From the NCBI GenBank assembly GCA_003278225.1, contig QCGC01000001.1, forward strand, positions 62,001-126,000: DNA of 64,000 nt. Direction: 5' to 3'. Below, piece after piece: positions 1 through 64,000 of this stretch. The DNA is from Prochlorococcus sp. AG-363-P01 (lineage in GTDB: Bacteria > Cyanobacteriota > Cyanobacteriia > PCC-6307 > Cyanobiaceae). Position numbers and translations under genes: made by a program. A model generated the notes under the pieces. It saw nothing but the letters and a program-made list of their open reading frames with translations, searched no databases and had not been told where the DNA came from. How positions within the stretch are numbered: the stretch's first letter is position 1; every line of letters starts with the position of its first letter.

Positions 1-197
1 TTCTTGTCCTGATTAAACTCCTTCACTAGATCTTTTGTCGACTCAGCAAATGGAGCAGGCATAAGGAAGTTAATTTCAACTGCCTTTTTTGATTGAGCTT
101 TTATTCCTAAAATATTGAAAATTACTAGAATTAATGTAAGCAGTAAATATTTGAAATTTGAGTATTTTATCCCTTTAACTATTTTTCTATTATTCAT
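1..197 (-). CDS. ABC transporter substrate-binding protein, 5' part only
   Basis: This is the beginning of a gene that runs off the left edge; only about 65 residues are visible. The N-terminus is basic (MNNRKIVKGIK), followed by a hydrophobic stretch (LLLTLILVIFNILGI) and a likely signal-peptide cleavage site near KAQS. The mature protein begins with VEINFLMPAPFAES, typical of periplasmic sugar-binding proteins of ABC importers. The ATG at 197 lies inside the last codons of ggpS (8-nt overlap), so the two are probably translationally coupled. By position next to ggpS it is likely the binding protein (GgtB-like) of a glucosylglycerol/sucrose/trehalose uptake system; this is inferred from context because the diagnostic part lies outside the window. 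Confidence 0.6.
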   Translation of the reverse strand, partial: MNNRKIVKGIKYSNFKYLLLTLILVIFNILGIKAQSKKAVEINFLMPAPFAESTKDLVKEFNQDK

Positions 198-1677
198 CTG
201 TAATACCCTTGATCTGATCAAAAGCCCAATCTTTGACCGTATACGATTCTACAGCCTTAGTCATGGAATTCATTCTTATTATTTGCTCTTGTTGCTCCAT
301 AGAAATAGCTTCTTCAATGGCTTCATCCATTCTTCGGTGAGAATATGGATTAGTTAATATTGCCCCATCTAAAAGAACTGAAGCACCTGTAAACTCCGAC
401 AGAACAAGTACTCCGTCCCTACCTTTTCTAGCCGCTGCATATTCTTTTGCTACAAGGTTTAGTCCGTCACGTAATGGGGTTATCCAGCAAATATCAGCTT
501 CGCTAAACCAGGCAATCATTTCTTCGTAAGGAATTCTTCTTGTGGATATTCGAATAGGTACCCAGTCAATGAGACTGAATCGACCATTAATTCGTCCTGC
601 CATTTCTTCTATGGAGCGTTGAGTATCTTCATAGATTTTCATACCTGTTGCTGCGGAAACGCAGGAAAGCATTAAAACAACCTCTCCATGAAGATCTGTT
701 CTTCTTTCTAAAAGACGCTCGAAAGCAAGTAATAACTCTTCGTTTCCTTTTGTATAGTCAACTCTACTTGCGGAAAGTATCAGTTTTCTTCCCTTCTTTG
801 TACCTTCAACTATTTGATTGGCATATTTTTTTACCATGGGCTTATTAATTAAACTTTGAATTAATTCTGGTGATGTTCCAACAGGCGATGAAAGTAACCT
901 TATTTTTCTTCCCTTATGGTTCAACCAGGCGGTGTCTGTTGGTTCAGTAAGAGCACTTCCTACAGCAATAAATTTTTTATCCACAGATTTTTTTGGTGCT
1001 CTTTGTGCACCAACTAAACAATTTGCTGCACGCGCGAAGTTCTCTGTATAGCGAGGTATATGAAATCCAACCAAATCACAATCCAGAAGGCTTTCAACTA
1101 TTTGATGTCTCCATGGGAGGATTGCAAATACATCGTTTCCAGGGAATGGTGTGTGATGGAAAAAACCAATTTTGATATCTGGTCTTTTGGCACGAATAAA
1201 GGAAGGGGCTAACCATAAATTGTAATCATGAACCCATACTAGAGCGTTTTTAGCAGCCTCTTTACAAGCTGCTATTGCAAACCGTTTATTGACTTCTTCA
1301 AATATCTGCCAATCTGCATTATTAACATCAAAGTAAGTTGGGAATGTATGTAGAATTGGCCAAAAAGACTCTTTTGATGTTACATGATAAAAACTAGTTA
1401 TTTCATTATTTTCAAGGGGAATTCTTCTTAGCTTTAACGGATATGGATCATTCAATAAAACTTTGTCATCTTCTTCATTATCTATAGTGTCTACCTTTCT
1501 CCAGGCAATCCAAGTACCATCCTTATGACTTTCAAATAAATTCCTTAATGTTGGGATAATTCCATTTGGACTTTTATGATCTTCCCATGAGCGTTTTCCA
1601 TGTTTATCTATTCTCTCTTCAAAGGGTGTCCTATGATAAAGAATAATAAATTTACTATTGCCTTCATTATTCGTCAT
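190..1677 (-). CDS. ggpS: Glucosylglycerol-phosphate synthase
   Basis: GT20-family glycosyltransferase that joins ADP-glucose and glycerol-3-phosphate to make glucosylglycerol phosphate, precursor of the salt-protective solute glucosylglycerol. The 495-residue length fits cyanobacterial GgpS (about 500). Visible family features are VWVHDYNLWL (residues 147-156), FFHHTPFPG (172-180), SASRVDYTKG (302-311) and the C-terminal nucleotide-sugar region LRDGLNLVAKEY (402-413). The close relative trehalose-6-phosphate synthase (OtsA) shares these motifs; GgpS is preferred from length, lineage and the adjoining sugar-binding protein. The ATG at 1677 follows a 223-nt AT-rich spacer that probably holds its promoter. 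The downstream transporter gene overlaps by 8 nt, which suggests that synthesis and re-uptake of leaked solute are co-expressed. Confidence 0.85.
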   Translation of the reverse strand: MTNNEGNSKFIILYHRTPFEERIDKHGKRSWEDHKSPNGIIPTLRNLFESHKDGTWIAWRKVDTIDNEEDDKVLLNDPYPLKLRRIPLENNEITSFYHVTSKESFWPILHTFPTYFDVNNADWQIFEEVNKRFAIAACKEAAKNALVWVHDYNLWLAPSFIRAKRPDIKIGFFHHTPFPGNDVFAILPWRHQIVESLLDCDLVGFHIPRYTENFARAANCLVGAQRAPKKSVDKKFIAVGSALTEPTDTAWLNHKGRKIRLLSSPVGTSPELIQSLINKPMVKKYANQIVEGTKKGRKLILSASRVDYTKGNEELLLAFERLLERRTDLHGEVVLMLSCVSAATGMKIYEDTQRSIEEMAGRINGRFSLIDWVPIRISTRRIPYEEMIAWFSEADICWITPLRDGLNLVAKEYAAARKGRDGVLVLSEFTGASVLLDGAILTNPYSHRRMDEAIEEAISMEQQEQIIRMNSMTKAVESYTVKDWAFDQIKGITDE

Positions 1678-1900
1678 AGAGTTTCATCTAACAAGTATTT
1701 TTTACTTCTTTTATTTTATACTTTTTTTGAAAACAATTAATTTAATATTTTAATTTGACATATCTTTGAAACACTTAATTAGTTTGTATATAGTATTATA
1801 TAAGATTCAAAAGTTAGATTAGATATTTATTGGGGCTTTATAACTCAGCAGTTTAATAATTGTTTTATATCAACGTTATCCTGTTGCTGATCTGTATTAC

Positions 1901-2137
1901 TTATATTTTGTTTAGGTTTATACCAAGGGATTTTGCATAAGGTCCAAGTCCTTTTTTTTGTATGGTTTTAAGTGCTCGTGTTGTTACTTTTATTTTAATC
2001 CACTTGTTACCTTCTGCCCACCACAGCCTGCGTTGTTGGAGATTTGCTTGTTGTAATTTCTTTGTACGTATGTGTGAGTGGCTAACTGCCATTCCGTTAT
2101 TTGCACGTGTACCAGTCAGTTGGCAGACCCTAGACAT
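1901..2137 (-). CDS. rpmB: 50S ribosomal protein L28
   Basis: Small basic protein of 78 residues. It begins [22 protein letters not shown], the usual start of L28 in cyanobacteria, with the conserved [24 protein letters not shown] core. It is a structural component of the large ribosomal subunit. It lies 61 nt downstream of htpG on the same strand and may be read with it or from its own promoter. Length and sequence are ordinary for the family. Confidence 0.95.
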
Positions 2138-2198
2138 TGGCTCCCCCCTTTCCCATTCGTGTAATCAATAGCATCAATATTAGCAAAGTGAGTGCTGT

Positions 2199-4094
2199 TT
2201 ATAGAGATTTCTTCATCAGTTTGCCTATGAGATCTGACGTTCTTTGTTGGAATCCTGCAATTTCATTTGACTCAAGGCCGCCAACTCCCAATCTTGCCAT
2301 GTCATATAAATGGTTTACAAGTTCATTTGTCATAGCTTCAGCAGGAGACTCATCTTCATTCCCAACAATTAAAGTTGCAGATTTGAGGCTTAAAAGGCCT
2401 TGAACTATTGGATGCCTTAGGTTTAAGAGAAAGACATGACTATCAGGTAAGCCAGGAATCTTTTGCTCCATTAATGCACCAATATCATTTATTCTCCGCA
2501 TTTGCTCTGGCAAAAGAATCATTGCAGGGGGAGCATCTGTACTTTTTAATGATTGAACTTGTATAGTTATCTTCTCATTGTTTAAGGCATTCTCTACTAA
2601 ACTTTTAAGTGTATTTGATTTAGTCTGTCCGTCTTTATCTGTTATTTCCGACTGTTCTTCTTTTAGGCCCTCGTCAAGTTCTGAATCTACTCTTACGAAT
2701 TTTATATCCTTATTTTTGTCTTCAAGCCATGGAATAAACTGCGTATCTATTACTGTTTCAGCATTTAGAACTTCAGCTCCATGAGATTCCCACAGCTTCA
2801 GAGCAGTTGCTTGTGCAAGTTTATCAGTGCAGTAAAGTATTTTGGGGTTAGAGGAATCAGTTAATCTATTTTTATAACCATTTATAGTTGTATAATTGGA
2901 TGAGCCAGAAGAAATAATACCTTGATCTGAGTTATCAGCTAATGTTGTACCAAATATAATGATATCTTCAACCTGAGCAGCAAATTTTTCATCTTCCATA
3001 GCTCCGATTTTTATAAATGGACCTATTGAGTTCCATATTTCTGCATAAAATGAGGGTTGTTCTTCCTTTAAAGCTTTTAACTTATCTCCTACTTTCTTAG
3101 CAACAAAGTTTCCTATAGACCTTACCCTTCTATCAGTCTGTAGTGCACTTCTACTTACATTTAATGGGATATCTGGAGAATCGATAACACCCCTTAAGGG
3201 TAATAAATATCGAGGTACAACTTCTTTTATGGAATCACTAACGAAAACTTGATTGCAATATAGCTTTATTTCGCCCTTCTCCCAATCAGCTCTTCCTGAC
3301 ATATTTGGGAAAAATAATATTCCTTGAAGGGCGTATGGATAATCTGTATTTAAATGGATCCACATTAGTGGATCCCCTTGAAAAGGGTAGAGATATCTGT
3401 ATAAGTCAATATAATCCTGCTCTTTTAATTGTTTAGGACTTTTTCTCCATGCTGGATCTCTTTTATTAATTAATTCGCCTTCCAAAAATATCTCTATTGG
3501 CATGAAATCACAGTATTTTGTAATTAGAGTTTTTATTCTAGTTGGCTCTAGATATTCCAATTCATCGTCCATTAGGTGTAGTATTACGTCTGTACCTATT
3601 TCATCCTTTTCTTGCTCATATAAACTAAATTTAGGAGAACCATCACAGGCCCATTTAATTGGCTGACTATTTTCTTTTGCTGATTTAGTAATTAACTCTA
3701 CATTCTTTGCAACCATAAATGATGAGTAGAACCCTAATCCAAAATGTCCAATTATTCCATCATTTTCTTGTTGATATCTTTCTAGAAACTCTTCTGCACT
3801 TGAAAAGGCAACTTGGTTAATATATCTTTTAACTTCTTCTGCAGACATTCCTATACCATTATCCGATATCTTTATGAATTTCTCTTCTTTATCAATTGTT
3901 ATTTTGACTTGACCTTCATCTCCTCCTATGCAATCACCTGCTATTGATGCCATTCGTCTCTTATTAATGGCATCTACAGCATTACTTATGAGCTCTCTTA
4001 GGAATATTTCGTGATCTGAATAAACTGCCTTCTTAATTATAGGAAATATGTTTTCGGTGTGGATTTCAATTTGACCTTTTTCAAGCACAGTCAT
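2199..4094 (-). CDS. htpG: Hsp90-family chaperone HtpG
   Basis: ATP-dependent cytosolic chaperone. The N-terminal GHKL ATPase domain is clear: ELISNAVDA (34-42), DNGIGM (78-83) and GHFGLGFYS (116-124), which bind nucleotide. The middle domain carries RGVIDSPDIPLNVSR, which contributes the catalytic arginine. The C-terminal dimerisation region ends at residue 631, a normal length for HtpG. In cyanobacteria HtpG is known to assist heat and oxidative-stress survival and to interact with tetrapyrrole enzymes and phycobilisome linkers. The ATG at 4094 is the only start that keeps the ATPase domain whole. The 197-nt upstream spacer shows no clear heat-shock operator to my eye. Confidence 0.95.
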   Translation of the reverse strand: MTVLEKGQIEIHTENIFPIIKKAVYSDHEIFLRELISNAVDAINKRRMASIAGDCIGGDEGQVKITIDKEEKFIKISDNGIGMSAEEVKRYINQVAFSSAEEFLERYQQENDGIIGHFGLGFYSSFMVAKNVELITKSAKENSQPIKWACDGSPKFSLYEQEKDEIGTDVILHLMDDELEYLEPTRIKTLITKYCDFMPIEIFLEGELINKRDPAWRKSPKQLKEQDYIDLYRYLYPFQGDPLMWIHLNTDYPYALQGILFFPNMSGRADWEKGEIKLYCNQVFVSDSIKEVVPRYLLPLRGVIDSPDIPLNVSRSALQTDRRVRSIGNFVAKKVGDKLKALKEEQPSFYAEIWNSIGPFIKIGAMEDEKFAAQVEDIIIFGTTLADNSDQGIISSGSSNYTTINGYKNRLTDSSNPKILYCTDKLAQATALKLWESHGAEVLNAETVIDTQFIPWLEDKNKDIKFVRVDSELDEGLKEEQSEITDKDGQTKSNTLKSLVENALNNEKITIQVQSLKSTDAPPAMILLPEQMRRINDIGALMEQKIPGLPDSHVFLLNLRHPIVQGLLSLKSATLIVGNEDESPAEAMTNELVNHLYDMARLGVGGLESNEIAGFQQRTSDLIGKLMKKSL

Positions 4095-4291
4095 AGCTTT
4101 TATGAAGTGGTTGTATTAATAACTAATTTATTATAACTATTTTTAAGCTTTTTGGTTGTTTCTGCAAACTTTAAACGATTAAAGTTAATAAGAGTAGACA
4201 TATGATATGTATTCATCTATTAATTATGCAACCTTATGCCTAACAATCTCTAACTCTTCTAGAATTATGTAAACAATAAAAGAAAATAGAT

Positions 4292-5467
4292 TTATTCTAT
4301 CCAATCCAGTTTATTATTATTGGAGGAAGTTACTTTTAACAAAGCATCTTCTTTGGATTTAACAGGATCTAATTGTATTTCAGCTACGTGACCTTTATTG
4401 TGCCAATAAAGCTGTCTTTCAAATGCTGCATTTATATTTGTGTTTTGCCCATAGGCAATTATGATCTTGTCTGTTTGAGTATTAATATTCCCTTTTTCAA
4501 TAATGAACTCTCGAATTTTATCTATCGCGAAACTAAAACCAAGACCTGCCGCATCATCTTTAATAGCTCCAAAATGTTTAACTAAATCGTCATACCTACC
4601 GCCTCTTGCTATTACAACAGGAGCTGAGTAACCTTTGCAAACTAATTGAAACACGATTCCAGTATAAAGTTCAAAATGAGGCTGAAATGTTGGATCTAGC
4701 TGTAATTTAATTCCCCTTTCTTTTGCAATTGGCTGTATCGTGGAGAATAACTTTTGTAAATTCTCTAATGCATGACTTTCTCCTATATAATTACTCAATT
4801 TATTGATAATTTCTGTAGGGTGACCGCGAAAAGATTGTATTTCTAATAACCTATCTTTTGATTTCTTGTCAACATCCAAATTTTCTAGAGTCAAACGATC
4901 ATAATTTAGTAGTGCATTCTTAATATCATCCTTAATGTCTATATCCATGTCGGATAGAATCAATTGCATCAGTGAAGTATGACCTATTAATAAGGTTGGT
5001 TCGTGTTGAGAATCTAGATCTAATTTCTCCATTGCTTGAAGTAGAAGAGTTAAAAGTTCTATTTCTGCATTGATACCTTTATATCCAAATAGCTCAACAC
5101 CACACTGTAGATTTTCCTCTATACAGATAGCACCTTCAACTGAATCTCGGATTTCAAAAATAGTTCCAGTTGTTGAGAGTCTTAACGGTCTATTCCTTTG
5201 AGCAAGTCTTGTACAAGCCGCTCTTGTAATAGAAGCGGTCAATTCTGGCCTTAGTCCGAGTGGATCATCTGCAACTAGTTGAACGATATCTTCTGAACGT
5301 ATTGCACCACCGGCCATTAATGTGGATAATCTTTCAACTCTAGGTGGGGATATTTCCTCATAACCCCAAAGACGATAAACTTCTGTCAATTTTTTACTTA
5401 GCAAGTGATTAGTTTCTACTTGCTTTGGGTTTAAGTCTTTTGCACCTGAAGCTGGTTGATGTGCCAT
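4292..5467 (-). CDS. hisZ: ATP phosphoribosyltransferase regulatory subunit HisZ
   Basis: HisZ is a class II histidyl-tRNA-synthetase paralogue that lacks aminoacylation. It forms the hetero-octamer with the short HisG that starts histidine synthesis and mediates histidine feedback. Family features include GAKDLNPKQV at the N-terminus, LRPELTASITR (motif-2-like) and ARGGRYDDLVKHFG near the C-terminus. I start the gene at the ATG at 5467 (MAHQPASGAKDL), where the family normally begins and which leaves 28 nt to the upstream gene. An in-frame ATG at 5524 would add 19 residues and overlap the upstream gene by 29 nt. HisZ is found in organisms with short-form HisG, so hisG should lie elsewhere. 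Probably co-transcribed with the phosphatase gene upstream. Confidence 0.88.
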   Translation of the reverse strand: MAHQPASGAKDLNPKQVETNHLLSKKLTEVYRLWGYEEISPPRVERLSTLMAGGAIRSEDIVQLVADDPLGLRPELTASITRAACTRLAQRNRPLRLSTTGTIFEIRDSVEGAICIEENLQCGVELFGYKGINAEIELLTLLLQAMEKLDLDSQHEPTLLIGHTSLMQLILSDMDIDIKDDIKNALLNYDRLTLENLDVDKKSKDRLLEIQSFRGHPTEIINKLSNYIGESHALENLQKLFSTIQPIAKERGIKLQLDPTFQPHFELYTGIVFQLVCKGYSAPVVIARGGRYDDLVKHFGAIKDDAAGLGFSFAIDKIREFIIEKGNINTQTDKIIIAYGQNTNINAAFERQLYWHNKGHVAEIQLDPVKSKEDALLKVTSSNNNKLDWIE

Positions 5468-5495
5468 TTGATTTAAAGCTCTATTAACTAAAGGG

Positions 5496-6380
5496 TTACA
5501 TTGCTTTTTTTTCTGGAACTCCATATGAGTTCCCTTCCAATGGTATTACCTTATTTAATTCATTTTTAAGTTCATTTTCTATATCTGGTGTGCTAGCAAA
5601 GATTCTTCCGTTATTAAGATCGAAACTCCCATTTGGGTAGTCTGATACGACCCCTCCTGCGAGCTCAACAATTGGGACACCAGCTGCCATATCCCATTTG
5701 GAAAGACCCCTTTCCCAGTATCCATCTATTCTACCCCCAGCGACAAAAGCTAAATCTACAGCAGCTGCTCCACTTCTTCTAACGCCCCTAGACCGATGAG
5801 TTAACCAACAAAATTCAGCGTAATTATTGTCTTTGATTTGGGTTCTATCGTAGGCAAAGCCTGTTACTAAAAGTGAATCTATAAGTAATTTACTACTAGA
5901 AACTCTAATTGGTTGGTTATTGCAGAATGCTCCTACTTTAGGGGCTGCCCAATAGAGTTCTTTTAAAAATGGAACAGATATTGCTCCTAAAAGAGGAATG
6001 TTATTCCAAGTTAAACCTACTGAGGTTGCAAATAAAGGAAATCCATGGGCAAAGTTGGTAGTTCCATCCAAGGGATCTATGCACCAACATAAACCTTTCT
6101 CGTCTCCTGTTAATCCGCCTTCTTCTGCAAGTATGGTTATGTTTTGAGTTTGATTCTCTAGAAATTTGACGATGCTATGTTCTGCTTCTAGATCTGCCTC
6201 AGTTACCAAATCCCCTCGAGTACTCTTGTTTTTTATATTGTTAATCTGTCCATAGTGATTTATAAGGATTTGACCACCTTGATTGGCAGCTGATTTCGCA
6301 ATACTAACGAGTCTATGTAATTCTTCATCTTCAATTCTAGACTGTTTAAGCGCTCTTATGTATTTCTCCATTTTTGTCAT
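5496..6380 (-). CDS. Inositol-monophosphatase-family phosphatase (SuhB/HisN-like)
   Basis: Mg-dependent, Li-sensitive phosphatase family, 294 residues. The metal-binding motifs are complete: LAEEGG (85-89 region, Glu 86/87), DPLDGTTNF (102-110) and KWDMAAG (229-233, with Asp 230). The family hydrolyses inositol phosphates, but members also act on histidinol phosphate, fructose-1,6-bisphosphate or PAP. Its place directly upstream of hisZ (28 nt from the preferred hisZ start) makes histidinol-phosphatase a plausible role, but that is inference only. ATG 6380 and ATG 6371 are both possible starts. The substrate cannot be read from the sequence. Confidence 0.85.
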   Translation of the reverse strand: MTKMEKYIRALKQSRIEDEELHRLVSIAKSAANQGGQILINHYGQINNIKNKSTRGDLVTEADLEAEHSIVKFLENQTQNITILAEEGGLTGDEKGLCWCIDPLDGTTNFAHGFPLFATSVGLTWNNIPLLGAISVPFLKELYWAAPKVGAFCNNQPIRVSSSKLLIDSLLVTGFAYDRTQIKDNNYAEFCWLTHRSRGVRRSGAAAVDLAFVAGGRIDGYWERGLSKWDMAAGVPIVELAGGVVSDYPNGSFDLNNGRIFASTPDIENELKNELNKVIPLEGNSYGVPEKKAM

Positions 6381-6692
6381 ATGTCTTTTATCAATCTAAT
6401 TTGTTTCGTACTGCATTTCAACAAATTAACCATAAATTATCAATAGCAATATATTTTGGACATTATCGTAAAGGAATAATTACAGTCTAGAAGTTTTTCT
6501 AGACAAGGTAAAGAAGAAAGCTAATTTACTTCTATTTTTAATTTTATGAAAGCCAATAAAATAACAGAAAATAAGTAATATTCAATATAGATGTCCTTTC
6601 TAAAGGTTTTGTTAGTTAACAAGTATACGAACTGGTAGGAATATAGCTAAATCTGATTTAGCTGCTAGATTTAATAGGGTAAATCAAAAATT
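6381..6692. other. Intergenic spacer with two short perfect hairpins
   Basis: A gap of 312 nt between the phosphatase gene and the tRNA-Ser, without a coding region. Two perfect inverted repeats are visible. At 6485-6504, GTCTAGAA and TTCTAGAC are separated by four bases. At 6645-6663, AGCTAAAT and ATTTAGCT are separated by CTG. Neither is followed by a T-run, so they are not obvious terminators. The spacer must hold the promoter for the leftward phosphatase-hisZ pair and that for the tRNA. Confidence 0.6.
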
Positions 6693-6779
6693 GGAGAGGT
6701 GGCCGAGCGGTCGAAGGCGCAGCACTGGAAATGCTGTATAGGGGCAACTCTATCGAGGGTTCGAATCCCTCCCTCTCCG
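6693..6779 (+). tRNA. tRNA-Ser (anticodon GGA)
   Basis: An 87-nt class II tRNA. The acceptor stem GGAGAGG pairs fully with CCTCTCC at 6772-6778, with discriminator G at 6779. The anticodon loop is CTGGAAA flanked by CAGCA/TGCTG, giving anticodon GGA, which reads UCC and UCU. The long variable arm (TATAGGGGCAACTCTATC region) is diagnostic of tRNA-Ser, and the T-loop TTCGAAT is standard. CCA is not encoded. The gene stands alone, 85 nt beyond the 3' end of pstB on the opposite strand, and no direct repeat of its 3' end was noticed that would mark an integrated element. Confidence 0.96.
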
Positions 6780-6864
6780 TATTATTTTCCGTTAGCAAAA
6801 AATAAGTTTTAGGATCTTTTAAAATCTTAGGCTACTTTTCGATAATTTTTTTAAACACACCTTT

Positions 6865-7686
6865 TTAACCAAATTTCCCTGTTACATAATCTTTGGTCAA
6901 AGCTTGTACCGGTGAATTAAATATTTCCTTGGTTAAGTTGAACTCTACTAAATAACCAACCTTACCACCCATGTTATCTTCATCTTTTTCGGCATTAAAA
7001 AATGCTGTATAGTCGCTAACTCTTAGGGCTTGCTGCATATTATGGGTTACGATGATAATTGTAAAATTCTTTTTGAGCTCGTGTATCGTTTCTTCTATTT
7101 TTAAGGTTGATATTGGGTCTAAAGCAGAGCATGGCTCATCCATAAGAATTACATCTGGCTTTACTGCAATTGTTCTAGCAATGCATAACCTTTGTTGTTG
7201 TCCCCCAGAAAGTGAATAGCCACTTTCATTTAGTTTATCTTTGCATTCCTCCCATACAGCTGCCTTTCTCAGTGATTCTTCGACTAAAAAATCCATATCA
7301 CCATTAAATCCATTTATTTTTGCCCCGAATGCAATGTTTTCGTAAATACTTTTTGGAAATGGATTGGGTTGTTGAAAAACCATTCCAATTCTTCGTCTAA
7401 CTTCTACAGGGTCTATTTTTGGGGAGTAAATATCAGTACCTTCAAAAAGCACCCTTCCTTTTAGTGAACAACCAACTATGAGATCATTCATCCTATTGAT
7501 CGAGCGGAGCACTGTCGATTTACCGCATCCTGATGGACCAATTAATGCGGTAACTCTTTTTTTAGGGATTTTTAGAAAAACATTTCTTACAGCTAGATTC
7601 TGTTGATAACTTATAGAAACATTTTCTAGTATTAATGATGAGTTTTGGCGCTTTATCTTTTTAGGCAATGGATTCTCTTTGATCAT
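6865..7686 (-). CDS. pstB: Phosphate ABC transporter ATP-binding protein PstB
   Basis: ATPase subunit of the high-affinity phosphate importer, 273 residues, located on the cytoplasmic face of the membrane. It shows Walker [10 protein letters not shown] (50-58), the Pst-specific Q-loop [16 protein letters not shown], signature LSGGQQQR (159-166), Walker B ILMDEP (180-185) and H-loop VTHNMQQA. It is the last gene of pstC-pstA-pstB, 17 nt after pstA. The C-terminus DYVTGKFG is the usual ending of PstB. Confidence 0.96.
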
Positions 7687-7703
7687 GGGACAAGAATATT
7701 GAT

Positions 7704-8630
7704 TTAGTTTGATTTGTTATCCATAGTTAATTTCCCAATCCTCCTTGCGATAATATTCAATGCTAATAGCATCATAACAAGAATGAAGGAAGCCGCCCAA
7801 GCTAATTCATTTTGTGCTTCATATGGCTCTAGAGCAAAATTATAGATTAGTACTGATAAGGAAGCAATTGGTTCAAGCAATATTTCATTTCCTTGCGGCC
7901 AGTAAAATGAAAACAATGCTGTAAAAATAAGCGGAGCAGTTTCACCAGCTGCCCTTGCTACGCTTAACAATATCCCTGTAGCAATTGTAGAGAATGCAGC
8001 GGGTAGCGTTATTCTTGTTATCGTTATAAATTTAGATGCACCTATTCCCAGTGCCCCTCTTCTCAGATCATCAGAAACAAGTTTAAGGCCTTCATCTGTC
8101 GTTTTAATTATAGTTGGCAGCATAAGTATTGAAAGTGCCAGGCTTCCTGCAAGAGCACTATAGTTACTTCCATATATTAACTTGGTGGATACGATTATTC
8201 CATAGATAAATACTCCAGCAATAATGGATGGAACTCCGGCTAAAACATTTGTTCCAAACCTTATGAACCTAGAAAATAGTCCTCCTGATGAATATTCTGC
8301 TAGATAAATGCCACCTCCTATTCCAATAGGGACAGAAATAACTGACGCAATTGTTGTTACTATAATTGTTCCTATAATAGAGTTTCCTATACCACCAGCG
8401 GATAAAAGATCATCACCTGGTGGTTCTGGTAATTGTGTAATTATATCTATGGAAAGTTGTGTGCCACCTTTAATTAACACATATACTAAGATAAATGTAA
8501 TTGGTATTATAGAAATTATAAGTAAGCAAAAAGCAATTGCAGTTTGAAGCTTTTCAAGAATGTTCTTTCTTGAAAAGGTTTTATAATTCAGCTGTTTGGC
8601 TGTATGTAGTAATTGTACTCTATCCTTCAT
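7704..8630 (-). CDS. pstA: Phosphate ABC transporter permease PstA
   Basis: Membrane subunit of the phosphate importer, 308 residues with about six hydrophobic helices. The first ([21 protein letters not shown]) follows a charged N-terminus. The EAA-type coupling region that contacts PstB is visible ([21 protein letters not shown]). [12 protein letters not shown] and [14 protein letters not shown] are conserved PstA segments. It starts 1 nt after the pstC stop codon, so translation is surely coupled. PstA and PstC together form the channel. Confidence 0.94.
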
Positions 8631-8631
8631 T

Positions 8632-9582
8632 TTAATACTTTAAACTAATGCGTTTGACAAGCCAGTTGGCAAATATATTTACTGATAATGTGAGGATCAT
8701 TAGAATTAATGCTGCGTACATAAGTGATGAAATTTGACTGCCATCAGCTTCTCCAAATTGGTTTGCAAGCATTGCAGAAATAGTATTCCCAGGAGCTAAT
8801 AATGACCAACTAAAATTAAATGAATTACCTATCACCATTGTCACAGCCATTGTTTCACCCATGGCTCTTCCAAGTGCTAACAACGCACCACCAGTAATTC
8901 CAGATATTGCTGCTGGAAGAATTATGTGGAATATAGTGGTCCATCTAGTAGCTCCAATGCCATAAGAGGCTTCTCTGAGTTTTTTCGGAACCTGATTTAA
9001 TGAATCTCTAGAAATTGATGTAATTATAGGTAATATCATAATTGACAAAATAATTATTGCTGGCGCCATACCTGGACCTCTAGGTTCTGTACCAAAAAAA
9101 GGTAACCAACTAAAAGTTTGATTTAATAAAATTAAGAATGGTCTTAGGAATGGCTCCATAACAAATATAGCCCAAAGACCTAGTACAACTGAGGGTATTG
9201 CTGCTAGTAATTCAACCATCAGTCCTATAAATTCATTAACTTTTCTTGGCAAAATATCTTCAGTAATAAATATAGCTGTTGCTATACCTATGGGAAGTGA
9301 GATGGTTAATGCTGCAAGTGAAGTGATAATTGTCCCATAAATTGCAGTAAATGCTCCATATTCATCAGATACAGGATTCCATCCTGATGTTATTAGGTAT
9401 TTGAATCCAAATCGAGCCATTGACTCTAATGAACCATAAAAAATGAATGCCAATATTCCAATTAAAACAATTGCCACCATTGAGGCCATTGTGATGGCCA
9501 GATTCTTAAATGCTTGATCGACTAACTTTTCAGTGATAGACCTTCTTCTGAGGAGATATTGCTCCGAGAGACCATTGGTCAC
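8632..9582 (-). CDS. pstC: Phosphate ABC transporter permease PstC
   Basis: Second membrane subunit of the phosphate importer, 316 residues. It has a long first helix (VAIVLIGILAFIFYGS), the Pst segment AAIPSVVLGLWAIFV and the coupling region REASYGIGATRWTTIFHIILP. The start appears to be GTG at 9582; the nearest ATG (9575) is in another frame. It is first in a pstC-pstA-pstB run with no pstS beside it, so the phosphate-binding protein must be encoded elsewhere. No clear triplet of Pho-box repeats was seen in the 144 nt shared with the divergent dnaK gene. Confidence 0.94.
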   Translation of the reverse strand: MTNGLSEQYLLRRRSITEKLVDQAFKNLAITMASMVAIVLIGILAFIFYGSLESMARFGFKYLITSGWNPVSDEYGAFTAIYGTIITSLAALTISLPIGIATAIFITEDILPRKVNEFIGLMVELLAAIPSVVLGLWAIFVMEPFLRPFLILLNQTFSWLPFFGTEPRGPGMAPAIIILSIMILPIITSISRDSLNQVPKKLREASYGIGATRWTTIFHIILPAAISGITGGALLALGRAMGETMAVTMVIGNSFNFSWSLLAPGNTISAMLANQFGEADGSQISSLMYAALILMILTLSVNIFANWLVKRISLKY

Positions 9583-9726
9583 TTTATGAAGACCCGAATA
9601 CTTATAAAGCTAATGCTTTATTGTCTTTTGCCATTCTAAATTTATTGATAATGTGGGCATCACTACACAAAAGTTCTTGGGCCTTTTATCTAGGGCCGTT
9701 ACGGTAGGGGTTCACCAGAAGCGACT

Positions 9727-11721
9727 ATGGGGCGCATCATTGGAATTGATTTAGGTACAACTAACTCCGTTGCAGGGGTTTTAGAGGCTGGTAGACCTGT
9801 TGTCATAGCAAATGCTGAAGGTAGCCGAACAACTCCTTCAGTTGTTGGTTATACAAAGGATAATGAACTTTTAGTTGGTCAATTAGCTAGAAGGCAGTTG
9901 GTACTTAGTCCGAGAAATACCTTTTCTAACCTGAAACGCTTTGTAGGCAGGAATTGGGATGAACTTGAGGAAAATAGCTTATCTGTTCCATATAACGTTC
10001 GTGCCAATGATCAAGGAAATATCCGAATTACTTGCCCTATAACAGAACGAGAGTACGCCCCTGAGGAACTAGTGGCCTCTGTTATTCGGAAATTAGTAGA
10101 TGATGCAGAGACATATTTAGGTGAATCGATTGATGCAGCTGTAATTACTGTGCCCGCTTACTTTAATGATTCTCAAAGACAAGCTACTCGAGATGCAGCA
10201 CGTTTGGCTGGTATAACTGTAGAAAGAATTTTAAATGAGCCAACAGCCGCTGCACTTGCTTATGGTTTTGATAAAAGTTCGGCTAAAAGAGTCCTTGTTT
10301 TTGATTTAGGTGGAGGAACTTTTGATGTTTCAATATTGAGAGTTGCCAATGGCATATTTGATGTAAAAGCTACTTGTGGTGATACACAATTAGGTGGAAA
10401 CGATTTTGATCAAAGAATTGTTGATTGGCTTTCTAATAATTTCCAGAAAGAACATTCTTTAGATTTGCGTAGAGATAGACAAGCATTGCAGAGATTGACA
10501 GAGGCGGCAGAAAAAGCGAAGCAGGAATTGTCAGGTGTTCAAACTACCCCTATATCTCTACCTTTTATTTCTACTGGACCTAATGGACCTCTGCATATCG
10601 AAACTAATCTAGATAGAAATACATTTGAGGAACTCTGTTCTGATCTTCTAGATCGGCTATTAAAGCCTGTTCAATCTGTTTTAGAAGATTCTGAGTGGGC
10701 GGCGGAGGATATAGATGACGTTGTTCTAGTTGGTGGAAGTACCAGAATGCCAATGGTTAGACAATTAGTAAAGACACTCGTTCCAAATCCACCCTGCCAA
10801 TCTGTAAATCCAGATGAGGTTGTTGCTGTTGGTGCGGCAATACAAGCAGGAATATTAACTGGTGAGTTAAGAGATCTTTTACTTAATGATGTAACACCCT
10901 TGTCATTAGGGTTAGAAACTGTTGGTGGTCTTATGAAGGTTTTAATACCACGTAATACTCCTATTCCTGTTAGACAATCTGATGTATTTAGTACTTCGCA
11001 AGTTAATCAATCATCTGTAGAGATCCATGTTTGGCAAGGTGAACGTCAACTTGCTTCGGATAATAAATCTTTAGGTAGATTCAAATTAACAGGTATTCCA
11101 CCAGCTCCAAGAGGAGTCCCTCAGGTTCAAGTTGCGTTTGATATAGATACAAATGGCCTACTAGAAGTAAGTGCAATTGATAGAACAACAGGACGAAAGC
11201 AATCTGTAAATATTCAGGGTGGATCTAATCTGGGTGAAGATGAAATAAACCGCCTCCTTTCAGAAGCGGAATCTAAATTTGCTGAAGATAAAAAACGAAG
11301 GTCAATAATAGAAAGACATAATGGAGCACTTACCCTTGTAGCGCAGGCAGAAAGACGGCTACGTGATGCAGCATTGGAACTTGGTCCATACGGAGCAGAG
11401 CGACAGCAAAGAGCAGTAGAAGTTGCAATGCGAGATGTTGAAGAATTATTAGATGAAGATGATTACCAAGAATTGGAGTTAGCTGTAGCTTCACTTCAGG
11501 AAGCATTATTTGGTCTAAATCGTAGATTATCATCTGAAAAAAGAAGTGAATCTAATCCACTGCAAGGCATTCGCAACACATTTGGTTCTTTAAAAGACGA
11601 GCTCTTTTCCGATGAATATTGGGATGATGATCCCTGGGACTACCCTAATCGGAGACCAGATCAAAGAGACATGATTAATCGGCGTAATAGAGATCCTTGG
11701 GACAATGACTTCTACAAATAA
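9727..11721 (+). CDS. dnaK3: Hsp70 chaperone, DnaK3 type
   Basis: ATP-driven chaperone of 664 residues. The ATPase domain has GIDLGTTNS (5-13), VFDLGGGTFDVS (about 195-206) and VLVGGSTRMP; the substrate domain includes VTPLSLGLETVGG. The C-terminus is rich in acidic, aromatic and arginine residues (DEYWDDDPWDYP, DPWDNDFY) and does not end in the EEVD-like tail of standard DnaK. This tail, plus the overlapping dnaJ gene, matches the cyanobacterial DnaK3-DnaJ pair (as in Synechocystis sll1932-sll1933), where DnaK3 is essential and linked to thylakoid membranes. The paralogue assignment rests on context and tail; Hsp70 identity is certain. Confidence 0.9.
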   Translation: MGRIIGIDLGTTNSVAGVLEAGRPVVIANAEGSRTTPSVVGYTKDNELLVGQLARRQLVLSPRNTFSNLKRFVGRNWDELEENSLSVPYNVRANDQGNIRITCPITEREYAPEELVASVIRKLVDDAETYLGESIDAAVITVPAYFNDSQRQATRDAARLAGITVERILNEPTAAALAYGFDKSSAKRVLVFDLGGGTFDVSILRVANGIFDVKATCGDTQLGGNDFDQRIVDWLSNNFQKEHSLDLRRDRQALQRLTEAAEKAKQELSGVQTTPISLPFISTGPNGPLHIETNLDRNTFEELCSDLLDRLLKPVQSVLEDSEWAAEDIDDVVLVGGSTRMPMVRQLVKTLVPNPPCQSVNPDEVVAVGAAIQAGILTGELRDLLLNDVTPLSLGLETVGGLMKVLIPRNTPIPVRQSDVFSTSQVNQSSVEIHVWQGERQLASDNKSLGRFKLTGIPPAPRGVPQVQVAFDIDTNGLLEVSAIDRTTGRKQSVNIQGGSNLGEDEINRLLSEAESKFAEDKKRRSIIERHNGALTLVAQAERRLRDAALELGPYGAERQQRAVEVAMRDVEELLDEDDYQELELAVASLQEALFGLNRRLSSEKRSESNPLQGIRNTFGSLKDELFSDEYWDDDPWDYPNRRPDQRDMINRRNRDPWDNDFYK

Positions 11722-12595
11722 ACCAGATTATTGGTCTTTATTAGGCTTACCTCCAGGAAGTGATTCGGACCAATTAAAAAGAGCATTTAGAAGAGAAGCT
11801 AGAAAGTGGCATCCTGATTTAAATGGAAATAATCCTGATGCTGAAGAACGCTTTAAACTTGTAAATGAAGCCTATGTTGTTTTAAGTGACTTACGTAAGA
11901 GACAATTATGGGAAGAAGATCATAGTATTTCATGTAAATCTGAAGAACTTTATGCAGATGGCTTTCCTGAATTCGAAGAGTATTTAGAACAAATCTTAGG
12001 AATAACTACACATAATGATTCTCAAGAGGAAGACGAGCATTACATAAATTACAAAGGAGATTGGCCAACAACTTCTCAATCAACTCCTCCTCTTGTCGAG
12101 GTTTCTGAAGATTTAGAGAGTCTGGTCGAACTTACTCCTGATCAAGCTGTTAACGGTACATCTATTGAGTTGCAACTTCCAGATGGAACCTTAGTTGAAA
12201 TCCAGACTCCTCCTTTTGCAGGAGATGGTTGGAGATTAAGGTTGGCAGGAGTGGCTAAAGGAGGTCGTGATCACTTTCTTCAATTACGAGTGCAAACTGA
12301 AGAGGGATTAAGAATTGATGGACTTCGAGTTTTCTATCGATTAGAACTTTTTCCTCCAGAGGCAGTTTTGGGGTGTGCTGTCGATATACCAACATTAAAT
12401 GGGCCAGTAACTCTACAAGTACCACCTAGATCATCGAGTGGTAGGTTGCTAAGATTAAGAGGTAGAGGAATTGAATTTGATGGTAATCGAGGTGATCAAT
12501 TAGTAGAGATAGTGATAGTTATTCCAGATGAGATTGGAGATTCAGAGAATGCTTTATATAAAAGGCTTCTTGAGTTGTCTTTAGACTATGGTTAA
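11705..12595 (+). CDS. dnaJ: DnaJ-type co-chaperone without zinc finger
   Basis: J-domain protein of 296 residues that stimulates the Hsp70 encoded just upstream. The N-terminal J-domain has KRAFRREARKWHPDLN with the HPD triad at 36-38. There is no CxxCxGxG zinc-finger region; instead an acidic spacer leads to C-terminal substrate-binding domains (LQLPDGTLVEIQTPPF, LRLRGRGIEF), as in class B/CbpA-like J proteins. The ATG at 11705 overlaps the end of dnaK3 by 17 nt, so the two are translated as a pair. It is probably the dedicated partner of DnaK3. Confidence 0.9.
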   Translation: MTSTNKPDYWSLLGLPPGSDSDQLKRAFRREARKWHPDLNGNNPDAEERFKLVNEAYVVLSDLRKRQLWEEDHSISCKSEELYADGFPEFEEYLEQILGITTHNDSQEEDEHYINYKGDWPTTSQSTPPLVEVSEDLESLVELTPDQAVNGTSIELQLPDGTLVEIQTPPFAGDGWRLRLAGVAKGGRDHFLQLRVQTEEGLRIDGLRVFYRLELFPPEAVLGCAVDIPTLNGPVTLQVPPRSSSGRLLRLRGRGIEFDGNRGDQLVEIVIVIPDEIGDSENALYKRLLELSLDYG

Positions 12596-12648
12596 TCTGA
12601 AATTACTCTTATATTAATCACCCTTAAAGGACATCAATTTTTTTAATT

Positions 12649-13044
12649 ATGAAAGTTTACGTTCTACTTTATGACGTTGGTAAAGATAGTGAGGGAATAC
12701 ATTCCCTAGAACTTCAAGGAAAAACAGTGGTCTTAATGTTTGAGGATAAAGATGATGCTGAAAGATATTGTGGACTTTTAGAAGCTCAAGATTTTCCTAG
12801 CCCAACTATTGAAAATATTGATAGAAATGAAATTGAATCATTTTGTCAAGAGGCCGGATATCAACCCCGTTTTGTTGAGACCGGTTTCATCCCACATACA
12901 GAAGAAGAGCGCTTTAGCTTGGTTCCTCCACAATTAAATAGAGATACGAGTCAATGGAATGAAGCTGGAAAGCCATCAAATCCGAGTGAAATAAATAAAG
13001 GTGATTTAGATGATATCAAAAAGAGATTGGAAGGATTACTTTGA
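12649..13044 (+). CDS. DUF3110 domain protein
   Basis: A 131-residue soluble protein of unknown function. The N-terminal half (MKVYVLLYDVGKDSEGIHSL, then VVLMFEDKDDAERYCGLLEAQDFP) matches the DUF3110 family of cyanobacteria and plastid-bearing organisms. The C-terminal third is polar and probably flexible, ending DDIKKRLEGLL. It sits 53 nt after dnaJ and its stop codon overlaps the proposed murQ start (TTGA), so it may be co-transcribed with both. No catalytic motif is visible. Confidence 0.75.
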   Translation: MKVYVLLYDVGKDSEGIHSLELQGKTVVLMFEDKDDAERYCGLLEAQDFPSPTIENIDRNEIESFCQEAGYQPRFVETGFIPHTEEERFSLVPPQLNRDTSQWNEAGKPSNPSEINKGDLDDIKKRLEGLL

Positions 13045-13988
13045 AAATACTAAAACACATTAGTGATTCTCCTATGCAGAATAGAGGAAACTTACTTACT
13101 GAAAAGTCTAATAATAGAAGTAATAAACTAGACTTATTAAATACAACTGACCTTGTTCAACTCTTCTCTAATGAAGACCTAGAACCACAAAAAGCTGTAG
13201 AAGCAGCAATACCTCAGATAATAGAAGCAATAGAATCTATTTTTAGTAAGTTAAAGGATGGTGGAAGACTTTTTTACTTAGGGGCTGGTACTTCAGGAAG
13301 GTTAGGAGTCCTAGATGCATCAGAATGTCCCCCCACATTTTGTACACCTCCAGAACTTGTTCAAGGCATCATTGCAGGAGGATATAAAGCATTAACTACA
13401 AGTAGTGAAGGCCTTGAAGACCAAGGTGTTTTAGCTATTAATGATTTGGAACAACGAGGCTTCAATAGTAAGGATTGTTTATTAGGAATTACTGCTGGGG
13501 GCACTACACAATATGTCCTAGAAGGGCTTTCTTATGCAAATAAGATAGGGGCTCTATCAATATCTTTATCATGTGTATCAACGAATGAAGTATCTCTACC
13601 TTCCAATGTGGATATAAGGATCTTGACAGGACCTGAACTTTTGACTGGGTCTACTCGTTTAAAAGCTGGAACAGCTACAAAGATGGTTTTAAACATGATT
13701 TCTACTATAATAATGATAAAACTTGGTAAGGTATATGGCAATAAAATGATTGATTTGTCAGTATCTAATAATAAGCTTTTAGATAGAGGCCTGAGGATAT
13801 TAAGAGAGGTCGGAAATGTAGATAGCACATATGGTAAAGAGCTACTAAGGATCACAAATGGTTCAGTTAAATTAGCTCTCTTGATGTCATTAGCCAATTT
13901 AGATCTTCAGCAAGCTCAAGACCTTTTGGATAAGAATCAACAACAACTGCGCAAATCCCTTGAGAAAGCCGAGATAGAATTAAAATAG
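13041..13988 (+). CDS. murQ: N-acetylmuramic acid 6-phosphate etherase
   Basis: SIS-domain lyase that removes D-lactate from MurNAc-6-phosphate to give GlcNAc-6-phosphate, a peptidoglycan-recycling step. Family signatures are NRGNLLTEKSN near the N-terminus, RLFYLGAGTSGRLGVLDASECPP and TGSTRLKAGTATKMVLNM. Length (315) is normal. The TTG at 13041 has an AAGGA sequence 7-8 nt upstream and overlaps the preceding stop codon; the ATG at 13074 (MQNRGNLLTEKS) is the alternative and fits the usual family start. The substrate kinase is not in this window. Confidence 0.9.
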   Translation: MKILKHISDSPMQNRGNLLTEKSNNRSNKLDLLNTTDLVQLFSNEDLEPQKAVEAAIPQIIEAIESIFSKLKDGGRLFYLGAGTSGRLGVLDASECPPTFCTPPELVQGIIAGGYKALTTSSEGLEDQGVLAINDLEQRGFNSKDCLLGITAGGTTQYVLEGLSYANKIGALSISLSCVSTNEVSLPSNVDIRILTGPELLTGSTRLKAGTATKMVLNMISTIIMIKLGKVYGNKMIDLSVSNNKLLDRGLRILREVGNVDSTYGKELLRITNGSVKLALLMSLANLDLQQAQDLLDKNQQQLRKSLEKAEIELK

Positions 13989-14104
13989 ATTAATAATCAA
14001 AATGACTTTAATGATTCATCAATAATGATATAATTGCTCTTGGAATTATTCTATTGCATTATCAGACTAATGCTACTACTATGTTTTTTTAATTGTCATT
14101 AACT

Positions 14105-14542
14105 ATGGTTAAAGCTCTAATGGACACAGAAGCTGGTTTGATCGAAATTGATTTATTTGAGGATGACGCTCCTAATACTGTGAATAACTTTGTCAAGTTA
14201 ATTAATCAGGGTTTTTATGATGGCTTGTCATTTCACAGAGTTATAGATGGTTTTATGGCACAGGGTGGCTGTCCAAATTCTAGGGAGGGAGCGACAGGAT
14301 TGGCTGGCACAGGTGGCCCTGGATACAAAATAGATTGTGAAATCAATTCCAAAAAACATATCTCTGGCTCATTTTCCATGGCTCATGCGGGGAAAAATAC
14401 TGGAGGCAGCCAATTTTTTATTGTTCATCAACCACAACCTCATCTAGATGGTGTTCACACAGTCTTTGGCCAAACAAGTGACATGGAAGTAGTTTACAAA
14501 TTAAAGAATGGAAGTAAGATTAATAAGATTACTATTAAATAG
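14105..14542 (+). CDS. Cyclophilin-type peptidyl-prolyl isomerase
   Basis: Small cytosolic prolyl isomerase of 145 residues. The cyclophilin core is complete: [17 protein letters not shown] with the catalytic arginine, [33 protein letters not shown]. There is no signal peptide. I start at the ATG at 14105 ([11 protein letters not shown]); a TTG four codons upstream is also open. It is followed within 20 nt by the convergent ribBA gene. Confidence 0.93.
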
Positions 14543-14562
14543 CTTTATATAACCAATTAAAT

Positions 14563-16251
14563 TTATGACCAAATAATCATATTTGTTAAATTGGAAATTT
14601 CTGGTTCACTAATCTTTAATGCATTATTAATTAATAAATCTGTTAACTCTCGGGACTCACTTCTTATATTCTGGGATGGATGTAGAACTTGTTCAGCATT
14701 ATCTGTTCTGAGTAGACCTACCCGTCTTGTCCCTTCCCAATGGACTATTTCCTTAAGTAATTTTTCTAACTCAAGATGATTAACAAACTTATCACCTTTA
14801 TCATTATTTTTATTTAATTTGTTCACTGTCCATACAAATTTTGGCCTGCCCCAGAGCGCCAATAATCTGGGTGATGTTTGTTTGTTTAACTTTATACCAT
14901 TAGATTTAGAAAATACATCTGCTTTGTTGTTGAGTTCATTTGAGCTACTCTTCTTGCTTTCACCATCCCAGAAGACAATAGAATATTTTTGAGACTTATT
15001 TAATTCAATATCACTCATACTTGTTTCTAATATATGACCTAGTTTTTCTCTTTTTACAGCAAGATATGCAGCATTATGGTCACCCGGGCAAATTACTAAT
15101 GGCACTCTATTAACCACCTCCAGTCCATATCCACCCAGGCCTGCTATTTTTCTAGGATTGTTAGTTAATAATTTGAGCCTATGTATTCCAAGGTCAGTTA
15201 GTATTTGTGCACCTACACCGTAGTTCCTTAGATCAGCTGGAAATCCTAATTTCTCATTTGCTTCTACTGTATCTAGGCCTCCATCTTGCAGACTATAAGC
15301 TTTTAACTTGTTTATTAGGCCAATCCCTCTACCTTCTTGCCTTAAATAAACGACAACTCCCTCACCTTCTTGCTCAATTCTTGATAATGCGGCCTCAAGT
15401 TGAGGTCTACAATCACATCTTAAAGACCCAAATGCATCCCCTGTGAGACATTCAGAATGCATTCTTACAAGAACTGGCTCTTTAAGTGAACCAGGAATTC
15501 CTTTTACAAGAGCAACATGCTCAGATCCGTCGAGTTCATTTTTATATCCTATTGCATTGAATCCACCGAATAGACTAGGTAAGTTAGCCGATGCTTTTCT
15601 ATTAATAAATCTCTGATTTTCAAGCCTATATCTTATTAGATCTGCAATAGATATAAACTTTAGGCCCCAATTCCTAGCATAATTTTGAAGTTCAGGAAGT
15701 CTAGCCATAGAACCATCTGCGTTTTGAATCTCACAAATAACTCCTGCTGGTAAAAGCCCAGAAAGTTCTGACAAGTCAACAGCAGCTTCTGTATGACCAG
15801 CCCTTTTAAGGACTCCTCCCTTTTTTGCCCTAAGTGGGAAAATATGACCAGGTCTTCGTAAATCAATTGGCTTGGTTTTAGGATTAAGAGCTATTTGTAT
15901 TGTCTTAGCTCTATCCTCTGCAGATATACCTGTTGAGACTCCGAATTCAGGACCTGCATCGATACTTACTGTAAATGCTGTTTGATTGGAGTCAGTATTT
16001 CGGTCAACCATTAGGGGCAGATCTAGTTGGTCTAGACGTTTTCCTTCCATTGCCAAACAAATCAATCCCCGGGCTTCAGTAGCCATGAAATTAATCTGTT
16101 CTGGTGAAGCAAATTCTGCGGCACAAATAAGATCTCCTTCGTTTTCCCGCCTTTCATCATCCACAACTACTACGCATTCTCCATTGCGTATAGCAGCTAG
16201 TGCATCTGGTATGTTGTCAAAATGGATTTCGATAGATTGGTTTGATTTCAA
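14563..16251 (-). CDS. ribBA: Bifunctional riboflavin enzyme: DHBP synthase / GTP cyclohydrolase II
   Basis: Catalyses both entry steps of riboflavin synthesis. The RibB half (about 1-205) has [17 protein letters not shown] and the [16 protein letters not shown] segments. The RibA half (about 210-410) has the zinc motif [16 protein letters not shown], then RQEGRGIGL and TNNPRKI. A further 150 residues follow, with a charged low-complexity linker and a conserved-looking end, an extension seen in cyanobacterial and plant RibBA proteins. The start is a TTG at 16251: an in-frame TGA lies just upstream and the next ATG would remove the RibB active site. No FMN riboswitch was recognised in the short upstream space. 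Confidence 0.93.
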
Positions 16252-16327
16252 CTTTGATGATTCTAATGTTTCTAATGCTTTGATTCATCCGCCAAAGCAG
16301 TAACATTTGACTTAATAGGATATAGAA

Positions 16328-17434
16328 ATGGATACAAGGAAAAAGTCAAATTCAGTAGAAAAGGAGACAGTCTCTGTTAATAGGGTTGCAATAATTGGCG
16401 CCTCAGGCTATGGAGGACTCCAATTAGTAAGGCTTTTAAGCGAACATCCTTTTTTTAAAATTACTTTTTTAGGTGGTTATAGAAGTGCTGGCAGGCATTG
16501 GAATGAAATAGCGCCTTTCCTTCCACTCGATCATAACCCAGTAATTGAGGAAATAGATCCAATCCAAATATCTCAAAGAGCTGATTATGCTTTACTTAGC
16601 CTACCAAATGGAATGGCTAGTCAGATAGTTCCAAAACTCCTAGAGAAGAATATAAGAGTGCTTGACCTATCAGCAGATTATAGGTTCCATTCCCTTGATC
16701 AATGGAAGCAAGTTTATTTTAATGAATCCAATTCTTTTACAAGAAATGATAAAGAATTATGCTTGGAGGCAGTTTATGGCCTTACAGAATGGAATTTAAG
16801 TAAGATTTCTACAGCCAGATTAGTTTCTTGTCCAGGGTGTTATCCTACAGCCAGTTTGTTATCAATATTACCCTTTCTTAAACAAGGTATGATTGATAAT
16901 CAGGGAGTTATTATAGATGCTAAGTCTGGCACCTCTGGTGGAGGGAGAATGCCTAAAGAAAACTTACTTAATTCAGAGCTTTCTGAAGCAATATCAGCTT
17001 ATTCTGTTATTGGACATAGACATACATCAGAAATAGAAAATATAGCCTCAGAAATAGCAGGTAAAGAAATTCAAATTCAATTTACACCTCATTTAGTTCC
17101 TATGGTTAGAGGAATTCTTTCTACAACTTATGCAAGATTAAGAGACCCTGGCTTTACAGCAGAGGATTGTAAAACGGTTCTGGAGACTTTTTATAAAGAC
17201 CAACTTAGTATTGAAGTACTACCAGTGGGCGTCTATCCATCCACCAAATGGGTGAGACAAACAAATAAGGCAATAATTTCTGTCCAGGTAGATATTCGTA
17301 CGGGTAGATTAGTCTTAATTAGTGTAATAGATAATTTAATAAAAGGACAAGCAGGTCAAGCAATCCAAAATTTAAACCTAATGGCTTCTATTCCTAAGGA
17401 AGAAGGCCTCCCTTTAGTACCATATTATCCATAA
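16328..17434 (+). CDS. argC: N-acetyl-gamma-glutamyl-phosphate reductase
   Basis: NADPH-dependent reductase, third step of arginine (ornithine) synthesis. It has the dinucleotide-binding IIGASGYGGLQLVRLL near residues 23-38, the active-site cysteine motif VSCPGCYPTA, the KSGTSGGGR loop and YSVIGHRHTSEI with the catalytic histidine. Length is 368. The first 18-20 residues are polar and extra to the usual start, so initiation a little downstream is possible, though ATG 16328 is the only good start codon. It diverges from ribBA. Confidence 0.94.
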   Translation: MDTRKKSNSVEKETVSVNRVAIIGASGYGGLQLVRLLSEHPFFKITFLGGYRSAGRHWNEIAPFLPLDHNPVIEEIDPIQISQRADYALLSLPNGMASQIVPKLLEKNIRVLDLSADYRFHSLDQWKQVYFNESNSFTRNDKELCLEAVYGLTEWNLSKISTARLVSCPGCYPTASLLSILPFLKQGMIDNQGVIIDAKSGTSGGGRMPKENLLNSELSEAISAYSVIGHRHTSEIENIASEIAGKEIQIQFTPHLVPMVRGILSTTYARLRDPGFTAEDCKTVLETFYKDQLSIEVLPVGVYPSTKWVRQTNKAIISVQVDIRTGRLVLISVIDNLIKGQAGQAIQNLNLMASIPKEEGLPLVPYYP

Positions 17435-17436
17435 TA

Positions 17437-18096
17437 TTAAGCATTTCTCCAGTTTTTGGCGGCAATAAATACACCTTTAGGGAGTATACGGTGCTCATAT
17501 TTCTGTATTCGCTTTGATAATGTTTCTTTTGTGTCAGTTTTATAGACTGGTACAGCTGCTTGTATTAACAATCGTCCAGAATCAACTTCCTTGCTAACAA
17601 TATGGACTGAACACCCGCTTATTTTTACACCAGCATTTAGAGCTTGCTCGATCGCATTTATCCCCCTAAAGCTAGGTAATAGTGATGGATGAATATTTAC
17701 AAGCCGATCTGGATAGGCACTAATAAGGGTATTAGTTACTATTCTCATCCAACCTGCCATAACTATTCCTTCAACCTTGTAACTTCTAAAGATTTCAACA
17801 ATCTTTTTTTCATAATCTTCTCTGTTAGGGTAATCTTCATGATTCAATAGTTTAAAGGGTACATTTAGACGCTTAGCCCTATGAATTGCCATGCAATTTG
17901 GGTTGTTAACAATCAAAAGAGAAATATGAGCGTTTAATGTCAAGTTATTTGTGGCATTCACTAGGGCTTCAAAATTACTACCATTGCCGGAGGCTAAAAC
18001 ACCTATGTTTAGGGTAGGTTTGAATTTAATGGCAACTTCATGCTCGGGGTTAAGTAGATAGTTTTCATTATTTACTTCCGAAATTCTATTAAACAT
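17437..18096 (-). CDS. purN: Phosphoribosylglycinamide formyltransferase
   Basis: Transfers a formyl group from 10-formyl-THF to GAR in purine synthesis. It has the substrate loop LASGNGSNFEAL, the catalytic segment MAGWMRIVTNTLI, HPSLLPSFRG with the active histidine, and GCSVHIVSKEVDSG with the catalytic aspartate. I use the ATG at 18096, giving 219 residues; an in-frame TTG at 18126 would add ten. About 30 residues precede the first strand of the fold, which is somewhat long. The gene converges on argC with a gap of 2 nt. Confidence 0.92.
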   Translation of the reverse strand: MFNRISEVNNENYLLNPEHEVAIKFKPTLNIGVLASGNGSNFEALVNATNNLTLNAHISLLIVNNPNCMAIHRAKRLNVPFKLLNHEDYPNREDYEKKIVEIFRSYKVEGIVMAGWMRIVTNTLISAYPDRLVNIHPSLLPSFRGINAIEQALNAGVKISGCSVHIVSKEVDSGRLLIQAAVPVYKTDTKETLSKRIQKYEHRILPKGVFIAAKNWRNA

Positions 18097-18238
18097 CGTT
18101 TGAGGAATTTTGTTAAGGCAAAGCAATTATCAGGAGAATATGATAACTGATGATAAAGAGTTCTTTTTTTCGTATTATAACCATTTTTTTTGTTTGGACA
18201 AGATCTTACTATCTTAAAGTATACCTACAATTAACACG

Positions 18239-19948
18239 ATGCCTAATGAATATCGAGTACAAAGAAATCATGTAAATGTGACATTAGACTTAACAAATTC
18301 AAATCAACAAGAATTACTAGTGAATATTACCTGGACTCCTGTCTCGTTACGCCAAGAATTTTGCCTACCTATATGGACACCTGGTTCCTACAAGGTAAGA
18401 GACCATTCTCAATATCTATATAATATAACCCTAAGCCAGGGTGACAGGCCAATTATCTTAGATAGACTTGACACAAGTCAATGGATAGCAAATCTAGAAA
18501 ACTATAATAACCTCTCACTTAATTATATAATCCAAGCACGAGAACTAACCGTAAGGACTTCATACATAAATCCTGATTTTGCCTCTATCAATCTATCTTC
18601 AGTAGTTGTTCTAGTTAATGGTTTTCGAAGATCAGTACATAAATTACATATTAGAAAAAAATCAAATTGGAGAGCTTCTATTCCCTTAACACATAAAGAT
18701 AATTATTATTATGCTAACAATTATGATCAACTGCTAGATTCACCATTAATTGCTGGTGAATCAATTCCAAAAACCTTTTATGTTAATGAAAAAGAACATC
18801 AATTATTATGTATAGGGAAGCCACCCTGGGGATGGCCAGATAACTTTTTGCATGATATCTCTTTGGTATGTGAGGCAGTATGTAAATTATTTAAAGAGGA
18901 GCCACCATCAGGAGATAAATACCTTTTGGTTTTGCAAATGTTAGATAAAGCCTATGGAGGACTAGAACACGAGAATTCAGCAGTTCTTCAGTATGATTGG
19001 AGAGCATTAGCCAAGAAAGATGGTTATCGCAAATTGCTCCAATTAATCGCACATGAGTATCTTCATCAGTGGAATGTAAAGAGGTTAAGGCCAAGAGAAT
19101 TTCTAAATTATAATTATTCAAAGGTAATTATTACTGATAGTCTTTGGTTCGCTGAGGGTGTTACTAGTTATTATGATTTAGCAATGCCTATGATCTCAGG
19201 ACTCTCTTCAGAGAAAGACTTTTTGGAAGATTTATCTTTAGAAATTACTGCTGTTTTTAATACCCCAGGTAATAAGATTCATTCTTTAGCCGATAGCTCC
19301 AGAGAATCATGGATTAAGTTATATAATTCAACCTTGCCTAGTAAGGATACACAAATAAATTATTACAAAAATGGCACCCTGCTATCTCTATGCTTAGATG
19401 TTAAGTTAAGACAAAAGGGGTATTCACTCGCAGTATTATTAAGAAATCTATGGATAAAATATGGTAAAACAAATTTAGGTTATACAAGACAAGAAATCAA
19501 GATTGAATTAACATCTCTTGATTTAAATATCTCTAATGAACTTGATATATGGTTAGACGAGCCAGATAGTTTACCTCTTTTGGAAATAATAAAAATCTTG
19601 GATCTTAGGCTTGATAAAATTGGTGAGCCAGAGATATATTCTGGACTTCATGTAAAAGAAAAGGCCAATATGGTTATCGTCTCGTGGGTTGAAATTAATA
19701 GTCCTGCCTGTAAAGCAGGATTGGTTATAGACGATGAGCTTATAGCCATTAATAATTACCGGATAAGAGAATTAGAAGATATAAAAAGAATTGTCGAAAT
19801 TAATGAGCAATATACTCTTACATTCTTTAGGCAGGGAATGCTTCGCTCAACAAAACTTACTACTTCTTCAGCTGACAAGCCTAAATGGTCATTAAGTTTA
19901 GGTAAAAGCTTTAGTGAATTAAGAAATAAATGGCTGCAAATCATTTAA
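18239..19948 (+). CDS. M61-family (glycyl aminopeptidase-like) metallopeptidase with PDZ domain
   Basis: Zinc peptidase of 569 residues. The HExxH motif is HEYLHQWNVKRLRP (His 272, Glu 273, His 276), and the third ligand is probably Glu 306 in WFAEGVTSYYD, the arrangement of family M61. The N-terminal half is a beta-rich domain typical of the family (LPIWTPGSYKVRDHSQY). Near 470-550 a PDZ-like domain is visible (SPACKAGLVIDDELIAINN). No signal peptide is seen, so it is probably cytosolic. It starts at ATG 18239, 113-142 nt from the divergent purN start. The natural substrate is unknown. Confidence 0.88.
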   Translation: MPNEYRVQRNHVNVTLDLTNSNQQELLVNITWTPVSLRQEFCLPIWTPGSYKVRDHSQYLYNITLSQGDRPIILDRLDTSQWIANLENYNNLSLNYIIQARELTVRTSYINPDFASINLSSVVVLVNGFRRSVHKLHIRKKSNWRASIPLTHKDNYYYANNYDQLLDSPLIAGESIPKTFYVNEKEHQLLCIGKPPWGWPDNFLHDISLVCEAVCKLFKEEPPSGDKYLLVLQMLDKAYGGLEHENSAVLQYDWRALAKKDGYRKLLQLIAHEYLHQWNVKRLRPREFLNYNYSKVIITDSLWFAEGVTSYYDLAMPMISGLSSEKDFLEDLSLEITAVFNTPGNKIHSLADSSRESWIKLYNSTLPSKDTQINYYKNGTLLSLCLDVKLRQKGYSLAVLLRNLWIKYGKTNLGYTRQEIKIELTSLDLNISNELDIWLDEPDSLPLLEIIKILDLRLDKIGEPEIYSGLHVKEKANMVIVSWVEINSPACKAGLVIDDELIAINNYRIRELEDIKRIVEINEQYTLTFFRQGMLRSTKLTTSSADKPKWSLSLGKSFSELRNKWLQII

Positions 19949-20149
19949 ATCATAAACGATAAGATTTCGTTATTTTAGTATAAATTTATTTACTTTATAA
20001 AGTTTTCATTCATTACCTACCTGGGCATACATTAATTTTTAATACTAATATACATATGAATATTGAATTGAAAATCTAACATTTTTAATGTTAGTATTTG
20101 TACAGTACCTTCTTTGGTAAAACAGAATTTTGTTTGGATATAGACAAAT

Positions 20150-21748
20150 ATGACCTTCCCAGATTTCAGTATTGACAATCCTCAAAGTCAATGGGAAAGA
20201 TTTTGCAAACTCCTATGGCTCAGTAGTGAGTTGAATATCTGGCTAGACGTAAGCAGGATGAAAATAAACTCATCAGATCTTGATATCATTGAGGTAGACC
20301 TGAGGAAAGCCATTGAGGCTATTGATGCCCTTGAATCAGGAGCTATATCTAATAAGGATGAAAATAGACAGGTAGGGCACTATTGGTTAAGAAACATCAC
20401 CATTGCTCCTACTGAGGAAATTAGAGAAGAAATTGAAGAAGAGATTTCTCTAATTGAAAAGTTTGGAAAACAAATAACTAAAGGAGAGATTAAGACTCCT
20501 AATGGCAAGCAATTTACGGATGTTCTTTGGATAGGTATTGGGGGTAGTGGTCTTGGACCTCGTTTAATTATTGAAGCCTTGCAGGAATATAAAAAGGGCT
20601 TGTCCTTTCACTTTCTTGACAATGTAGATCCTTCTGGATTAAATGAAAAATTTAATATAATCAAAGATTCATTAGATACAACATTATTCGTTATTGTTAG
20701 CAAATCTGGAGGGACACCTGAACCTCGTATAGGTATGCAGCAAGCCAGAAAAATACTTGAGTTTCATGGTGGAAGTTGGCCACAACAATCGGTAGCAATC
20801 ACCATGAATGGAAGTGAACTTTATAAGGTAGCTAATGAAGAACAATGGCTAAATATTTTTAATATGCAAGATTGGGTTGGTGGTCGAACAAGTATTACAA
20901 GTGCTGTAGGTCTACTGCCAATTTCACTAATTGGATTAGAACCACGAGAACTGTTAAAGGGAGCTAAAATTATGGATCAAATAACGAGAACAAAAGACAT
21001 ATTTAACAACCCAGCGATCCTTTTATCATTGGCCTGGTGGCAATCAGGTAATGGCAAGGGAACAAGAGATATGGTTGTTCTCCCCTATAGAGATCGACTT
21101 GAACTATTTAGTAGGTATCTTCAACAATTAGTAATGGAATCATTAGGCAAAAGGAATGATCGAAATGGAAATACTGTCAATCAAGGTCTATCTGTTTACG
21201 GTAATAAGGGATCAACTGATCAACATGCATATGTACAACAACTTCGTGATGGATTAGATAATTACTTTGCAATTTTTATAGAAGTACTTAACGACGAAAA
21301 AAATATAGTACCAATTGCTAATGAAAATCCAGGTGATTATCTATCTGGCTTCTTGCAAGGTACCAGATCAGCATTAACGGAAGCCGGAAAGCAAAGTATA
21401 ACAATTACAATGGAAAAGTTAGATTCTTGTAGTCTAGGAGCCTTAATAGCTTTATTTGAAAGAACAGTAAGTATTTACGCTGAGCTAATAAATATTAATG
21501 CTTATGATCAACCCGGTGTAGAGGCTGGAAAAAAAGCAGCCTCTAAAATACTAGTCCTTAAAAAGGAAATACTTAAACTTTTAAATGACAAAAAACCTAG
21601 ATCTATATCTCAAATAGCTATGGGAACAGAATCAGGATCAAATGAGTCTATTTATTTCATTCTTAGGCATATTCTCTCAAATGATGATCAATATGCCAAA
21701 GATGGTAATTGGGGTGATCCTAACAGCATAATCTTTAGAAAACTATGA
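20150..21748 (+). CDS. pgi: Glucose-6-phosphate isomerase
   Basis: Interconverts glucose-6-phosphate and fructose-6-phosphate, linking the Calvin cycle and glycogen to glycolytic and pentose phosphate routes. Visible features are IGIGGSGLGPRL, the phosphate-binding SKSGGTPEPRIG, DWVGGRTSITSAVGLLP and the C-terminal QPGVEAGKKAA with the catalytic lysine region. Length is 532, as in the cyanobacterial form, which is shorter than the 550-residue enteric enzyme. A 201-nt AT-rich gap precedes it and presumably holds its promoter. It converges with leuS. Confidence 0.95.
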   Translation: MTFPDFSIDNPQSQWERFCKLLWLSSELNIWLDVSRMKINSSDLDIIEVDLRKAIEAIDALESGAISNKDENRQVGHYWLRNITIAPTEEIREEIEEEISLIEKFGKQITKGEIKTPNGKQFTDVLWIGIGGSGLGPRLIIEALQEYKKGLSFHFLDNVDPSGLNEKFNIIKDSLDTTLFVIVSKSGGTPEPRIGMQQARKILEFHGGSWPQQSVAITMNGSELYKVANEEQWLNIFNMQDWVGGRTSITSAVGLLPISLIGLEPRELLKGAKIMDQITRTKDIFNNPAILLSLAWWQSGNGKGTRDMVVLPYRDRLELFSRYLQQLVMESLGKRNDRNGNTVNQGLSVYGNKGSTDQHAYVQQLRDGLDNYFAIFIEVLNDEKNIVPIANENPGDYLSGFLQGTRSALTEAGKQSITITMEKLDSCSLGALIALFERTVSIYAELININAYDQPGVEAGKKAASKILVLKKEILKLLNDKKPRSISQIAMGTESGSNESIYFILRHILSNDDQYAKDGNWGDPNSIIFRKL

Positions 21749-21755
21749 TGACTTA

Positions 21756-24395
21756 TTAGGGTACTAAGTTAACTAGTTTATTGGGAATAATAATTACTCT
21801 AGATGGCTTCGATCCTTCTAGCCACTTTTTTGCAATATCACTTTCTAAAGCTATTTTTTCAATCTCAGTGTTGCTCATATTTAATGAGATCTCTAGCTTT
21901 CCACGGACCTTCCCTTTAACTTGGACTACTAATTGGACTGTTTGAGATATAATTGCTTCTGGGTCATAATCCGGCCAATTTACTAAATGAACACTTTCTG
22001 TATTGGAGAATTTCTGCCACAACTCTTCTGATATATGCGGTGCAAATGGAGCTAATAATTTAATTAATGTTGTCGTGCCTTCTTTCAAAATAGGAATTCC
22101 AAGTAGATCAAAATGTTCATTAATAGCATTAGTTAATTTCATGAGTTCTGATATCGCGGTATTAAATTGAAGGTTAATATCTAGATCTTCAGTTATTGAT
22201 TTGATGGCTGAATGAATAGATCTTCTTACGCTGACTTCATTTTTATTTAAATCTTTTACTAGAATAGAATCGGATTTGGAAGTGCTAAGGTAATCTTTAT
22301 CTTTTGATATTTTAGTACAGACTGAATCAACCAATTTCCAGATTCTTGTAAGAAATCTATATTGACCTTCCACATCTGCGTCATTCCATTCAAGATCTTT
22401 CTCTGGAGGTGCTTTGAATAGTATAAACATTCTAGCTGTATCAGCACCATATTTATCAATTACAGAGGCAGGATCTATACCATTGTATTTTGATTTAGAC
22501 ATTTTCTCATAAGTAGTTATAAGATGATCTTTGGTATCTGGATCAGTAGGATTACTAGGGTTAGTGATTTTAGCAATAGGAATATACTTTCCAGTCTTTG
22601 GATTCTTATAAGTAATCCCTTGTACCATTCCTTGGGTTAGAAGCCTAGAAAATGGTTCACTAATTGAATGTAATCCTATATCTTTTAGGGATTTTGTCAA
22701 AAATCTTGAGTATAATAAGTGTAGTATGGCGTGCTCAATTCCACCTACATATTGATTAACTGGCAACCAGCTATCTATGAAACCTTTTGAATAAGGCAAA
22801 TTATTATTTGTGGGATCAGCAAACCTAAGGAAATACCACGATGAACACATAAATGTATCCATAGTGTCACTTTCTCGTATTGCTTTCTTGTTACATTTTG
22901 GACATTTAACGCTTGACCAATTCCTATTACTACGAAGTGGGGACTCACCTTTCTGCTTTATATCAATTTCCTTTGGCAACTCAACAGGCAAGTCTTCAGT
23001 CTTAACAGGAACTACACCACATTCCTTGCAATGTATTATAGGAATTGGGCATCCCCAGTATCGTTGCCTTGAAATTAACCAATCTCTTAACCTATACTTT
23101 TGTTTGATTTCTGCCCAACCATCTTTTTCCCCAAATTCAACTATTAGGTTTCTGGCTTCGTTGCTATCTTTCCCATTTAAGTGATCTGAATTTATTAATT
23201 TACCTTCGCCAGTGAAGCATGGATTATCGCCATCAGAAGTATCCTCTGAAACAATGACTTTTGTGATATTTATATTGTATTTGTTAGCAAATTTAAAATC
23301 CCTTTCATCATGTGCTGGTACTCCCATAACTGCTCCAGTCCCATATTCAGCTAATACATAGTTCGCTAACCAGATAGGAACTTTTTGTCCATTTATTGGA
23401 TTAATTGCTTCGAGATCTATTTTTATACCTAGCATTTCTTTATCACTATAATCTCTTTTGTAGGCTTTTCTTTTTGCTAATTGGTGTCTGAAATTATTAA
23501 TTTTTTGTATTTGATCATTATCTGTTATTTGATCTAAGATCTTGTGATCAGCTTTAATAGCGATGTAACTTACCCCATATAAAGTATCAGGCCGTGTAGT
23601 AAACACTTTTATGCTTTCATTTTTATTAATGCTTAGCGCAAAACTTATTTGTGTACCCTTATACCGACCAATCCAATTGGCCTGCATAGTTTTAACTTTA
23701 TCAGGCCAACCGTTTAACTCGTCTAAGTCATTAAGCAATTGTTCTGAATATTTTGTTATGCGTAAAAACCATTGCTTTAACTTTCTTTGTTCTACTTTTG
23801 CACCGGATCTCCAAGAATTTCCTTCAGAGTCTACCTGCTCGTTTGCTAATACAGTTTGATCTACAGGATCCCAATTAACTGTAGCCTCCTTTTGATATGC
23901 TAAACCAGCTTTATATAATTCTAGGAATAAATATTGTGTCCATTTATAATACTCCTTATGGCAAGTGGCTTGTTCTCTATCCCAATCGATTGATAAGCCT
24001 AATTTATTCAATTGACTCTTCATTTGTAAAATATTCTGATTAGTCCAATCCTCCGGCATTATCCCTCTATCTATTGCTGCATTTTCTGCTGGAAGGCCAA
24101 AGGCATCCCATCCCATAGGATGTAGTACCGCATATCCCCTCATTCTATGTAAGCGGGCGATTACATCTGTTATTACATAATTTCTTACATGACCCATATG
24201 AAGTGATCCTGATGGGTATGGAAACATAGAGAGCGCATAAAACCTTTTTTGGTCTTTCTCCGGTTGCGGAGTCCGATCAAGACCAATTTCTGCCCAATAT
24301 TTCTGCCAATGCTTTTCTAAATTTTTGGGGTTGTATCGTTCAGATGGTTGATCTGAATGTGTCTTGTTGGTAGGTTTCTCCTTCACGGATTTCAT
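21756..24395 (-). CDS. leuS: Leucyl-tRNA synthetase
   Basis: Class Ia aminoacyl-tRNA synthetase, 879 residues. The HIGH motif appears as [15 protein letters not shown] near residue 60, the KMSKS motif as [14 protein letters not shown], and the CP1 editing domain includes [11 protein letters not shown] zinc-ribbon-like segment is present (CKECGVVP and CPKCNKKA), and [16 protein letters not shown] is conserved in LeuRS. The C-terminal domain [12 protein letters not shown] is typical. The divergent dapF gene shares a 123-nt upstream region. Confidence 0.97.
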
Positions 24396-24518
24396 TTGTC
24401 GTTTAAAGATCGTGACACATTGACGACCCTTTATACTGAATCGTTTGATTTCTATTAGCAGATCCTACTATTTTTAATCTTTCTATCTAGGTTATAGAAT
24501 TAATTTAGCTAAAGCTAA

Positions 24519-25385
24519 ATGGTTCAGATGCTTAGTTTTTATAAATATCAAGGCTTAGGAAATGACTTCATTATTTTGGATGAGGTCAAAAATCACTTAT
24601 CAGCTTTCAGTAGCAATGAATTTAAGCTTTTTGTTCGTAAAGCTTGTAATAGGCGTTTTGGTATAGGGGCTGATGGATTAATTATTGTCAGCCAAACCGG
24701 TGTGGAGAGGAATATAAATATGAAAATCTTTAATTCAGATGGAAGTCAGGCTGAAATGTGTGGAAATGGTATTCGGTGTTTAGTTAGGTATCTATTAGAT
24801 ATGAATCAAATAAGTCATAAGCAAGAGTTAAGGATATCCACCTTGGCAGGATTGATTAAGGCAAGTATTGACAAAGATAAATTTGTTACTGTTGATATGG
24901 GAACTCCATCATTATTACCTAGGGAGATCCCTACACTGCTATCAATTGGTGATAGTGGAGTTCCTCAAGGGAATATTAATCTGGAAGGACAGACCTTTAA
25001 AGTGTTTGCGGCAGGTATGGGTAATCCTCATATGATCATTTATACTTCTGACTTGCAAAACATTAAGTTGGAGAATTTAGGCGAAAAATTAGAAAAAAAT
25101 CGGTTTTTTCCTGCCGATACTAATGTCCATTTTGTACAGGTCTGTACCAGAAAGCTACTACAAGTAAGAGTTTGGGAAAGAGGGAGTGGTGTAACCCTTG
25201 CTTGTGGAACTGGTGCTTGTGCATGTGCAGTGGTTTCACATAAATTAGGTTTATGTGATGTTGGTGTTGATGTTGAATTACCTGGTGGTAAACTGTATAT
25301 TGAATGGCCATTAGAAGAAGGAAGTGTATATATGAAGGGACCGGCAGAACCAATCTTCACTGGAGAAATTAATTTATTATCATAA
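24519..25385 (+). CDS. dapF: Diaminopimelate epimerase
   Basis: Converts LL- to meso-diaminopimelate for lysine and peptidoglycan. Both catalytic cysteines are in place: MCGNGIRCLVRYL and TLACGTGACACAV. YQGLGNDFIILD is the standard N-terminus. The ATG at 24519 sits inside a perfect short hairpin (24504-24519), so the ATG at 24528 (MLSFYKYQG), which fits the family start better, may be used instead. The desulfurase gene begins 6 nt after the stop codon. Confidence 0.95.
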   Translation: MVQMLSFYKYQGLGNDFIILDEVKNHLSAFSSNEFKLFVRKACNRRFGIGADGLIIVSQTGVERNINMKIFNSDGSQAEMCGNGIRCLVRYLLDMNQISHKQELRISTLAGLIKASIDKDKFVTVDMGTPSLLPREIPTLLSIGDSGVPQGNINLEGQTFKVFAAGMGNPHMIIYTSDLQNIKLENLGEKLEKNRFFPADTNVHFVQVCTRKLLQVRVWERGSGVTLACGTGACACAVVSHKLGLCDVGVDVELPGGKLYIEWPLEEGSVYMKGPAEPIFTGEINLLS

Positions 25386-25391
25386 ATTTAT

Positions 25392-26573
25392 ATGGTTAAA
25401 GAATTAAACGATATTTATTTAGATGGAAGTGCTACTACTCCAGTAAGGGAAGCTGTTCTTAAACGTATAAAAGAAGTTGAGTCTTCTTACTGGGGCAATC
25501 CTTCAAGCCTTCATGTTCATGGATTAAAAGCTTGTGAACAATTAGAAAGAAGTAGAAGATCAATTGCAATTTCATTAGAAGCTGAAGAGTCGGAAATAGT
25601 ATTTACTTCAGGAGCCACTGAATCCAATAAACTTTCTCTTATTGGCTCTACTACTAGATTAACGCCTGGTAGAATCGTAATCTCATCTGTTGAACATCCA
25701 TCTGTTATTTCAGCAGCGAATTCTATGATGGAAAAGGGATGGGATGTTGCCTATTGGCCAGTAGATAAGTTTGGTAGGGTATTGTTATCTGAGATAGATA
25801 GACTACTTTCATATCCAACAAAGATAGTGTCTATTGTATGGGCCCAGAGCGAAGTTGGTACTATTCAACCGATAGAACAAATAGGTAAGATATGTAAGGA
25901 AAAAGGTATTATTTTTCATACAGATGCAACTCAAATACTTAGTCAACACAAATTTAATTGGAGAAAGTTACCTGTAGATCTACTTAGTTTTTCAGCACAC
26001 AAATTTCAAGGACCTAAAGGAGTTGGGGTTTTACTAAGAAGAAAAACAATAACTAATAATCAAAATTTAAAAGAATTTAGTTCTGGGCAAGAGTATGGTA
26101 TCCGGGCTGGCACACAACCAGTTGCCTTGATTGCTGGAATGGCATTAGCAATAGAATTATTGGATTCACCTATTAATCATCCTAATCTGACACATACTTC
26201 TGAATACCAAAGGATATTAACACTGACTAATAAATTAAGATTAGACTTAAAAAAAATAAGCTATATAAGTTTTACTGGTCATCCAATTCACAGATTATCG
26301 AATCATATTTCTTTATTGGTTGGCAACTCAAATAATCAACCTATCTCTGGTAGAAGACTTGTAAGAATTTTATCTGACAATGGGGTTAGTGTGAGTAGCG
26401 GTACTGCCTGTAGTTCAGGAAACTATAGCGATAGTGCAGTTCTAAAAGCTATGAATATCCCATCAGAATGGAGACAGTCAGGTTTAAGGCTCAGCTTAGG
26501 AAATTGGTTGAGTGAAGAGCAGATATTAAAAGTACCAAGAATTCTAAACGAAACCATATTATCATTGTCCTGA
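25392..26573 (+). CDS. Cysteine desulfurase (class V aminotransferase, IscS/NifS type)
   Basis: PLP enzyme of 393 residues that releases sulfur from cysteine for Fe-S clusters, thiolation or other cofactors. It begins IYLDGSATTPV, has TSGATESNKLSL, the PLP-lysine motif FSAHKFQGPKG and the catalytic cysteine in SSGTACSSGNYSDS. The cysteine loop and overall length fit group I (IscS/NifS) rather than the SufS type. Spacing of 6 nt from dapF and 29 nt to the DUF1995 gene suggests one transcript. No scaffold or Suf gene is nearby, so which pathway it feeds is unclear. Confidence 0.9.
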   Translation: MVKELNDIYLDGSATTPVREAVLKRIKEVESSYWGNPSSLHVHGLKACEQLERSRRSIAISLEAEESEIVFTSGATESNKLSLIGSTTRLTPGRIVISSVEHPSVISAANSMMEKGWDVAYWPVDKFGRVLLSEIDRLLSYPTKIVSIVWAQSEVGTIQPIEQIGKICKEKGIIFHTDATQILSQHKFNWRKLPVDLLSFSAHKFQGPKGVGVLLRRKTITNNQNLKEFSSGQEYGIRAGTQPVALIAGMALAIELLDSPINHPNLTHTSEYQRILTLTNKLRLDLKKISYISFTGHPIHRLSNHISLLVGNSNNQPISGRRLVRILSDNGVSVSSGTACSSGNYSDSAVLKAMNIPSEWRQSGLRLSLGNWLSEEQILKVPRILNETILSLS

Positions 26574-26602
26574 GTTTAGAAAAATCGACAGAATCTAATT
26601 CT

Positions 26603-27232
26603 ATGTCAAAAAAACTACCGGAAAAATTATTTGATGCAGAGGCCCAAATCTATGATTCATTATTAAAATCTTTTACTAACAAAAACACAACACGTATTGC
26701 AGTAGATATTCGTTTTGAAGGTCTAAGACTGATGCCTATTGGTATAAGACTATCTAAAAAACTGATAGACTATAAATACAAGCCCTTATTAGCATTTGGC
26801 GATGCAGGATCTACGGCATTAGCAAGAAGGGAATCTCCTGAATTAGGCACTAATATTAAATCCTTTAAAGAAATAATGGATAATAAACTAGATGAATCAT
26901 TTTGTAATCCAATAATAGCGATTTCACCTCAACCCTACGATTATGAGGAATTTGAGGCAATGTGTAACGATTATCGAGGCATCGTCATTATGCTAAATGG
27001 TAAATTAGATGACTCCGAGGTTGGCATAGGAAGTGTTGCTAGGGATCGTAGGAAGAAATTTATTATGAAATGGGAACAAATATATTGGTTGCAACCTTTT
27101 AAAAATGCAGCATTACTCCATTCATATCCTTCAAAGTGGACCTTATTTAAGCAAACAGATAATGGTTTTATAGAACATGAAGTCTTTGAAAAAAAACCTA
27201 ATTCAGAGGAAATATTTGAATCACTTTTGTGA
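26603..27232 (+). CDS. DUF1995 family protein
   Basis: A 209-residue soluble protein. Its opening (LPEKLFDAEAQIYDSLLKSF), the segment DIRFEGLRLMPIGIRL, FGDAGSTALARR and the later IVIMLNGKLDDSEVGIGSVARDRR fit the DUF1995 family shared by cyanobacteria and chloroplasts, whose function is not established. No membrane segment or signal peptide is visible. Its stop codon overlaps the next gene's ATG by 1 nt (TGATG), so it is coupled to a periplasmic penicillin-binding protein, and it follows the desulfurase by 29 nt. Confidence 0.75.
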   Translation: MSKKLPEKLFDAEAQIYDSLLKSFTNKNTTRIAVDIRFEGLRLMPIGIRLSKKLIDYKYKPLLAFGDAGSTALARRESPELGTNIKSFKEIMDNKLDESFCNPIIAISPQPYDYEEFEAMCNDYRGIVIMLNGKLDDSEVGIGSVARDRRKKFIMKWEQIYWLQPFKNAALLHSYPSKWTLFKQTDNGFIEHEVFEKKPNSEEIFESLL

Positions 27233-28530
27233 TGAGAATATTAAATAAATTGAAAAATTTAGTCATAAGTTCTAGAGCTAGATCGATACTTCTAGTTTAT
27301 TTATTATTACCTCTTTCTATTGTATTTTATATAGTTCGGATATCGAATGATAATTATACTATATACCAATCTAATTCTTCATATCTAATAAGTAGAGAAT
27401 GTAAGCTACTAAATCAGGAAATTGTAAATACTTTGAATCATGAAATTGATGCTTGGAGTGTATCTGTGTTGGATTCAGAAAGAACATTAATTGCTGCATT
27501 AAATTCAGAAAAATTATTTATTCCAGCTTCAAATGTCAAATTATTTACTACAGCATTTGCTTTAGACAAATTAGGTAGTAACTTTAGACTCACCACTAAA
27601 TTAATAAGTCGCAGAGACGGAATATTAGAGTTATGGGGAGAAGGCGATCCAGATTTAAGTGATGTAGATATTGAGGCGATTACGAAGCAAGCTTCATTGC
27701 TACTCAAAGATAGACTAGCTAAAAACAAACAACCTATTATAATTTTATATGAAGAGCCTAAAACAAACTGGTGGTCAACAAGTTGGCACCAATCCGATAG
27801 GTTATATAGCTATGGATCACCAATAACTCGATTAGCACTAGTTAGCAACTCAACAAGTACATCTATTAATGCGCCATTTGAGAAATTATTGAATGTTCTG
27901 GATTCAAAGATAAAATTATTTGATATAGAACCAATACTTCAAAAAGAAGATTTCACTAAGATTAAATTATTTCAATCATTAAGTGATTTCTTTTTAGGCA
28001 GAAAAGTTATTTTCGAAATACTTTCAGCTCCAATGGTTAGTTTGCTTAGCTTAGCAAATTCTGAAAGTCATAACTTCACGGCTGAAGTTCTTTTGAGAAA
28101 TGCCGCCGGCAGCTGGAATCCTGATTTAGCTACAAATGAATTATCTAATTGGTTGCTATTAAAGGGAATTCCTGCCTCTGAATTTATCTTTGTAGATGGT
28201 AGTGGGCTATCTCGTTTAAACAAGGTAACAACAGCTGGTATTTCATCTTTGCTATGGCATATGGATCACCATAAATATTCAGCTATGTTCAAATCCTCAA
28301 TGGCTATTCTAGGTGTCAGGGGCACATTAATTGATTTTGACGCACAATCATCTATAAAAGGAAATTTCTTTGGAAAAACTGGAACTCTAACTGGAGTCAG
28401 AGCTGTATCGGGCATACTTAATACAAAAAATAATGTTAGATATATTAGTATTATTAGTAATAATGCATCAGATCCCAATAAAACGATAGGTGAATTGCTA
28501 AATATCATATATAGATATGATCAATGCTAA
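27232..28530 (+). CDS. dacB: D-Ala-D-Ala carboxypeptidase/endopeptidase, PBP4 (S13) family
   Basis: Peptidoglycan-trimming enzyme of 432 residues, exported: a hydrophobic segment near residues 18-34 (ILLVYLLLPLSIVFYIV) acts as signal or anchor. The S13 motifs are present: SxxK as IPASNVKLFTTAFALD, SxN within ANSESHNFTAEVLLR, and KTG as FGKTGTLTGVRAVSG. The start is ATG 27232, which overlaps the upstream stop codon by one base; a GTG one codon earlier is also open. The first 40 residues are more basic and longer than a simple signal peptide. Confidence 0.87.
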   Translation: MRILNKLKNLVISSRARSILLVYLLLPLSIVFYIVRISNDNYTIYQSNSSYLISRECKLLNQEIVNTLNHEIDAWSVSVLDSERTLIAALNSEKLFIPASNVKLFTTAFALDKLGSNFRLTTKLISRRDGILELWGEGDPDLSDVDIEAITKQASLLLKDRLAKNKQPIIILYEEPKTNWWSTSWHQSDRLYSYGSPITRLALVSNSTSTSINAPFEKLLNVLDSKIKLFDIEPILQKEDFTKIKLFQSLSDFFLGRKVIFEILSAPMVSLLSLANSESHNFTAEVLLRNAAGSWNPDLATNELSNWLLLKGIPASEFIFVDGSGLSRLNKVTTAGISSLLWHMDHHKYSAMFKSSMAILGVRGTLIDFDAQSSIKGNFFGKTGTLTGVRAVSGILNTKNNVRYISIISNNASDPNKTIGELLNIIYRYDQC

Positions 28531-28568
28531 TGAAATCTTTTAGTTAATATTGTTCTCAGATAATCTAT

Positions 28569-29450
28569 CTAGCTTGATCTTCTTTTATTAGACCTTGTTT
28601 TATCATTTGATGTTCTTTTAGCTGTCTCTAATTGGATTCTATTTAGTTCCTTTCTACCTGCAATAACAACATGATTGATTTCCTTTAGACGCCTTTCGAG
28701 TTCCTTCAAAGTATCATCTGCATATTGATGGGCCCCTTCCTGATAGTTACTTGCTTCTTTTTTAGCTTGTAATATGAGAACTTCACACTGTCTTTGTGTG
28801 TTTTCTCTAAAACTTTTAGCTTCATTATTAATATTCTCTGCATTTTTTAAAGCTTCTTTTTTTAGGTTGATACTTTGTTCTTTTATTAGTTCAAGTTGCT
28901 CAATTGCTTTAGCATTGTTATTTTCTAGCCGTTTATTTAGGTTATGACGGAGTTGCTGTTCTTCTATTTCAGCTTTTCTTGTTCTTTTTAGAATATCTTG
29001 ATCAAGCTTGGCTTTCCTATTATTATAGCTTTTTTCTAAATCAACCATTTTAAGTTTAATATCTTTTTCAATTAGCTTTGCTTTTTGCTTGGCTTCCTCG
29101 ATTATCTTCTCTGCTTGTTTTTGTGAGTATTCTTGTAATTTGTTAATTTGTCTTTCCGCTTCTTTTTTAACTCCTATTGTATCTACAAGCTTATCACGTT
29201 GTAATTTAGCTTTGTTTATGATCTCCTCTGAATATAATTTAGCCTGGTTTATATGTTTATCACCCGCCTGAATAATTTGAGCGGCTTTAATAATTTCGCT
29301 GGGTAAGGATTCTCTGATCTCGTCCAAAACATCGATTGCATCTTGTTCGTTTACTAATCTGTTTCCACTGAACGGTATTCTCCCGCCCTCAAGAAATATT
29401 TCTTCTAGTTGGTCTACTAGGTCAACGGTCGAGAGCCGAGACTCTTCCAT
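28569..29450 (-). CDS. Coiled-coil protein, DivIVA/Cdv3-like
   Basis: A 293-residue protein with a short globular start (STVDLVDQLEEIFLEGGRIPFSGNRLV, quoted from two adjoining pieces: STVDLVDQLEEI and FLEGGRIPFSGN) and then about 220 residues of charged heptad-like coiled coil rich in Lys, Glu, Gln and Asn. The tail is basic (RTSNDKTRSNKRRSS). No membrane segment is seen. It resembles the DivIVA-like cyanobacterial division protein Cdv3, which is inferred from the N-terminal DAIDVLDEIRESLP segment and the overall design; an ATP-synthase-b-like coil is a less likely reading. ATG 29450 is preferred over a TTG two codons earlier. It follows coaD by 20 nt. Confidence 0.6.
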   Translation of the reverse strand: MEESRLSTVDLVDQLEEIFLEGGRIPFSGNRLVNEQDAIDVLDEIRESLPSEIIKAAQIIQAGDKHINQAKLYSEEIINKAKLQRDKLVDTIGVKKEAERQINKLQEYSQKQAEKIIEEAKQKAKLIEKDIKLKMVDLEKSYNNRKAKLDQDILKRTRKAEIEEQQLRHNLNKRLENNNAKAIEQLELIKEQSINLKKEALKNAENINNEAKSFRENTQRQCEVLILQAKKEASNYQEGAHQYADDTLKELERRLKEINHVVIAGRKELNRIQLETAKRTSNDKTRSNKRRSS

Positions 29451-29470
29451 GTTCAAATATCTTAGATTTA

Positions 29471-29944
29471 CTAATTAAAATGCCTTTCGAGGTCATTGGC
29501 CACTCCTTTTGGAACCATATGGGATATTTTTCCGCCAAAGCTTGCAACTTCTTTTACAAGTGAGCTACTTAAAAAGCTGTGATGAGCTTCTGTAGCTAGA
29601 TAAACAGTTTCGTAACTAGCATCTAGTGTTCTGTTCGTATGAGCAATCTGAAGTTCATATTCAAAATCACTCATAGCTCTTAGGCCTCTAAGAATAAGGT
29701 CCACTTTCTGTTCCCTAGCGCAATTGACAGTTAAACCCTCAAAACTTATGACCTGAACTCCTTTTAGGTCTTGTATCGCTTCATTTATTTGATTGAGCCT
29801 AGTCTCCAAATCAAAAGTAGATGCTTTAGCGGGATTCTTCAGAACAGCCACCACTACTTCTCCAAAGAGATCCAGACCACGATTTATCAGATCCAAATGA
29901 CCAAATGTCAAAGGATCGAAACTTCCTGGGTAAAGTGCCTTCAT
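29471..29944 (-). CDS. coaD: Phosphopantetheine adenylyltransferase
   Basis: Transfers AMP to 4'-phosphopantetheine in coenzyme A synthesis. It begins [20 protein letters not shown], which includes the T/HxGH nucleotidyltransferase motif (TFGH), and contains [13 protein letters not shown] and the ISSSLVKE-like segment [16 protein letters not shown]. The ATG at 29944 gives the usual 157-residue protein; a TTG three codons upstream is less likely. It diverges from the flavin-reductase-domain gene with about 70 nt between them. Confidence 0.95.
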
Positions 29945-30015
29945 CTTTATCAAATTTATTTATAAATGTAATCTAGAACTTATTTGCTTATAGTTGGAGA
30001 TATCAATTTGAAGTT

Positions 30016-30498
30016 ATGTCCCTCGATCTTGATGCAAAAAAGGTATTACTTCGTAAAATCCCACATGGCCTTTTTATATGCGGTGTTCAAGAAGCTGATG
30101 AAGTCAATGGATTTACAGCCAGTTGGGTAACTCAGGGTTCCTTTGAACCCCCATTGATCGTGATTGGTGTCAAGGCAGATGGTAGTAGCCATGGAATCAT
30201 TAAAAGAACAAAAAAATTCTCATTAAATTTCCTTAGAAGCGATCAGAAGGACTTAGCAGCAGTTTTTTTTAAACCTCAAAAAGCCCTAGGTGGAAGATTT
30301 GAAACAGCACCATTTCGCTTAGGTAATCTTGGTTTGCCAATTCTGGAAGATTCAATTGGCGGAATTGAATGTGTAACAATTGGAGAAATTGTCCATGGTG
30401 ATCACACAATCTTCGTTGGTGAAGTTAAATCAGCTTATTTAAATAAAGATGGCGAACCTCTAAATCTTAGCTCTACTGGATGGTCATATGGTGGATAA
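30016..30498 (+). CDS. Flavin reductase-like (FMN-binding split barrel) domain protein
   Basis: A 160-residue protein of the flavin-reductase-like fold. It has GLFICGVQEADEVNGFTASWVTQGSFEPPL, quoted here only in part as GFTASWVTQGSFEPPL, the FMN-contacting segment, followed by FSLNFLRSDQKDLA and GDHTIFVGEVKSAYL. It looks like the stand-alone form of the C-terminal domain found on cyanobacterial flavodiiron proteins, but there is no diiron domain here. Its redox partner is unknown. uvrC follows after 6 nt. Confidence 0.8.
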   Translation: MSLDLDAKKVLLRKIPHGLFICGVQEADEVNGFTASWVTQGSFEPPLIVIGVKADGSSHGIIKRTKKFSLNFLRSDQKDLAAVFFKPQKALGGRFETAPFRLGNLGLPILEDSIGGIECVTIGEIVHGDHTIFVGEVKSAYLNKDGEPLNLSSTGWSYGG

Positions 30499-30504
30499 GC
30501 TTAC

Positions 30505-32439
30505 TTGGAATCGTCATTAAATAATCAGAATTTATTAAGTAAGCCTCTTTTACTTAAAGAGAGACTTCAACAAATTCCAAATATACCTGGATGTTATTTG
30601 CTGTTTGATAGTGAACGCAGATTATTATATGTTGGAAAATCAAAGCATTTGAAAGATAGGGTAAGAAGTTATTTTCGGAATAATCAATATCTAAGTCCTC
30701 GTATAAAATTGATGGTTCGGCAGATTTCTGATATTGAAATTATCGTTACAGATAATGAGTCTGAGGCCCTAACACTTGAGTCAAACTTAATAAAAGATAG
30801 ACAACCTTACTTTAATGTATTGTTAAAGGATGACAAGAAATATCCCTATCTATGTATTACATGGAGTGAAGAATACCCTCGTCTTGTAATTACTAGAAGA
30901 AGAAGAAAAAGAAATGAATTGGATCGTTATTATGGACCATATGTTGATGTGGGCTTATTAAGAAAGACTTTATTCCTTGTTAAAAGAGTTTTTCCACTAA
31001 GACAAAGATTACTTCCACTATATAAGAACAGGACTTGTCTTAATTATTCAATCGGTAGGTGTCCAGGTGTCTGTCAGCAAAAAATCAGTCCGGAATTATA
31101 TAGAAAGACTCTTAATCAGGTGGCTATGATATTTCAAGGGAGAAGCCAAGAGCTTATAAAGTTGTTAAGAGTGAAGATGCAAAAATATTCTTTGTTGCTT
31201 GAGTTTGAAAAAGCGGCTGAATTAAGAGATCAGATCAGTGGGCTAGAAACTGTGCATCAAGATCAAAAGATGATATTACCAGATTCATCTATATCTTGGG
31301 ATGTAATAGGTATCTCTAGTGATGACAAAAATTCTGCTATACAGATTTTTCAAATTAGATGTGGAAAACTAGTTGGTAGATTAGGTTATGTTGCACCCTC
31401 AAGTGATACTCAAGAAGAAATAATCCTAAAGAGAATAATCGAGGAACATTATAGTTTGGTTGAACCTGTCGAGGTACCTAATGAGATTCTCTTGCAATTT
31501 CAACTTCAAGGAGAATCAGTAATTAGTGAATGGCTTAGTGATTTCAAGGGGAGGAGAGTAAAGATTTCATGTCCAAAGAGAAATAAGAAATATGATTATG
31601 TTGAGCTCGTCAAAAGGAATGCAAATTATGAGCTTATAAGATTACAAAAAGGATATAAAAAAGATGAACTAGCTCTAGAGGATCTTGCATCATTACTTCA
31701 ACTTGATAAATTACCTAAGCGCATCGAAGGTTTTGATATTAGTCATACTTCAGGCGCTGACACAGTTGCATCGCAGGTTGTATTTATTAATGGAATAGAA
31801 GCAAAGCAACATTATCGTAAATATAAAATCAAAAATAAGAATATAAGATTAGGACATAGCGACGATTTTTTATCCTTAGATGAGGTTATTGAAAGGAGAT
31901 TTAAGAAATGGTCATTATATAAAAGGAATAATGGAGATATAGATCCTGATACACCTTCTGCTAAATCAAAATTAGATATATCTGCTTTAACTGATTGGCC
32001 AGATTTATTAATGATAGATGGAGGAAAAGGTCAATTATCAGCTGTTATGAAGACTCTACAGAAATTAAATCTTGACAATGAAGTTCTTGTATGTTCACTA
32101 GCTAAGAAGAATGAAGAGATATTTCTACCAGGAAACTCTTCTGCTATTACTAGTAATCCTGATCAACCTGGTGTTTTATTATTAAGAAGGATAAGAGATG
32201 AGGCACATCGATTTGCTATTAATTTTCACAGGTATAAACGAGGCCAAAGATTGACCAGATCCTCTTTACAAGATATACCAGGAATTGGACCAAAAAGAAT
32301 AAAAACTTTACTAAATCATTTTCAATCAATAGATGCTATTAAAATCGCAAGTTTACAAGAACTTAATCAGACACCTTCACTTGGGAAAGAGATGGCCTTG
32401 AAAGTATGGGAATATTTTAATCTTAGTCATACTCAATAA
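30505..32439 (+). CDS. uvrC: Excinuclease ABC subunit C
   Basis: Makes the dual incisions in nucleotide excision repair; 644 residues. The N-terminal GIY-YIG nuclease is visible (IPGCYLLFDSERRLLYVGKS), then a Cys-rich stretch (CLNYSIGRCPGVCQ), the UvrB-binding UVR segment (LLEFEKAAELRDQI), the RNase-H-like second nuclease (GFDISHTSGADTVAS, LLMIDGGKGQLSAV) and C-terminal helix-hairpin-helix (IPGIGPKRIKTLLNHF). The start is TTG 30505; no ATG or GTG precedes the GIY-YIG domain in frame. It is 6 nt from the flavin-domain gene. Confidence 0.95.
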   Translation: MESSLNNQNLLSKPLLLKERLQQIPNIPGCYLLFDSERRLLYVGKSKHLKDRVRSYFRNNQYLSPRIKLMVRQISDIEIIVTDNESEALTLESNLIKDRQPYFNVLLKDDKKYPYLCITWSEEYPRLVITRRRRKRNELDRYYGPYVDVGLLRKTLFLVKRVFPLRQRLLPLYKNRTCLNYSIGRCPGVCQQKISPELYRKTLNQVAMIFQGRSQELIKLLRVKMQKYSLLLEFEKAAELRDQISGLETVHQDQKMILPDSSISWDVIGISSDDKNSAIQIFQIRCGKLVGRLGYVAPSSDTQEEIILKRIIEEHYSLVEPVEVPNEILLQFQLQGESVISEWLSDFKGRRVKISCPKRNKKYDYVELVKRNANYELIRLQKGYKKDELALEDLASLLQLDKLPKRIEGFDISHTSGADTVASQVVFINGIEAKQHYRKYKIKNKNIRLGHSDDFLSLDEVIERRFKKWSLYKRNNGDIDPDTPSAKSKLDISALTDWPDLLMIDGGKGQLSAVMKTLQKLNLDNEVLVCSLAKKNEEIFLPGNSSAITSNPDQPGVLLLRRIRDEAHRFAINFHRYKRGQRLTRSSLQDIPGIGPKRIKTLLNHFQSIDAIKIASLQELNQTPSLGKEMALKVWEYFNLSHTQ

Positions 32440-32538
32440 CAAATAGATAATAGTTACTATTTTTAAGACCTATAAAGTATTGTTTATTTATAATTATCAA
32501 AATTAAAGCAACGTCATAGTTATACTATTATTGTAAAA

Positions 32539-33129
32539 ATGCATCTGGATTTCTTGATGACATTGCCCCCTGAGGCTTACCTGTGGTTCAAATCGCTCCA
32601 TATCATTGGAGTTGTTGTTTGGTTTGCGGGACTATTCTATTTAGTCAGACTATTTATATATCATGTTGAAGCTAATGAACTAGAGCCTACCTTAGTAAAA
32701 CCGTTTAAAGAACAATATGCCTTAATGGAGAAACGCCTGGCAAATATAATTACAACTCCTGGAATGGTTTTAACAATATTGATGGCTGTAGGATTACTAA
32801 TTATGCAGCCTCAGTTCCTTTTGCAAAGATGGATGCAATTCAAGCTATTCTTTGTGTTCACATTACTTGTTTATCATTTATATTGTTATAGGTTAATGAG
32901 ACAACTGAGTAATAATAATTGCAATTGGTCGGGCCGTCAATTAAGGGCATTAAATGAACTTCCAACACTTTTTCTCGTTATCGTTGTATTGCTAGTTATT
33001 TTCAAAAATCAATTCCCAACAAGTGCCGCTACTTGGCTCATTGTCGGACTTGTTTTATTCATGGCTGCTTCAATACAATATTATGCTAGATGGAGACGTA
33101 TAAGGGAGGAGAGATTAAATGCCTCCTGA
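32539..33129 (+). CDS. hemJ: Protoporphyrinogen IX oxidase HemJ
   Basis: Membrane enzyme of haem and chlorophyll synthesis that oxidises protoporphyrinogen IX; the HemJ form is used by most cyanobacteria in place of HemG/HemY. The 196-residue protein has about four hydrophobic helices. The first carries SLHIIGVVVWFAGLFYLVR with the conserved histidine; FKEQYALMEKRL, MQFKLFFVFTLLVYH and RALNELPTLFLVIVV are characteristic. The C-terminus is basic (YARWRRIREERL). Its last 11 nt overlap the start of the PHP gene. Confidence 0.92.
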   Translation: MHLDFLMTLPPEAYLWFKSLHIIGVVVWFAGLFYLVRLFIYHVEANELEPTLVKPFKEQYALMEKRLANIITTPGMVLTILMAVGLLIMQPQFLLQRWMQFKLFFVFTLLVYHLYCYRLMRQLSNNNCNWSGRQLRALNELPTLFLVIVVLLVIFKNQFPTSAATWLIVGLVLFMAASIQYYARWRRIREERLNAS

Positions 33130-33787
33130 GCACAAAATAGATATTAATGAACTAAAGAAAATTATAAATTCAATTACCCCTAATAGTTGTCCCAAAGACA
33201 TCAATTTCCATTCGCATACCATTTACAGTGATGGGAGTCTAACCCCAGCTCAATTAATTTCTCAAGCAGTTAAATATAATATTAAGCATATAGCAGTAAC
33301 TGATCATCATTCAATTAATGCATACCCAGATTTACACTATTTGCTAGATCAACATAGAAATTCTCAAACTATAGTTCCCAAACTATGGACTGGAATAGAA
33401 ATTAGCTGTATTTTAAAAAAGTGCCTAGTCCATGTTCTGGGATTAGGATTTGATCTTTCTTCTATATCATTAAATCCTTATACAACAGGGGAAGCACCTA
33501 TTGGTAATAACCTAAATGCAGAAAATGTTGTAAAAGCTATTCATGCGGCAGGGGGATTGGTTATTCTTGCGCACCCAGCTAGATATAGAGTTGATTTTGT
33601 CGAATTGATTAATGAGGCACATAAATTAGATTTTGATGGAATAGAGACTTGGTATGATTATGAATATAATGAAAATTGGCATATCTCTGAGTTCATTTGT
33701 GAATCTATACATAATAAATGCCAAAAATTAAACCTTCTCTCAACTTGTGGAACTGATACACATGGAAATTCTATATTGGCACGGTAG
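33119..33787 (+). CDS. PHP-domain phosphoesterase
   Basis: Metal-dependent phosphoesterase of 222 residues. The PHP signature is clear: DINFHSHTIYSDGSLTP, AVTDHHSINAY, GIEISC, ILAHPARYR and STCGTDTHG supply the metal-binding His and Asp residues. It resembles the YciV/RNase AM group or nucleoside bisphosphate phosphatases, but the substrate cannot be inferred. The ATG at 33119 overlaps hemJ by 11 nt, so the two are co-translated. It converges with cobN (6-nt gap). Confidence 0.85.
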   Translation: MPPEHKIDINELKKIINSITPNSCPKDINFHSHTIYSDGSLTPAQLISQAVKYNIKHIAVTDHHSINAYPDLHYLLDQHRNSQTIVPKLWTGIEISCILKKCLVHVLGLGFDLSSISLNPYTTGEAPIGNNLNAENVVKAIHAAGGLVILAHPARYRVDFVELINEAHKLDFDGIETWYDYEYNENWHISEFICESIHNKCQKLNLLSTCGTDTHGNSILAR

Positions 33788-33793
33788 TAATGT

Positions 33794-36700
33794 TTATTTA
33801 ATATCAGAGCCAAATTTGTCTGACTCTATTGTTTCCTCAGCTTCAATAATAAGCTTTTTTATGCAATCTATTTGAGCTCTAGTGGCTGATTTCCACATTG
33901 CTCTATTGTGAGATTCTAATAATCTTTCAGCAATATCTCTAAGAACCCAAGGATTATTTTCGCTCAAAAAATCTCTTGTTAGCTTAGTATTAAGCCATTG
34001 CTCAAAGATCTCTGAATAACACCAATCTGGAACAAGTTCAGTTGCTGCATCATATCCAAATAAGTAATCTAGAGTGGCCCCCATTTCAAAAGCACCTTTA
34101 TAGCCATGTTTTTTCATACCATCAATCCATTTTGGATTAAGCACCCGACTACGCATAACCTTATCTATCTCCTTTGCTAATTTGTGTATTTTTGGTCTTC
34201 CTGGCCTAGAACTGTCGCCTATCAAAACTTCTGGTTTCTTGCCAGATATGGTTTCTATAGCTGCTGTTATTCCACCATGAAATTGATAATAATCGTCTGA
34301 ATCTAAAATATCATGTTCCCTATTATCCTGATTATGTAACACCACTTGTACATCATTTAATGTTTCTTTTAGGCCAGCAGTATCCATTGTAATTTTATCA
34401 TCATTATCATATCTCCAATTACTCCAGGCTATATAAGCATCAGCTATATCTTTACGACTATTCCAATTTCCCGAATCAATAAGAGCTTGTAGTCCAGCCC
34501 CATAGGACCCAGGAGCTGAACCGTAAATTCGCGCATTAGAACCTGTGATCTTAGTTGACTGAATTAATGGATTCATTTCATCTGGTTCATCTAATATACT
34601 AAGAAGTTTTGTAGCTTTATTAACGTAATTAATTAGTTGAGGAAAGGCATCACGAAACAATCCAGAAATTCTAAGGATAATATCGACTCTTGGTCGACCT
34701 AGCACGCTAAGAGGAATTATCTCAAGATCTACAACCCTTCTAGTTATTCCATCCCAGACGGGTCTAATTCCCATTAATGCAAACAATATACAGATTTCCT
34801 CTCCTCCATTTCTCATAGTTGCTGTTCCCCAAACAGATAAAGCAATTTTGCGTAAGTGATTACCATTTTCCAAGATATGCAAATCTAAGATATTTTGAGC
34901 ACTTTTTTTGCCAAGTTCCCACGCCGACTCAGTAGGTATTCCCCTTAAATCCACACTATAAAAGTTTCTACCTGTAGGTAAGATTTCATGTCGGCCTCTA
35001 GTTGGGGCTCCAGATGGACCGCTCTTTACACGTTCTCCGGAAATAGCCTTCAGAAAATTAGTTCTTTCTAAATTTGGTGAATCTAATAATCGATGATAAA
35101 GATCTTTTGCCAAATAAGTTATATATGGGTCATTGTTACTTTTAAGGTAGTCTTTAATGGGTTTAGGTAGTTTACTTACTCTTAAGGTATCTTGTTGCAG
35201 ATCCAAGATTGAAGGTTTTATATATTCAATAATTTGTATTGACAGTTCATTTAAATATTCTATAACTTGCTTTTTTATTCTAAAGTTTTTATTGCTTATT
35301 GTTTTTAGAATATTTATATCTTTATTAGAGATTTCATCTGTAGGGTCATCATTCCATGGATCTAATTCGAGACTAAAAAGATTTGTTAACCATTGCGAGA
35401 GTCCTGGCTGATCATTAGATGGGGATTGGGCGATTTGAAAAAATAATTTATCTATAGTATCAACGTCCTTTGAAGTACCAAAAATATGAAGCCCTGTACG
35501 TATTTGAGACTCCTTAATTTCACATAAGTAAGATTCAATCTCAGAAATAAGAAATTTTATATTCCCTTCTCGGTTTTCAGTTGATTTATGCTTGCTATCA
35601 ATTTCTGACCAGTTATTTTTGATTATTAGTTCTTTAATATTAATTTCAATTAGTTTTGCCCTTTCACTAGCCATTAATTTACACTCATAATATTCTTCTA
35701 ACAGTCCTTCTAACCTTAATAGATCCCCATATAATCCAGACTTAGAAAGGGGTGGAGTTAAATGATCTATGATTACTGCTTGAGATCTCCTTTTTGCTTG
35801 GGAACCTTCACCTGGATCATTAACTATAAATGGATAAATATTAGGTAGATAATCTATAGCTATATGCGGAAAACATTGATCACTTAAGCCAACTCCCTTT
35901 CCAGGAAGCCACTCTAAACTACCATGTTTTCCTAGATGTACAACAACATGTGCCTTTTGAATATCTCTAATCCATAGATATTGGGCTAGATACCTATGGG
36001 GTGGAGGCAAGTCTGGGGAATGCAAATCATCGATATCATCCGGATCATAACCTCTACTAGGTTGAATCAAGATTGTTAAATTACCATATTTCTTTCCAGT
36101 AATAGGAAACCCATTTGGTTCTAAATCGATAGCATCTTTTGGTTCTCCCCAGCGCCTAGTAATAATCTCCTTTGACTCTTTTGGTAATTTCATCCACCAT
36201 TCATTATATTCACTTAGCCTTAAGTAATCAAGGGGGCGCTTATTATGACTTTCGGGATCATTTGTTCTTGTTTTTGTAATTACTTCTATTAACTCTTTAC
36301 TAGTTTTAGGATATGGATCATCACCTAAATAGTGCCCAGTTTCATCCAACCATTTGATTATTTCAATTGTACTGGCTGGTGTATCTAGTCCAACACCATT
36401 AGCTAATCTTGAATTTCTTATTGGGTAGTTGGCGAGAACTATGCAGATGTTCTTGTCTATAGTGTGTACTTCATTCAAAGTTATCCATGATTTAATATGC
36501 TGAGATACCCATTTTAAATTCGTTGACTCTGGCTGCATATAGTGAATTGCTGTGTTCAGTTGATTATTTGCCCCATGTTTTGTTTTAAAAGCACATGGTC
36601 TAGTTAAAATCCTTCCGTCTAACTCAGGTAATGCTATTTGCATAGTTAGATCAAGGGGTGATAAACCTTTTTTACTTTCTAACCATCTTTCCTTGGTTAT

Positions 36701-37567
36701 AGAACTAGTAAGTATTTGGAAAACAGGAATATCTAATCCATCCCACAATGGAGAACCTAAATTTGCTTGGTCAAATTCAACAGTAGAAAAGGAAGTTGTA
36801 GTTATTACAGCTCTGACGTTTTCTTTTTTAAACTTACTAAATACTATTGCTTGTACATTTTCATCTCTGAGACTTGAAACCCATAATACTCTTGGTGTTA
36901 ATGAATTCTCTCTTAATCTAAGATTTATTTCTTCTGCTAATTTAGTATCATCTGCTTGTAATAAAGCTCTGTATAGGATTACTCCTACTTTGGGCCCCTT
37001 CTCATTTCTCCAATCCCATTCCAGAGGATCACAGGGACTTTCAACTGTATAATGTTTGCAATTTATTTCTTTTCCTTTTATTATATTTTCAATTAAATGA
37101 AGAAAGGTCGACATATTAGCTACACCACCAACTTTTAAAAGTTCAGAAATTAAGGTCGTTTTCTCTAGTTCAATATTTCCTAATGAATTAAGTTCTAATT
37201 CATGTTCTTGAGTCCCAGAGAGAACAATCAGATACCTACCGGGTTTTTCTTTTACCCATATTTGTAGCTTTTCTAATCCATAAGACCAATGGCCTCTACT
37301 ACCCAAAAGCCTAACAATTATAATTTCTGTATCTTTTGTAGAAGACGAAATATAGTGATCAATTTGCGCAGGATGCTCTAAGGCCTTTAGAGAAAGGGCT
37401 CTTATTTGATTTTCCCAACCGGAGTTTCTCTCAAGTTTTAACGTTGAGGATAGGCAGGCTATGTCAGTGCTGGCTGAGGTAAGGAATATGACAGGAGCAC
37501 TAGTCTGTTCAACTAAGGTCAGTTCCTCGTCAGGATCATCTCCTGGAAGGCTTGCTAATCGATGCAT
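33794..37567 (-). CDS. cobN: Cobaltochelatase large subunit CobN
   Basis: Large subunit of the aerobic-type cobalt chelatase that inserts cobalt in B12 (in cyanobacteria, pseudocobalamin) synthesis. At 1257 residues it has the usual CobN length. Characteristic segments are VVHLGKHGSLEWLPGKGVGL, YPFIVNDPGEGSQAKRR, ERVKSGPSGAPTRGRHE and NPKWIDGMKKHGYKGA near the C-terminus. CobN belongs to the same family as the Mg-chelatase subunit ChlH; length and motifs favour CobN. It diverges from ilvE. The end product serves metH, encoded about 1 kb away on the other strand. Confidence 0.93.
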   Translation of the reverse strand: MHRLASLPGDDPDEELTLVEQTSAPVIFLTSASTDIACLSSTLKLERNSGWENQIRALSLKALEHPAQIDHYISSSTKDTEIIIVRLLGSRGHWSYGLEKLQIWVKEKPGRYLIVLSGTQEHELELNSLGNIELEKTTLISELLKVGGVANMSTFLHLIENIIKGKEINCKHYTVESPCDPLEWDWRNEKGPKVGVILYRALLQADDTKLAEEINLRLRENSLTPRVLWVSSLRDENVQAIVFSKFKKENVRAVITTTSFSTVEFDQANLGSPLWDGLDIPVFQILTSSITKERWLESKKGLSPLDLTMQIALPELDGRILTRPCAFKTKHGANNQLNTAIHYMQPESTNLKWVSQHIKSWITLNEVHTIDKNICIVLANYPIRNSRLANGVGLDTPASTIEIIKWLDETGHYLGDDPYPKTSKELIEVITKTRTNDPESHNKRPLDYLRLSEYNEWWMKLPKESKEIITRRWGEPKDAIDLEPNGFPITGKKYGNLTILIQPSRGYDPDDIDDLHSPDLPPPHRYLAQYLWIRDIQKAHVVVHLGKHGSLEWLPGKGVGLSDQCFPHIAIDYLPNIYPFIVNDPGEGSQAKRRSQAVIIDHLTPPLSKSGLYGDLLRLEGLLEEYYECKLMASERAKLIEINIKELIIKNNWSEIDSKHKSTENREGNIKFLISEIESYLCEIKESQIRTGLHIFGTSKDVDTIDKLFFQIAQSPSNDQPGLSQWLTNLFSLELDPWNDDPTDEISNKDINILKTISNKNFRIKKQVIEYLNELSIQIIEYIKPSILDLQQDTLRVSKLPKPIKDYLKSNNDPYITYLAKDLYHRLLDSPNLERTNFLKAISGERVKSGPSGAPTRGRHEILPTGRNFYSVDLRGIPTESAWELGKKSAQNILDLHILENGNHLRKIALSVWGTATMRNGGEEICILFALMGIRPVWDGITRRVVDLEIIPLSVLGRPRVDIILRISGLFRDAFPQLINYVNKATKLLSILDEPDEMNPLIQSTKITGSNARIYGSAPGSYGAGLQALIDSGNWNSRKDIADAYIAWSNWRYDNDDKITMDTAGLKETLNDVQVVLHNQDNREHDILDSDDYYQFHGGITAAIETISGKKPEVLIGDSSRPGRPKIHKLAKEIDKVMRSRVLNPKWIDGMKKHGYKGAFEMGATLDYLFGYDAATELVPDWCYSEIFEQWLNTKLTRDFLSENNPWVLRDIAERLLESHNRAMWKSATRAQIDCIKKLIIEAEETIESDKFGSDIK

Positions 37568-37642
37568 TCATACATTCTCCGGCTTTTGCTTTTTATATAG
37601 CTTTGAATAATGAGAAGATTATTGGGTACTAGCAGTCGCGAA

Positions 37643-38554
37643 ATGCATAAGTTCTTGCCCTACGCCTGGTTTAGAGGTAAATGTGTGCCATTTAAGGAAG
37701 CAAACGTTTCTATTGCCACCCATGCCCTTCACTATGGGACTGGTGCTTTTGGGGGGATGCGAGCGATCCCAGATCCTAATCAAAATTCTAGTATTCTCCT
37801 TTTTAGAGCTGATCGACATGCTAAACGATTAAGTCAAAGTGCAAAATTACTCCTAGCAGATTTAGAAGAGGGCTATGTACTTGATGCCCTTCACCAAACA
37901 ATCAAAGCGAATCAACCAAATAAGCCTATATATTTGAGACCTTTTGTCTATACAAGTGATTTAGGAATTGCTCCAAGACTACATAATATTGAGACAGATT
38001 TCTTAATTTATGGGATAGAGCTAGGAGACTATTTATCCCCTAATGGAGTTAGTTGTAGATTTAGTAGCTGGACAAGGCAAGAAGATAATTCACTACCATT
38101 AAGGGGAAAAATTAGTGGTGCTTACATAACTAGTTCCCTAGCAAAAACAGAGGCAGTTGAAAGCGGCTTTGACGAAGCATTGCTTCTAAATTCAAGAGGG
38201 AAAGTATGCGAGGCTAGTGGAATGAATATATTTATTGTACGTGAGGGTAAATTAATAACTCCTAGTGTTGACCAAGATATACTGGAAGGAATAACTAGGG
38301 CCAGCATAATTCAAATTGCAAGAGATATTGACATAGATGTCATAGAGAGAGCCGTTGATAAAACTGAGTTGTTAATAGCAGATGAAGTATTCTTATCAGG
38401 AACTGCAGCTAAAATTACACCTATTAGAAAAATAGAATCGACGTCACTAAATGCCAATAGGCCTATAATGGATAAGCTAAGAAATATCTTAATTGAAATT
38501 ACCGAAGGTAGAAATAATGAATACAAACATTGGATCACAAGAATCAACTTATAA
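37643..38554 (+). CDS. ilvE: Branched-chain amino acid aminotransferase
   Basis: PLP class IV aminotransferase for Leu, Ile and Val. It has YAWFRGKCVPF, IATHALHYGTGAFGGMRA, the PLP-lysine segment RGKISGAYITSSLAKTEA, CEASGMNIFIV and LSGTAAKITPI. I start at ATG 37643 (MHKFLPYAWF), the position expected for the family and giving 303 residues; an ATG at 37610 would add 11 residues. metH begins 31 nt downstream on the same strand. Confidence 0.93.
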   Translation: MHKFLPYAWFRGKCVPFKEANVSIATHALHYGTGAFGGMRAIPDPNQNSSILLFRADRHAKRLSQSAKLLLADLEEGYVLDALHQTIKANQPNKPIYLRPFVYTSDLGIAPRLHNIETDFLIYGIELGDYLSPNGVSCRFSSWTRQEDNSLPLRGKISGAYITSSLAKTEAVESGFDEALLLNSRGKVCEASGMNIFIVREGKLITPSVDQDILEGITRASIIQIARDIDIDVIERAVDKTELLIADEVFLSGTAAKITPIRKIESTSLNANRPIMDKLRNILIEITEGRNNEYKHWITRINL

Positions 38555-38585
38555 ACTTAATTAAAAAACTACACCACTAAAAACA

Positions 38586-41500
38586 ATGAAAATTTCAAAT
38601 TCAGATAATAAGCAAAACTTAATACTGGATAAAATAGTCTATCAAAGTGATTTCACAGACAGGCTCAATGATAATACTAAACCTGTTTTAGTATTCGATG
38701 GAGCGACAGGAACTTCATTACAAAACCTTGAATTAACTGCAAACCAATTTGGCGGTTATAAATATGAGGGTTGCAATGAAAACCTAGTTTTGAGCTGCCC
38801 AGAGGCTGTAATTGAGGTTCATCGTCAATTTTTGGAGGTTGGCTCAGATGTCATAGAAACAAATACTTTTGGGGCTAGTTCGATAGTCCTAGCTGAATAT
38901 GGTCTGGAGGAAAAAGCTTATATCATCAATAGAAAAGCAGCTGAGATTGCCAGTACAATAGCTAACGAATTTAGTACAAAGTCAAAGAAAAGATTTGTAG
39001 CGGGATCGATTGGACCAACAACTAAATTACCTACATTAGGCCATATCACTTTTGATGAACTAGTCACATCATATGAAGTACAAGTTGCTGGACTATTAGA
39101 TGGTGGTGTTGATTTATTACTTGTAGAAACTTGTCAGGATGTATTACAAATCAAGACAGCATTAAGCGCTATAGAAAATATTTTTTCAAAGAAGCAAAAA
39201 AGGGTACCAATTATGGTTTCCGTCACAATGGAAACTACCGGTTCGATGTTAATAGGCACAGATATATCTGCTGTTTTGACAATCTTAGAGCCATATGGAA
39301 TAGAAATATTAGGTTTGAATTGTGCTACAGGACCTGAACAGATGAAAGAACATATAAAGTATCTATCACTATTCTCACCATTTGCGATCAGTTGTATCCC
39401 TAATGCGGGGCTTCCTGAGAATATAGGAGGCGTAGCGCATTACAGACTAAAACCTATTGAATTAAAAATAAACCTAATGAACTTCATTAAAGATTTAGGC
39501 GTAAGAGTAATAGGTGGCTGTTGTGGTACAACCCCTGAACATATCAAAGAACTTGTTCGACTAGCAGAATCTATAAATGAAAATAATGAGGTAAGACCTA
39601 ATAGAAATAATAAGCAAGGATATTTACCATCAGCCTCATCCTTATATACATCGACTAATTACTCTCAAGATAATTCATTTTTAATTGTTGGAGAACGATT
39701 AAATGCAAGTGGTTCAAAGAAGGTAAGAGAATTATTAAACAAGGAAGAGTGGGACGGATTAGTCTCCTTGGCTAAAGGTCAAGTTAACGAAAATGCTCAT
39801 ATTCTAGATGTAAATGTTGATTATGTTGGAAGAAATGGAGAAGAAGATATGAAAGAACTAGTCTCAAGGTTAGTAACTAATGTCAATCTCCCACTAATGC
39901 TAGATTCTACGGAATATACAAAGATGGAAAGTGGATTGAAAGTAGCGGGAGGTAAATGTCTTCTAAATTCTACTAACTATGAAGATGGATATGAACGTTT
40001 TAAAAAGGTTATGGATCTTGCAAAAAAATATGGAGCAGGTGTTGTTATAGGAACTATCGACGAAAAAGGTATGGCAAGAACAAGTGCACATAAGTTATCC
40101 ATTGCTCTTAGAGCATTTAAGGATGCAACAAATTTGGGAATATCACCATCAGAAATATTTTATGATCCACTAGCCCTTCCAATATCAACAGGTATTGAAG
40201 AAGATAGACTGAATGCATTCGAAACAATAAAAGCTATAAAATCCATTTCAAGTCAGTTAAAGGATGTCCATATAATCTTAGGAATTTCAAATATTAGCTT
40301 TGGCTTATCCCAAGCTGCAAGAATTACATTAAATTCCGTTTTCTTAAATGAATGTTGTAAGGTAGGTTTAGATGCCGCTATAATCTCACCTTCCAAAATA
40401 CTTCCACTTTCAAAAATTAAGAAAAAAGAATTAGATATCTGTCTAGACTTAATCTATGACAAAAGAAAATACAAGGATGATGTTTGTATATATGATCCTT
40501 TATCAGAGTTAACAAAACTATTTGAAGGAATCTCTACAAGCCAAATTCGTAATAGTACAAAAGACTTAAGTAAAATTCCATTAGAAGAAAGACTAAGGCT
40601 TCATATTATTGATGGAGAAAGGATTGGAATAGAAGAAACTTTAAAGTTGGCTTTAAAAAAATATAAACCATTAGATATTATTAATAAACATTTATTGGAG
40701 GGCATGAAGGTAGTCGGAGATTTATTTGGCTCAGGACAAATGCAATTGCCTTTTGTTCTCCAATCAGCAGAAACTATGAAATCAGCAGTCGCATACCTGG
40801 AACCTTTTATGGATAAGGAGGGTGAGTCAAAACAAGCTAAGGGTATATTCTTGATTGCAACAGTAAAAGGGGATGTTCATGATATTGGTAAAAATTTGGT
40901 AGATATTATTCTTACTAATAATGGTTATGAAGTTATCAATTTGGGAATTAAGCAGGAAGTTTCAGAAATTATAAAAGCTCAGAAAAGATATAATCCTGAC
41001 TGCATCGCAATGAGTGGACTGCTCGTTAAATCAACAGCCTTTATGAAAGAAAACCTTGAGGAATTTAATAAAAATCAAATTACAGTTCCAGTTATTCTAG
41101 GAGGGGCTGCTTTGACCCCTAAATTTGTTAATGTTGACTGCAATTCGACTTATAATGGACTTGTTATCTATGGCAAAGATGCCTTCACAGATTTACGTTT
41201 TATGGACTGTTATATGAAAGCCCGTAAACACAATAAATGGGATAATCTTCGAGGTTTTCTAGAAATCAATGAAAATAATTTACCTTTTAATAAAAAGTCT
41301 ATAGTTAATCAGAACACTCAGAAATCATTATCAGATACAAATTCTAATTTTAAAGATACTACTATTACTACTTCTTCTTCTTCTAATACCACTAGATCTA
41401 ATGTCGTAGAGGAAGAGATAGCAATATCACCTAATTTTTTAGGTAATAAAGTTTTTAGCAGTAGTGAATTAGATATCGACAAGATAATCTTTTATCTAGA

Positions 41501-42224
41501 TAAGCAGGCATTGTTTGCAGGCCAATGGCAAATGAGAAGGTTAAAGAATCAAAGCAAGGAACAATATACACAATTCCTAGAAGAAAAGGCAGAACCAATT
41601 TTAGAATATTGGCTTAAACTTATACAAACTGATAATTTATTAGATCCAAAGGCAGTTTATGGTTATTTTCCTTGTGGTAGAGAAGGTAACAACATCTGTA
41701 TCTTTGACAAAGATGGAGCAACCTTATTAGGTAAATTTAATTTTCCAAGACAAAAGGGAGGTAATCGTTATTGCATAGCTGATTACTATAGAGATCTTGA
41801 AAATAATCAACCTAAAGATTTTATACCAATGCAGGCTGTCACTATGGGATCAAAAGCTAGTGACTATGCTCAACACCTTTTTCAATCAGATTCATATTCT
41901 GATTATTTATTTTTTCATGGCCTAGCAGTACAAATGGCTGAAGCATTGGCTGAGTATATTCATTCTATAATTAGAATAGAATCAGGTTTTAAAGAATTTG
42001 AACCGGCAGAAAATAGGCAAATATTAGCTCAAAAATATAGAGGATGTAGATTTTCATTTGGTTATCCTGCATGTCCCGATGTATCAAATTCAAGGAAACA
42101 ATTAGAGTGGTTAGAAGCTCATAAAGTTGGTTTAACCATTGATGATTCTGATCAGTTACATCCTGAACAAAGTACTACAGCACTAATAGCTCTACATTCA
42201 AAAGCGAGGTATTTTACTGCTTAA
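38586..42224 (+). CDS. metH: Cobalamin-dependent methionine synthase
   Basis: Transfers the methyl group of 5-methyl-THF to homocysteine through bound cobalamin; 1212 residues. Domains in order: homocysteine domain (about 25-340) with zinc cysteines in GLNCATGPE and [10 protein letters not shown]; pterin domain (about 355-620) with [12 protein letters not shown] and LDVNVDYVG; cobalamin domain (about 650-890) with DVHDIGKN near 762-769; and SAM-activation domain (about 950-1200) with [10 protein letters not shown] and [12 protein letters not shown] Ser/Thr/Asn-rich linker (about 905-945) precedes the last domain. It is 31 nt after ilvE. No cobalamin riboswitch fits in that space. Confidence 0.96.
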
Positions 42225-42313
42225 ATTTCCTTATGGCTGTTGATATTTTTGAATAGCACTTATTTATTCGTTAACACGTATTTGATAAATACTATTCATC
42301 TACGGCGCTTAAT

Positions 42314-42544
42314 TTAATCCTTACATAAATTTTCCATCGTATCAATTACATTTTGCTGAAATTCGTCTAATATGTCTGAATCACTAAGGTCTATCCCTTC
42401 GCCGGCGGCATTTTGGGTGAGTTCTTGGAAATGAAAAGCACCCTCCCCATTCGCGAGAAACTCCATAGCAGAGGTTTCTCCACTTTCGCGAAAGGCATCG
42501 CAAAGAGCCATGAAGGCTGAATCTTCTGTGAACTCCCAGTCCAT
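42314..42544 (-). CDS. Small acidic hypothetical protein
   Basis: A 76-residue, strongly acidic soluble protein (MDWEFTEDSAFMALCDAF at the start, DIDTMENLCKD-like end reading VIDTMENLCKD). I do not recognise the family. Two cysteines are present, one near each end, and there is no signal peptide or membrane segment. Composition looks coding: the GC content is higher than in the flanking spacer and the reading frame is clean. It is a single gene converging with metH, with a 640-nt gene-poor stretch on its upstream side. Confidence 0.6.
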   Translation of the reverse strand: MDWEFTEDSAFMALCDAFRESGETSAMEFLANGEGAFHFQELTQNAAGEGIDLSDSDILDEFQQNVIDTMENLCKD

Positions 42545-43184
42545 TTAGGAAGTATTTCTCATTGCTGTTTAGCTCTTACCCCCCTGCATCCGTCAACCAT
42601 TTAGATGCAAAATGTGCCAGTAATTTGGATTGTACTTTGGCTCTTGTGCTTCATGGATCACTGAGAACGCTTTTATAGCAGTAGATCTCTTCATTAGTAG
42701 GTCATTTAGAAAGATTTGTAGAAATTGAATATTTTTTGGGTTCCATCACATTCAATCAAGAATCCTTAACCACAAAAAGAGATTTAGGGTAGAGGTTGTT
42801 CAAAAGACTCTTTCCCTCATCGAAGGATAAAAACATATCTTGTTTCATGGAAAGGCAGTGAAAGCCTATCCATTGACTTATGACTAGTACTCCTCTCAAG
42901 ATAGATTTACCTGCATAATTGCGAGATCCATTCTCAATGTGCCTCAGAAGCCCACAGGGCTGCGAGAATCAATTTTTTACATAAAGTTTGTCACAAGCCA
43001 AAAATGCAAAGCTGAAGGACTCAGAACAGCCTGTAAGGACCTAGTACTGATTAATTGGGTAGAGAAACCTAACTTAAAGACTTTCAAATTGTGGAGAATA
43101 TTTCCTAAACTTAGACTAATAAGACACAATCCTATTAGGTTAGTATGTAACTGGCTTATATGGCACAGATCATTATTCAACAAG
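42545..43184. other. Long intergenic stretch upstream of the Ap4A phosphorylase gene, with hairpins
   Basis: I see no convincing protein gene here. The last 246 nt are open in frame with the following gene (from a GTG at 42939), but that extension is basic, unlike the family and lacks an upstream ribosome site, so I do not annotate it. Two predicted stems are visible: GGG/AGAG with CTCT/CCC at 42787-42816, and GGATA (42825-42829) with TATCC (42867-42871) enclosing GGC/GCC around the loop AGTGAAA. The region may hold a small RNA or a long leader; promoters for the small acidic gene also lie here. Confidence 0.45.
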
Positions 43185-44054
43185 ATGCCAAATGAAGAAC
43201 ACACATTAGGACTAGAGAAATATTGGAATCAAGCATTAAAAATTAGTAAAACGGCAACAGAGTCAGGTTCTTTAGTACCTCTTGAAACTCAAATCATAAA
43301 AACCTATAATAATAATGAACAAACTTTTGAACTAAGAAAACTAATATCAAAAAAGCCACTTCATTTATTCAAACAATCTAAAAAAATTAACCCTTTTCTA
43401 CCATGGGATAAAAACTTGGAGATATCAAAAATAGAAGATCATCATATATTATTACTAAATAAATTTCCTGTAGAGATTGGACATATGTTATTAATTACAA
43501 ATTCATGGGCTCCTCAAAATGGCTGGCTGACGTTACAAGATTGGAAAGCTTTAGATTTAGTCAACAAGGATACCTCAGGTTTATGGTTTTTTAATAGCTC
43601 ATCAGAAGCTGGTGCAAGCCAACCTCATCGACATTTTCAACTATTAAGAAGATCAATACATGCTAAGTTCTGTCCAAGGGAAGTTTGGTTTCAGAGATTT
43701 TTAGATGGGCAATTGAGTAATGAATCTGATATAAATAAAAGTTCCTATATTACAGACATAGATCAATCTCGATTAGAAGAAAACTATTTGTACTGTAAAT
43801 ATCTAGAAGCTTGTGAAAATCTTAGAATTGGAAGCCCAAGATATAACCCAAATCCTTTAACACCATATAATCTAATACTCACTAACCAATGGTTATTTAT
43901 TACAAGGAGGTCTAGAGATAATCTCAATGGTTTCAGTATAAATGCATTAGGATTTGCTGGTTATCTTTTAGCTACAGAGTTCTCAAATTTAGATTGGCTA
44001 GAATCAAATGGCCCTGAACATTTACTTGAAAAGGTAGTTAACCCACTGATCTAA
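43185..44054 (+). CDS. ATP adenylyltransferase (Ap4A phosphorylase II-like)
   Basis: HIT-superfamily phosphorylase that splits diadenosine tetraphosphate to ATP and ADP; 289 residues from the ATG at 43185 (MPNEEHTLGLEKYW). Visible family features are KKINPFLPWDKNLEI, HHILLLNKFPVEIGHMLLIT, the histidine-triad-like ASQPHRHFQLL and LTPYNLILTNQWL. An in-frame upstream extension to 42939 would add 82 residues that look unlike the family and is rejected. No strong ribosome-binding site precedes the ATG, which is common in this lineage. Confidence 0.85.
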   Translation: MPNEEHTLGLEKYWNQALKISKTATESGSLVPLETQIIKTYNNNEQTFELRKLISKKPLHLFKQSKKINPFLPWDKNLEISKIEDHHILLLNKFPVEIGHMLLITNSWAPQNGWLTLQDWKALDLVNKDTSGLWFFNSSSEAGASQPHRHFQLLRRSIHAKFCPREVWFQRFLDGQLSNESDINKSSYITDIDQSRLEENYLYCKYLEACENLRIGSPRYNPNPLTPYNLILTNQWLFITRRSRDNLNGFSINALGFAGYLLATEFSNLDWLESNGPEHLLEKVVNPLI

Positions 44055-44241
44055 CGAGATCAACTGATATTTACAACTACATATTCAGGTAGATATATTA
44101 GATAAATCAAGTTAATAATTAATATTTACAATATGCTTATAATTTATAAACTGCAATATTAGTTTTTGGATGTTGATTTATAGCTTACAGATTGGCAATT
44201 TCCTGGAATTGATTTAGGCTTAAGTGAAATGAGGTAGATTT

Positions 44242-45270
44242 GTGAGTGAGCCAGAACCCGATGCCAAGTCAAGGCGGATATCACTTGAGCTGCCGAATGA
44301 ACATATAAATCATATAGACCAGCTCATGAGAGAATGGGGATTAAGAGCTAGGGGAGATGTACTTAAAAGACTTTTAGATGAGGTTTTGCCAGAAAGTGAT
44401 ATAGATCTTACAAATATAATAACTGATAAAGAAATCAATAAAAAAGATAGTTTTATAACCAAAAGTAGTAAGTATAATGAAAATAAGGCTCTCGTACTCA
44501 TTACGAAATCTGATACAAAAAGCTCGCAAAAAGATTCAGAATATCCATCTGAATCATCTAAAATACCAAAATTAAATTTAGCAAATAATTCTATAGACCT
44601 TCCAACATTTGTAAGTAAAAGGACTAAAGTATTAAAAACTAGCCTTAGAGATATTCAGAGGAATACACATCTAAATGACAACCTGCTAAATACTGTTTCA
44701 TCCTTGCATCTCCAACATGCATTAGAAGCATCTACTAAACATTGGCTTTCATTGTATGGGAATAAGCCTAAGGAGAATGTTGTTGAAGCAGGAATGATAT
44801 GGTTAGCTAGAGACATATGGCCTAATTTAGATAACACAGATGGGATTACATTTACATGGACAGCAGCAAATAGACTAGTAAAAGAGTATTGTAAAGATTG
44901 GAAAGAGGCAGAGCCTACTCTAGAAAGTATAATTGTTGTCTCTGGCTTACTAGAAGATCCATTCTCATCTAAACAGTTAAAGGATAGAGTCCCAACATTA
45001 ATCCGTAGATTTGTTAATAGGTTTAAGCGAAGTCATAATGTGACTTCATTTCAAACACTTGAATCAACAATGACTTTACATGGTGCACTTAAGTTGTTAG
45101 ATATATCAACTAGAGCGGGCACGCCACTTACATTAAACAATATAAGGGATTCTTACAAAACTAAAGCTATGAAGGTTCACCCTGATTCTGGTGGTTCTTC
45201 AGAATCTATGAGAAAGGTTAATGAAGCCTATCAATTACTCAAAGAACTTTACAGAGATTCAACCCAGTAA
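44242..45270 (+). CDS. J-domain protein with ribbon-helix-helix-like N-terminus
   Basis: A 342-residue protein with an unusual layout. Residues about 10-50 (SRRISLELPNEHINHIDQLM, then RARGDVLKRLLDEVLP) look like a ribbon-helix-helix DNA-binding or dimerisation segment. Residues 55-125 are polar and low in complexity. A central helical region follows (150-280), with WLSLYGNKPKENVVEAGM. The C-terminal 45 residues are a J-domain end with the HPD triad (MKVHPDSGGSSESMRKVNEAYQLLKELY). The start is GTG 44242, with GAGGT 5-9 nt upstream. An Hsp70 partner is implied by the HPD; which one is unknown. I do not know a named function. Confidence 0.7.
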   Translation: MSEPEPDAKSRRISLELPNEHINHIDQLMREWGLRARGDVLKRLLDEVLPESDIDLTNIITDKEINKKDSFITKSSKYNENKALVLITKSDTKSSQKDSEYPSESSKIPKLNLANNSIDLPTFVSKRTKVLKTSLRDIQRNTHLNDNLLNTVSSLHLQHALEASTKHWLSLYGNKPKENVVEAGMIWLARDIWPNLDNTDGITFTWTAANRLVKEYCKDWKEAEPTLESIIVVSGLLEDPFSSKQLKDRVPTLIRRFVNRFKRSHNVTSFQTLESTMTLHGALKLLDISTRAGTPLTLNNIRDSYKTKAMKVHPDSGGSSESMRKVNEAYQLLKELYRDSTQ

Positions 45271-45292
45271 TAACCAAATCAAACAAGACTAA

Positions 45293-45319
45293 GTCTAAGA
45301 CTAGATACGAGTCTTAGAC
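45293..45319. repeat. Perfect 10-bp inverted repeat after the J-domain gene
   Basis: GTCTAAGACT (45293-45302) and AGTCTTAGAC (45310-45319) are separated by AGATACG. It begins 23 nt after the stop codon of the upstream gene. The position suits transcript-end formation, but there is no T-run after it, so an intrinsic terminator is doubtful. Confidence 0.6.
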
Positions 45320-45472
45320 GAGACATATGAAACTCTTTTGATTGAAGTTATTTATAATTAATATCCACAATAATAACTTTGTCAGAAGTGAACCAATAGC
45401 CTTTTGGAACCGTGGCTGCAATTTCTTTTATTTAGAATAGCTGGTTAAAAAAATCTACTCTTCTCTTGTAAG

Positions 45473-45497
45473 ACTCGGAATAAGTCTCGGAATAAGT
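45473..45497 (+). repeat. 12-bp tandem duplication
   Basis: The unit CTCGGAATAAGT occurs twice in direct succession (ending in the first bases of the following repeat copy). It lies immediately upstream of, and partly merges into, the first of the three diverged direct-repeat copies. Confidence 0.6.
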
Positions 45498-45522
45498 CAA
45501 GAAGGAGACTAGTGCGAACGGG
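45491..45522 (+). repeat. Diverged direct repeat, copy A
   Basis: AATAAGTCAAGAAGGAGACT followed by AGTGCGAACG. The shared core with copies B and C is a GACTA-A/G-TG-CGA pattern after a purine-rich tract. It is the most diverged copy and is preceded by an AAAAATCTACT segment that also has a counterpart upstream of copy C. Confidence 0.45.
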
Positions 45523-45700
45523 TAATTGAACCTGCAAAAGTTTCGTTTTAATCTGATCGCTAACTATTATGAGAGGTTGCCTTCATTCTAAAATGCAATT
45601 AATGGGCATTTATCAATATGAGAATGGCAAATAGTGCACTTTCCTAGTGTCCCGTCTATGTCCAGAGTTTTTTATCTGATAATAAAACCTTTGGTAGTCT

Positions 45701-45755
45701 TACATTCTACTACTGCGTAACTGTCGCATAGACAGTTACGCAGTAGTAGAATGTA
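45701..45755. repeat. Perfect 25-bp inverted repeat (hairpin)
   Basis: The left arm 45701-45725 begins TACATTCTACTACTGCG and ends CTGTC; the right arm 45731-45755 is its exact reverse complement, separated by the loop GCATA. It is not followed by a T-run. A transcript through it in either direction would form one long uninterrupted helix. Confidence 0.9.
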
Positions 45756-45830
45756 TTTGTACAGGAATTAGCCAATAAATAACAGCAGCGCTGGTCGATA
45801 GAAGTAATCTAACTGATCTAAATTGAGTCT

Positions 45831-45870
45831 TGTAGTTGGACTTAATAATAGACTAAAATGCGACCTACGA
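45831..45870 (+). repeat. Diverged direct repeat, copy B
   Basis: Begins TGTAGTTGGACTTAATAATA and continues GACTAAAATGCGACCTACGA. It aligns without gaps to copy C at 46031-46070: TTGGACTTA, GACTA, AATG and GAC are shared at the same spacing. The identity is partial but over the full 40 nt. Confidence 0.55.
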
Positions 45871-46030
45871 TAAATAAATTTATTGAACGTACAAATAACA
45901 AATATCAGTTTTTATCCTTAAAAACAAGCTAAAGAGGATCTTTTAACTCATTTAAAAATTAAGAATTTTCATTGCTCCATATTTATCGCAGAAAAATCTA
46001 TTGCCAGTCTTACAAGTATTCACATGGTCT

Positions 46031-46070
46031 ATAAATTGGACTTAGAAAGGGACTAGAATGAGACAACTGG
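46031..46070 (+). repeat. Diverged direct repeat, copy C
   Basis: Begins ATAAATTGGACTTAGAAAGG and continues GACTAGAATGAGACAACTGG, matching copy B over its whole length. It ends 90 nt before the rlmD-like start codon, so it may lie in the leader of that gene. Confidence 0.55.
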
Positions 46071-46160
46071 TTATGTATAGATTCTCGCTAAATTGCTCTA
46101 TATATAGCAATATTTCTTCCCCTAATAGCCTATTTCCCGTAAGACAATTTCAATTCAACA

Positions 46161-47537
46161 ATGAAAAATGAAAATGGAGCTCATAAGCAGTTCCCCATAG
46201 GCGAGATAGTTCAGGTTACTTGTAAGGATATAGACAAAGCCGGCTATGGCATATCAACTTGGAATAAAAGAGTACTGGTTACTCCTGAACTTGTACCTGG
46301 GGATACTGCTTATCTGCAGATCAAATATAGGTCTGGTTCAAGATGGTTTACTAATATTGTAAATTTTAGTTCATTATCACTACACCGCAGAATTCCTCCT
46401 TGTGACAAATATCGTGATTGCGGGTGCTGTAGTATTCAGCATATTACTGATGAGCAACAATATCAGATTAAAATTAATCAACTAGAATATTTAATAGGAA
46501 CTACATTGAAGATAGATTGTAAGCTAACTAAACAAAAGCAGAATAATGGTAGAAATATCAATTATAGAAATAGAGCAATAATGCCATTTAGTTTTGATAA
46601 TAATCAAATACTAATGGGTTACTACAAAAGAAATACTCATACTATTATAGATATTAATTATTGCCTTGTACTTGATGAAAGAATCAATAGATCTCTAATA
46701 GTTCTAAGAAGTAAATTAGAGAGCCTACTAAAAAATGGCGAGTTAAATATTAATGCTATGAAACAAATCAGCCACATCTGTATACGAACAGGAGCAAATT
46801 CAGACCAATCCCTGCTCACTTTTGTAACAAGAAAATATTCTAGTCAATTCACTAATATAGCCCTAAAAATCTTCGATCAAAATATAGCCGGTATCACCCT
46901 TAATATTCAACCTGAAAGTAACAATGTCATTTTTGGTAAGAACACTAAAACACTAATAGGCAAACCCTATATTGAAGAAGTATTCTGCGGTCTAAAATTT
47001 AGAATAGCAAGTACAACATTTTTTCAGATTAATTCTCCTCAGGCTGAAACTGTAGTAAATTATATAATACTATTTCTTAAGAAATACGGCAATGTTAATA
47101 GCATAATAGATTCATACTGCGGAATTGGTACTATCTCATTACCATTAGCAAATTCAGGTTATTACGTAATAGGTATTGAAATTAATCAGGATTCAATAAA
47201 ACAAGCAAAAGATAATGCATACATAAATAATATTGATAATGTTCAATTCATTAATGGAGATGTGAGTAACATATTAGAGGAATATTTAACTGGAAGCGTA
47301 GGGCTAATACTTGATCCTCCTCGGAAAGGTTTAGATATTCATTTATTACAAGTAATAATAAAATATAAACCTAAGTTAATTGCATACCTTAGTTGTAATC
47401 CATCAACAATGATAAGAGACCTTAAATACTTGTTAGAACATGCTAATTATACTATCAACCAAATTTACCCAATAGATTTCTTTCCCCAAACAACACATAT
47501 GGAATGTTTGGCAATAATTAGTCTAGCTAACTCCTGA
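46161..47537 (+). CDS. rlmD: 23S rRNA (uracil-C5)-methyltransferase, RlmD/TrmA family
   Basis: SAM-dependent RNA m5U methyltransferase of 458 residues. An N-terminal TRAM-like RNA-binding domain (about 10-70) precedes the Fe-S cysteines in PPCDKYRDCGCCSIQHI (Cys 81, 87 and 89/90). The catalytic domain has FFQINSPQAE, DSYCGIGTISLP, LDPPRKGLD and the active cysteine in YLSCNPSTMIRDL. Whether it is RlmD- or RlmCD-type cannot be settled by reading. It follows the 890-nt gene-free region and overlaps the end of the convergent pheT gene by 11 nt. Confidence 0.87.
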   Translation: MKNENGAHKQFPIGEIVQVTCKDIDKAGYGISTWNKRVLVTPELVPGDTAYLQIKYRSGSRWFTNIVNFSSLSLHRRIPPCDKYRDCGCCSIQHITDEQQYQIKINQLEYLIGTTLKIDCKLTKQKQNNGRNINYRNRAIMPFSFDNNQILMGYYKRNTHTIIDINYCLVLDERINRSLIVLRSKLESLLKNGELNINAMKQISHICIRTGANSDQSLLTFVTRKYSSQFTNIALKIFDQNIAGITLNIQPESNNVIFGKNTKTLIGKPYIEEVFCGLKFRIASTTFFQINSPQAETVVNYIILFLKKYGNVNSIIDSYCGIGTISLPLANSGYYVIGIEINQDSIKQAKDNAYINNIDNVQFINGDVSNILEEYLTGSVGLILDPPRKGLDIHLLQVIIKYKPKLIAYLSCNPSTMIRDLKYLLEHANYTINQIYPIDFFPQTTHMECLAIISLANS

Positions 47538-50043
47538 GTTCTGCAGATATCAATTTCACCAAAGCTTCTCTAACTTTCTCATGTATTGGATTCACATCTT
47601 CATCTGTTAATAATTTCTTCCTTGATCGATACCATAATCTATAAGCTAAACTGCAATGATCTGATTTTAGTTGTCCACCCTCAAAGCGATCAATCAGTTC
47701 GGCCTTCTCCAAAAGTGGTTTACCAGCTTTCATAATTACTTGTAGTGCCTTAGAAGATAAACAATCTTTACTAACAACGAAGGCTATATCGCGCTCTATA
47801 AATGGAGTTGTCATATAATCCTTAAAGATAACATTCCATTTATTCTTTCGTGTAGCTGAAATTAACAGGCTTTCAAATTCAACATCAAACAGGTACGTTT
47901 CGTTTGGAAGCCCATGGACCTCAGCTAAAGCCGGATGTATTTGGCCAAATTTACCAATAGCTTTCCCTTCTACAACTATTGAACAGGCTCTCCCAGGGTG
48001 AAGATTAAACTCCACATTATCCTTATATGGTAAATCTGTTGAATCAATTTTAAGTTGCCTAAAACAATTGGCAAGAATTCCTCTAGCTTGATAATAACTT
48101 GGTGGACTATATTTACCATTGCTAGACCATTTTTCCATTCTTTTTTCTCCACAAATTACACCTGATAACATAGGTGTTTCTTTTATTTGCTTTTGATGTT
48201 TGGTGAAGATATTACCAATTTCAAAAACCCAACATCCCTTTTGGCCTGAATTTAAATTTCTTTTGCAGGCTTTCAGGTGTTCAGGTAATAATGAAGTTCT
48301 TAGATGGCTTGTTTCCTTAAGAAGTGGGTTTTTTATTCCTACCCTCACAGCATCATTTAAGTCCTCACCCACAAGAGATAGTGTTGTAATCTCTTGAATA
48401 CCTTCATTACATAAAATCTCTCTTAGTCTTCTTTCAGCAAGCTGTCGTGCATTTAATATACCAGGCCTTAATGGACTGGGTAAATTATCTTCAAATTGGT
48501 CATAACCAATTAATCTTGAGATTTCTTCTATCAAATCAATTTCTCTGTGTAAATCCTTGTTTCTGTATCTAGGGATAATAATATTCCATCCTACATCTAT
48601 TTTTTCAATTTCACATCCTATCGATATTAGAGATTGCTCAATTTCATGATCAGATATTTCTCGTGTATTGTTTATTGATAAATTCTCGTTAACCCTTTCT
48701 ATTTGACTACTAGATATTTTTTCTTTATCCACAGTGTCAAATTTTAATTTACCTAAGACTTGTTTTACCCTAGACTTCCTTAGCATTACTAATCTATTTG
48801 CTATATTCCTATTTCCAGAATACCAACTACCTATTAATTTAGTAGGAAAATTTTCATTATAGATTTTGATTGCCTTTTCAACAGGTATAAAGTTCCCTTG
48901 TGTTGCTATGCCCTTTTCATAACGGATACTCGATTCAGTTCTAATACCTAATTTTCTTGCAGAATTTCTTACTGAAACCTGTGAGAAGATTGCTGATTCC
49001 AACCATATTCTCCTAGTATTTTCATCTACACAAGACTCTATACCGCCCATTATTCCAGCCAATGCGATTGCAATGTCGTTACATGTAACGACATTGCAAT
49101 TATGATCTAAAGTATATATTTTCCCATCAATTGTATTAATTTCCTCTCCATTCCTTGCTTGTCTCAAGTTAAAACTTTCTTGATTAACTTTGGTTTTAGT
49201 AATAGCTTCTAATTTATCAGCATCAAAAGCATGTAATGGTTGTCCCTGTTCCAACATAATGTAATTTGTTATATCAATTATTAAATTCTTAGATGTTATT
49301 CCTGAATTTTCTAATCTATTCTTTATTGTATTAGGTGATGACTTATTACCATCAACACCTTCTATTAAGGTGATAGAATATATACCTTCATTTTCCAAAA
49401 TAGTTGAATTAAATTTGCTGTTCTCTATAGGTTTTGGATCAATCAAAACTTTATGGCTAGGTATTCGTATTTCAGAATTTGTAATTGCTGAGACTTCTCT
49501 TGCAATTCCATGCAAAGACATACCATCTGGCCGATTAGCTGTAATAGCTAAATCAATTATCTTGTCATCCAATCCTAAAAGTTCTGATACCTCATCACCC
49601 AATTTAAGTTGCTTATTTGATATATCATCTAGTATCAAAATACCTTCGTCTAATCCGTTGATTCCTAGTTCAGATTTGGAACAAATCATACCTTCACTTG
49701 ATACGCCTCTCAATTCACTTTTTTTAATAGTTAAATTGTTTGAAGGAAGGTGCGTTCCAACAGTGGCTACTGGCACATGTATTCCACTCCTTACATTTGA
49801 AGCACCACATACAATCTGAAGCAATTCATTTTTTCCTATATCAACCTCGCAAACAGTCAATCTGTCTGCATTTGGGTGAGGTTTCGTATGATTTACAAAA
49901 CCGATGACAACTCCTAAGGCCAATTTGGAAAGATCATCTATTGCTTCCACTTCAAAACCAGACATTGATAGTTTTTCTGCCAGTTCTTCTACAGAAACTG
50001 ATATTGTCACCATTTCCTTAAGCCAGGACAAAGAAACCCTCAT
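47527..50043 (-). CDS. pheT: Phenylalanyl-tRNA synthetase beta subunit
   Basis: Beta subunit of the (alpha-beta)2 synthetase, 838 residues. It begins MRVSLSWLKEMV; a tRNA-binding (EMAP-like) domain follows with HPNADRLTVCEVDIG, then the B3/4 editing domain (DITNYIMLEQGQPLHAFDAD), the B5 domain (YRNKDLHREIDLIEEISRLIGY), the catalytic-like core (LSLVGEDLNDAVRV) and an anticodon-binding end (PFIERDIAFVV). The 838 length is a little above the usual 800. An unusual perfect 34-nt palindrome (49067-49100) lies within codons 315-326. Confidence 0.96.
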   Translation of the reverse strand: MRVSLSWLKEMVTISVSVEELAEKLSMSGFEVEAIDDLSKLALGVVIGFVNHTKPHPNADRLTVCEVDIGKNELLQIVCGASNVRSGIHVPVATVGTHLPSNNLTIKKSELRGVSSEGMICSKSELGINGLDEGILILDDISNKQLKLGDEVSELLGLDDKIIDLAITANRPDGMSLHGIAREVSAITNSEIRIPSHKVLIDPKPIENSKFNSTILENEGIYSITLIEGVDGNKSSPNTIKNRLENSGITSKNLIIDITNYIMLEQGQPLHAFDADKLEAITKTKVNQESFNLRQARNGEEINTIDGKIYTLDHNCNVVTCNDIAIALAGIMGGIESCVDENTRRIWLESAIFSQVSVRNSARKLGIRTESSIRYEKGIATQGNFIPVEKAIKIYNENFPTKLIGSWYSGNRNIANRLVMLRKSRVKQVLGKLKFDTVDKEKISSSQIERVNENLSINNTREISDHEIEQSLISIGCEIEKIDVGWNIIIPRYRNKDLHREIDLIEEISRLIGYDQFEDNLPSPLRPGILNARQLAERRLREILCNEGIQEITTLSLVGEDLNDAVRVGIKNPLLKETSHLRTSLLPEHLKACKRNLNSGQKGCWVFEIGNIFTKHQKQIKETPMLSGVICGEKRMEKWSSNGKYSPPSYYQARGILANCFRQLKIDSTDLPYKDNVEFNLHPGRACSIVVEGKAIGKFGQIHPALAEVHGLPNETYLFDVEFESLLISATRKNKWNVIFKDYMTTPFIERDIAFVVSKDCLSSKALQVIMKAGKPLLEKAELIDRFEGGQLKSDHCSLAYRLWYRSRKKLLTDEDVNPIHEKVREALVKLISAELRS
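49067..49100. repeat. Perfect 34-nt palindrome inside pheT
   Basis: ATTGCAATGTCGTTACA is followed directly by its exact reverse complement TGTAACGACATTGCAAT, with no spacer. On the coding (minus) strand it encodes residues 315-326 (NCNVVTCNDIAI) in the B3/4-domain region just before LAGIMGG. The gene frame is intact and the segment is in line with family length, so it is not an insertion. Confidence 0.95.
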
Positions 50044-50162
50044 GGGTAATTAACTAGTGGAAATTGATCCTACGAATTGATGGGTGGGTTTAGGTTAGGT
50101 CCTGTGAGCTTGTAAGATGTTGGTTTGTAATTTCGTAACGCATTTGAGGCGTCACGTCCTTT

Positions 50163-50357
50163 ATGGCAAAAAGCAAGGGCGTCCGGATCGTGATCACTCT
50201 CGAGTGCACTGAATGCCGGTCCAATCCCGCCAAGCGGTCTCAGGGTGTATCTAGGTATACCACTGAAAAAAACAGGAGGAACACAACCGAAAGGTTGGAA
50301 ATCAAAAAGTTTTGTACCTACTGCAACAAATCCACTCCCCACAAGGAGATCAAATAA
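50163..50357 (+). CDS. rpmG: 50S ribosomal protein L33
   Basis: A 64-residue basic protein with the L33 pattern: [28 protein letters not shown] and [18 protein letters not shown]. The two CxxC pairs indicate the zinc-binding (C+) form. It is first in a run rpmG-rpsR-RNB exonuclease, 119 nt from the divergent pheT start. Confidence 0.96.
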
Positions 50358-50385
50358 ATATTCCCAAAACCTGATCGCTAAACAA

Positions 50386-50607
50386 ATGTCTAATTCATTT
50401 TTCAAACAGAAACTTTCTCCAGTAAAACCAGGAGATCCAATTGATTACAAGGATGTTGATCTTCTAAAGAAGTTCATAACAGATCGTGGGAAAATTCTAC
50501 CGAGAAGACTAACAGGACTAACGGCTAAACAACAGAGAGACTTGACTACGGCCGTAAAAAGAGCGCGAATTATAGCCTTACTACCCTTTGTCAATCCTGA
50601 AGGTTAA
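50386..50607 (+). CDS. rpsR: 30S ribosomal protein S18
   Basis: A 73-residue small-subunit protein starting at ATG 50386. It has [43 protein letters not shown] and the usual end [10 protein letters not shown] longer open frame extends upstream through rpmG in another frame, but that part is a shadow. It lies 28 nt after rpmG, the standard L33-S18 pairing of cyanobacteria. Confidence 0.96.
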
Positions 50608-50663
50608 CCCTTAGCCTTTATAAACTCCTTATTAAGCTACAACTTTATGAATGAATTAAAACC

Positions 50664-51938
50664 GTGATAATTGACGAAATTAATTCATTAGCGGAAAAAT
50701 ATGACTTACAACAAATACTAACTGATGAAATAAAAAATCAATATATAGATCTAACTCAACTAAAAACTTATACAATAGATGAAGAGAAAACATATGAGAT
50801 TGATGACGCTATCTCTCTTGAAATTAATAAAGAGAGAACCACTATATGGATTCATATAGCTAATCCATCGAGTTTTATTGATTTGGATAGTGAAATAGAT
50901 ATAAAAGCAAGAAAAAAAGCTACAAGTATTTATCTTCCAGATAGGGTGAATTTGATGTTGCCTCAGAAGATTACAAATAACCTTCTAAGTTTAACTTCGG
51001 GAAGATTGGCTCCAGCCTTAAGTGCTTCTATCGAATTAAATCAGGATGCTGAAATTATTAACTATAGTATTTTACCTAGTATAATTAGAACTGATTACAA
51101 TTTAACATATAAGGATGCCGATGAATTAATAGAACTTAAACCACCTCAAGAGGCTGAGCTGGCATTATTATCCAAGATAATGATTAAAAGATATAAGTGG
51201 AGGCTAGCGAAAGGAGCAATAATGCTTGAGCAGCCGGAAGGCCGATTAAGTTATCAAGAACAAGACATCATACTTAATATTGTAGAACCCACTCCTTCTA
51301 GAATGTTAATTAGAGAATGTATGATATTAATGGGGTTTGTAATATCTGATTTCGCAAAAAATAATAATATAGCTATACCATTTCGTATTCAAAATGAGTC
51401 AGACATATCATATAGCAATGTTTTTAATGACAATATCCAACATGTGCGAAACTCTGCAATTAAACAAAAATTATCCAGAGCTAAATTCACAACTACACCA
51501 GGAAAACACTTCAGTCTAGGCTTAGATTCATATGTTCAGGCTACTTCACCTCTTAGAAGATATTCTGATTTAATAGTTCATAGACAAATATTTGCTAAAA
51601 TTTTAAATTGTAAATTGTATAATAAAAGTGAGATGGATTGTCTGATAACAGAATTTAATAAACGTTATAGAGAATCTCTGGAGATAATCAAAGAAGCTAA
51701 GGCTCAAATACTCTTTAAGTGGTTAAAACTAAACAGAACTAATTTATGGACAACATATTTTCTAAGAAATATTAGTTCTAAGGAGAATCTAGTGCTTTTG
51801 TATTTTAATGAACTTGAGATGGAAGTATACTGTAACTTAGATTACATTGGAAAGTGGGGGATAGGTCAAACAATAACCATTCAAGCCATAAGTTTCAATG
51901 CATTGAAAAATAAAGTCCTTTTTAAGGTCATGAGTTAA
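50664..51938 (+). CDS. RNB-domain exoribonuclease (RNase II/R family), short form
   Basis: 3'-5' exoribonuclease of 424 residues. The RNB catalytic domain is clear: TYEIDDAISLEI supplies the metal-binding aspartates, followed by TSIYLPDRVNLMLP and QATSPLRRYSDLIVHRQI. The N-terminal cold-shock domains and a full C-terminal S1 domain of typical RNase II/R (650-800 residues) are missing; only about 70 residues follow the RNB core. The start is GTG 50664, since the nearby ATG codons run into stops. It is 56 nt after rpsR. It may be the single RNase II/R-type enzyme of this cell. Confidence 0.87.
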   Translation: MIIDEINSLAEKYDLQQILTDEIKNQYIDLTQLKTYTIDEEKTYEIDDAISLEINKERTTIWIHIANPSSFIDLDSEIDIKARKKATSIYLPDRVNLMLPQKITNNLLSLTSGRLAPALSASIELNQDAEIINYSILPSIIRTDYNLTYKDADELIELKPPQEAELALLSKIMIKRYKWRLAKGAIMLEQPEGRLSYQEQDIILNIVEPTPSRMLIRECMILMGFVISDFAKNNNIAIPFRIQNESDISYSNVFNDNIQHVRNSAIKQKLSRAKFTTTPGKHFSLGLDSYVQATSPLRRYSDLIVHRQIFAKILNCKLYNKSEMDCLITEFNKRYRESLEIIKEAKAQILFKWLKLNRTNLWTTYFLRNISSKENLVLLYFNELEMEVYCNLDYIGKWGIGQTITIQAISFNALKNKVLFKVMS

Positions 51939-52071
51939 AAGTATTTATAACGATAAATGTCAGTTATTTTCATATTATGTATATCCGATTCCTAGACTGG
52001 CTATGTGCTTAAGAAACTCTTAGATAAAAAGTTATATTTAACTGACAGGTTATAACCAGTTGCAGAGATAG

Positions 52072-53604
52072 ATGACTTTTGTTCTAACAACACCACTTTA
52101 TTACGTTAATGACAAGCCTCATCTAGGCAGTACATACACCACATTGGCATGTGATGCAATTGCTCGTTATCGAAGACTAGTTGGAGAACAAGTAATCTTT
52201 GTCACAGGAGTAGATGAACACGGACAAAAGATACAACGAACAGCTGAGTCACAAAGCAAAAGCCCTCAGGACCATTGTAATATAGTTACTAAACAGTATC
52301 GTGAATTGTGGGATTATTGCGATATTAGTAACGACAAATTTGTAAGAACAACTAGTTCTATTCACAATTTAGTAGTAAATCAATTCTTTAATCGGGTCGA
52401 AGCCTCCGAAGATATCTACATTGGCCATCAAAAAGGATGGTACTGTGTTGGTTGTGAAGAATTTAAAGAAGCTGCAAATTCAGAAAGTACACCAACCTGC
52501 GATACCCATTTAAAACCTCTGGAATGGCGAGATGAAGAGAATTTATTCTTTAGATTATCTAAGTATCAAACTGCGATTGAAAAACTTGTTGATAAAGATG
52601 ATTTCATATTCCCCATTAACAGGAGAAATGAGGTTCGAAATTTTGTTAATAACGGATTAAGAGACTTCTCAATATCAAGAATTAATGTGTCATGGGGTAT
52701 ATCAGTACCCAGATATAATGGTCATACATTCTATGTTTGGTTTGATGCTTTGCTAGGATATATATCATCACTATATTCAAGCGATAATGATATTGATTTA
52801 GCTGATATTAATAAGAAAGGATGGCCAGCATCCTTACATATTGTCGGAAAGGATATCCTCAGATTCCATGCTGTTTATTGGCCAGCTATGCTTATGTCAG
52901 CAGGGCTAGACGTACCCAGACAAATATTTGCCCATGGATTTTTAACTCGTGAAGGAAATAAGATGGGTAAGTCTACAGGAAATGTTATAGACCCCAAAAG
53001 GCTTATCAGTAACTACGGGATAGACCAAGTAAGGTGGTATCTATTAAGAGACTTTCAATTCGGCCAAGATGGCGATTTTCAGCAAAGGAGATTCGTTGAT
53101 CTAATCAATAATGATTTGGCTAATAGTATTGGTAACCTACTAAATCGTAGTAGCTCCATGTCTAGAAAGTGGTTTAGTAATTCAACACCGGAGGTTCAGG
53201 CTATCCCAGAAAGTGTCTTGTCTGTTAAATCGATTGACGTTATAAATAAGTGCAAAATAAATATGAACTTATTGCACTTCTCAACAGTAGCAGAATCAAT
53301 TTTATCCCTTTCAAAAGAGGCAAATACTTATTTAAATGGAAAAGCACCATGGAAGCTTATTAAAGATAGTAAAAATCAAGATGAAGTAAGGATCGTTATC
53401 TATAATGTTTTAGAAACTACAAGAATTATAGGCATTCTATTAATGCCTATTCTCCCTAATCTTAGTAGTAAGATATTATCTCAACTCTCTATAAAAAGTA
53501 GTCAATGCAATTGGAAAGATCATCTTACCTGGGGACTATTGAAACAGGGCGAGTTATTGCCAGAGAGTCAACCGGTAATAAGTAAGATCGAACTAACAGA
53601 TTAG
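52072..53604 (+). CDS. metG: Methionyl-tRNA synthetase
   Basis: Class Ia synthetase, 510 residues. It begins MTFVLTTPLYYVNDKPHLGS with the HIGH-like motif HLGS; VTGVDEHGQKIQ and WYCVGCEEF with a zinc-type knuckle region follow, then GKDILRFHAVYWPA and the KMSKS motif as NKMGKSTGN. The C-terminal dimerisation (tRNA-binding-like) domain is absent, as in the short bacterial form. The next gene starts 2 nt after its stop codon. Confidence 0.96.
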   Translation: MTFVLTTPLYYVNDKPHLGSTYTTLACDAIARYRRLVGEQVIFVTGVDEHGQKIQRTAESQSKSPQDHCNIVTKQYRELWDYCDISNDKFVRTTSSIHNLVVNQFFNRVEASEDIYIGHQKGWYCVGCEEFKEAANSESTPTCDTHLKPLEWRDEENLFFRLSKYQTAIEKLVDKDDFIFPINRRNEVRNFVNNGLRDFSISRINVSWGISVPRYNGHTFYVWFDALLGYISSLYSSDNDIDLADINKKGWPASLHIVGKDILRFHAVYWPAMLMSAGLDVPRQIFAHGFLTREGNKMGKSTGNVIDPKRLISNYGIDQVRWYLLRDFQFGQDGDFQQRRFVDLINNDLANSIGNLLNRSSSMSRKWFSNSTPEVQAIPESVLSVKSIDVINKCKINMNLLHFSTVAESILSLSKEANTYLNGKAPWKLIKDSKNQDEVRIVIYNVLETTRIIGILLMPILPNLSSKILSQLSIKSSQCNWKDHLTWGLLKQGELLPESQPVISKIELTD

Positions 53605-53606
53605 AA

Positions 53607-54164
53607 ATGACTAAGTTCAAATTATATATATACTCAATCATACTAATTTCAACATTATTTAATACAGGTTGTTATTTTTCAAGTAAAAGAAATGAGAGTG
53701 AAAACAAATATAGCTTTGATAACATACAGCTTACAAGTACTAATACAAAAGGTAAGACTGCATGGAATATTTTAAGTCCTCAAGCCCGTTTTGAGAGAGA
53801 CTATAATATAGTTAGAGCTAAGGAATCTATTATAACTATATATAGAGGTAACTATCCAAAATTTGAAATTAGAGGTGATAGCCTCACATCCCTAAATGAT
53901 CTAGATTTAGTTGTAATTGAAGGTAAAATTTCTATCACTACATTACAGAGGAATACCGCAGCTCAAAAAAAGGTCAGGAGGAAAAGATTATCTACGACTG
54001 ATAACTATGATCTAGGAATATATAAGGGAGATTCACTCACTTGGGACGTCCTAAATAACAAGATTATTATCCACGAATATCCTAATAATTTTAAAACTAA
54101 TCCTGTTGACAATATCACAAAATACATCTGTTACATAGACAGTGGATGCAGACTAATCATGTAG
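53607..54164 (+). CDS. Lipoprotein, possibly LptC-like
   Basis: A 185-residue exported lipoprotein. The signal peptide has a hydrophobic core (LYIYSIILISTLF) and a lipobox LFNTGC, with lipidation expected at Cys 22. The mature part includes GKTAWNILSPQARFERDYNI, then IYRGNYPKFEIRGDSL, a beta-rich pattern reminiscent of LptC, the periplasmic bridge of lipopolysaccharide export. That is a tentative family guess. The sequence has no recognisable catalytic motif. It begins 2 nt after metG and is convergent with the next gene. Confidence 0.6.
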   Translation: MTKFKLYIYSIILISTLFNTGCYFSSKRNESENKYSFDNIQLTSTNTKGKTAWNILSPQARFERDYNIVRAKESIITIYRGNYPKFEIRGDSLTSLNDLDLVVIEGKISITTLQRNTAAQKKVRRKRLSTTDNYDLGIYKGDSLTWDVLNNKIIIHEYPNNFKTNPVDNITKYICYIDSGCRLIM

Positions 54165-54174
54165 TGGGTTGTAC

Positions 54175-54798
54175 TTATTCAGAATTTATCAGTAATTCCA
54201 ATAATTTATCTGACCAACCAACAAACCATTTTTCATCAGACTTAGAAAAGCATCTAATTGAAGATCCCCCTAATATTACCCACCCTCTTTCGGCCAAAGG
54301 ATATATTAGTAGGGATGGTATATTTTCTAGTATAGAATCAAATTCATTACGTTTAGGATATAATTTTGTATTTGCCATTGAGATAAGACCATTTTTTTTT
54401 CTTGCTTCATTACATATTGATTGAGGTATAAAATTTCCTGGACCTAATATACCTCTTCTTAAAATAACCTTTTGGTCCCAATATATTAACATAGTTGCAG
54501 CAGGAGTTGCTGTCAACAAGAGCTGGCTTCCCCAACCAATTTCATTACGAATGTAATTATTTATCTTATCATCTATAAAAATGCCTTGATCACCATCTAA
54601 ACGATGAGGTTCAGATTTGTTAGCCGAAGAGCTTGGTGATAAAAAGGAAATCAACATTAAAAGGACAGAGGAAATAGCTGCTAGTACCTCTGCTCTTTGC
54701 AAACTAGGGTTAATTTCATATGAATATAAGTAATTAAAAATTGTTAGAGACATTATTAGTATTCCCAGGTAAAAAATTATTTTATCTTTTCTAGACAT
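54175..54798 (-). CDS. Cofactor assembly of complex C subunit B (CCB-like)
   Basis: A 207-residue membrane protein related to the CCB2/CCB4 factors, which attach the unusual c' haem (ci) to cytochrome b6 of the b6f complex. Two hydrophobic helices lie near the N-terminus (IIFYLGILIMSLTIF and VLAAISSVLLMLISFL). The soluble part has WGSQLLLTATPAATMLIYW and YPLAERGWVILGGSSIRCFS. The identification rests on the pattern of helices and these segments. It converges with the lipoprotein gene with 10 nt between stops. Confidence 0.7.
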   Translation of the reverse strand: MSRKDKIIFYLGILIMSLTIFNYLYSYEINPSLQRAEVLAAISSVLLMLISFLSPSSSANKSEPHRLDGDQGIFIDDKINNYIRNEIGWGSQLLLTATPAATMLIYWDQKVILRRGILGPGNFIPQSICNEARKKNGLISMANTKLYPKRNEFDSILENIPSLLIYPLAERGWVILGGSSIRCFSKSDEKWFVGWSDKLLELLINSE

Positions 54799-54947
54799 AG
54801 TTAAGAACTTTACCTAGTCAGCTCTTGCTAATTATATTTTAGCATGAGTTGAGTTCTTTGACATAGATTAAAAATAAGTAAAATAAAAGAACTATAGGTC
54901 TTTGCATTACTAAGATAAAAATAATAATTGTATAACCCAAGAATTCA

Positions 54948-55520
54948 ATGTTCACAAACAACCCAATAAATAAAGACTATGGTTTAAGGAAAAGTTCAAC
55001 AATATTAGTTTCGGGTGGTTCTAGAAGTGGAAAGAGCAAGTGGGCTGAATACTTAATTAGAGATCATCCCAAAGTTTGCTATATAGCAACAGGTGTTAAC
55101 GATAAACAAGATGAGGATTGGCAAAAGCGTATTAAAATCCACAGGGATCGAAGGCCAAATCACTGGCGAGTTATAGAGTCGAGTAAAAATTTAGCAAATA
55201 TAATTGAAAAAAATAACACTAACAGTATTTTAATAGAATCACTTGGTGGATTTGTCGCATCTAACATACATATTAATCAATGGGATTGGGAAATTCAATT
55301 GAAGGGCCTTGTAAAAGTTTTGAGACATAGTCCAAATACTATAGTTATAGTAATAGAACAAACTGGTTGGAGCGTTGTCCCTGAAACTGAAATTGGAAAC
55401 AAATTTAGAGACAGACTAGGAAGTCTTTCGTTAGAGTTAGAAATGATTGCTAAAAGTTCATGGTTAGTGATACAGGGTAGAGCAATCAATCTAAGAGATA
55501 TAAGTGTGCCTATACCATGA
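54948..55520 (+). CDS. cobU: Adenosylcobinamide kinase / guanylyltransferase
   Basis: Bifunctional enzyme that activates adenosylcobinamide to the GDP form for the lower ligand attachment in cobalamin synthesis; 190 residues. It has the P-loop LVSGGSRSGKSKWAE, KIHRDRRPNHWRVIES with the catalytic histidine, and VPETEIGNKFRDRLG. The four-base overlap ATGA with trmL couples the two. With cobN it shows that the cell makes a cobamide. Confidence 0.92.
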   Translation: MFTNNPINKDYGLRKSSTILVSGGSRSGKSKWAEYLIRDHPKVCYIATGVNDKQDEDWQKRIKIHRDRRPNHWRVIESSKNLANIIEKNNTNSILIESLGGFVASNIHINQWDWEIQLKGLVKVLRHSPNTIVIVIEQTGWSVVPETEIGNKFRDRLGSLSLELEMIAKSSWLVIQGRAINLRDISVPIP

Positions 55521-56017
55521 GATTAAAAAAAGATAATTTAAAGATTGAGGTCGCTCTATTTGAGCCAAGAATTCCACAAAATACAGGAAATATCGCCAGG
55601 ACCTGCGCTGCATTTAATTTCCCATTACATCTTATAGAGCCATTGGGTTTCTCTCTCGAAGATAAATATCTTAAACGTTCAGGATTAGACTATTGGCCTT
55701 ATATGGATATAACAGTTCACAAAGACTTTACACAGTTTACAAACTCAATCGCGAGTAGTCAGAGAATAATTGGTTTAAGTAAGTCAGCAAATAAGAATCT
55801 ATCTGAATTCGACTTCCAATTTGAGGATGTCTTATTATTTGGACGTGAAGATAATGGCCTTCCAAAACACATTAGAGAAGCATGTAAGGATATTTTATCT
55901 ATTCCAATGCCTGGAGGAGCTCCGCAAAATAATAATCAAGGCGTCAGAAGCCTCAACCTATCAAGTTCGGTAGCAATTGTGAGTTTTCATGCAGGTTTAA
56001 AACTAGGTCTCTTCTAA
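55517..56017 (+). CDS. trmL: tRNA (cytidine/uridine-34-2'-O)-methyltransferase, TrmL
   Basis: SPOUT-class methyltransferase of 166 residues that modifies the wobble base of certain tRNA-Leu. It has LFEPRIPQNTGNIARTCAAF, the knot-forming LLFGREDNGLP and the C-terminal SLNLSSSVAIVSFHAGL. The frame begins with ATG 55517, overlapping the cobU stop. Confidence 0.92.
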   Translation: MRLKKDNLKIEVALFEPRIPQNTGNIARTCAAFNFPLHLIEPLGFSLEDKYLKRSGLDYWPYMDITVHKDFTQFTNSIASSQRIIGLSKSANKNLSEFDFQFEDVLLFGREDNGLPKHIREACKDILSIPMPGGAPQNNNQGVRSLNLSSSVAIVSFHAGLKLGLF

Positions 56018-56043
56018 TCAGTTAATCTGTGTGAAGTAAGTAT

Positions 56044-56571
56044 TCATATGAAATCAAAAGTAATATAGCAACTAATGGAAGTTGTTAATAATAATAAGGA
56101 GTTAATTTTTATAGCATTAACAATTTTCTCTAATATAGGTTTAACTTCATTCTGGGCAATTAACAAGTCCCGAGCTCTCCAATACAAGGGCTTTTCCCAT
56201 GTATCTCCATCATGCCAACCTGATTTTTCATATTCAACTTTCTCTGATGAAAGCCTACTCTTAATATATTTCCAGGCACTATATTGTGTTAATAGTAATA
56301 TCAAAGGGAAGGACATACTTATTGTTAAACTCTCAAAAAGTAAAAGTATTATATTGAATCTTAAAATGTAACTTCCTAAGGATATAAATATTATGAAAGG
56401 CAGGATAGATAGCCAACTAATGAATAGTTTTTTACAAAATAGCCTATCACTCAAAACTGGCCAGGAGTAAAACCACGATCTGCACAGTTTCTGATATTCT
56501 ATAGTTGGCCTTTGATTTATTGGTACAGGAATATTCAACTTTACTAAATAAGTTCTAGTAAATTTAATCAA
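56044..56571 (-). CDS. ycf36: Ycf36/CGLD27 family membrane protein (DUF1230)
   Basis: A 175-residue protein conserved in cyanobacteria and chloroplasts, linked in plants to iron or photosynthetic acclimation (CGLD27). Visible are PVPINQRPTIEYQKLCRSWF near the N-terminus, two hydrophobic helices (ILPFIIFISLGSYILRF and LTISMSFPLILLLTQYSAW), GWHDGDTWEKPLYWRARDLL and a last helix. No ATG is available: the start is TTG 56571, or TTG 56538 just before NIPVPINQRP. It converges with trmL. Confidence 0.82.
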   Translation of the reverse strand: MIKFTRTYLVKLNIPVPINQRPTIEYQKLCRSWFYSWPVLSDRLFCKKLFISWLSILPFIIFISLGSYILRFNIILLLFESLTISMSFPLILLLTQYSAWKYIKSRLSSEKVEYEKSGWHDGDTWEKPLYWRARDLLIAQNEVKPILEKIVNAIKINSLLLLTTSISCYITFDFI

Positions 56572-56910
56572 CGATATATGTTTTTGCTTTTCCCTTGTCT
56601 TTTTTTAATATTTTTTTAATCTTAATCCTACGGTTAAGAATAAGATCACAAATATATCACTATATTTAATTTTAGAAAAAAATTTCAATGAAGAACGAAT
56701 TCTATAGGGAATTTGATCTGTTTAAAATTGTTTTCAGTCTAATTATAAATAGACAATTTTAATTAAATATATCCTATAATGTGTTGATTAACAATTGCTT
56801 TGATCATATAAATATTATTCCAACCCCTAATAGGAAAGACCTACTAGATATAACAGAATCCTGACCATGTATGCCCAAAAATCCAACTTATATTTTAAAA
56901 TGGAATTACC
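56572..56910. other. AT-rich spacer upstream of the CAU tRNA
   Basis: No coding region is seen in these 339 nt. One inverted repeat, TCTTAA and TTAAGA with eight bases between, lies near 56618-56637. Promoters for ycf36 (leftward) and the tRNA (rightward) are expected here. Confidence 0.5.
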
Positions 56911-56984
56911 GTCAGAGTAGCTCAGCTGGTTAGAGCATCGCACTCATAACGCGGGGGTCGCGAGTTCAAGTCTCGCCTCTGACA
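56911..56984 (+). tRNA. tRNA with CAU anticodon (Met, or Ile2)
   Basis: A 74-nt class I tRNA. The acceptor stem GTCAGAG pairs fully with CTCTGAC, with discriminator A. The D-stem GCTC/GAGC and T-stem GCGAG/CTCGC with loop TTCAAGT are complete. The anticodon loop CTCATAA gives CAU. The anticodon stem has an A-C mismatch at 31-39. An initiator tRNA is unlikely because the stem lacks the three G-C pairs next to the loop. Elongator Met and lysidine-modified Ile2 cannot be told apart here. CCA is not encoded. Confidence 0.93.
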
Positions 56985-57301
56985 TTTTCAATCCCTTAGG
57001 GATATTGTGACCGTGAAAACATGTAAAAAGCAAATTAATTTATATAAATCAAATTATTTCCAATAAATTATACTAAATGCTAGACGAATATTTCCGCTAG
57101 TGTAAAGATAAAGGACTCACTATTTAGTTTCTCACTGGCTTATGACTGTTTTTATAAGGTTACTGGGCAAGTAAAAGTCATCGCAGATCTATTTTATTGA
57201 ATTTATTAATCTCAAGTCCTTTTTAAAATTACTATAATCAAATCCATAAATGTCCTAAAATAGGATATTCCCCCACAATCTTCTCCAACACTCAAATATT
57301 C
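56985..57301. other. Spacer between the CAU tRNA and the peroxiredoxin gene
   Basis: These 317 nt contain no gene. A short hairpin ATCCC/GGGAT directly after the tRNA (56991-57003) may help 3' processing. The promoter of the peroxiredoxin gene is expected near the right end. Confidence 0.5.
57233..57238 (+). promoter_or_regulatory. Candidate -10 box for the peroxiredoxin gene
   Basis: A perfect TATAAT lies 63 nt upstream of the start codon. No good -35 sequence is seen at the expected distance, which is common in this lineage. A short inverted repeat (TCCTAAAATAGGA at 57253-57265) follows in the probable leader. Confidence 0.35.
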
Positions 57302-57904
57302 ATGACTGACAACGGAAGCCTTCGTGTAGGCCAAAAGGCACCTGATTTTAAAGCGACAGCTGTTCTTGATCAGGAATTTAAGGAGATATCACTCTCCCAA
57401 TACAGGGGTAAGTATGTGGTCTTATTTTTCTATCCACTGGACTTTACATTTGTTTGCCCCACTGAGATAACAGCTTTTAGCGATAGGTATAACGAATTTA
57501 GTTCAAAAAATACTGAGGTACTTGGCGTATCAGTAGATAGCCAATTTAGTCATTTAGCATGGGTGCAAACACCCAGAAATCAAGGTGGGCTTGGAGACAT
57601 AAATTATCCAATCGTTGCAGACCTGAAGAAGGAAATATCTGCTGCTTATAATGTATTAGACCCAGAAGCTGGGGTTGCATTAAGAGGTTTATTTATAATT
57701 GACCCTGAAGGAACCATAATGCATTCAACTATAAATAATCTACCAGTAGGTAGAAATGTAGATGAGACCATTAGAGTGTTACAGGCATTTCAGTATGTTC
57801 AATCACACCCTGATGAGGTTTGTCCAGCAAACTGGACGCCCGGTGAAAAAACAATGAAGCCCGATCCAGTTGGTAGTAAGGAATTCTTTGAAGATCTAGC
57901 ATAA
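57302..57904 (+). CDS. 2-Cys peroxiredoxin
   Basis: Thiol peroxidase of 200 residues that reduces hydrogen peroxide and organic peroxides with electrons from thioredoxin. The peroxidatic cysteine is Cys 52 in [10 protein letters not shown], and the resolving cysteine is Cys 174 in [13 protein letters not shown]. The C-terminus contains FFEDLA rather than a classic YF tail; a GGLG segment is present ([11 protein letters not shown]), both relevant to sensitivity to overoxidation. It is cytosolic, with no signal peptide, and stands alone. Confidence 0.95.
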
Positions 57905-57971
57905 TGTTATTTCCTATATAATTATTGAAGTATATTTAGAGTAATAAATATAAGAATATAAATAGTTTTGA

Positions 57972-60755
57972 TTAGTCCTTATAGGAATTACTAACAAGTT
58001 CTTCAATTGCTTTAGCAAGAGTGTCAGACATTACGATTCTCTTTCCATCACTAACAACTATTCTTGTAAGTGTAGGGAGTCCTCCTGTACTGGCTTTGAG
58101 ATATACTGGCTCTACATATAAAAGTGATTTACCAATTGGCAGAACTAAAAGATTACCTTGAATCACTTCTGATCCTGCTCGATCCCAAAGACTAAATTGT
58201 TGACTGATCTGAGGATTTTGGTTGATTAATGCTTGTATTTGCTCGGGACCAAATATTGATGTTTGGCTAGGAAATCTTAGTAAGACTAATTGACCATAAT
58301 TTTTGCCATCGTTCCTTGCTGCTAACCAGGCAGTTAAGTTTGGTCTTGCTAAGGGGCTTAATGGTTGAAGAAGCAGGAACTCCGATTCTGTATTCTCACC
58401 TAATTGAGCGGTTATATGGTAAGGCTCTATAGGGACTTCCAAAGAGCCATAAAGTTCCATGGGTACTTGCCATACATCATCTCCATTATAAAAAGTCCGA
58501 GAGTCACTTACGTGATATCTAAGTATTTGCTGTACTTTTACATTAAATAATTCAATTGGAACCCTTAAATGCTCTTTTATTTCTAAAGGTAAGTTGTCTA
58601 TATGTTGAAACATTTCCGGAAAAATCTTGCTCCATGCCTTGATTATTGGGTCATTAGGTTCACTTATATAAAGTTTGATTGTCCCATTATATGCATCAAC
58701 AACTGCCTTTACAGAGTTTCTTATGTATCTGATGGGGTTACTATCTGATAGTTTAGATGCGTAAGGGTATGTGTATGAGGTCGTATAACCTTCAACAATC
58801 CAATATTGATTTTGTGTGTTGTTGTAGCCAATAGGTCTATTTTTGATATTGACAGAAATCAGGTATGGCTCACTAATAACATTAAGAAAAGGAGCTAATG
58901 ATTTCATCCTCTGACGAACTTCTCTTTTAATAAGTAAGCGGGATTTCTTTGTAAGTGATCCAGTAGTTAGTAGTCTAGGCTCCCTTATATGTATTGATGC
59001 CGTCAACTTTCGTATAATGTTATTTAGTTCGATTCCTCCAGTTCCCTCATAATGATTAAATATATTATTATCTCCTTGTGGATAGTCCAATTCTTTAATT
59101 TTAGACGGCGCTATTACATATTTTGTCGGTAACATTCCATAGTAAATAGCTGCTCTTCCAATTGGAATAGATTCCTCTACCTCCTTTTTATCTATATCCA
59201 AAGAGCTACTTCCTTGTATTTTTGTCGAAGTACCTAAATCCCTTATAAAATATTCAGGCAAACCATCTTCAGCCTTAGAATTTATAGGACTTACAGTAAA
59301 GCCATAGCCATGTGTAAAGACAAAGTGCTTGTTTAGCCAGGTTCTAGAAGTCTCTGGTAATTGTTTTTGATCCAACTCCCTTGCAGTAATCATGACCTGC
59401 TGGCGCTCATTCGAACTTGCTTTTAATTGATATCTATCTATAGCTACATTTGTAAAGCGATAATATTGTCGTAGTTGCTGTAATTGACTGTTAGTTGCTA
59501 GGAGTGGCTGACTATCCCATAATCTCAAGTTCCTTAAAGTACTCTTAGCTGAATTTAAATCACTATTTGTTAATCTAGATTTTGGATTGATCAATTTAGT
59601 TTCTATTGAATCCAACTGAAAAGCTTTCCTTGTAGATTTGATAGCTCTTTGAATATATAAGCTTTCTAACACTAGTTCTCTGGGCCTAACAATTATCCAT
59701 TGAAGAAATGGTGTCATAATGAATTCAATAGTAACTGTCAGTAAGAATATTATTGAAGAAACAATCCGAATAATTTTCTTATGTTTATATTTAATAGGTA
59801 TAAATAAGAAGAACAGTACTACTAATGCAAGGCATGAAATACTTCTCATTGGTATATTAAAATGAATATCAAGCCATCCAGCACCAGGAACGATATCATT
59901 ATCAGTCCATAAAAATTGATGTCTAGAGAGCCAAGTTATAGTTAAACTGATAGCTAGTGAAAGCATTAACATTGGTCGCAAATGATTTTTCTGATCGCGA
60001 TTAAAATATGCAGCTGACCAATCTGTTATTCTGGATTTTGAGGATAAGTAAAGCCAGATAGAAATTGAAATTGTATATATATTAAATAATAATAGTTGAA
60101 ATAAAATCAATATTAAGGCTGGATACTGAGCCAAACCAAAGCTTATATCACTTCCATAGACAGGTTCAACAATACCTGAAGATGGTATTGAAAATGCTAA
60201 TGCCCATACTGCCCATGATCTAACAATAGAGCAGCACAATATAATACTGCCAAAAAGTTGTAGAACTAAAGAACCACTCTTTTTATTTATAAAGAGCATA
60301 ATTGTAGATAGAAAACTTGTAATTAATGTAAACATTACAAGATTAATTTCGCTTGTATATTTCCACCAATATGTAACGTGAAATGCATTAGTTAATGAGA
60401 TCCAGGCAATTAAAAGTAAGAGTATTAAGCTAAGATTGATTATCAAATAAGAAGCTAAAAGTAATGTTCCAAAAACAATACCTTTAAATTGACCAGATTC
60501 TTTATTTTCAATGCGTCTATGTGGTTGACTTATTCGTATCCATCTTGCTTGCCACCTTATTAACAAATAAGTAAACAAAATTGACAGTAGGCCAACAAAT
60601 GATTTGATATAAATTTTTGTTAGGAAAACTGAGGAAAGGTCAAACTGTTTAAACCAAAGCCATTCAATATGTAAGTTTGAAGCTATGATGATAGAAATAC
60701 TAAAAATAATCAGATAATAAGGAAAAGAAACAAATTTTGATTTAAATAATTGCAT
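57972..60755 (-). CDS. UPF0182 family membrane protein
   Basis: A 927-residue member of the UPF0182 (COG1615) family, function unknown. The N-terminal 350 residues hold seven or so hydrophobic helices (for example YYLIIFSISIIIASNLHIEW and FFLFIPIKYKHKKIIRIV). The rest is a large, probably extracytoplasmic domain with LNKHFVFTHGYGFTVSPINS, YFIRDLGTS, YYGMLPTKYVI and WQVPMELYG, which are family hallmarks. It follows ftsH by 34 nt on the same strand. Confidence 0.88.
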   Translation of the reverse strand: MQLFKSKFVSFPYYLIIFSISIIIASNLHIEWLWFKQFDLSSVFLTKIYIKSFVGLLSILFTYLLIRWQARWIRISQPHRRIENKESGQFKGIVFGTLLLASYLIINLSLILLLLIAWISLTNAFHVTYWWKYTSEINLVMFTLITSFLSTIMLFINKKSGSLVLQLFGSIILCCSIVRSWAVWALAFSIPSSGIVEPVYGSDISFGLAQYPALILILFQLLLFNIYTISISIWLYLSSKSRITDWSAAYFNRDQKNHLRPMLMLSLAISLTITWLSRHQFLWTDNDIVPGAGWLDIHFNIPMRSISCLALVVLFFLFIPIKYKHKKIIRIVSSIIFLLTVTIEFIMTPFLQWIIVRPRELVLESLYIQRAIKSTRKAFQLDSIETKLINPKSRLTNSDLNSAKSTLRNLRLWDSQPLLATNSQLQQLRQYYRFTNVAIDRYQLKASSNERQQVMITARELDQKQLPETSRTWLNKHFVFTHGYGFTVSPINSKAEDGLPEYFIRDLGTSTKIQGSSSLDIDKKEVEESIPIGRAAIYYGMLPTKYVIAPSKIKELDYPQGDNNIFNHYEGTGGIELNNIIRKLTASIHIREPRLLTTGSLTKKSRLLIKREVRQRMKSLAPFLNVISEPYLISVNIKNRPIGYNNTQNQYWIVEGYTTSYTYPYASKLSDSNPIRYIRNSVKAVVDAYNGTIKLYISEPNDPIIKAWSKIFPEMFQHIDNLPLEIKEHLRVPIELFNVKVQQILRYHVSDSRTFYNGDDVWQVPMELYGSLEVPIEPYHITAQLGENTESEFLLLQPLSPLARPNLTAWLAARNDGKNYGQLVLLRFPSQTSIFGPEQIQALINQNPQISQQFSLWDRAGSEVIQGNLLVLPIGKSLLYVEPVYLKASTGGLPTLTRIVVSDGKRIVMSDTLAKAIEELVSNSYKD

Positions 60756-60789
60756 TAGATAGGTTCTAAATTTGTAATTTATGTTTTTT

Positions 60790-62529
60790 TTAATTAGTTT
60801 GAGAGTTGACCAGGTGTAGAAATCTTTCTGAGGAAAGTGTTTCTTCTTCGACTAGAGCCTCTACTAACTTGTCAAGTAGATTTCTTCTTGGTTTTAAAAT
60901 TTCTATTGCTTTTTTTAATGAGTCTTCAGCTAAAACTCTAATTTCTTGATCTACAGAACTGTAAGTTGATTCGGCAAATCCAAGATTTTTTTTGCGTATC
61001 AGACCGCCACCTATAAACACATCTTGCTCTGAATCAATACCTGTTACTAGACCAAGTTTAGAAAACCCAAATCTTGTTATCATTTCCTTTGAAATCCTAT
61101 AAACTTCTGCTAAATCTCCAAATGCACCTTGGGTAATCTCTTCCTTACCAAATATAACTATTTCCGATGCCCTTCCACCCAACGCCACTACAAGTTTAGC
61201 CTGGAGGTAAGCTTTAGAGACTAATGATGAATCTAATATTTCTTCATCTGGAGTAAATCTTGTATACCCTGTTAGCCCACCACTGCGTGGAATTATGCTT
61301 ACTTTATCAATTTTATCCGCTAATGGCGTAAATAAAGCGACTAGGGCATGACCAATCTCGTGATAAGCAATAAGCCTTTTTTTTGAACTTTCTTGTAATG
61401 GAGATGTTGAAGAACCCATTGTTATTCGTTCTAGGGCTGATTCAACTTGTTTAATTCCTATTTTTTTCTTATTAGCGCGTGCTGCAAGAATTGCGGATTC
61501 GTTAAGTAGGTTCTCTAGGTCAGCTCCTGTAAAACCAGGTGTCTTATAAGCTATATCAATTATTGATACTTCTTCTTCTAGAGGTTTTGATCGTGCGTGA
61601 ACTGCAAGGATATCCTTACGATCCTTTCTATCTGGAAGTGAAACTGAAATTCTTCTGTCGAATCTTCCAGGTCTCATTAGTGCTGAATCAAGTACGTCTG
61701 GCCGATTCGTTGCTGCAAGAAGAATAATCCCAGAATTATCAGAGAAACCATCCATCTCAGTTAATAATTGATTTAATGTTTGCTCCCTCTCATCATTACC
61801 ACCTCCTATACCTGCTCCACGTTGCCTACCTATGGCATCAATCTCATCAATGAAGACTATGCAAGGTGTTTTCTTCTTAGCTTTAATAAAAAGGTCCCTA
61901 ACCCGACTAGCTCCAACGCCCACAAACATTTCAACAAATTCTGAGCCTGATATCGAAAAAAAAGGTACCTCAGCCTCTCCTGCTATTGCTTTGGCCAATA
62001 GAGTTTTGCCTGTACCTGGAGGCCCAATTAAAAGAATGCCTTTTGGAATTTTTGCTCCGAGCTTTATTAATTTCTCTGGTTTACGTAAGAAAGTGATAAT
62101 TTCCTCCAGCTCTTCTTTTGCTTCTGCAATCCCAGCCACATCTTCGAAGCGTATATCAATATCCTCTGATTGAGCTCTCGCCTGGCTACTACCAAATCCT
62201 AGAGTCTTATTAGCAATTGTGGTTGACTTTCGGATTATGGCTATAAGTGCAATTAGAAAAATAAGTAACAAGCCTACATTGCCTGTTAAGGAGGCAATGG
62301 CTTGCTCTTTTTTAATGTCTTTTACAGTTAGTGGAGTTGAACTAGCTTCAGCAGCCCTCAGAATATTTTGATCATTCGGCAAAATAGGAACAATCTCATT
62401 CCTACCGTCTGAATAACTAACTTCTACTTCTCTACGGGCTGGAACTAAAATCAGAGAGACAACCCTGCCTTCCTTCATCTCGGCAAGTAAGTTGCTATAA
62501 CTGGGATTAGAGTTGAGTCTTGAGTCCAC
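60790..62529 (-). CDS. ftsH: FtsH-type membrane AAA protease lacking the first transmembrane helix
   Basis: ATP-dependent zinc metalloprotease of 579 residues. It has one predicted helix (85-99, [15 protein letters not shown]), Walker A GPPGTGKT (169-176), Walker [10 protein letters not shown], the pore region FVEMFVG, SRH RPGRFDR and the zinc motif HEIGH (390-394). The extracytoplasmic domain is present from [14 protein letters not shown], but the usual first membrane helix before it is missing: an in-frame TAG lies five codons upstream of the GTG start (62529). Typical cyanobacterial FtsH has about 600-630 residues. Shortening of the N-terminus, an unrecognised frameshift or sequence error are possible explanations. 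Confidence 0.9.
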
Positions 62530-62715
62530 TAATTTAGTTGTCTAAGTGACTGAAGAATGGCTGCTTTCCTCTTCAGCTTTTCAGTGTTGTAAAAAAGGGA
62601 AGAAGATATCATCAGGTTCTCGCCATTTTATCCATATTCCTTCTTATAGGAACTTATACGATTTGACGCAAGGCATCATAAACGTGGAATATGGTATTGA
62701 ATACTAGTTATTAGA

Positions 62716-62892
62716 ATGGCAGTACCTAAGAAGAAAACCTCGAAGGGCAAACGTAACCAAAGACACGCAGTATGGAAAGCTAAGGCTGCCACGGCTGCTG
62801 AAAAAGCACTTTCCCTTGGCAAGTCTGTTTTGAGTGGCAGAGCACAAGGATTCGTATACCCGATGGATGAAGAGGAAGAAAGCGATGAATAA
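62716..62892 (+). CDS. rpmF: 50S ribosomal protein L32
   Basis: A 58-residue basic protein. It starts [18 protein letters not shown], followed by [20 protein letters not shown] and a short acidic tail (DEEEESDE). This is the standard cyanobacterial L32; no zinc cysteines are present, as in that lineage. It diverges from ftsH, sharing a 186-nt upstream region, an arrangement that should be checked against relatives. Confidence 0.95.
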
Positions 62893-63001
62893 TAACCAAC
62901 TTACAAACTAATTCTTATTTAAAAAGAAGTATCTATGCTTCAAATAAGCTATAGATAGAGCCTGTAACCTTAGAGGGGCTAATTGATTCTGAATTAAATT
63001 T

Positions 63002-63331
63002 TTAAGACCCTAATTTGAAGGCCTCTAAACATACTGAATAAATAGAACCTATTCTAAGATTATCAATAATTAGCCAATGTAAAGGCCATGGTGTTTTAGT
63101 TACATAAGACCTGAGTCGAATCAATAATTCAATTATTATCACCATAACAAGTACCACAATAGGCCTTTGACCAATCCTTTGAAGGAAATATACAGTCAAG
63201 TTACTTCCTAAATAATAACCTAGTAGAATTGAAATTAATCCAATAGATCTTCTATTCCAAGGTCCAGAAAAAGATCTAGAGAAGTATGATAAAAGCTGGT
63301 CTAGCAAATTTGTAAAGCGAGTATTCTGCAA
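63002..63331 (-). CDS. ycf20: Ycf20 family protein (DUF565)
   Basis: A 109-residue membrane protein conserved in cyanobacteria and plastids; plant homologues affect non-photochemical quenching. It shows SFSGPWNRRSIGLISILLGY, a second hydrophobic segment (IVVLVMVIIIELLIRL) and the end DNLRIGSIYSVCLEAFKLG. It starts 8 nt after the HAD-type gene on the same strand. Confidence 0.83.
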   Translation of the reverse strand: MQNTRFTNLLDQLLSYFSRSFSGPWNRRSIGLISILLGYYLGSNLTVYFLQRIGQRPIVVLVMVIIIELLIRLRSYVTKTPWPLHWLIIDNLRIGSIYSVCLEAFKLGS

Positions 63332-63339
63332 TGGAAGCT

Positions 63340-64000
63340 CTATTCTCCTTTTAGAATATTATTTAAATATTCCAACGTAATATAACCGTGTTTGCAAGAC
63401 TTTCCTCTCAAAACTGTACAAAATTTATTCGGATCTCCCAAATTGTCTAGAATTGATTGTGCGTGACTCATCTCATCGTAAATGATCTTATTAAATGAGG
63501 GTAATGTGAGAATGGAATTAAGGGACGCTTTAGTGGCAGAAAGTAGACCAGGAATTGAATCTTCAATTACTATAATTCGTTCGGGATTTATACCACTTAC
63601 ATTAATAGCCTTCAAGTAAGCTTCTGGATGAGGCTTATGTTGTTTTACATCTTCATAAGTAATATAACCTTGAAAATATGAATTCAATCCATTTTTAAAA
63701 TGCTTACTGATTAATGCATCAACAGCTTTTCTACTACTTGTTGTAACAATATATTGGCTTAGGCCATTTGTATTGATTTCCTCTATTAATCGCTTAACGC
63801 CAATTCTTAGGGGAACCTTACCAGAGTAAATCGCATCTTTGTAATATTCCTGTTTTCTCTCATGTATTTTTTCCAAGATACTGTTATGTAAATCAGTCTT
63901 TTTTAACTTGGCATAGTAGTTAATTCTATTAAATCCGCCTTGAATACTTAAAAGTTGAGCATAAGTTTGAACATCCCATTCCCAATCAAGATTAAACTCT
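63340..64000 (-). CDS. HAD-superfamily hydrolase (CbbY/CbbZ-like), 3' part
   Basis: The frame is open to the right edge, so the beginning is missing; about 220 residues are visible. The visible part has the cap-domain segment LDWEWDVQTYAQLLSI and GGFNRINYYAK, motif II IVTTSSRKAV (TTS), the lysine region KPHPEAYLKAI and motif III VIEDSIPGLLSATKA. Motif I (DxD) should lie outside the window. The subfamily resembles beta-phosphoglucomutase/CbbY phosphatases, but the substrate cannot be inferred. Internal TTG 63876 is unlikely to be the start. Confidence 0.78.
   Translation of the reverse strand, partial: EFNLDWEWDVQTYAQLLSIQGGFNRINYYAKLKKTDLHNSILEKIHERKQEYYKDAIYSGKVPLRIGVKRLIEEINTNGLSQYIVTTSSRKAVDALISKHFKNGLNSYFQGYITYEDVKQHKPHPEAYLKAINVSGINPERIIVIEDSIPGLLSATKASLNSILTLPSFNKIIYDEMSHAQSILDNLGDPNKFCTVLRGKSCKHGYITLEYLNNILKGE

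Follow-up and report, generated by a model that had tools for sequence, protein, structure and literature searches.

The closest described systems are those in which tyrosine recombinases act at a dedicated site, among them XerCD/dif, whose classic site layout is 11-6-11, and the single-recombinase systems XerH/difH, XerS/difSL and XerA. In the cer/psi and TnpI systems, accessory sequences restrict recombination to sites on one molecule, and CTXphi-type mobile elements exploit Xer. For cyanobacteria, the available excerpts of three papers report that a systematic search recovered dif in none of five (Kono 2011, PMC3025954), that no cyanobacterial dif was predicted in a later genome paper (PMC6416890) and that some cyanobacteria are without Xer and have a separate 'Cyan' group instead (PMC8138268).

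Here we describe a conserved site of picocyanobacteria in a window of 64,000 nucleotides (the whole stretch of DNA analysed) from a Prochlorococcus-like assembly of 1.27 Mb that is about 65% complete. We propose that the core of a perfect hairpin in this window is the terminus site-specific recombination site, that is, the functional dif, of picocyanobacteria; we infer recombination from the features described below, and give this reading a probability of roughly 0.78. Like XerCD/dif, the system has a single terminus site, about 27 bp long, whose inverted arms flank an asymmetric centre; all genomes tested have a core tyrosine recombinase, and phages hold copies of the site. The system differs in its 9-9-9 layout, in its additional GTCC and AGACT boxes, in a recombinase that scores far under the XerC, XerD and XerS cut-offs and in that no FtsK match was found; compared by eye with the E. 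coli dif sequence, the core shows no resemblance. With XerH/difH, XerS/difSL and XerA it shares near-symmetric arms and, apparently, the use of one recombinase, with XerA (4a8e) as the nearest solved relative, although it belongs to other sequence families, has accessory boxes and yielded no FtsK match. The arrangement of a core site beside phased protein boxes recalls cer/psi and TnpI/IRS and could, by analogy, give one-molecule selectivity, but the picocyanobacterial site is chromosomal and lies at the terminus, and its boxes and likely proteins are unrelated. As with CTXphi-type elements, the host site is found in viral genomes. Neither of two integrases tried had a homologue in these fragmentary contigs. 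Here, however, the carriers are tailed T7-like cyanophages and others, the GTCC boxes are copied too, and no terminus integration of cyanophages was seen in the loci read. The site sequence was not found in the available portions of the literature on Prochlorococcus or cyanobacterial dif, Xer, dimer resolution, the terminus or cyanophage attachment. Within those portions, an approximate place in MED4 is already in print and the site itself appears to be new.

A perfect hairpin encloses a conserved 9-9-9 core

The hairpin, at 45701-45755 of the window, consists of 25 uninterrupted Watson-Crick pairs closed by the loop GCATA (45726-45730) and sits between two forward-strand ORFs, in a gap of 890 bp (45271-46160). 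With 64,000 positions, 13 loop sizes and 4^-25, a rough calculation by hand puts the chance expectation for such a hairpin at about 1e-9. The runner-up among perfect inverted repeats in the window, at 49067-49100 inside the phenylalanyl-tRNA synthetase beta gene, is a loopless palindrome of 17 pairs. A sequence-only reading had described the element as a perfect 25-bp hairpin in a gene-free region, far beyond chance and unlike an intrinsic terminator, and each of these points held: no T-tract follows the stem, which rules out an intrinsic terminator. Rfam models run over the window matched only two tRNAs and left the hairpin without a match, so that a known RNA family was also rejected. We searched the source genome for further copies of either arm, allowing up to three mismatches, and found none in this roughly 65% complete assembly; a dispersed repeat was ruled out on this ground. 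The same reading had raised membership of a known repeat family, and what we find is a member of a site family conserved across species rather than a dispersed repeat.

The inner 27 bp of the hairpin (45715-45741, forward strand) read GCGTAACTG-N9-CAGTTACGC, with a left arm at 45715-45723, a centre at 45724-45732 and a right arm at 45733-45741. This core is enclosed by a species-specific outer stem, whose left side (45701-45714) pairs with its right side (45742-45755). In a DNA search of 99 genomes, two genus-mates shared the inner 11 bp on each side, and their outer stems were wholly different. The inner-core pattern, with up to three mismatches, matched 55 of 400 family genomes, in one place each, whereas the reversed pattern matched once, in G004. 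One copy per chromosome, as expected of dif, is thus the state of the matching genomes, with one additional off-locus core in each of three (G100, G339 and G350). A strict composite pattern was found in 11 of 36 genomes within the family and in none of 255 cyanobacteria outside it, though many of the latter possess the recombinase. Pattern matches also fell in other bacteria (L038-L041); one of these, a contig of a Clostridia metagenome-assembled genome (L039:4194-4679), has three exact GTAACTGTC-N5-GACAGTTAC palindromes in 500 bp and looks unrelated.

The DNA sampled for comparison comprised the stretch behind the neighbouring gene in 39 genomes, one off-locus copy from G100 and the surroundings of 20 further pattern matches. 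Our set of 85 loci excludes the window copy (L010) and four off-locus matches (L066, L088, L090 and L092), and 39 of its members were chosen through the neighbouring gene, independently of the motif. The core was present in all 85 of these other picocyanobacterial loci, downstream of the same gene for an RHH-like/J-domain protein. We placed 82 of the cores by score and three high-light cores by eye; because the score rewards conserved positions, the column invariance in the 85-site table is partly built in.

All 85 loci share the 9-9-9 layout of arm, centre and arm, and in all of them the centre is bordered by CTG and CAG, a constancy to which the score contributes. The arms take the forms GCGTAACTG, GAGTACCTG, GCATAACTG and GCGTATCTG across loci. 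Arm positions 2, 3 and 6 vary and mostly change together on both sides, and all nine arm pairs form in only 58 of the 85. The centre is asymmetric and frequently has TATAGA at its end; this asymmetry of the 9-bp centre in the aligned sites, which is no symmetric palindrome, rules out a hairpin telomere or protelomerase site. In high-light Prochlorococcus (L078:600-626, L079 and L080), the right arm and centre are kept while the left arm is degraded and pairing is lost, which may point to asymmetric use of the site. The exact high-light form recurs in eight of nine complete high-light genomes, and the ninth has an altered last base.

The outer stem ranges from 0 to 16 bp across loci and reaches at least 5 bp in 13 of 85. 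Its sequence varies by genome yet can pair perfectly, over 14 bp in the window and 16 bp in both G001 and L008. The sequence-only reading had favoured a recent origin or correction between the arms. The feature is old and family-wide, not recent; of its parts, the outer stem alone looks recent, in its length and its sequence. Correction from arm to arm gains some support from outer stems that are genome-specific and perfectly paired; our guess is that, in the window, the long and perfectly paired outer stem arose by lineage-specific arm-by-arm correction, through template switching at the hairpin.

Such pairing could also belong to a structured RNA element (a processed leader, a small RNA or a terminator-like hairpin) transcribed from the gap, and an RNase III-type substrate had indeed been suggested. 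The joint changes at arm positions 2, 3 and 6 would fit such an RNA, as would the outer stems, which remain paired over as much as 16 bp, but the incomplete arm pairing in the remainder of the 85 loci, the high-light genomes that retain one arm and have lost pairing, and the lack of an Rfam match and of a T-tract do not. The 9-9-9 core, the terminus position, the GTCC boxes phased by a helical turn (45 or 55 bp) and the phage copies that retain these DNA boxes, all described below, likewise favour a site where a protein complex binds DNA over the RNase III reading, and we consider an RNA element very unlikely.

The locus lies at the replication terminus

With dnaN taken as the origin, the distance from dnaN to the locus, computed by hand, is 0.46-0.50 of the chromosome in 21 of 23 complete genomes. 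The two exceptions are G115 (0.33) and G060 (0.36), for which skew is of no help, being mixed in the former and flat in the latter. In G003, the combined skew switches sign between the 20-kb pieces flanking the site and reverts at dnaN, and G+C dips at the site. In G286, the cumulative G-C skew reaches its maximum about 20 kb past the site, and the T-A skew switches sign in the 20-kb piece that contains it. On the contig of the window, the cumulative skew is maximal at the end of a piece, 14 kb short of the site, around which G+C has its minimum. Because the locus is at mid-chromosome distance from dnaN and coincides with or lies near a skew flip, we take it to mark the replication terminus.

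The high-light core form lies at 829,201-829,221 in G192, whose length of 1,657,990 bases we take to be that of MED4. This position is the middle of the published MED4 ter window with the vesicle-DNA peak (PMC10913375). In the available text of that paper, which takes its dif sites from the literature, the window is given as 826,000-832,000 of NC_005072.1, and Prochlorococcus vesicle DNA is enriched across a 100-kb region with its top peak 'directly at the dif site'; the MED4 dif sequence was not found in that text.

Phased boxes accompany the core

A pair of GTCC boxes, starting at 45649 and 45660 and separated by the 11-bp spacing, occupies 45649-45663 on the forward strand, 55 bp before the core. 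An upstream pair of GTCC or GGAC boxes 8-16 bp apart was found in 69 of the 85 host loci, with a spacing of exactly 11 in 58, and a clear pair is missing in 16. When applied downstream of the core, the same rule found a pair in just 19 of 85. The distance from pair to core clusters at 55-57 bp and at 45 bp, values that differ by one helical turn. TGTCCA/TGGACA reaches a density of 27 per kb between -100 and -50 bp, and none of the other bins within 900 bp exceeds 2.5 per kb.

Arrays of a second motif, AGACT/AGTCT, lie on both sides of the core. In the window, two upstream arrays of AGACT/AGTCT (45286-45324 and 45471-45499) and a downstream array of AGTCT/GGACT/AGACT (45826-45854) are joined by a second downstream array (46027-46064), read by eye, that is degenerate (GGTCT/GGACT/GGACT/GAGAC); the pentamers are spaced at 12 bp. 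Within 350 bp of 82 sites, we counted 514 occurrences of AGACT/AGTCT against 102 expected, and their spacing peaks at 12 bp with 113 pairs. The arrays are weak or absent in 15 of 85 loci by the rule applied. We read the locus as a DNA site bound by protein because of its fixed spacing, its helical-turn phasing, a centre that gives orientation, its occurrence once per chromosome at the terminus and its copies in phages. Taken together, these features are all accounted for by a dif-like site.

A core tyrosine recombinase and an RHH/J-domain neighbour

Matches to the tyrosine recombinase family PF00589 were found in all 24 genomes tested, 23 of which exceed the cut-off. In most of the 24, the matches include an ORF of about 390 aa, which is the sole match at threshold in six. 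We read this ORF in 15 of 16 loci and aligned 14 sequences, leaving aside L204 (the recombinase of G060) and L205. The R, K, R, H and Y residues are conserved in the alignment, and Tyr replaces the first His of HxxR, the usual tyrosine-recombinase motif. The protein scores far too low for the XerS, XerA and XerD models (12.7-13.5 bits against a cut-off of 329.6 for XerD in the proteins tried) and likewise for XerC; a pair of recombinases passing the XerC and XerD models was not found. Its profile had one PDB match, XerA 4a8e (E=0.0039). Relatives occur in 83 of 116 genomes of the class, and G046 has a second, weaker one. No genome of the 24 had an FtsK (PF01580) match above the cut-off, with one weak fragment in G211. 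By elimination, this recombinase is the candidate that we pair with the site.

The gene upstream of the gap (44242-45270, forward strand) encodes a protein with an RHH-like N-terminus and a C-terminal J-domain, a candidate DNA-binding partner. Its DnaJ Pfam match (27.6 bits) is slightly below the cut-off of 27.8, and for its N-terminus a profile search gave a weak NikR match (E=0.014), alongside a sub-threshold match to the BrnA antitoxin. Relatives of the gene were found in 351 of 400 family genomes. It is full-length in the family only (10 of 10); among 106 other genomes, four match just in the J-domain region. The AlphaFold model of the protein has a mean pLDDT of 46 and was set aside. On the other side of the gap, the downstream neighbour (46161-47537, forward strand) encodes RlmD/RumA, a 23S rRNA uracil methyltransferase (TIGR00479, 338.7 bits, above the cut-off), an adjacency that is not kept in all relatives.

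An RHH-like neighbour, AGACT arrays clustered at the locus and a position at the terminus would also suit a site, akin to those of MatP/matS or Tus/Ter, that organises the terminus or stops forks and that is bound by the RHH/J-domain protein and does not recombine. However, matS and Ter sites occur in many copies per genome, whereas the core occupies one place per genome, with an extra copy in three. The phage copies, in which core and GTCC boxes come without AGACT enrichment, are also better suited to recombination, and we regard such a site as unlikely.

We return to a dif-like site, which very probably is the long-missing place at which a core recombinase takes joined chromosomes apart. In the mechanism that we propose, one core tyrosine recombinase would bind both inverted arms at a pair of sister sites, and strand exchange across the 9-bp centre would convert chromosome dimers to monomers before division. 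The GTCC pair and the AGACT arrays, the latter possibly a target of the neighbouring RHH/J-domain protein, would build a complex in which only sister sites on one molecule can recombine. Because FtsK was not found, we propose that these flanking boxes replace FtsK control. With a concrete sequence for the site, experiments can address dimer resolution, its control without FtsK and the peak of terminus DNA in Prochlorococcus vesicles.

Cyanophages carry copies of the site

The pattern GCRTAACTG-N9-CAGTTAYGC matched 77 marine viral contigs of IMG/VR, against five for a control pattern with reversed arms. A GTCC or GGAC pair accompanies the core in 73 of the 77, with a spacing of mostly 11 (46 contigs) or 21 (20 contigs) and a commonest distance to the core of 43, 47 or 57 bp. 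AGACT was not enriched around the viral copies (126 observed against 117 expected). The GCGTACCTG form was found in 50 viral contigs, only 31 of which have a GTCC pair, and the high-light type of composite was found in none. One viral match, L042, was set aside as a coincidence that sits within a 1374-aa ORF.

A T7-like cyanophage terminase was matched in 42 of the 77 contigs and a T7-like RNA polymerase in 25; in contigs with both, the core is located between them. Further contigs come from different phages, as judged by DNA polymerase and terminase. None of the 77 contigs matched the host recombinase or the genes that neighbour the host site, and none matched the integrases of P-SSP7 and L212, the two queries tried against these fragmentary sequences. 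Among named phages, the parts read of P-SCSP1h, P-SCSP2, S-B28 and P-SSP7 had no GTCC pair with a core, a similarity search found no carrier of the site, and the L212 recombinase had no phage match. According to the available text of PMC8776855, T7-like cyanophages show integrase-dependent integration at tRNA-Leu, and the lysogeny of abundant cyanophages is an open question.

The off-locus copies in G100, G339 and G350 lie away from the terminus, and each has a GTCC/GGAC pair about 11 bp apart. In the complete genome G100 (L212:8809-19400), the second core adjoins glyQ and is followed by at least five GGAC boxes, a T7-like RNA polymerase and a tyrosine recombinase; this region is perhaps an integrated phage or satellite. 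In the loci read, we saw no integrated element at the terminus and no prophage bounded by two sites, and no recombination event was observed directly.

These extra copies, the phage-type genes beside the one in G100 and the 77 viral contigs would be expected if the host site were a phage-related attachment site or scar with no cellular role. All 85 loci have the core at the terminus, however, and the recombinase is distributed far more widely than the family, which make this reading highly improbable. Under the dif reading, the viral copies would instead be imitations of a host site. More tentatively, and at a little under even odds, we suggest that a single cyanobacterial recombinase in an accessory complex resolves dimers independently of FtsK and that widespread, integrase-less cyanophages mimic the site and its boxes to enter the terminus by means of the recombinase of the host. 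The phage copies suggest that abundant cyanophages integrate transiently by a route so far unrecognised. Separately, one contig (L213:1534-17123) resembles an inverted self-duplication with mirror-image ORFs and is probably an artefact of assembly or amplification.
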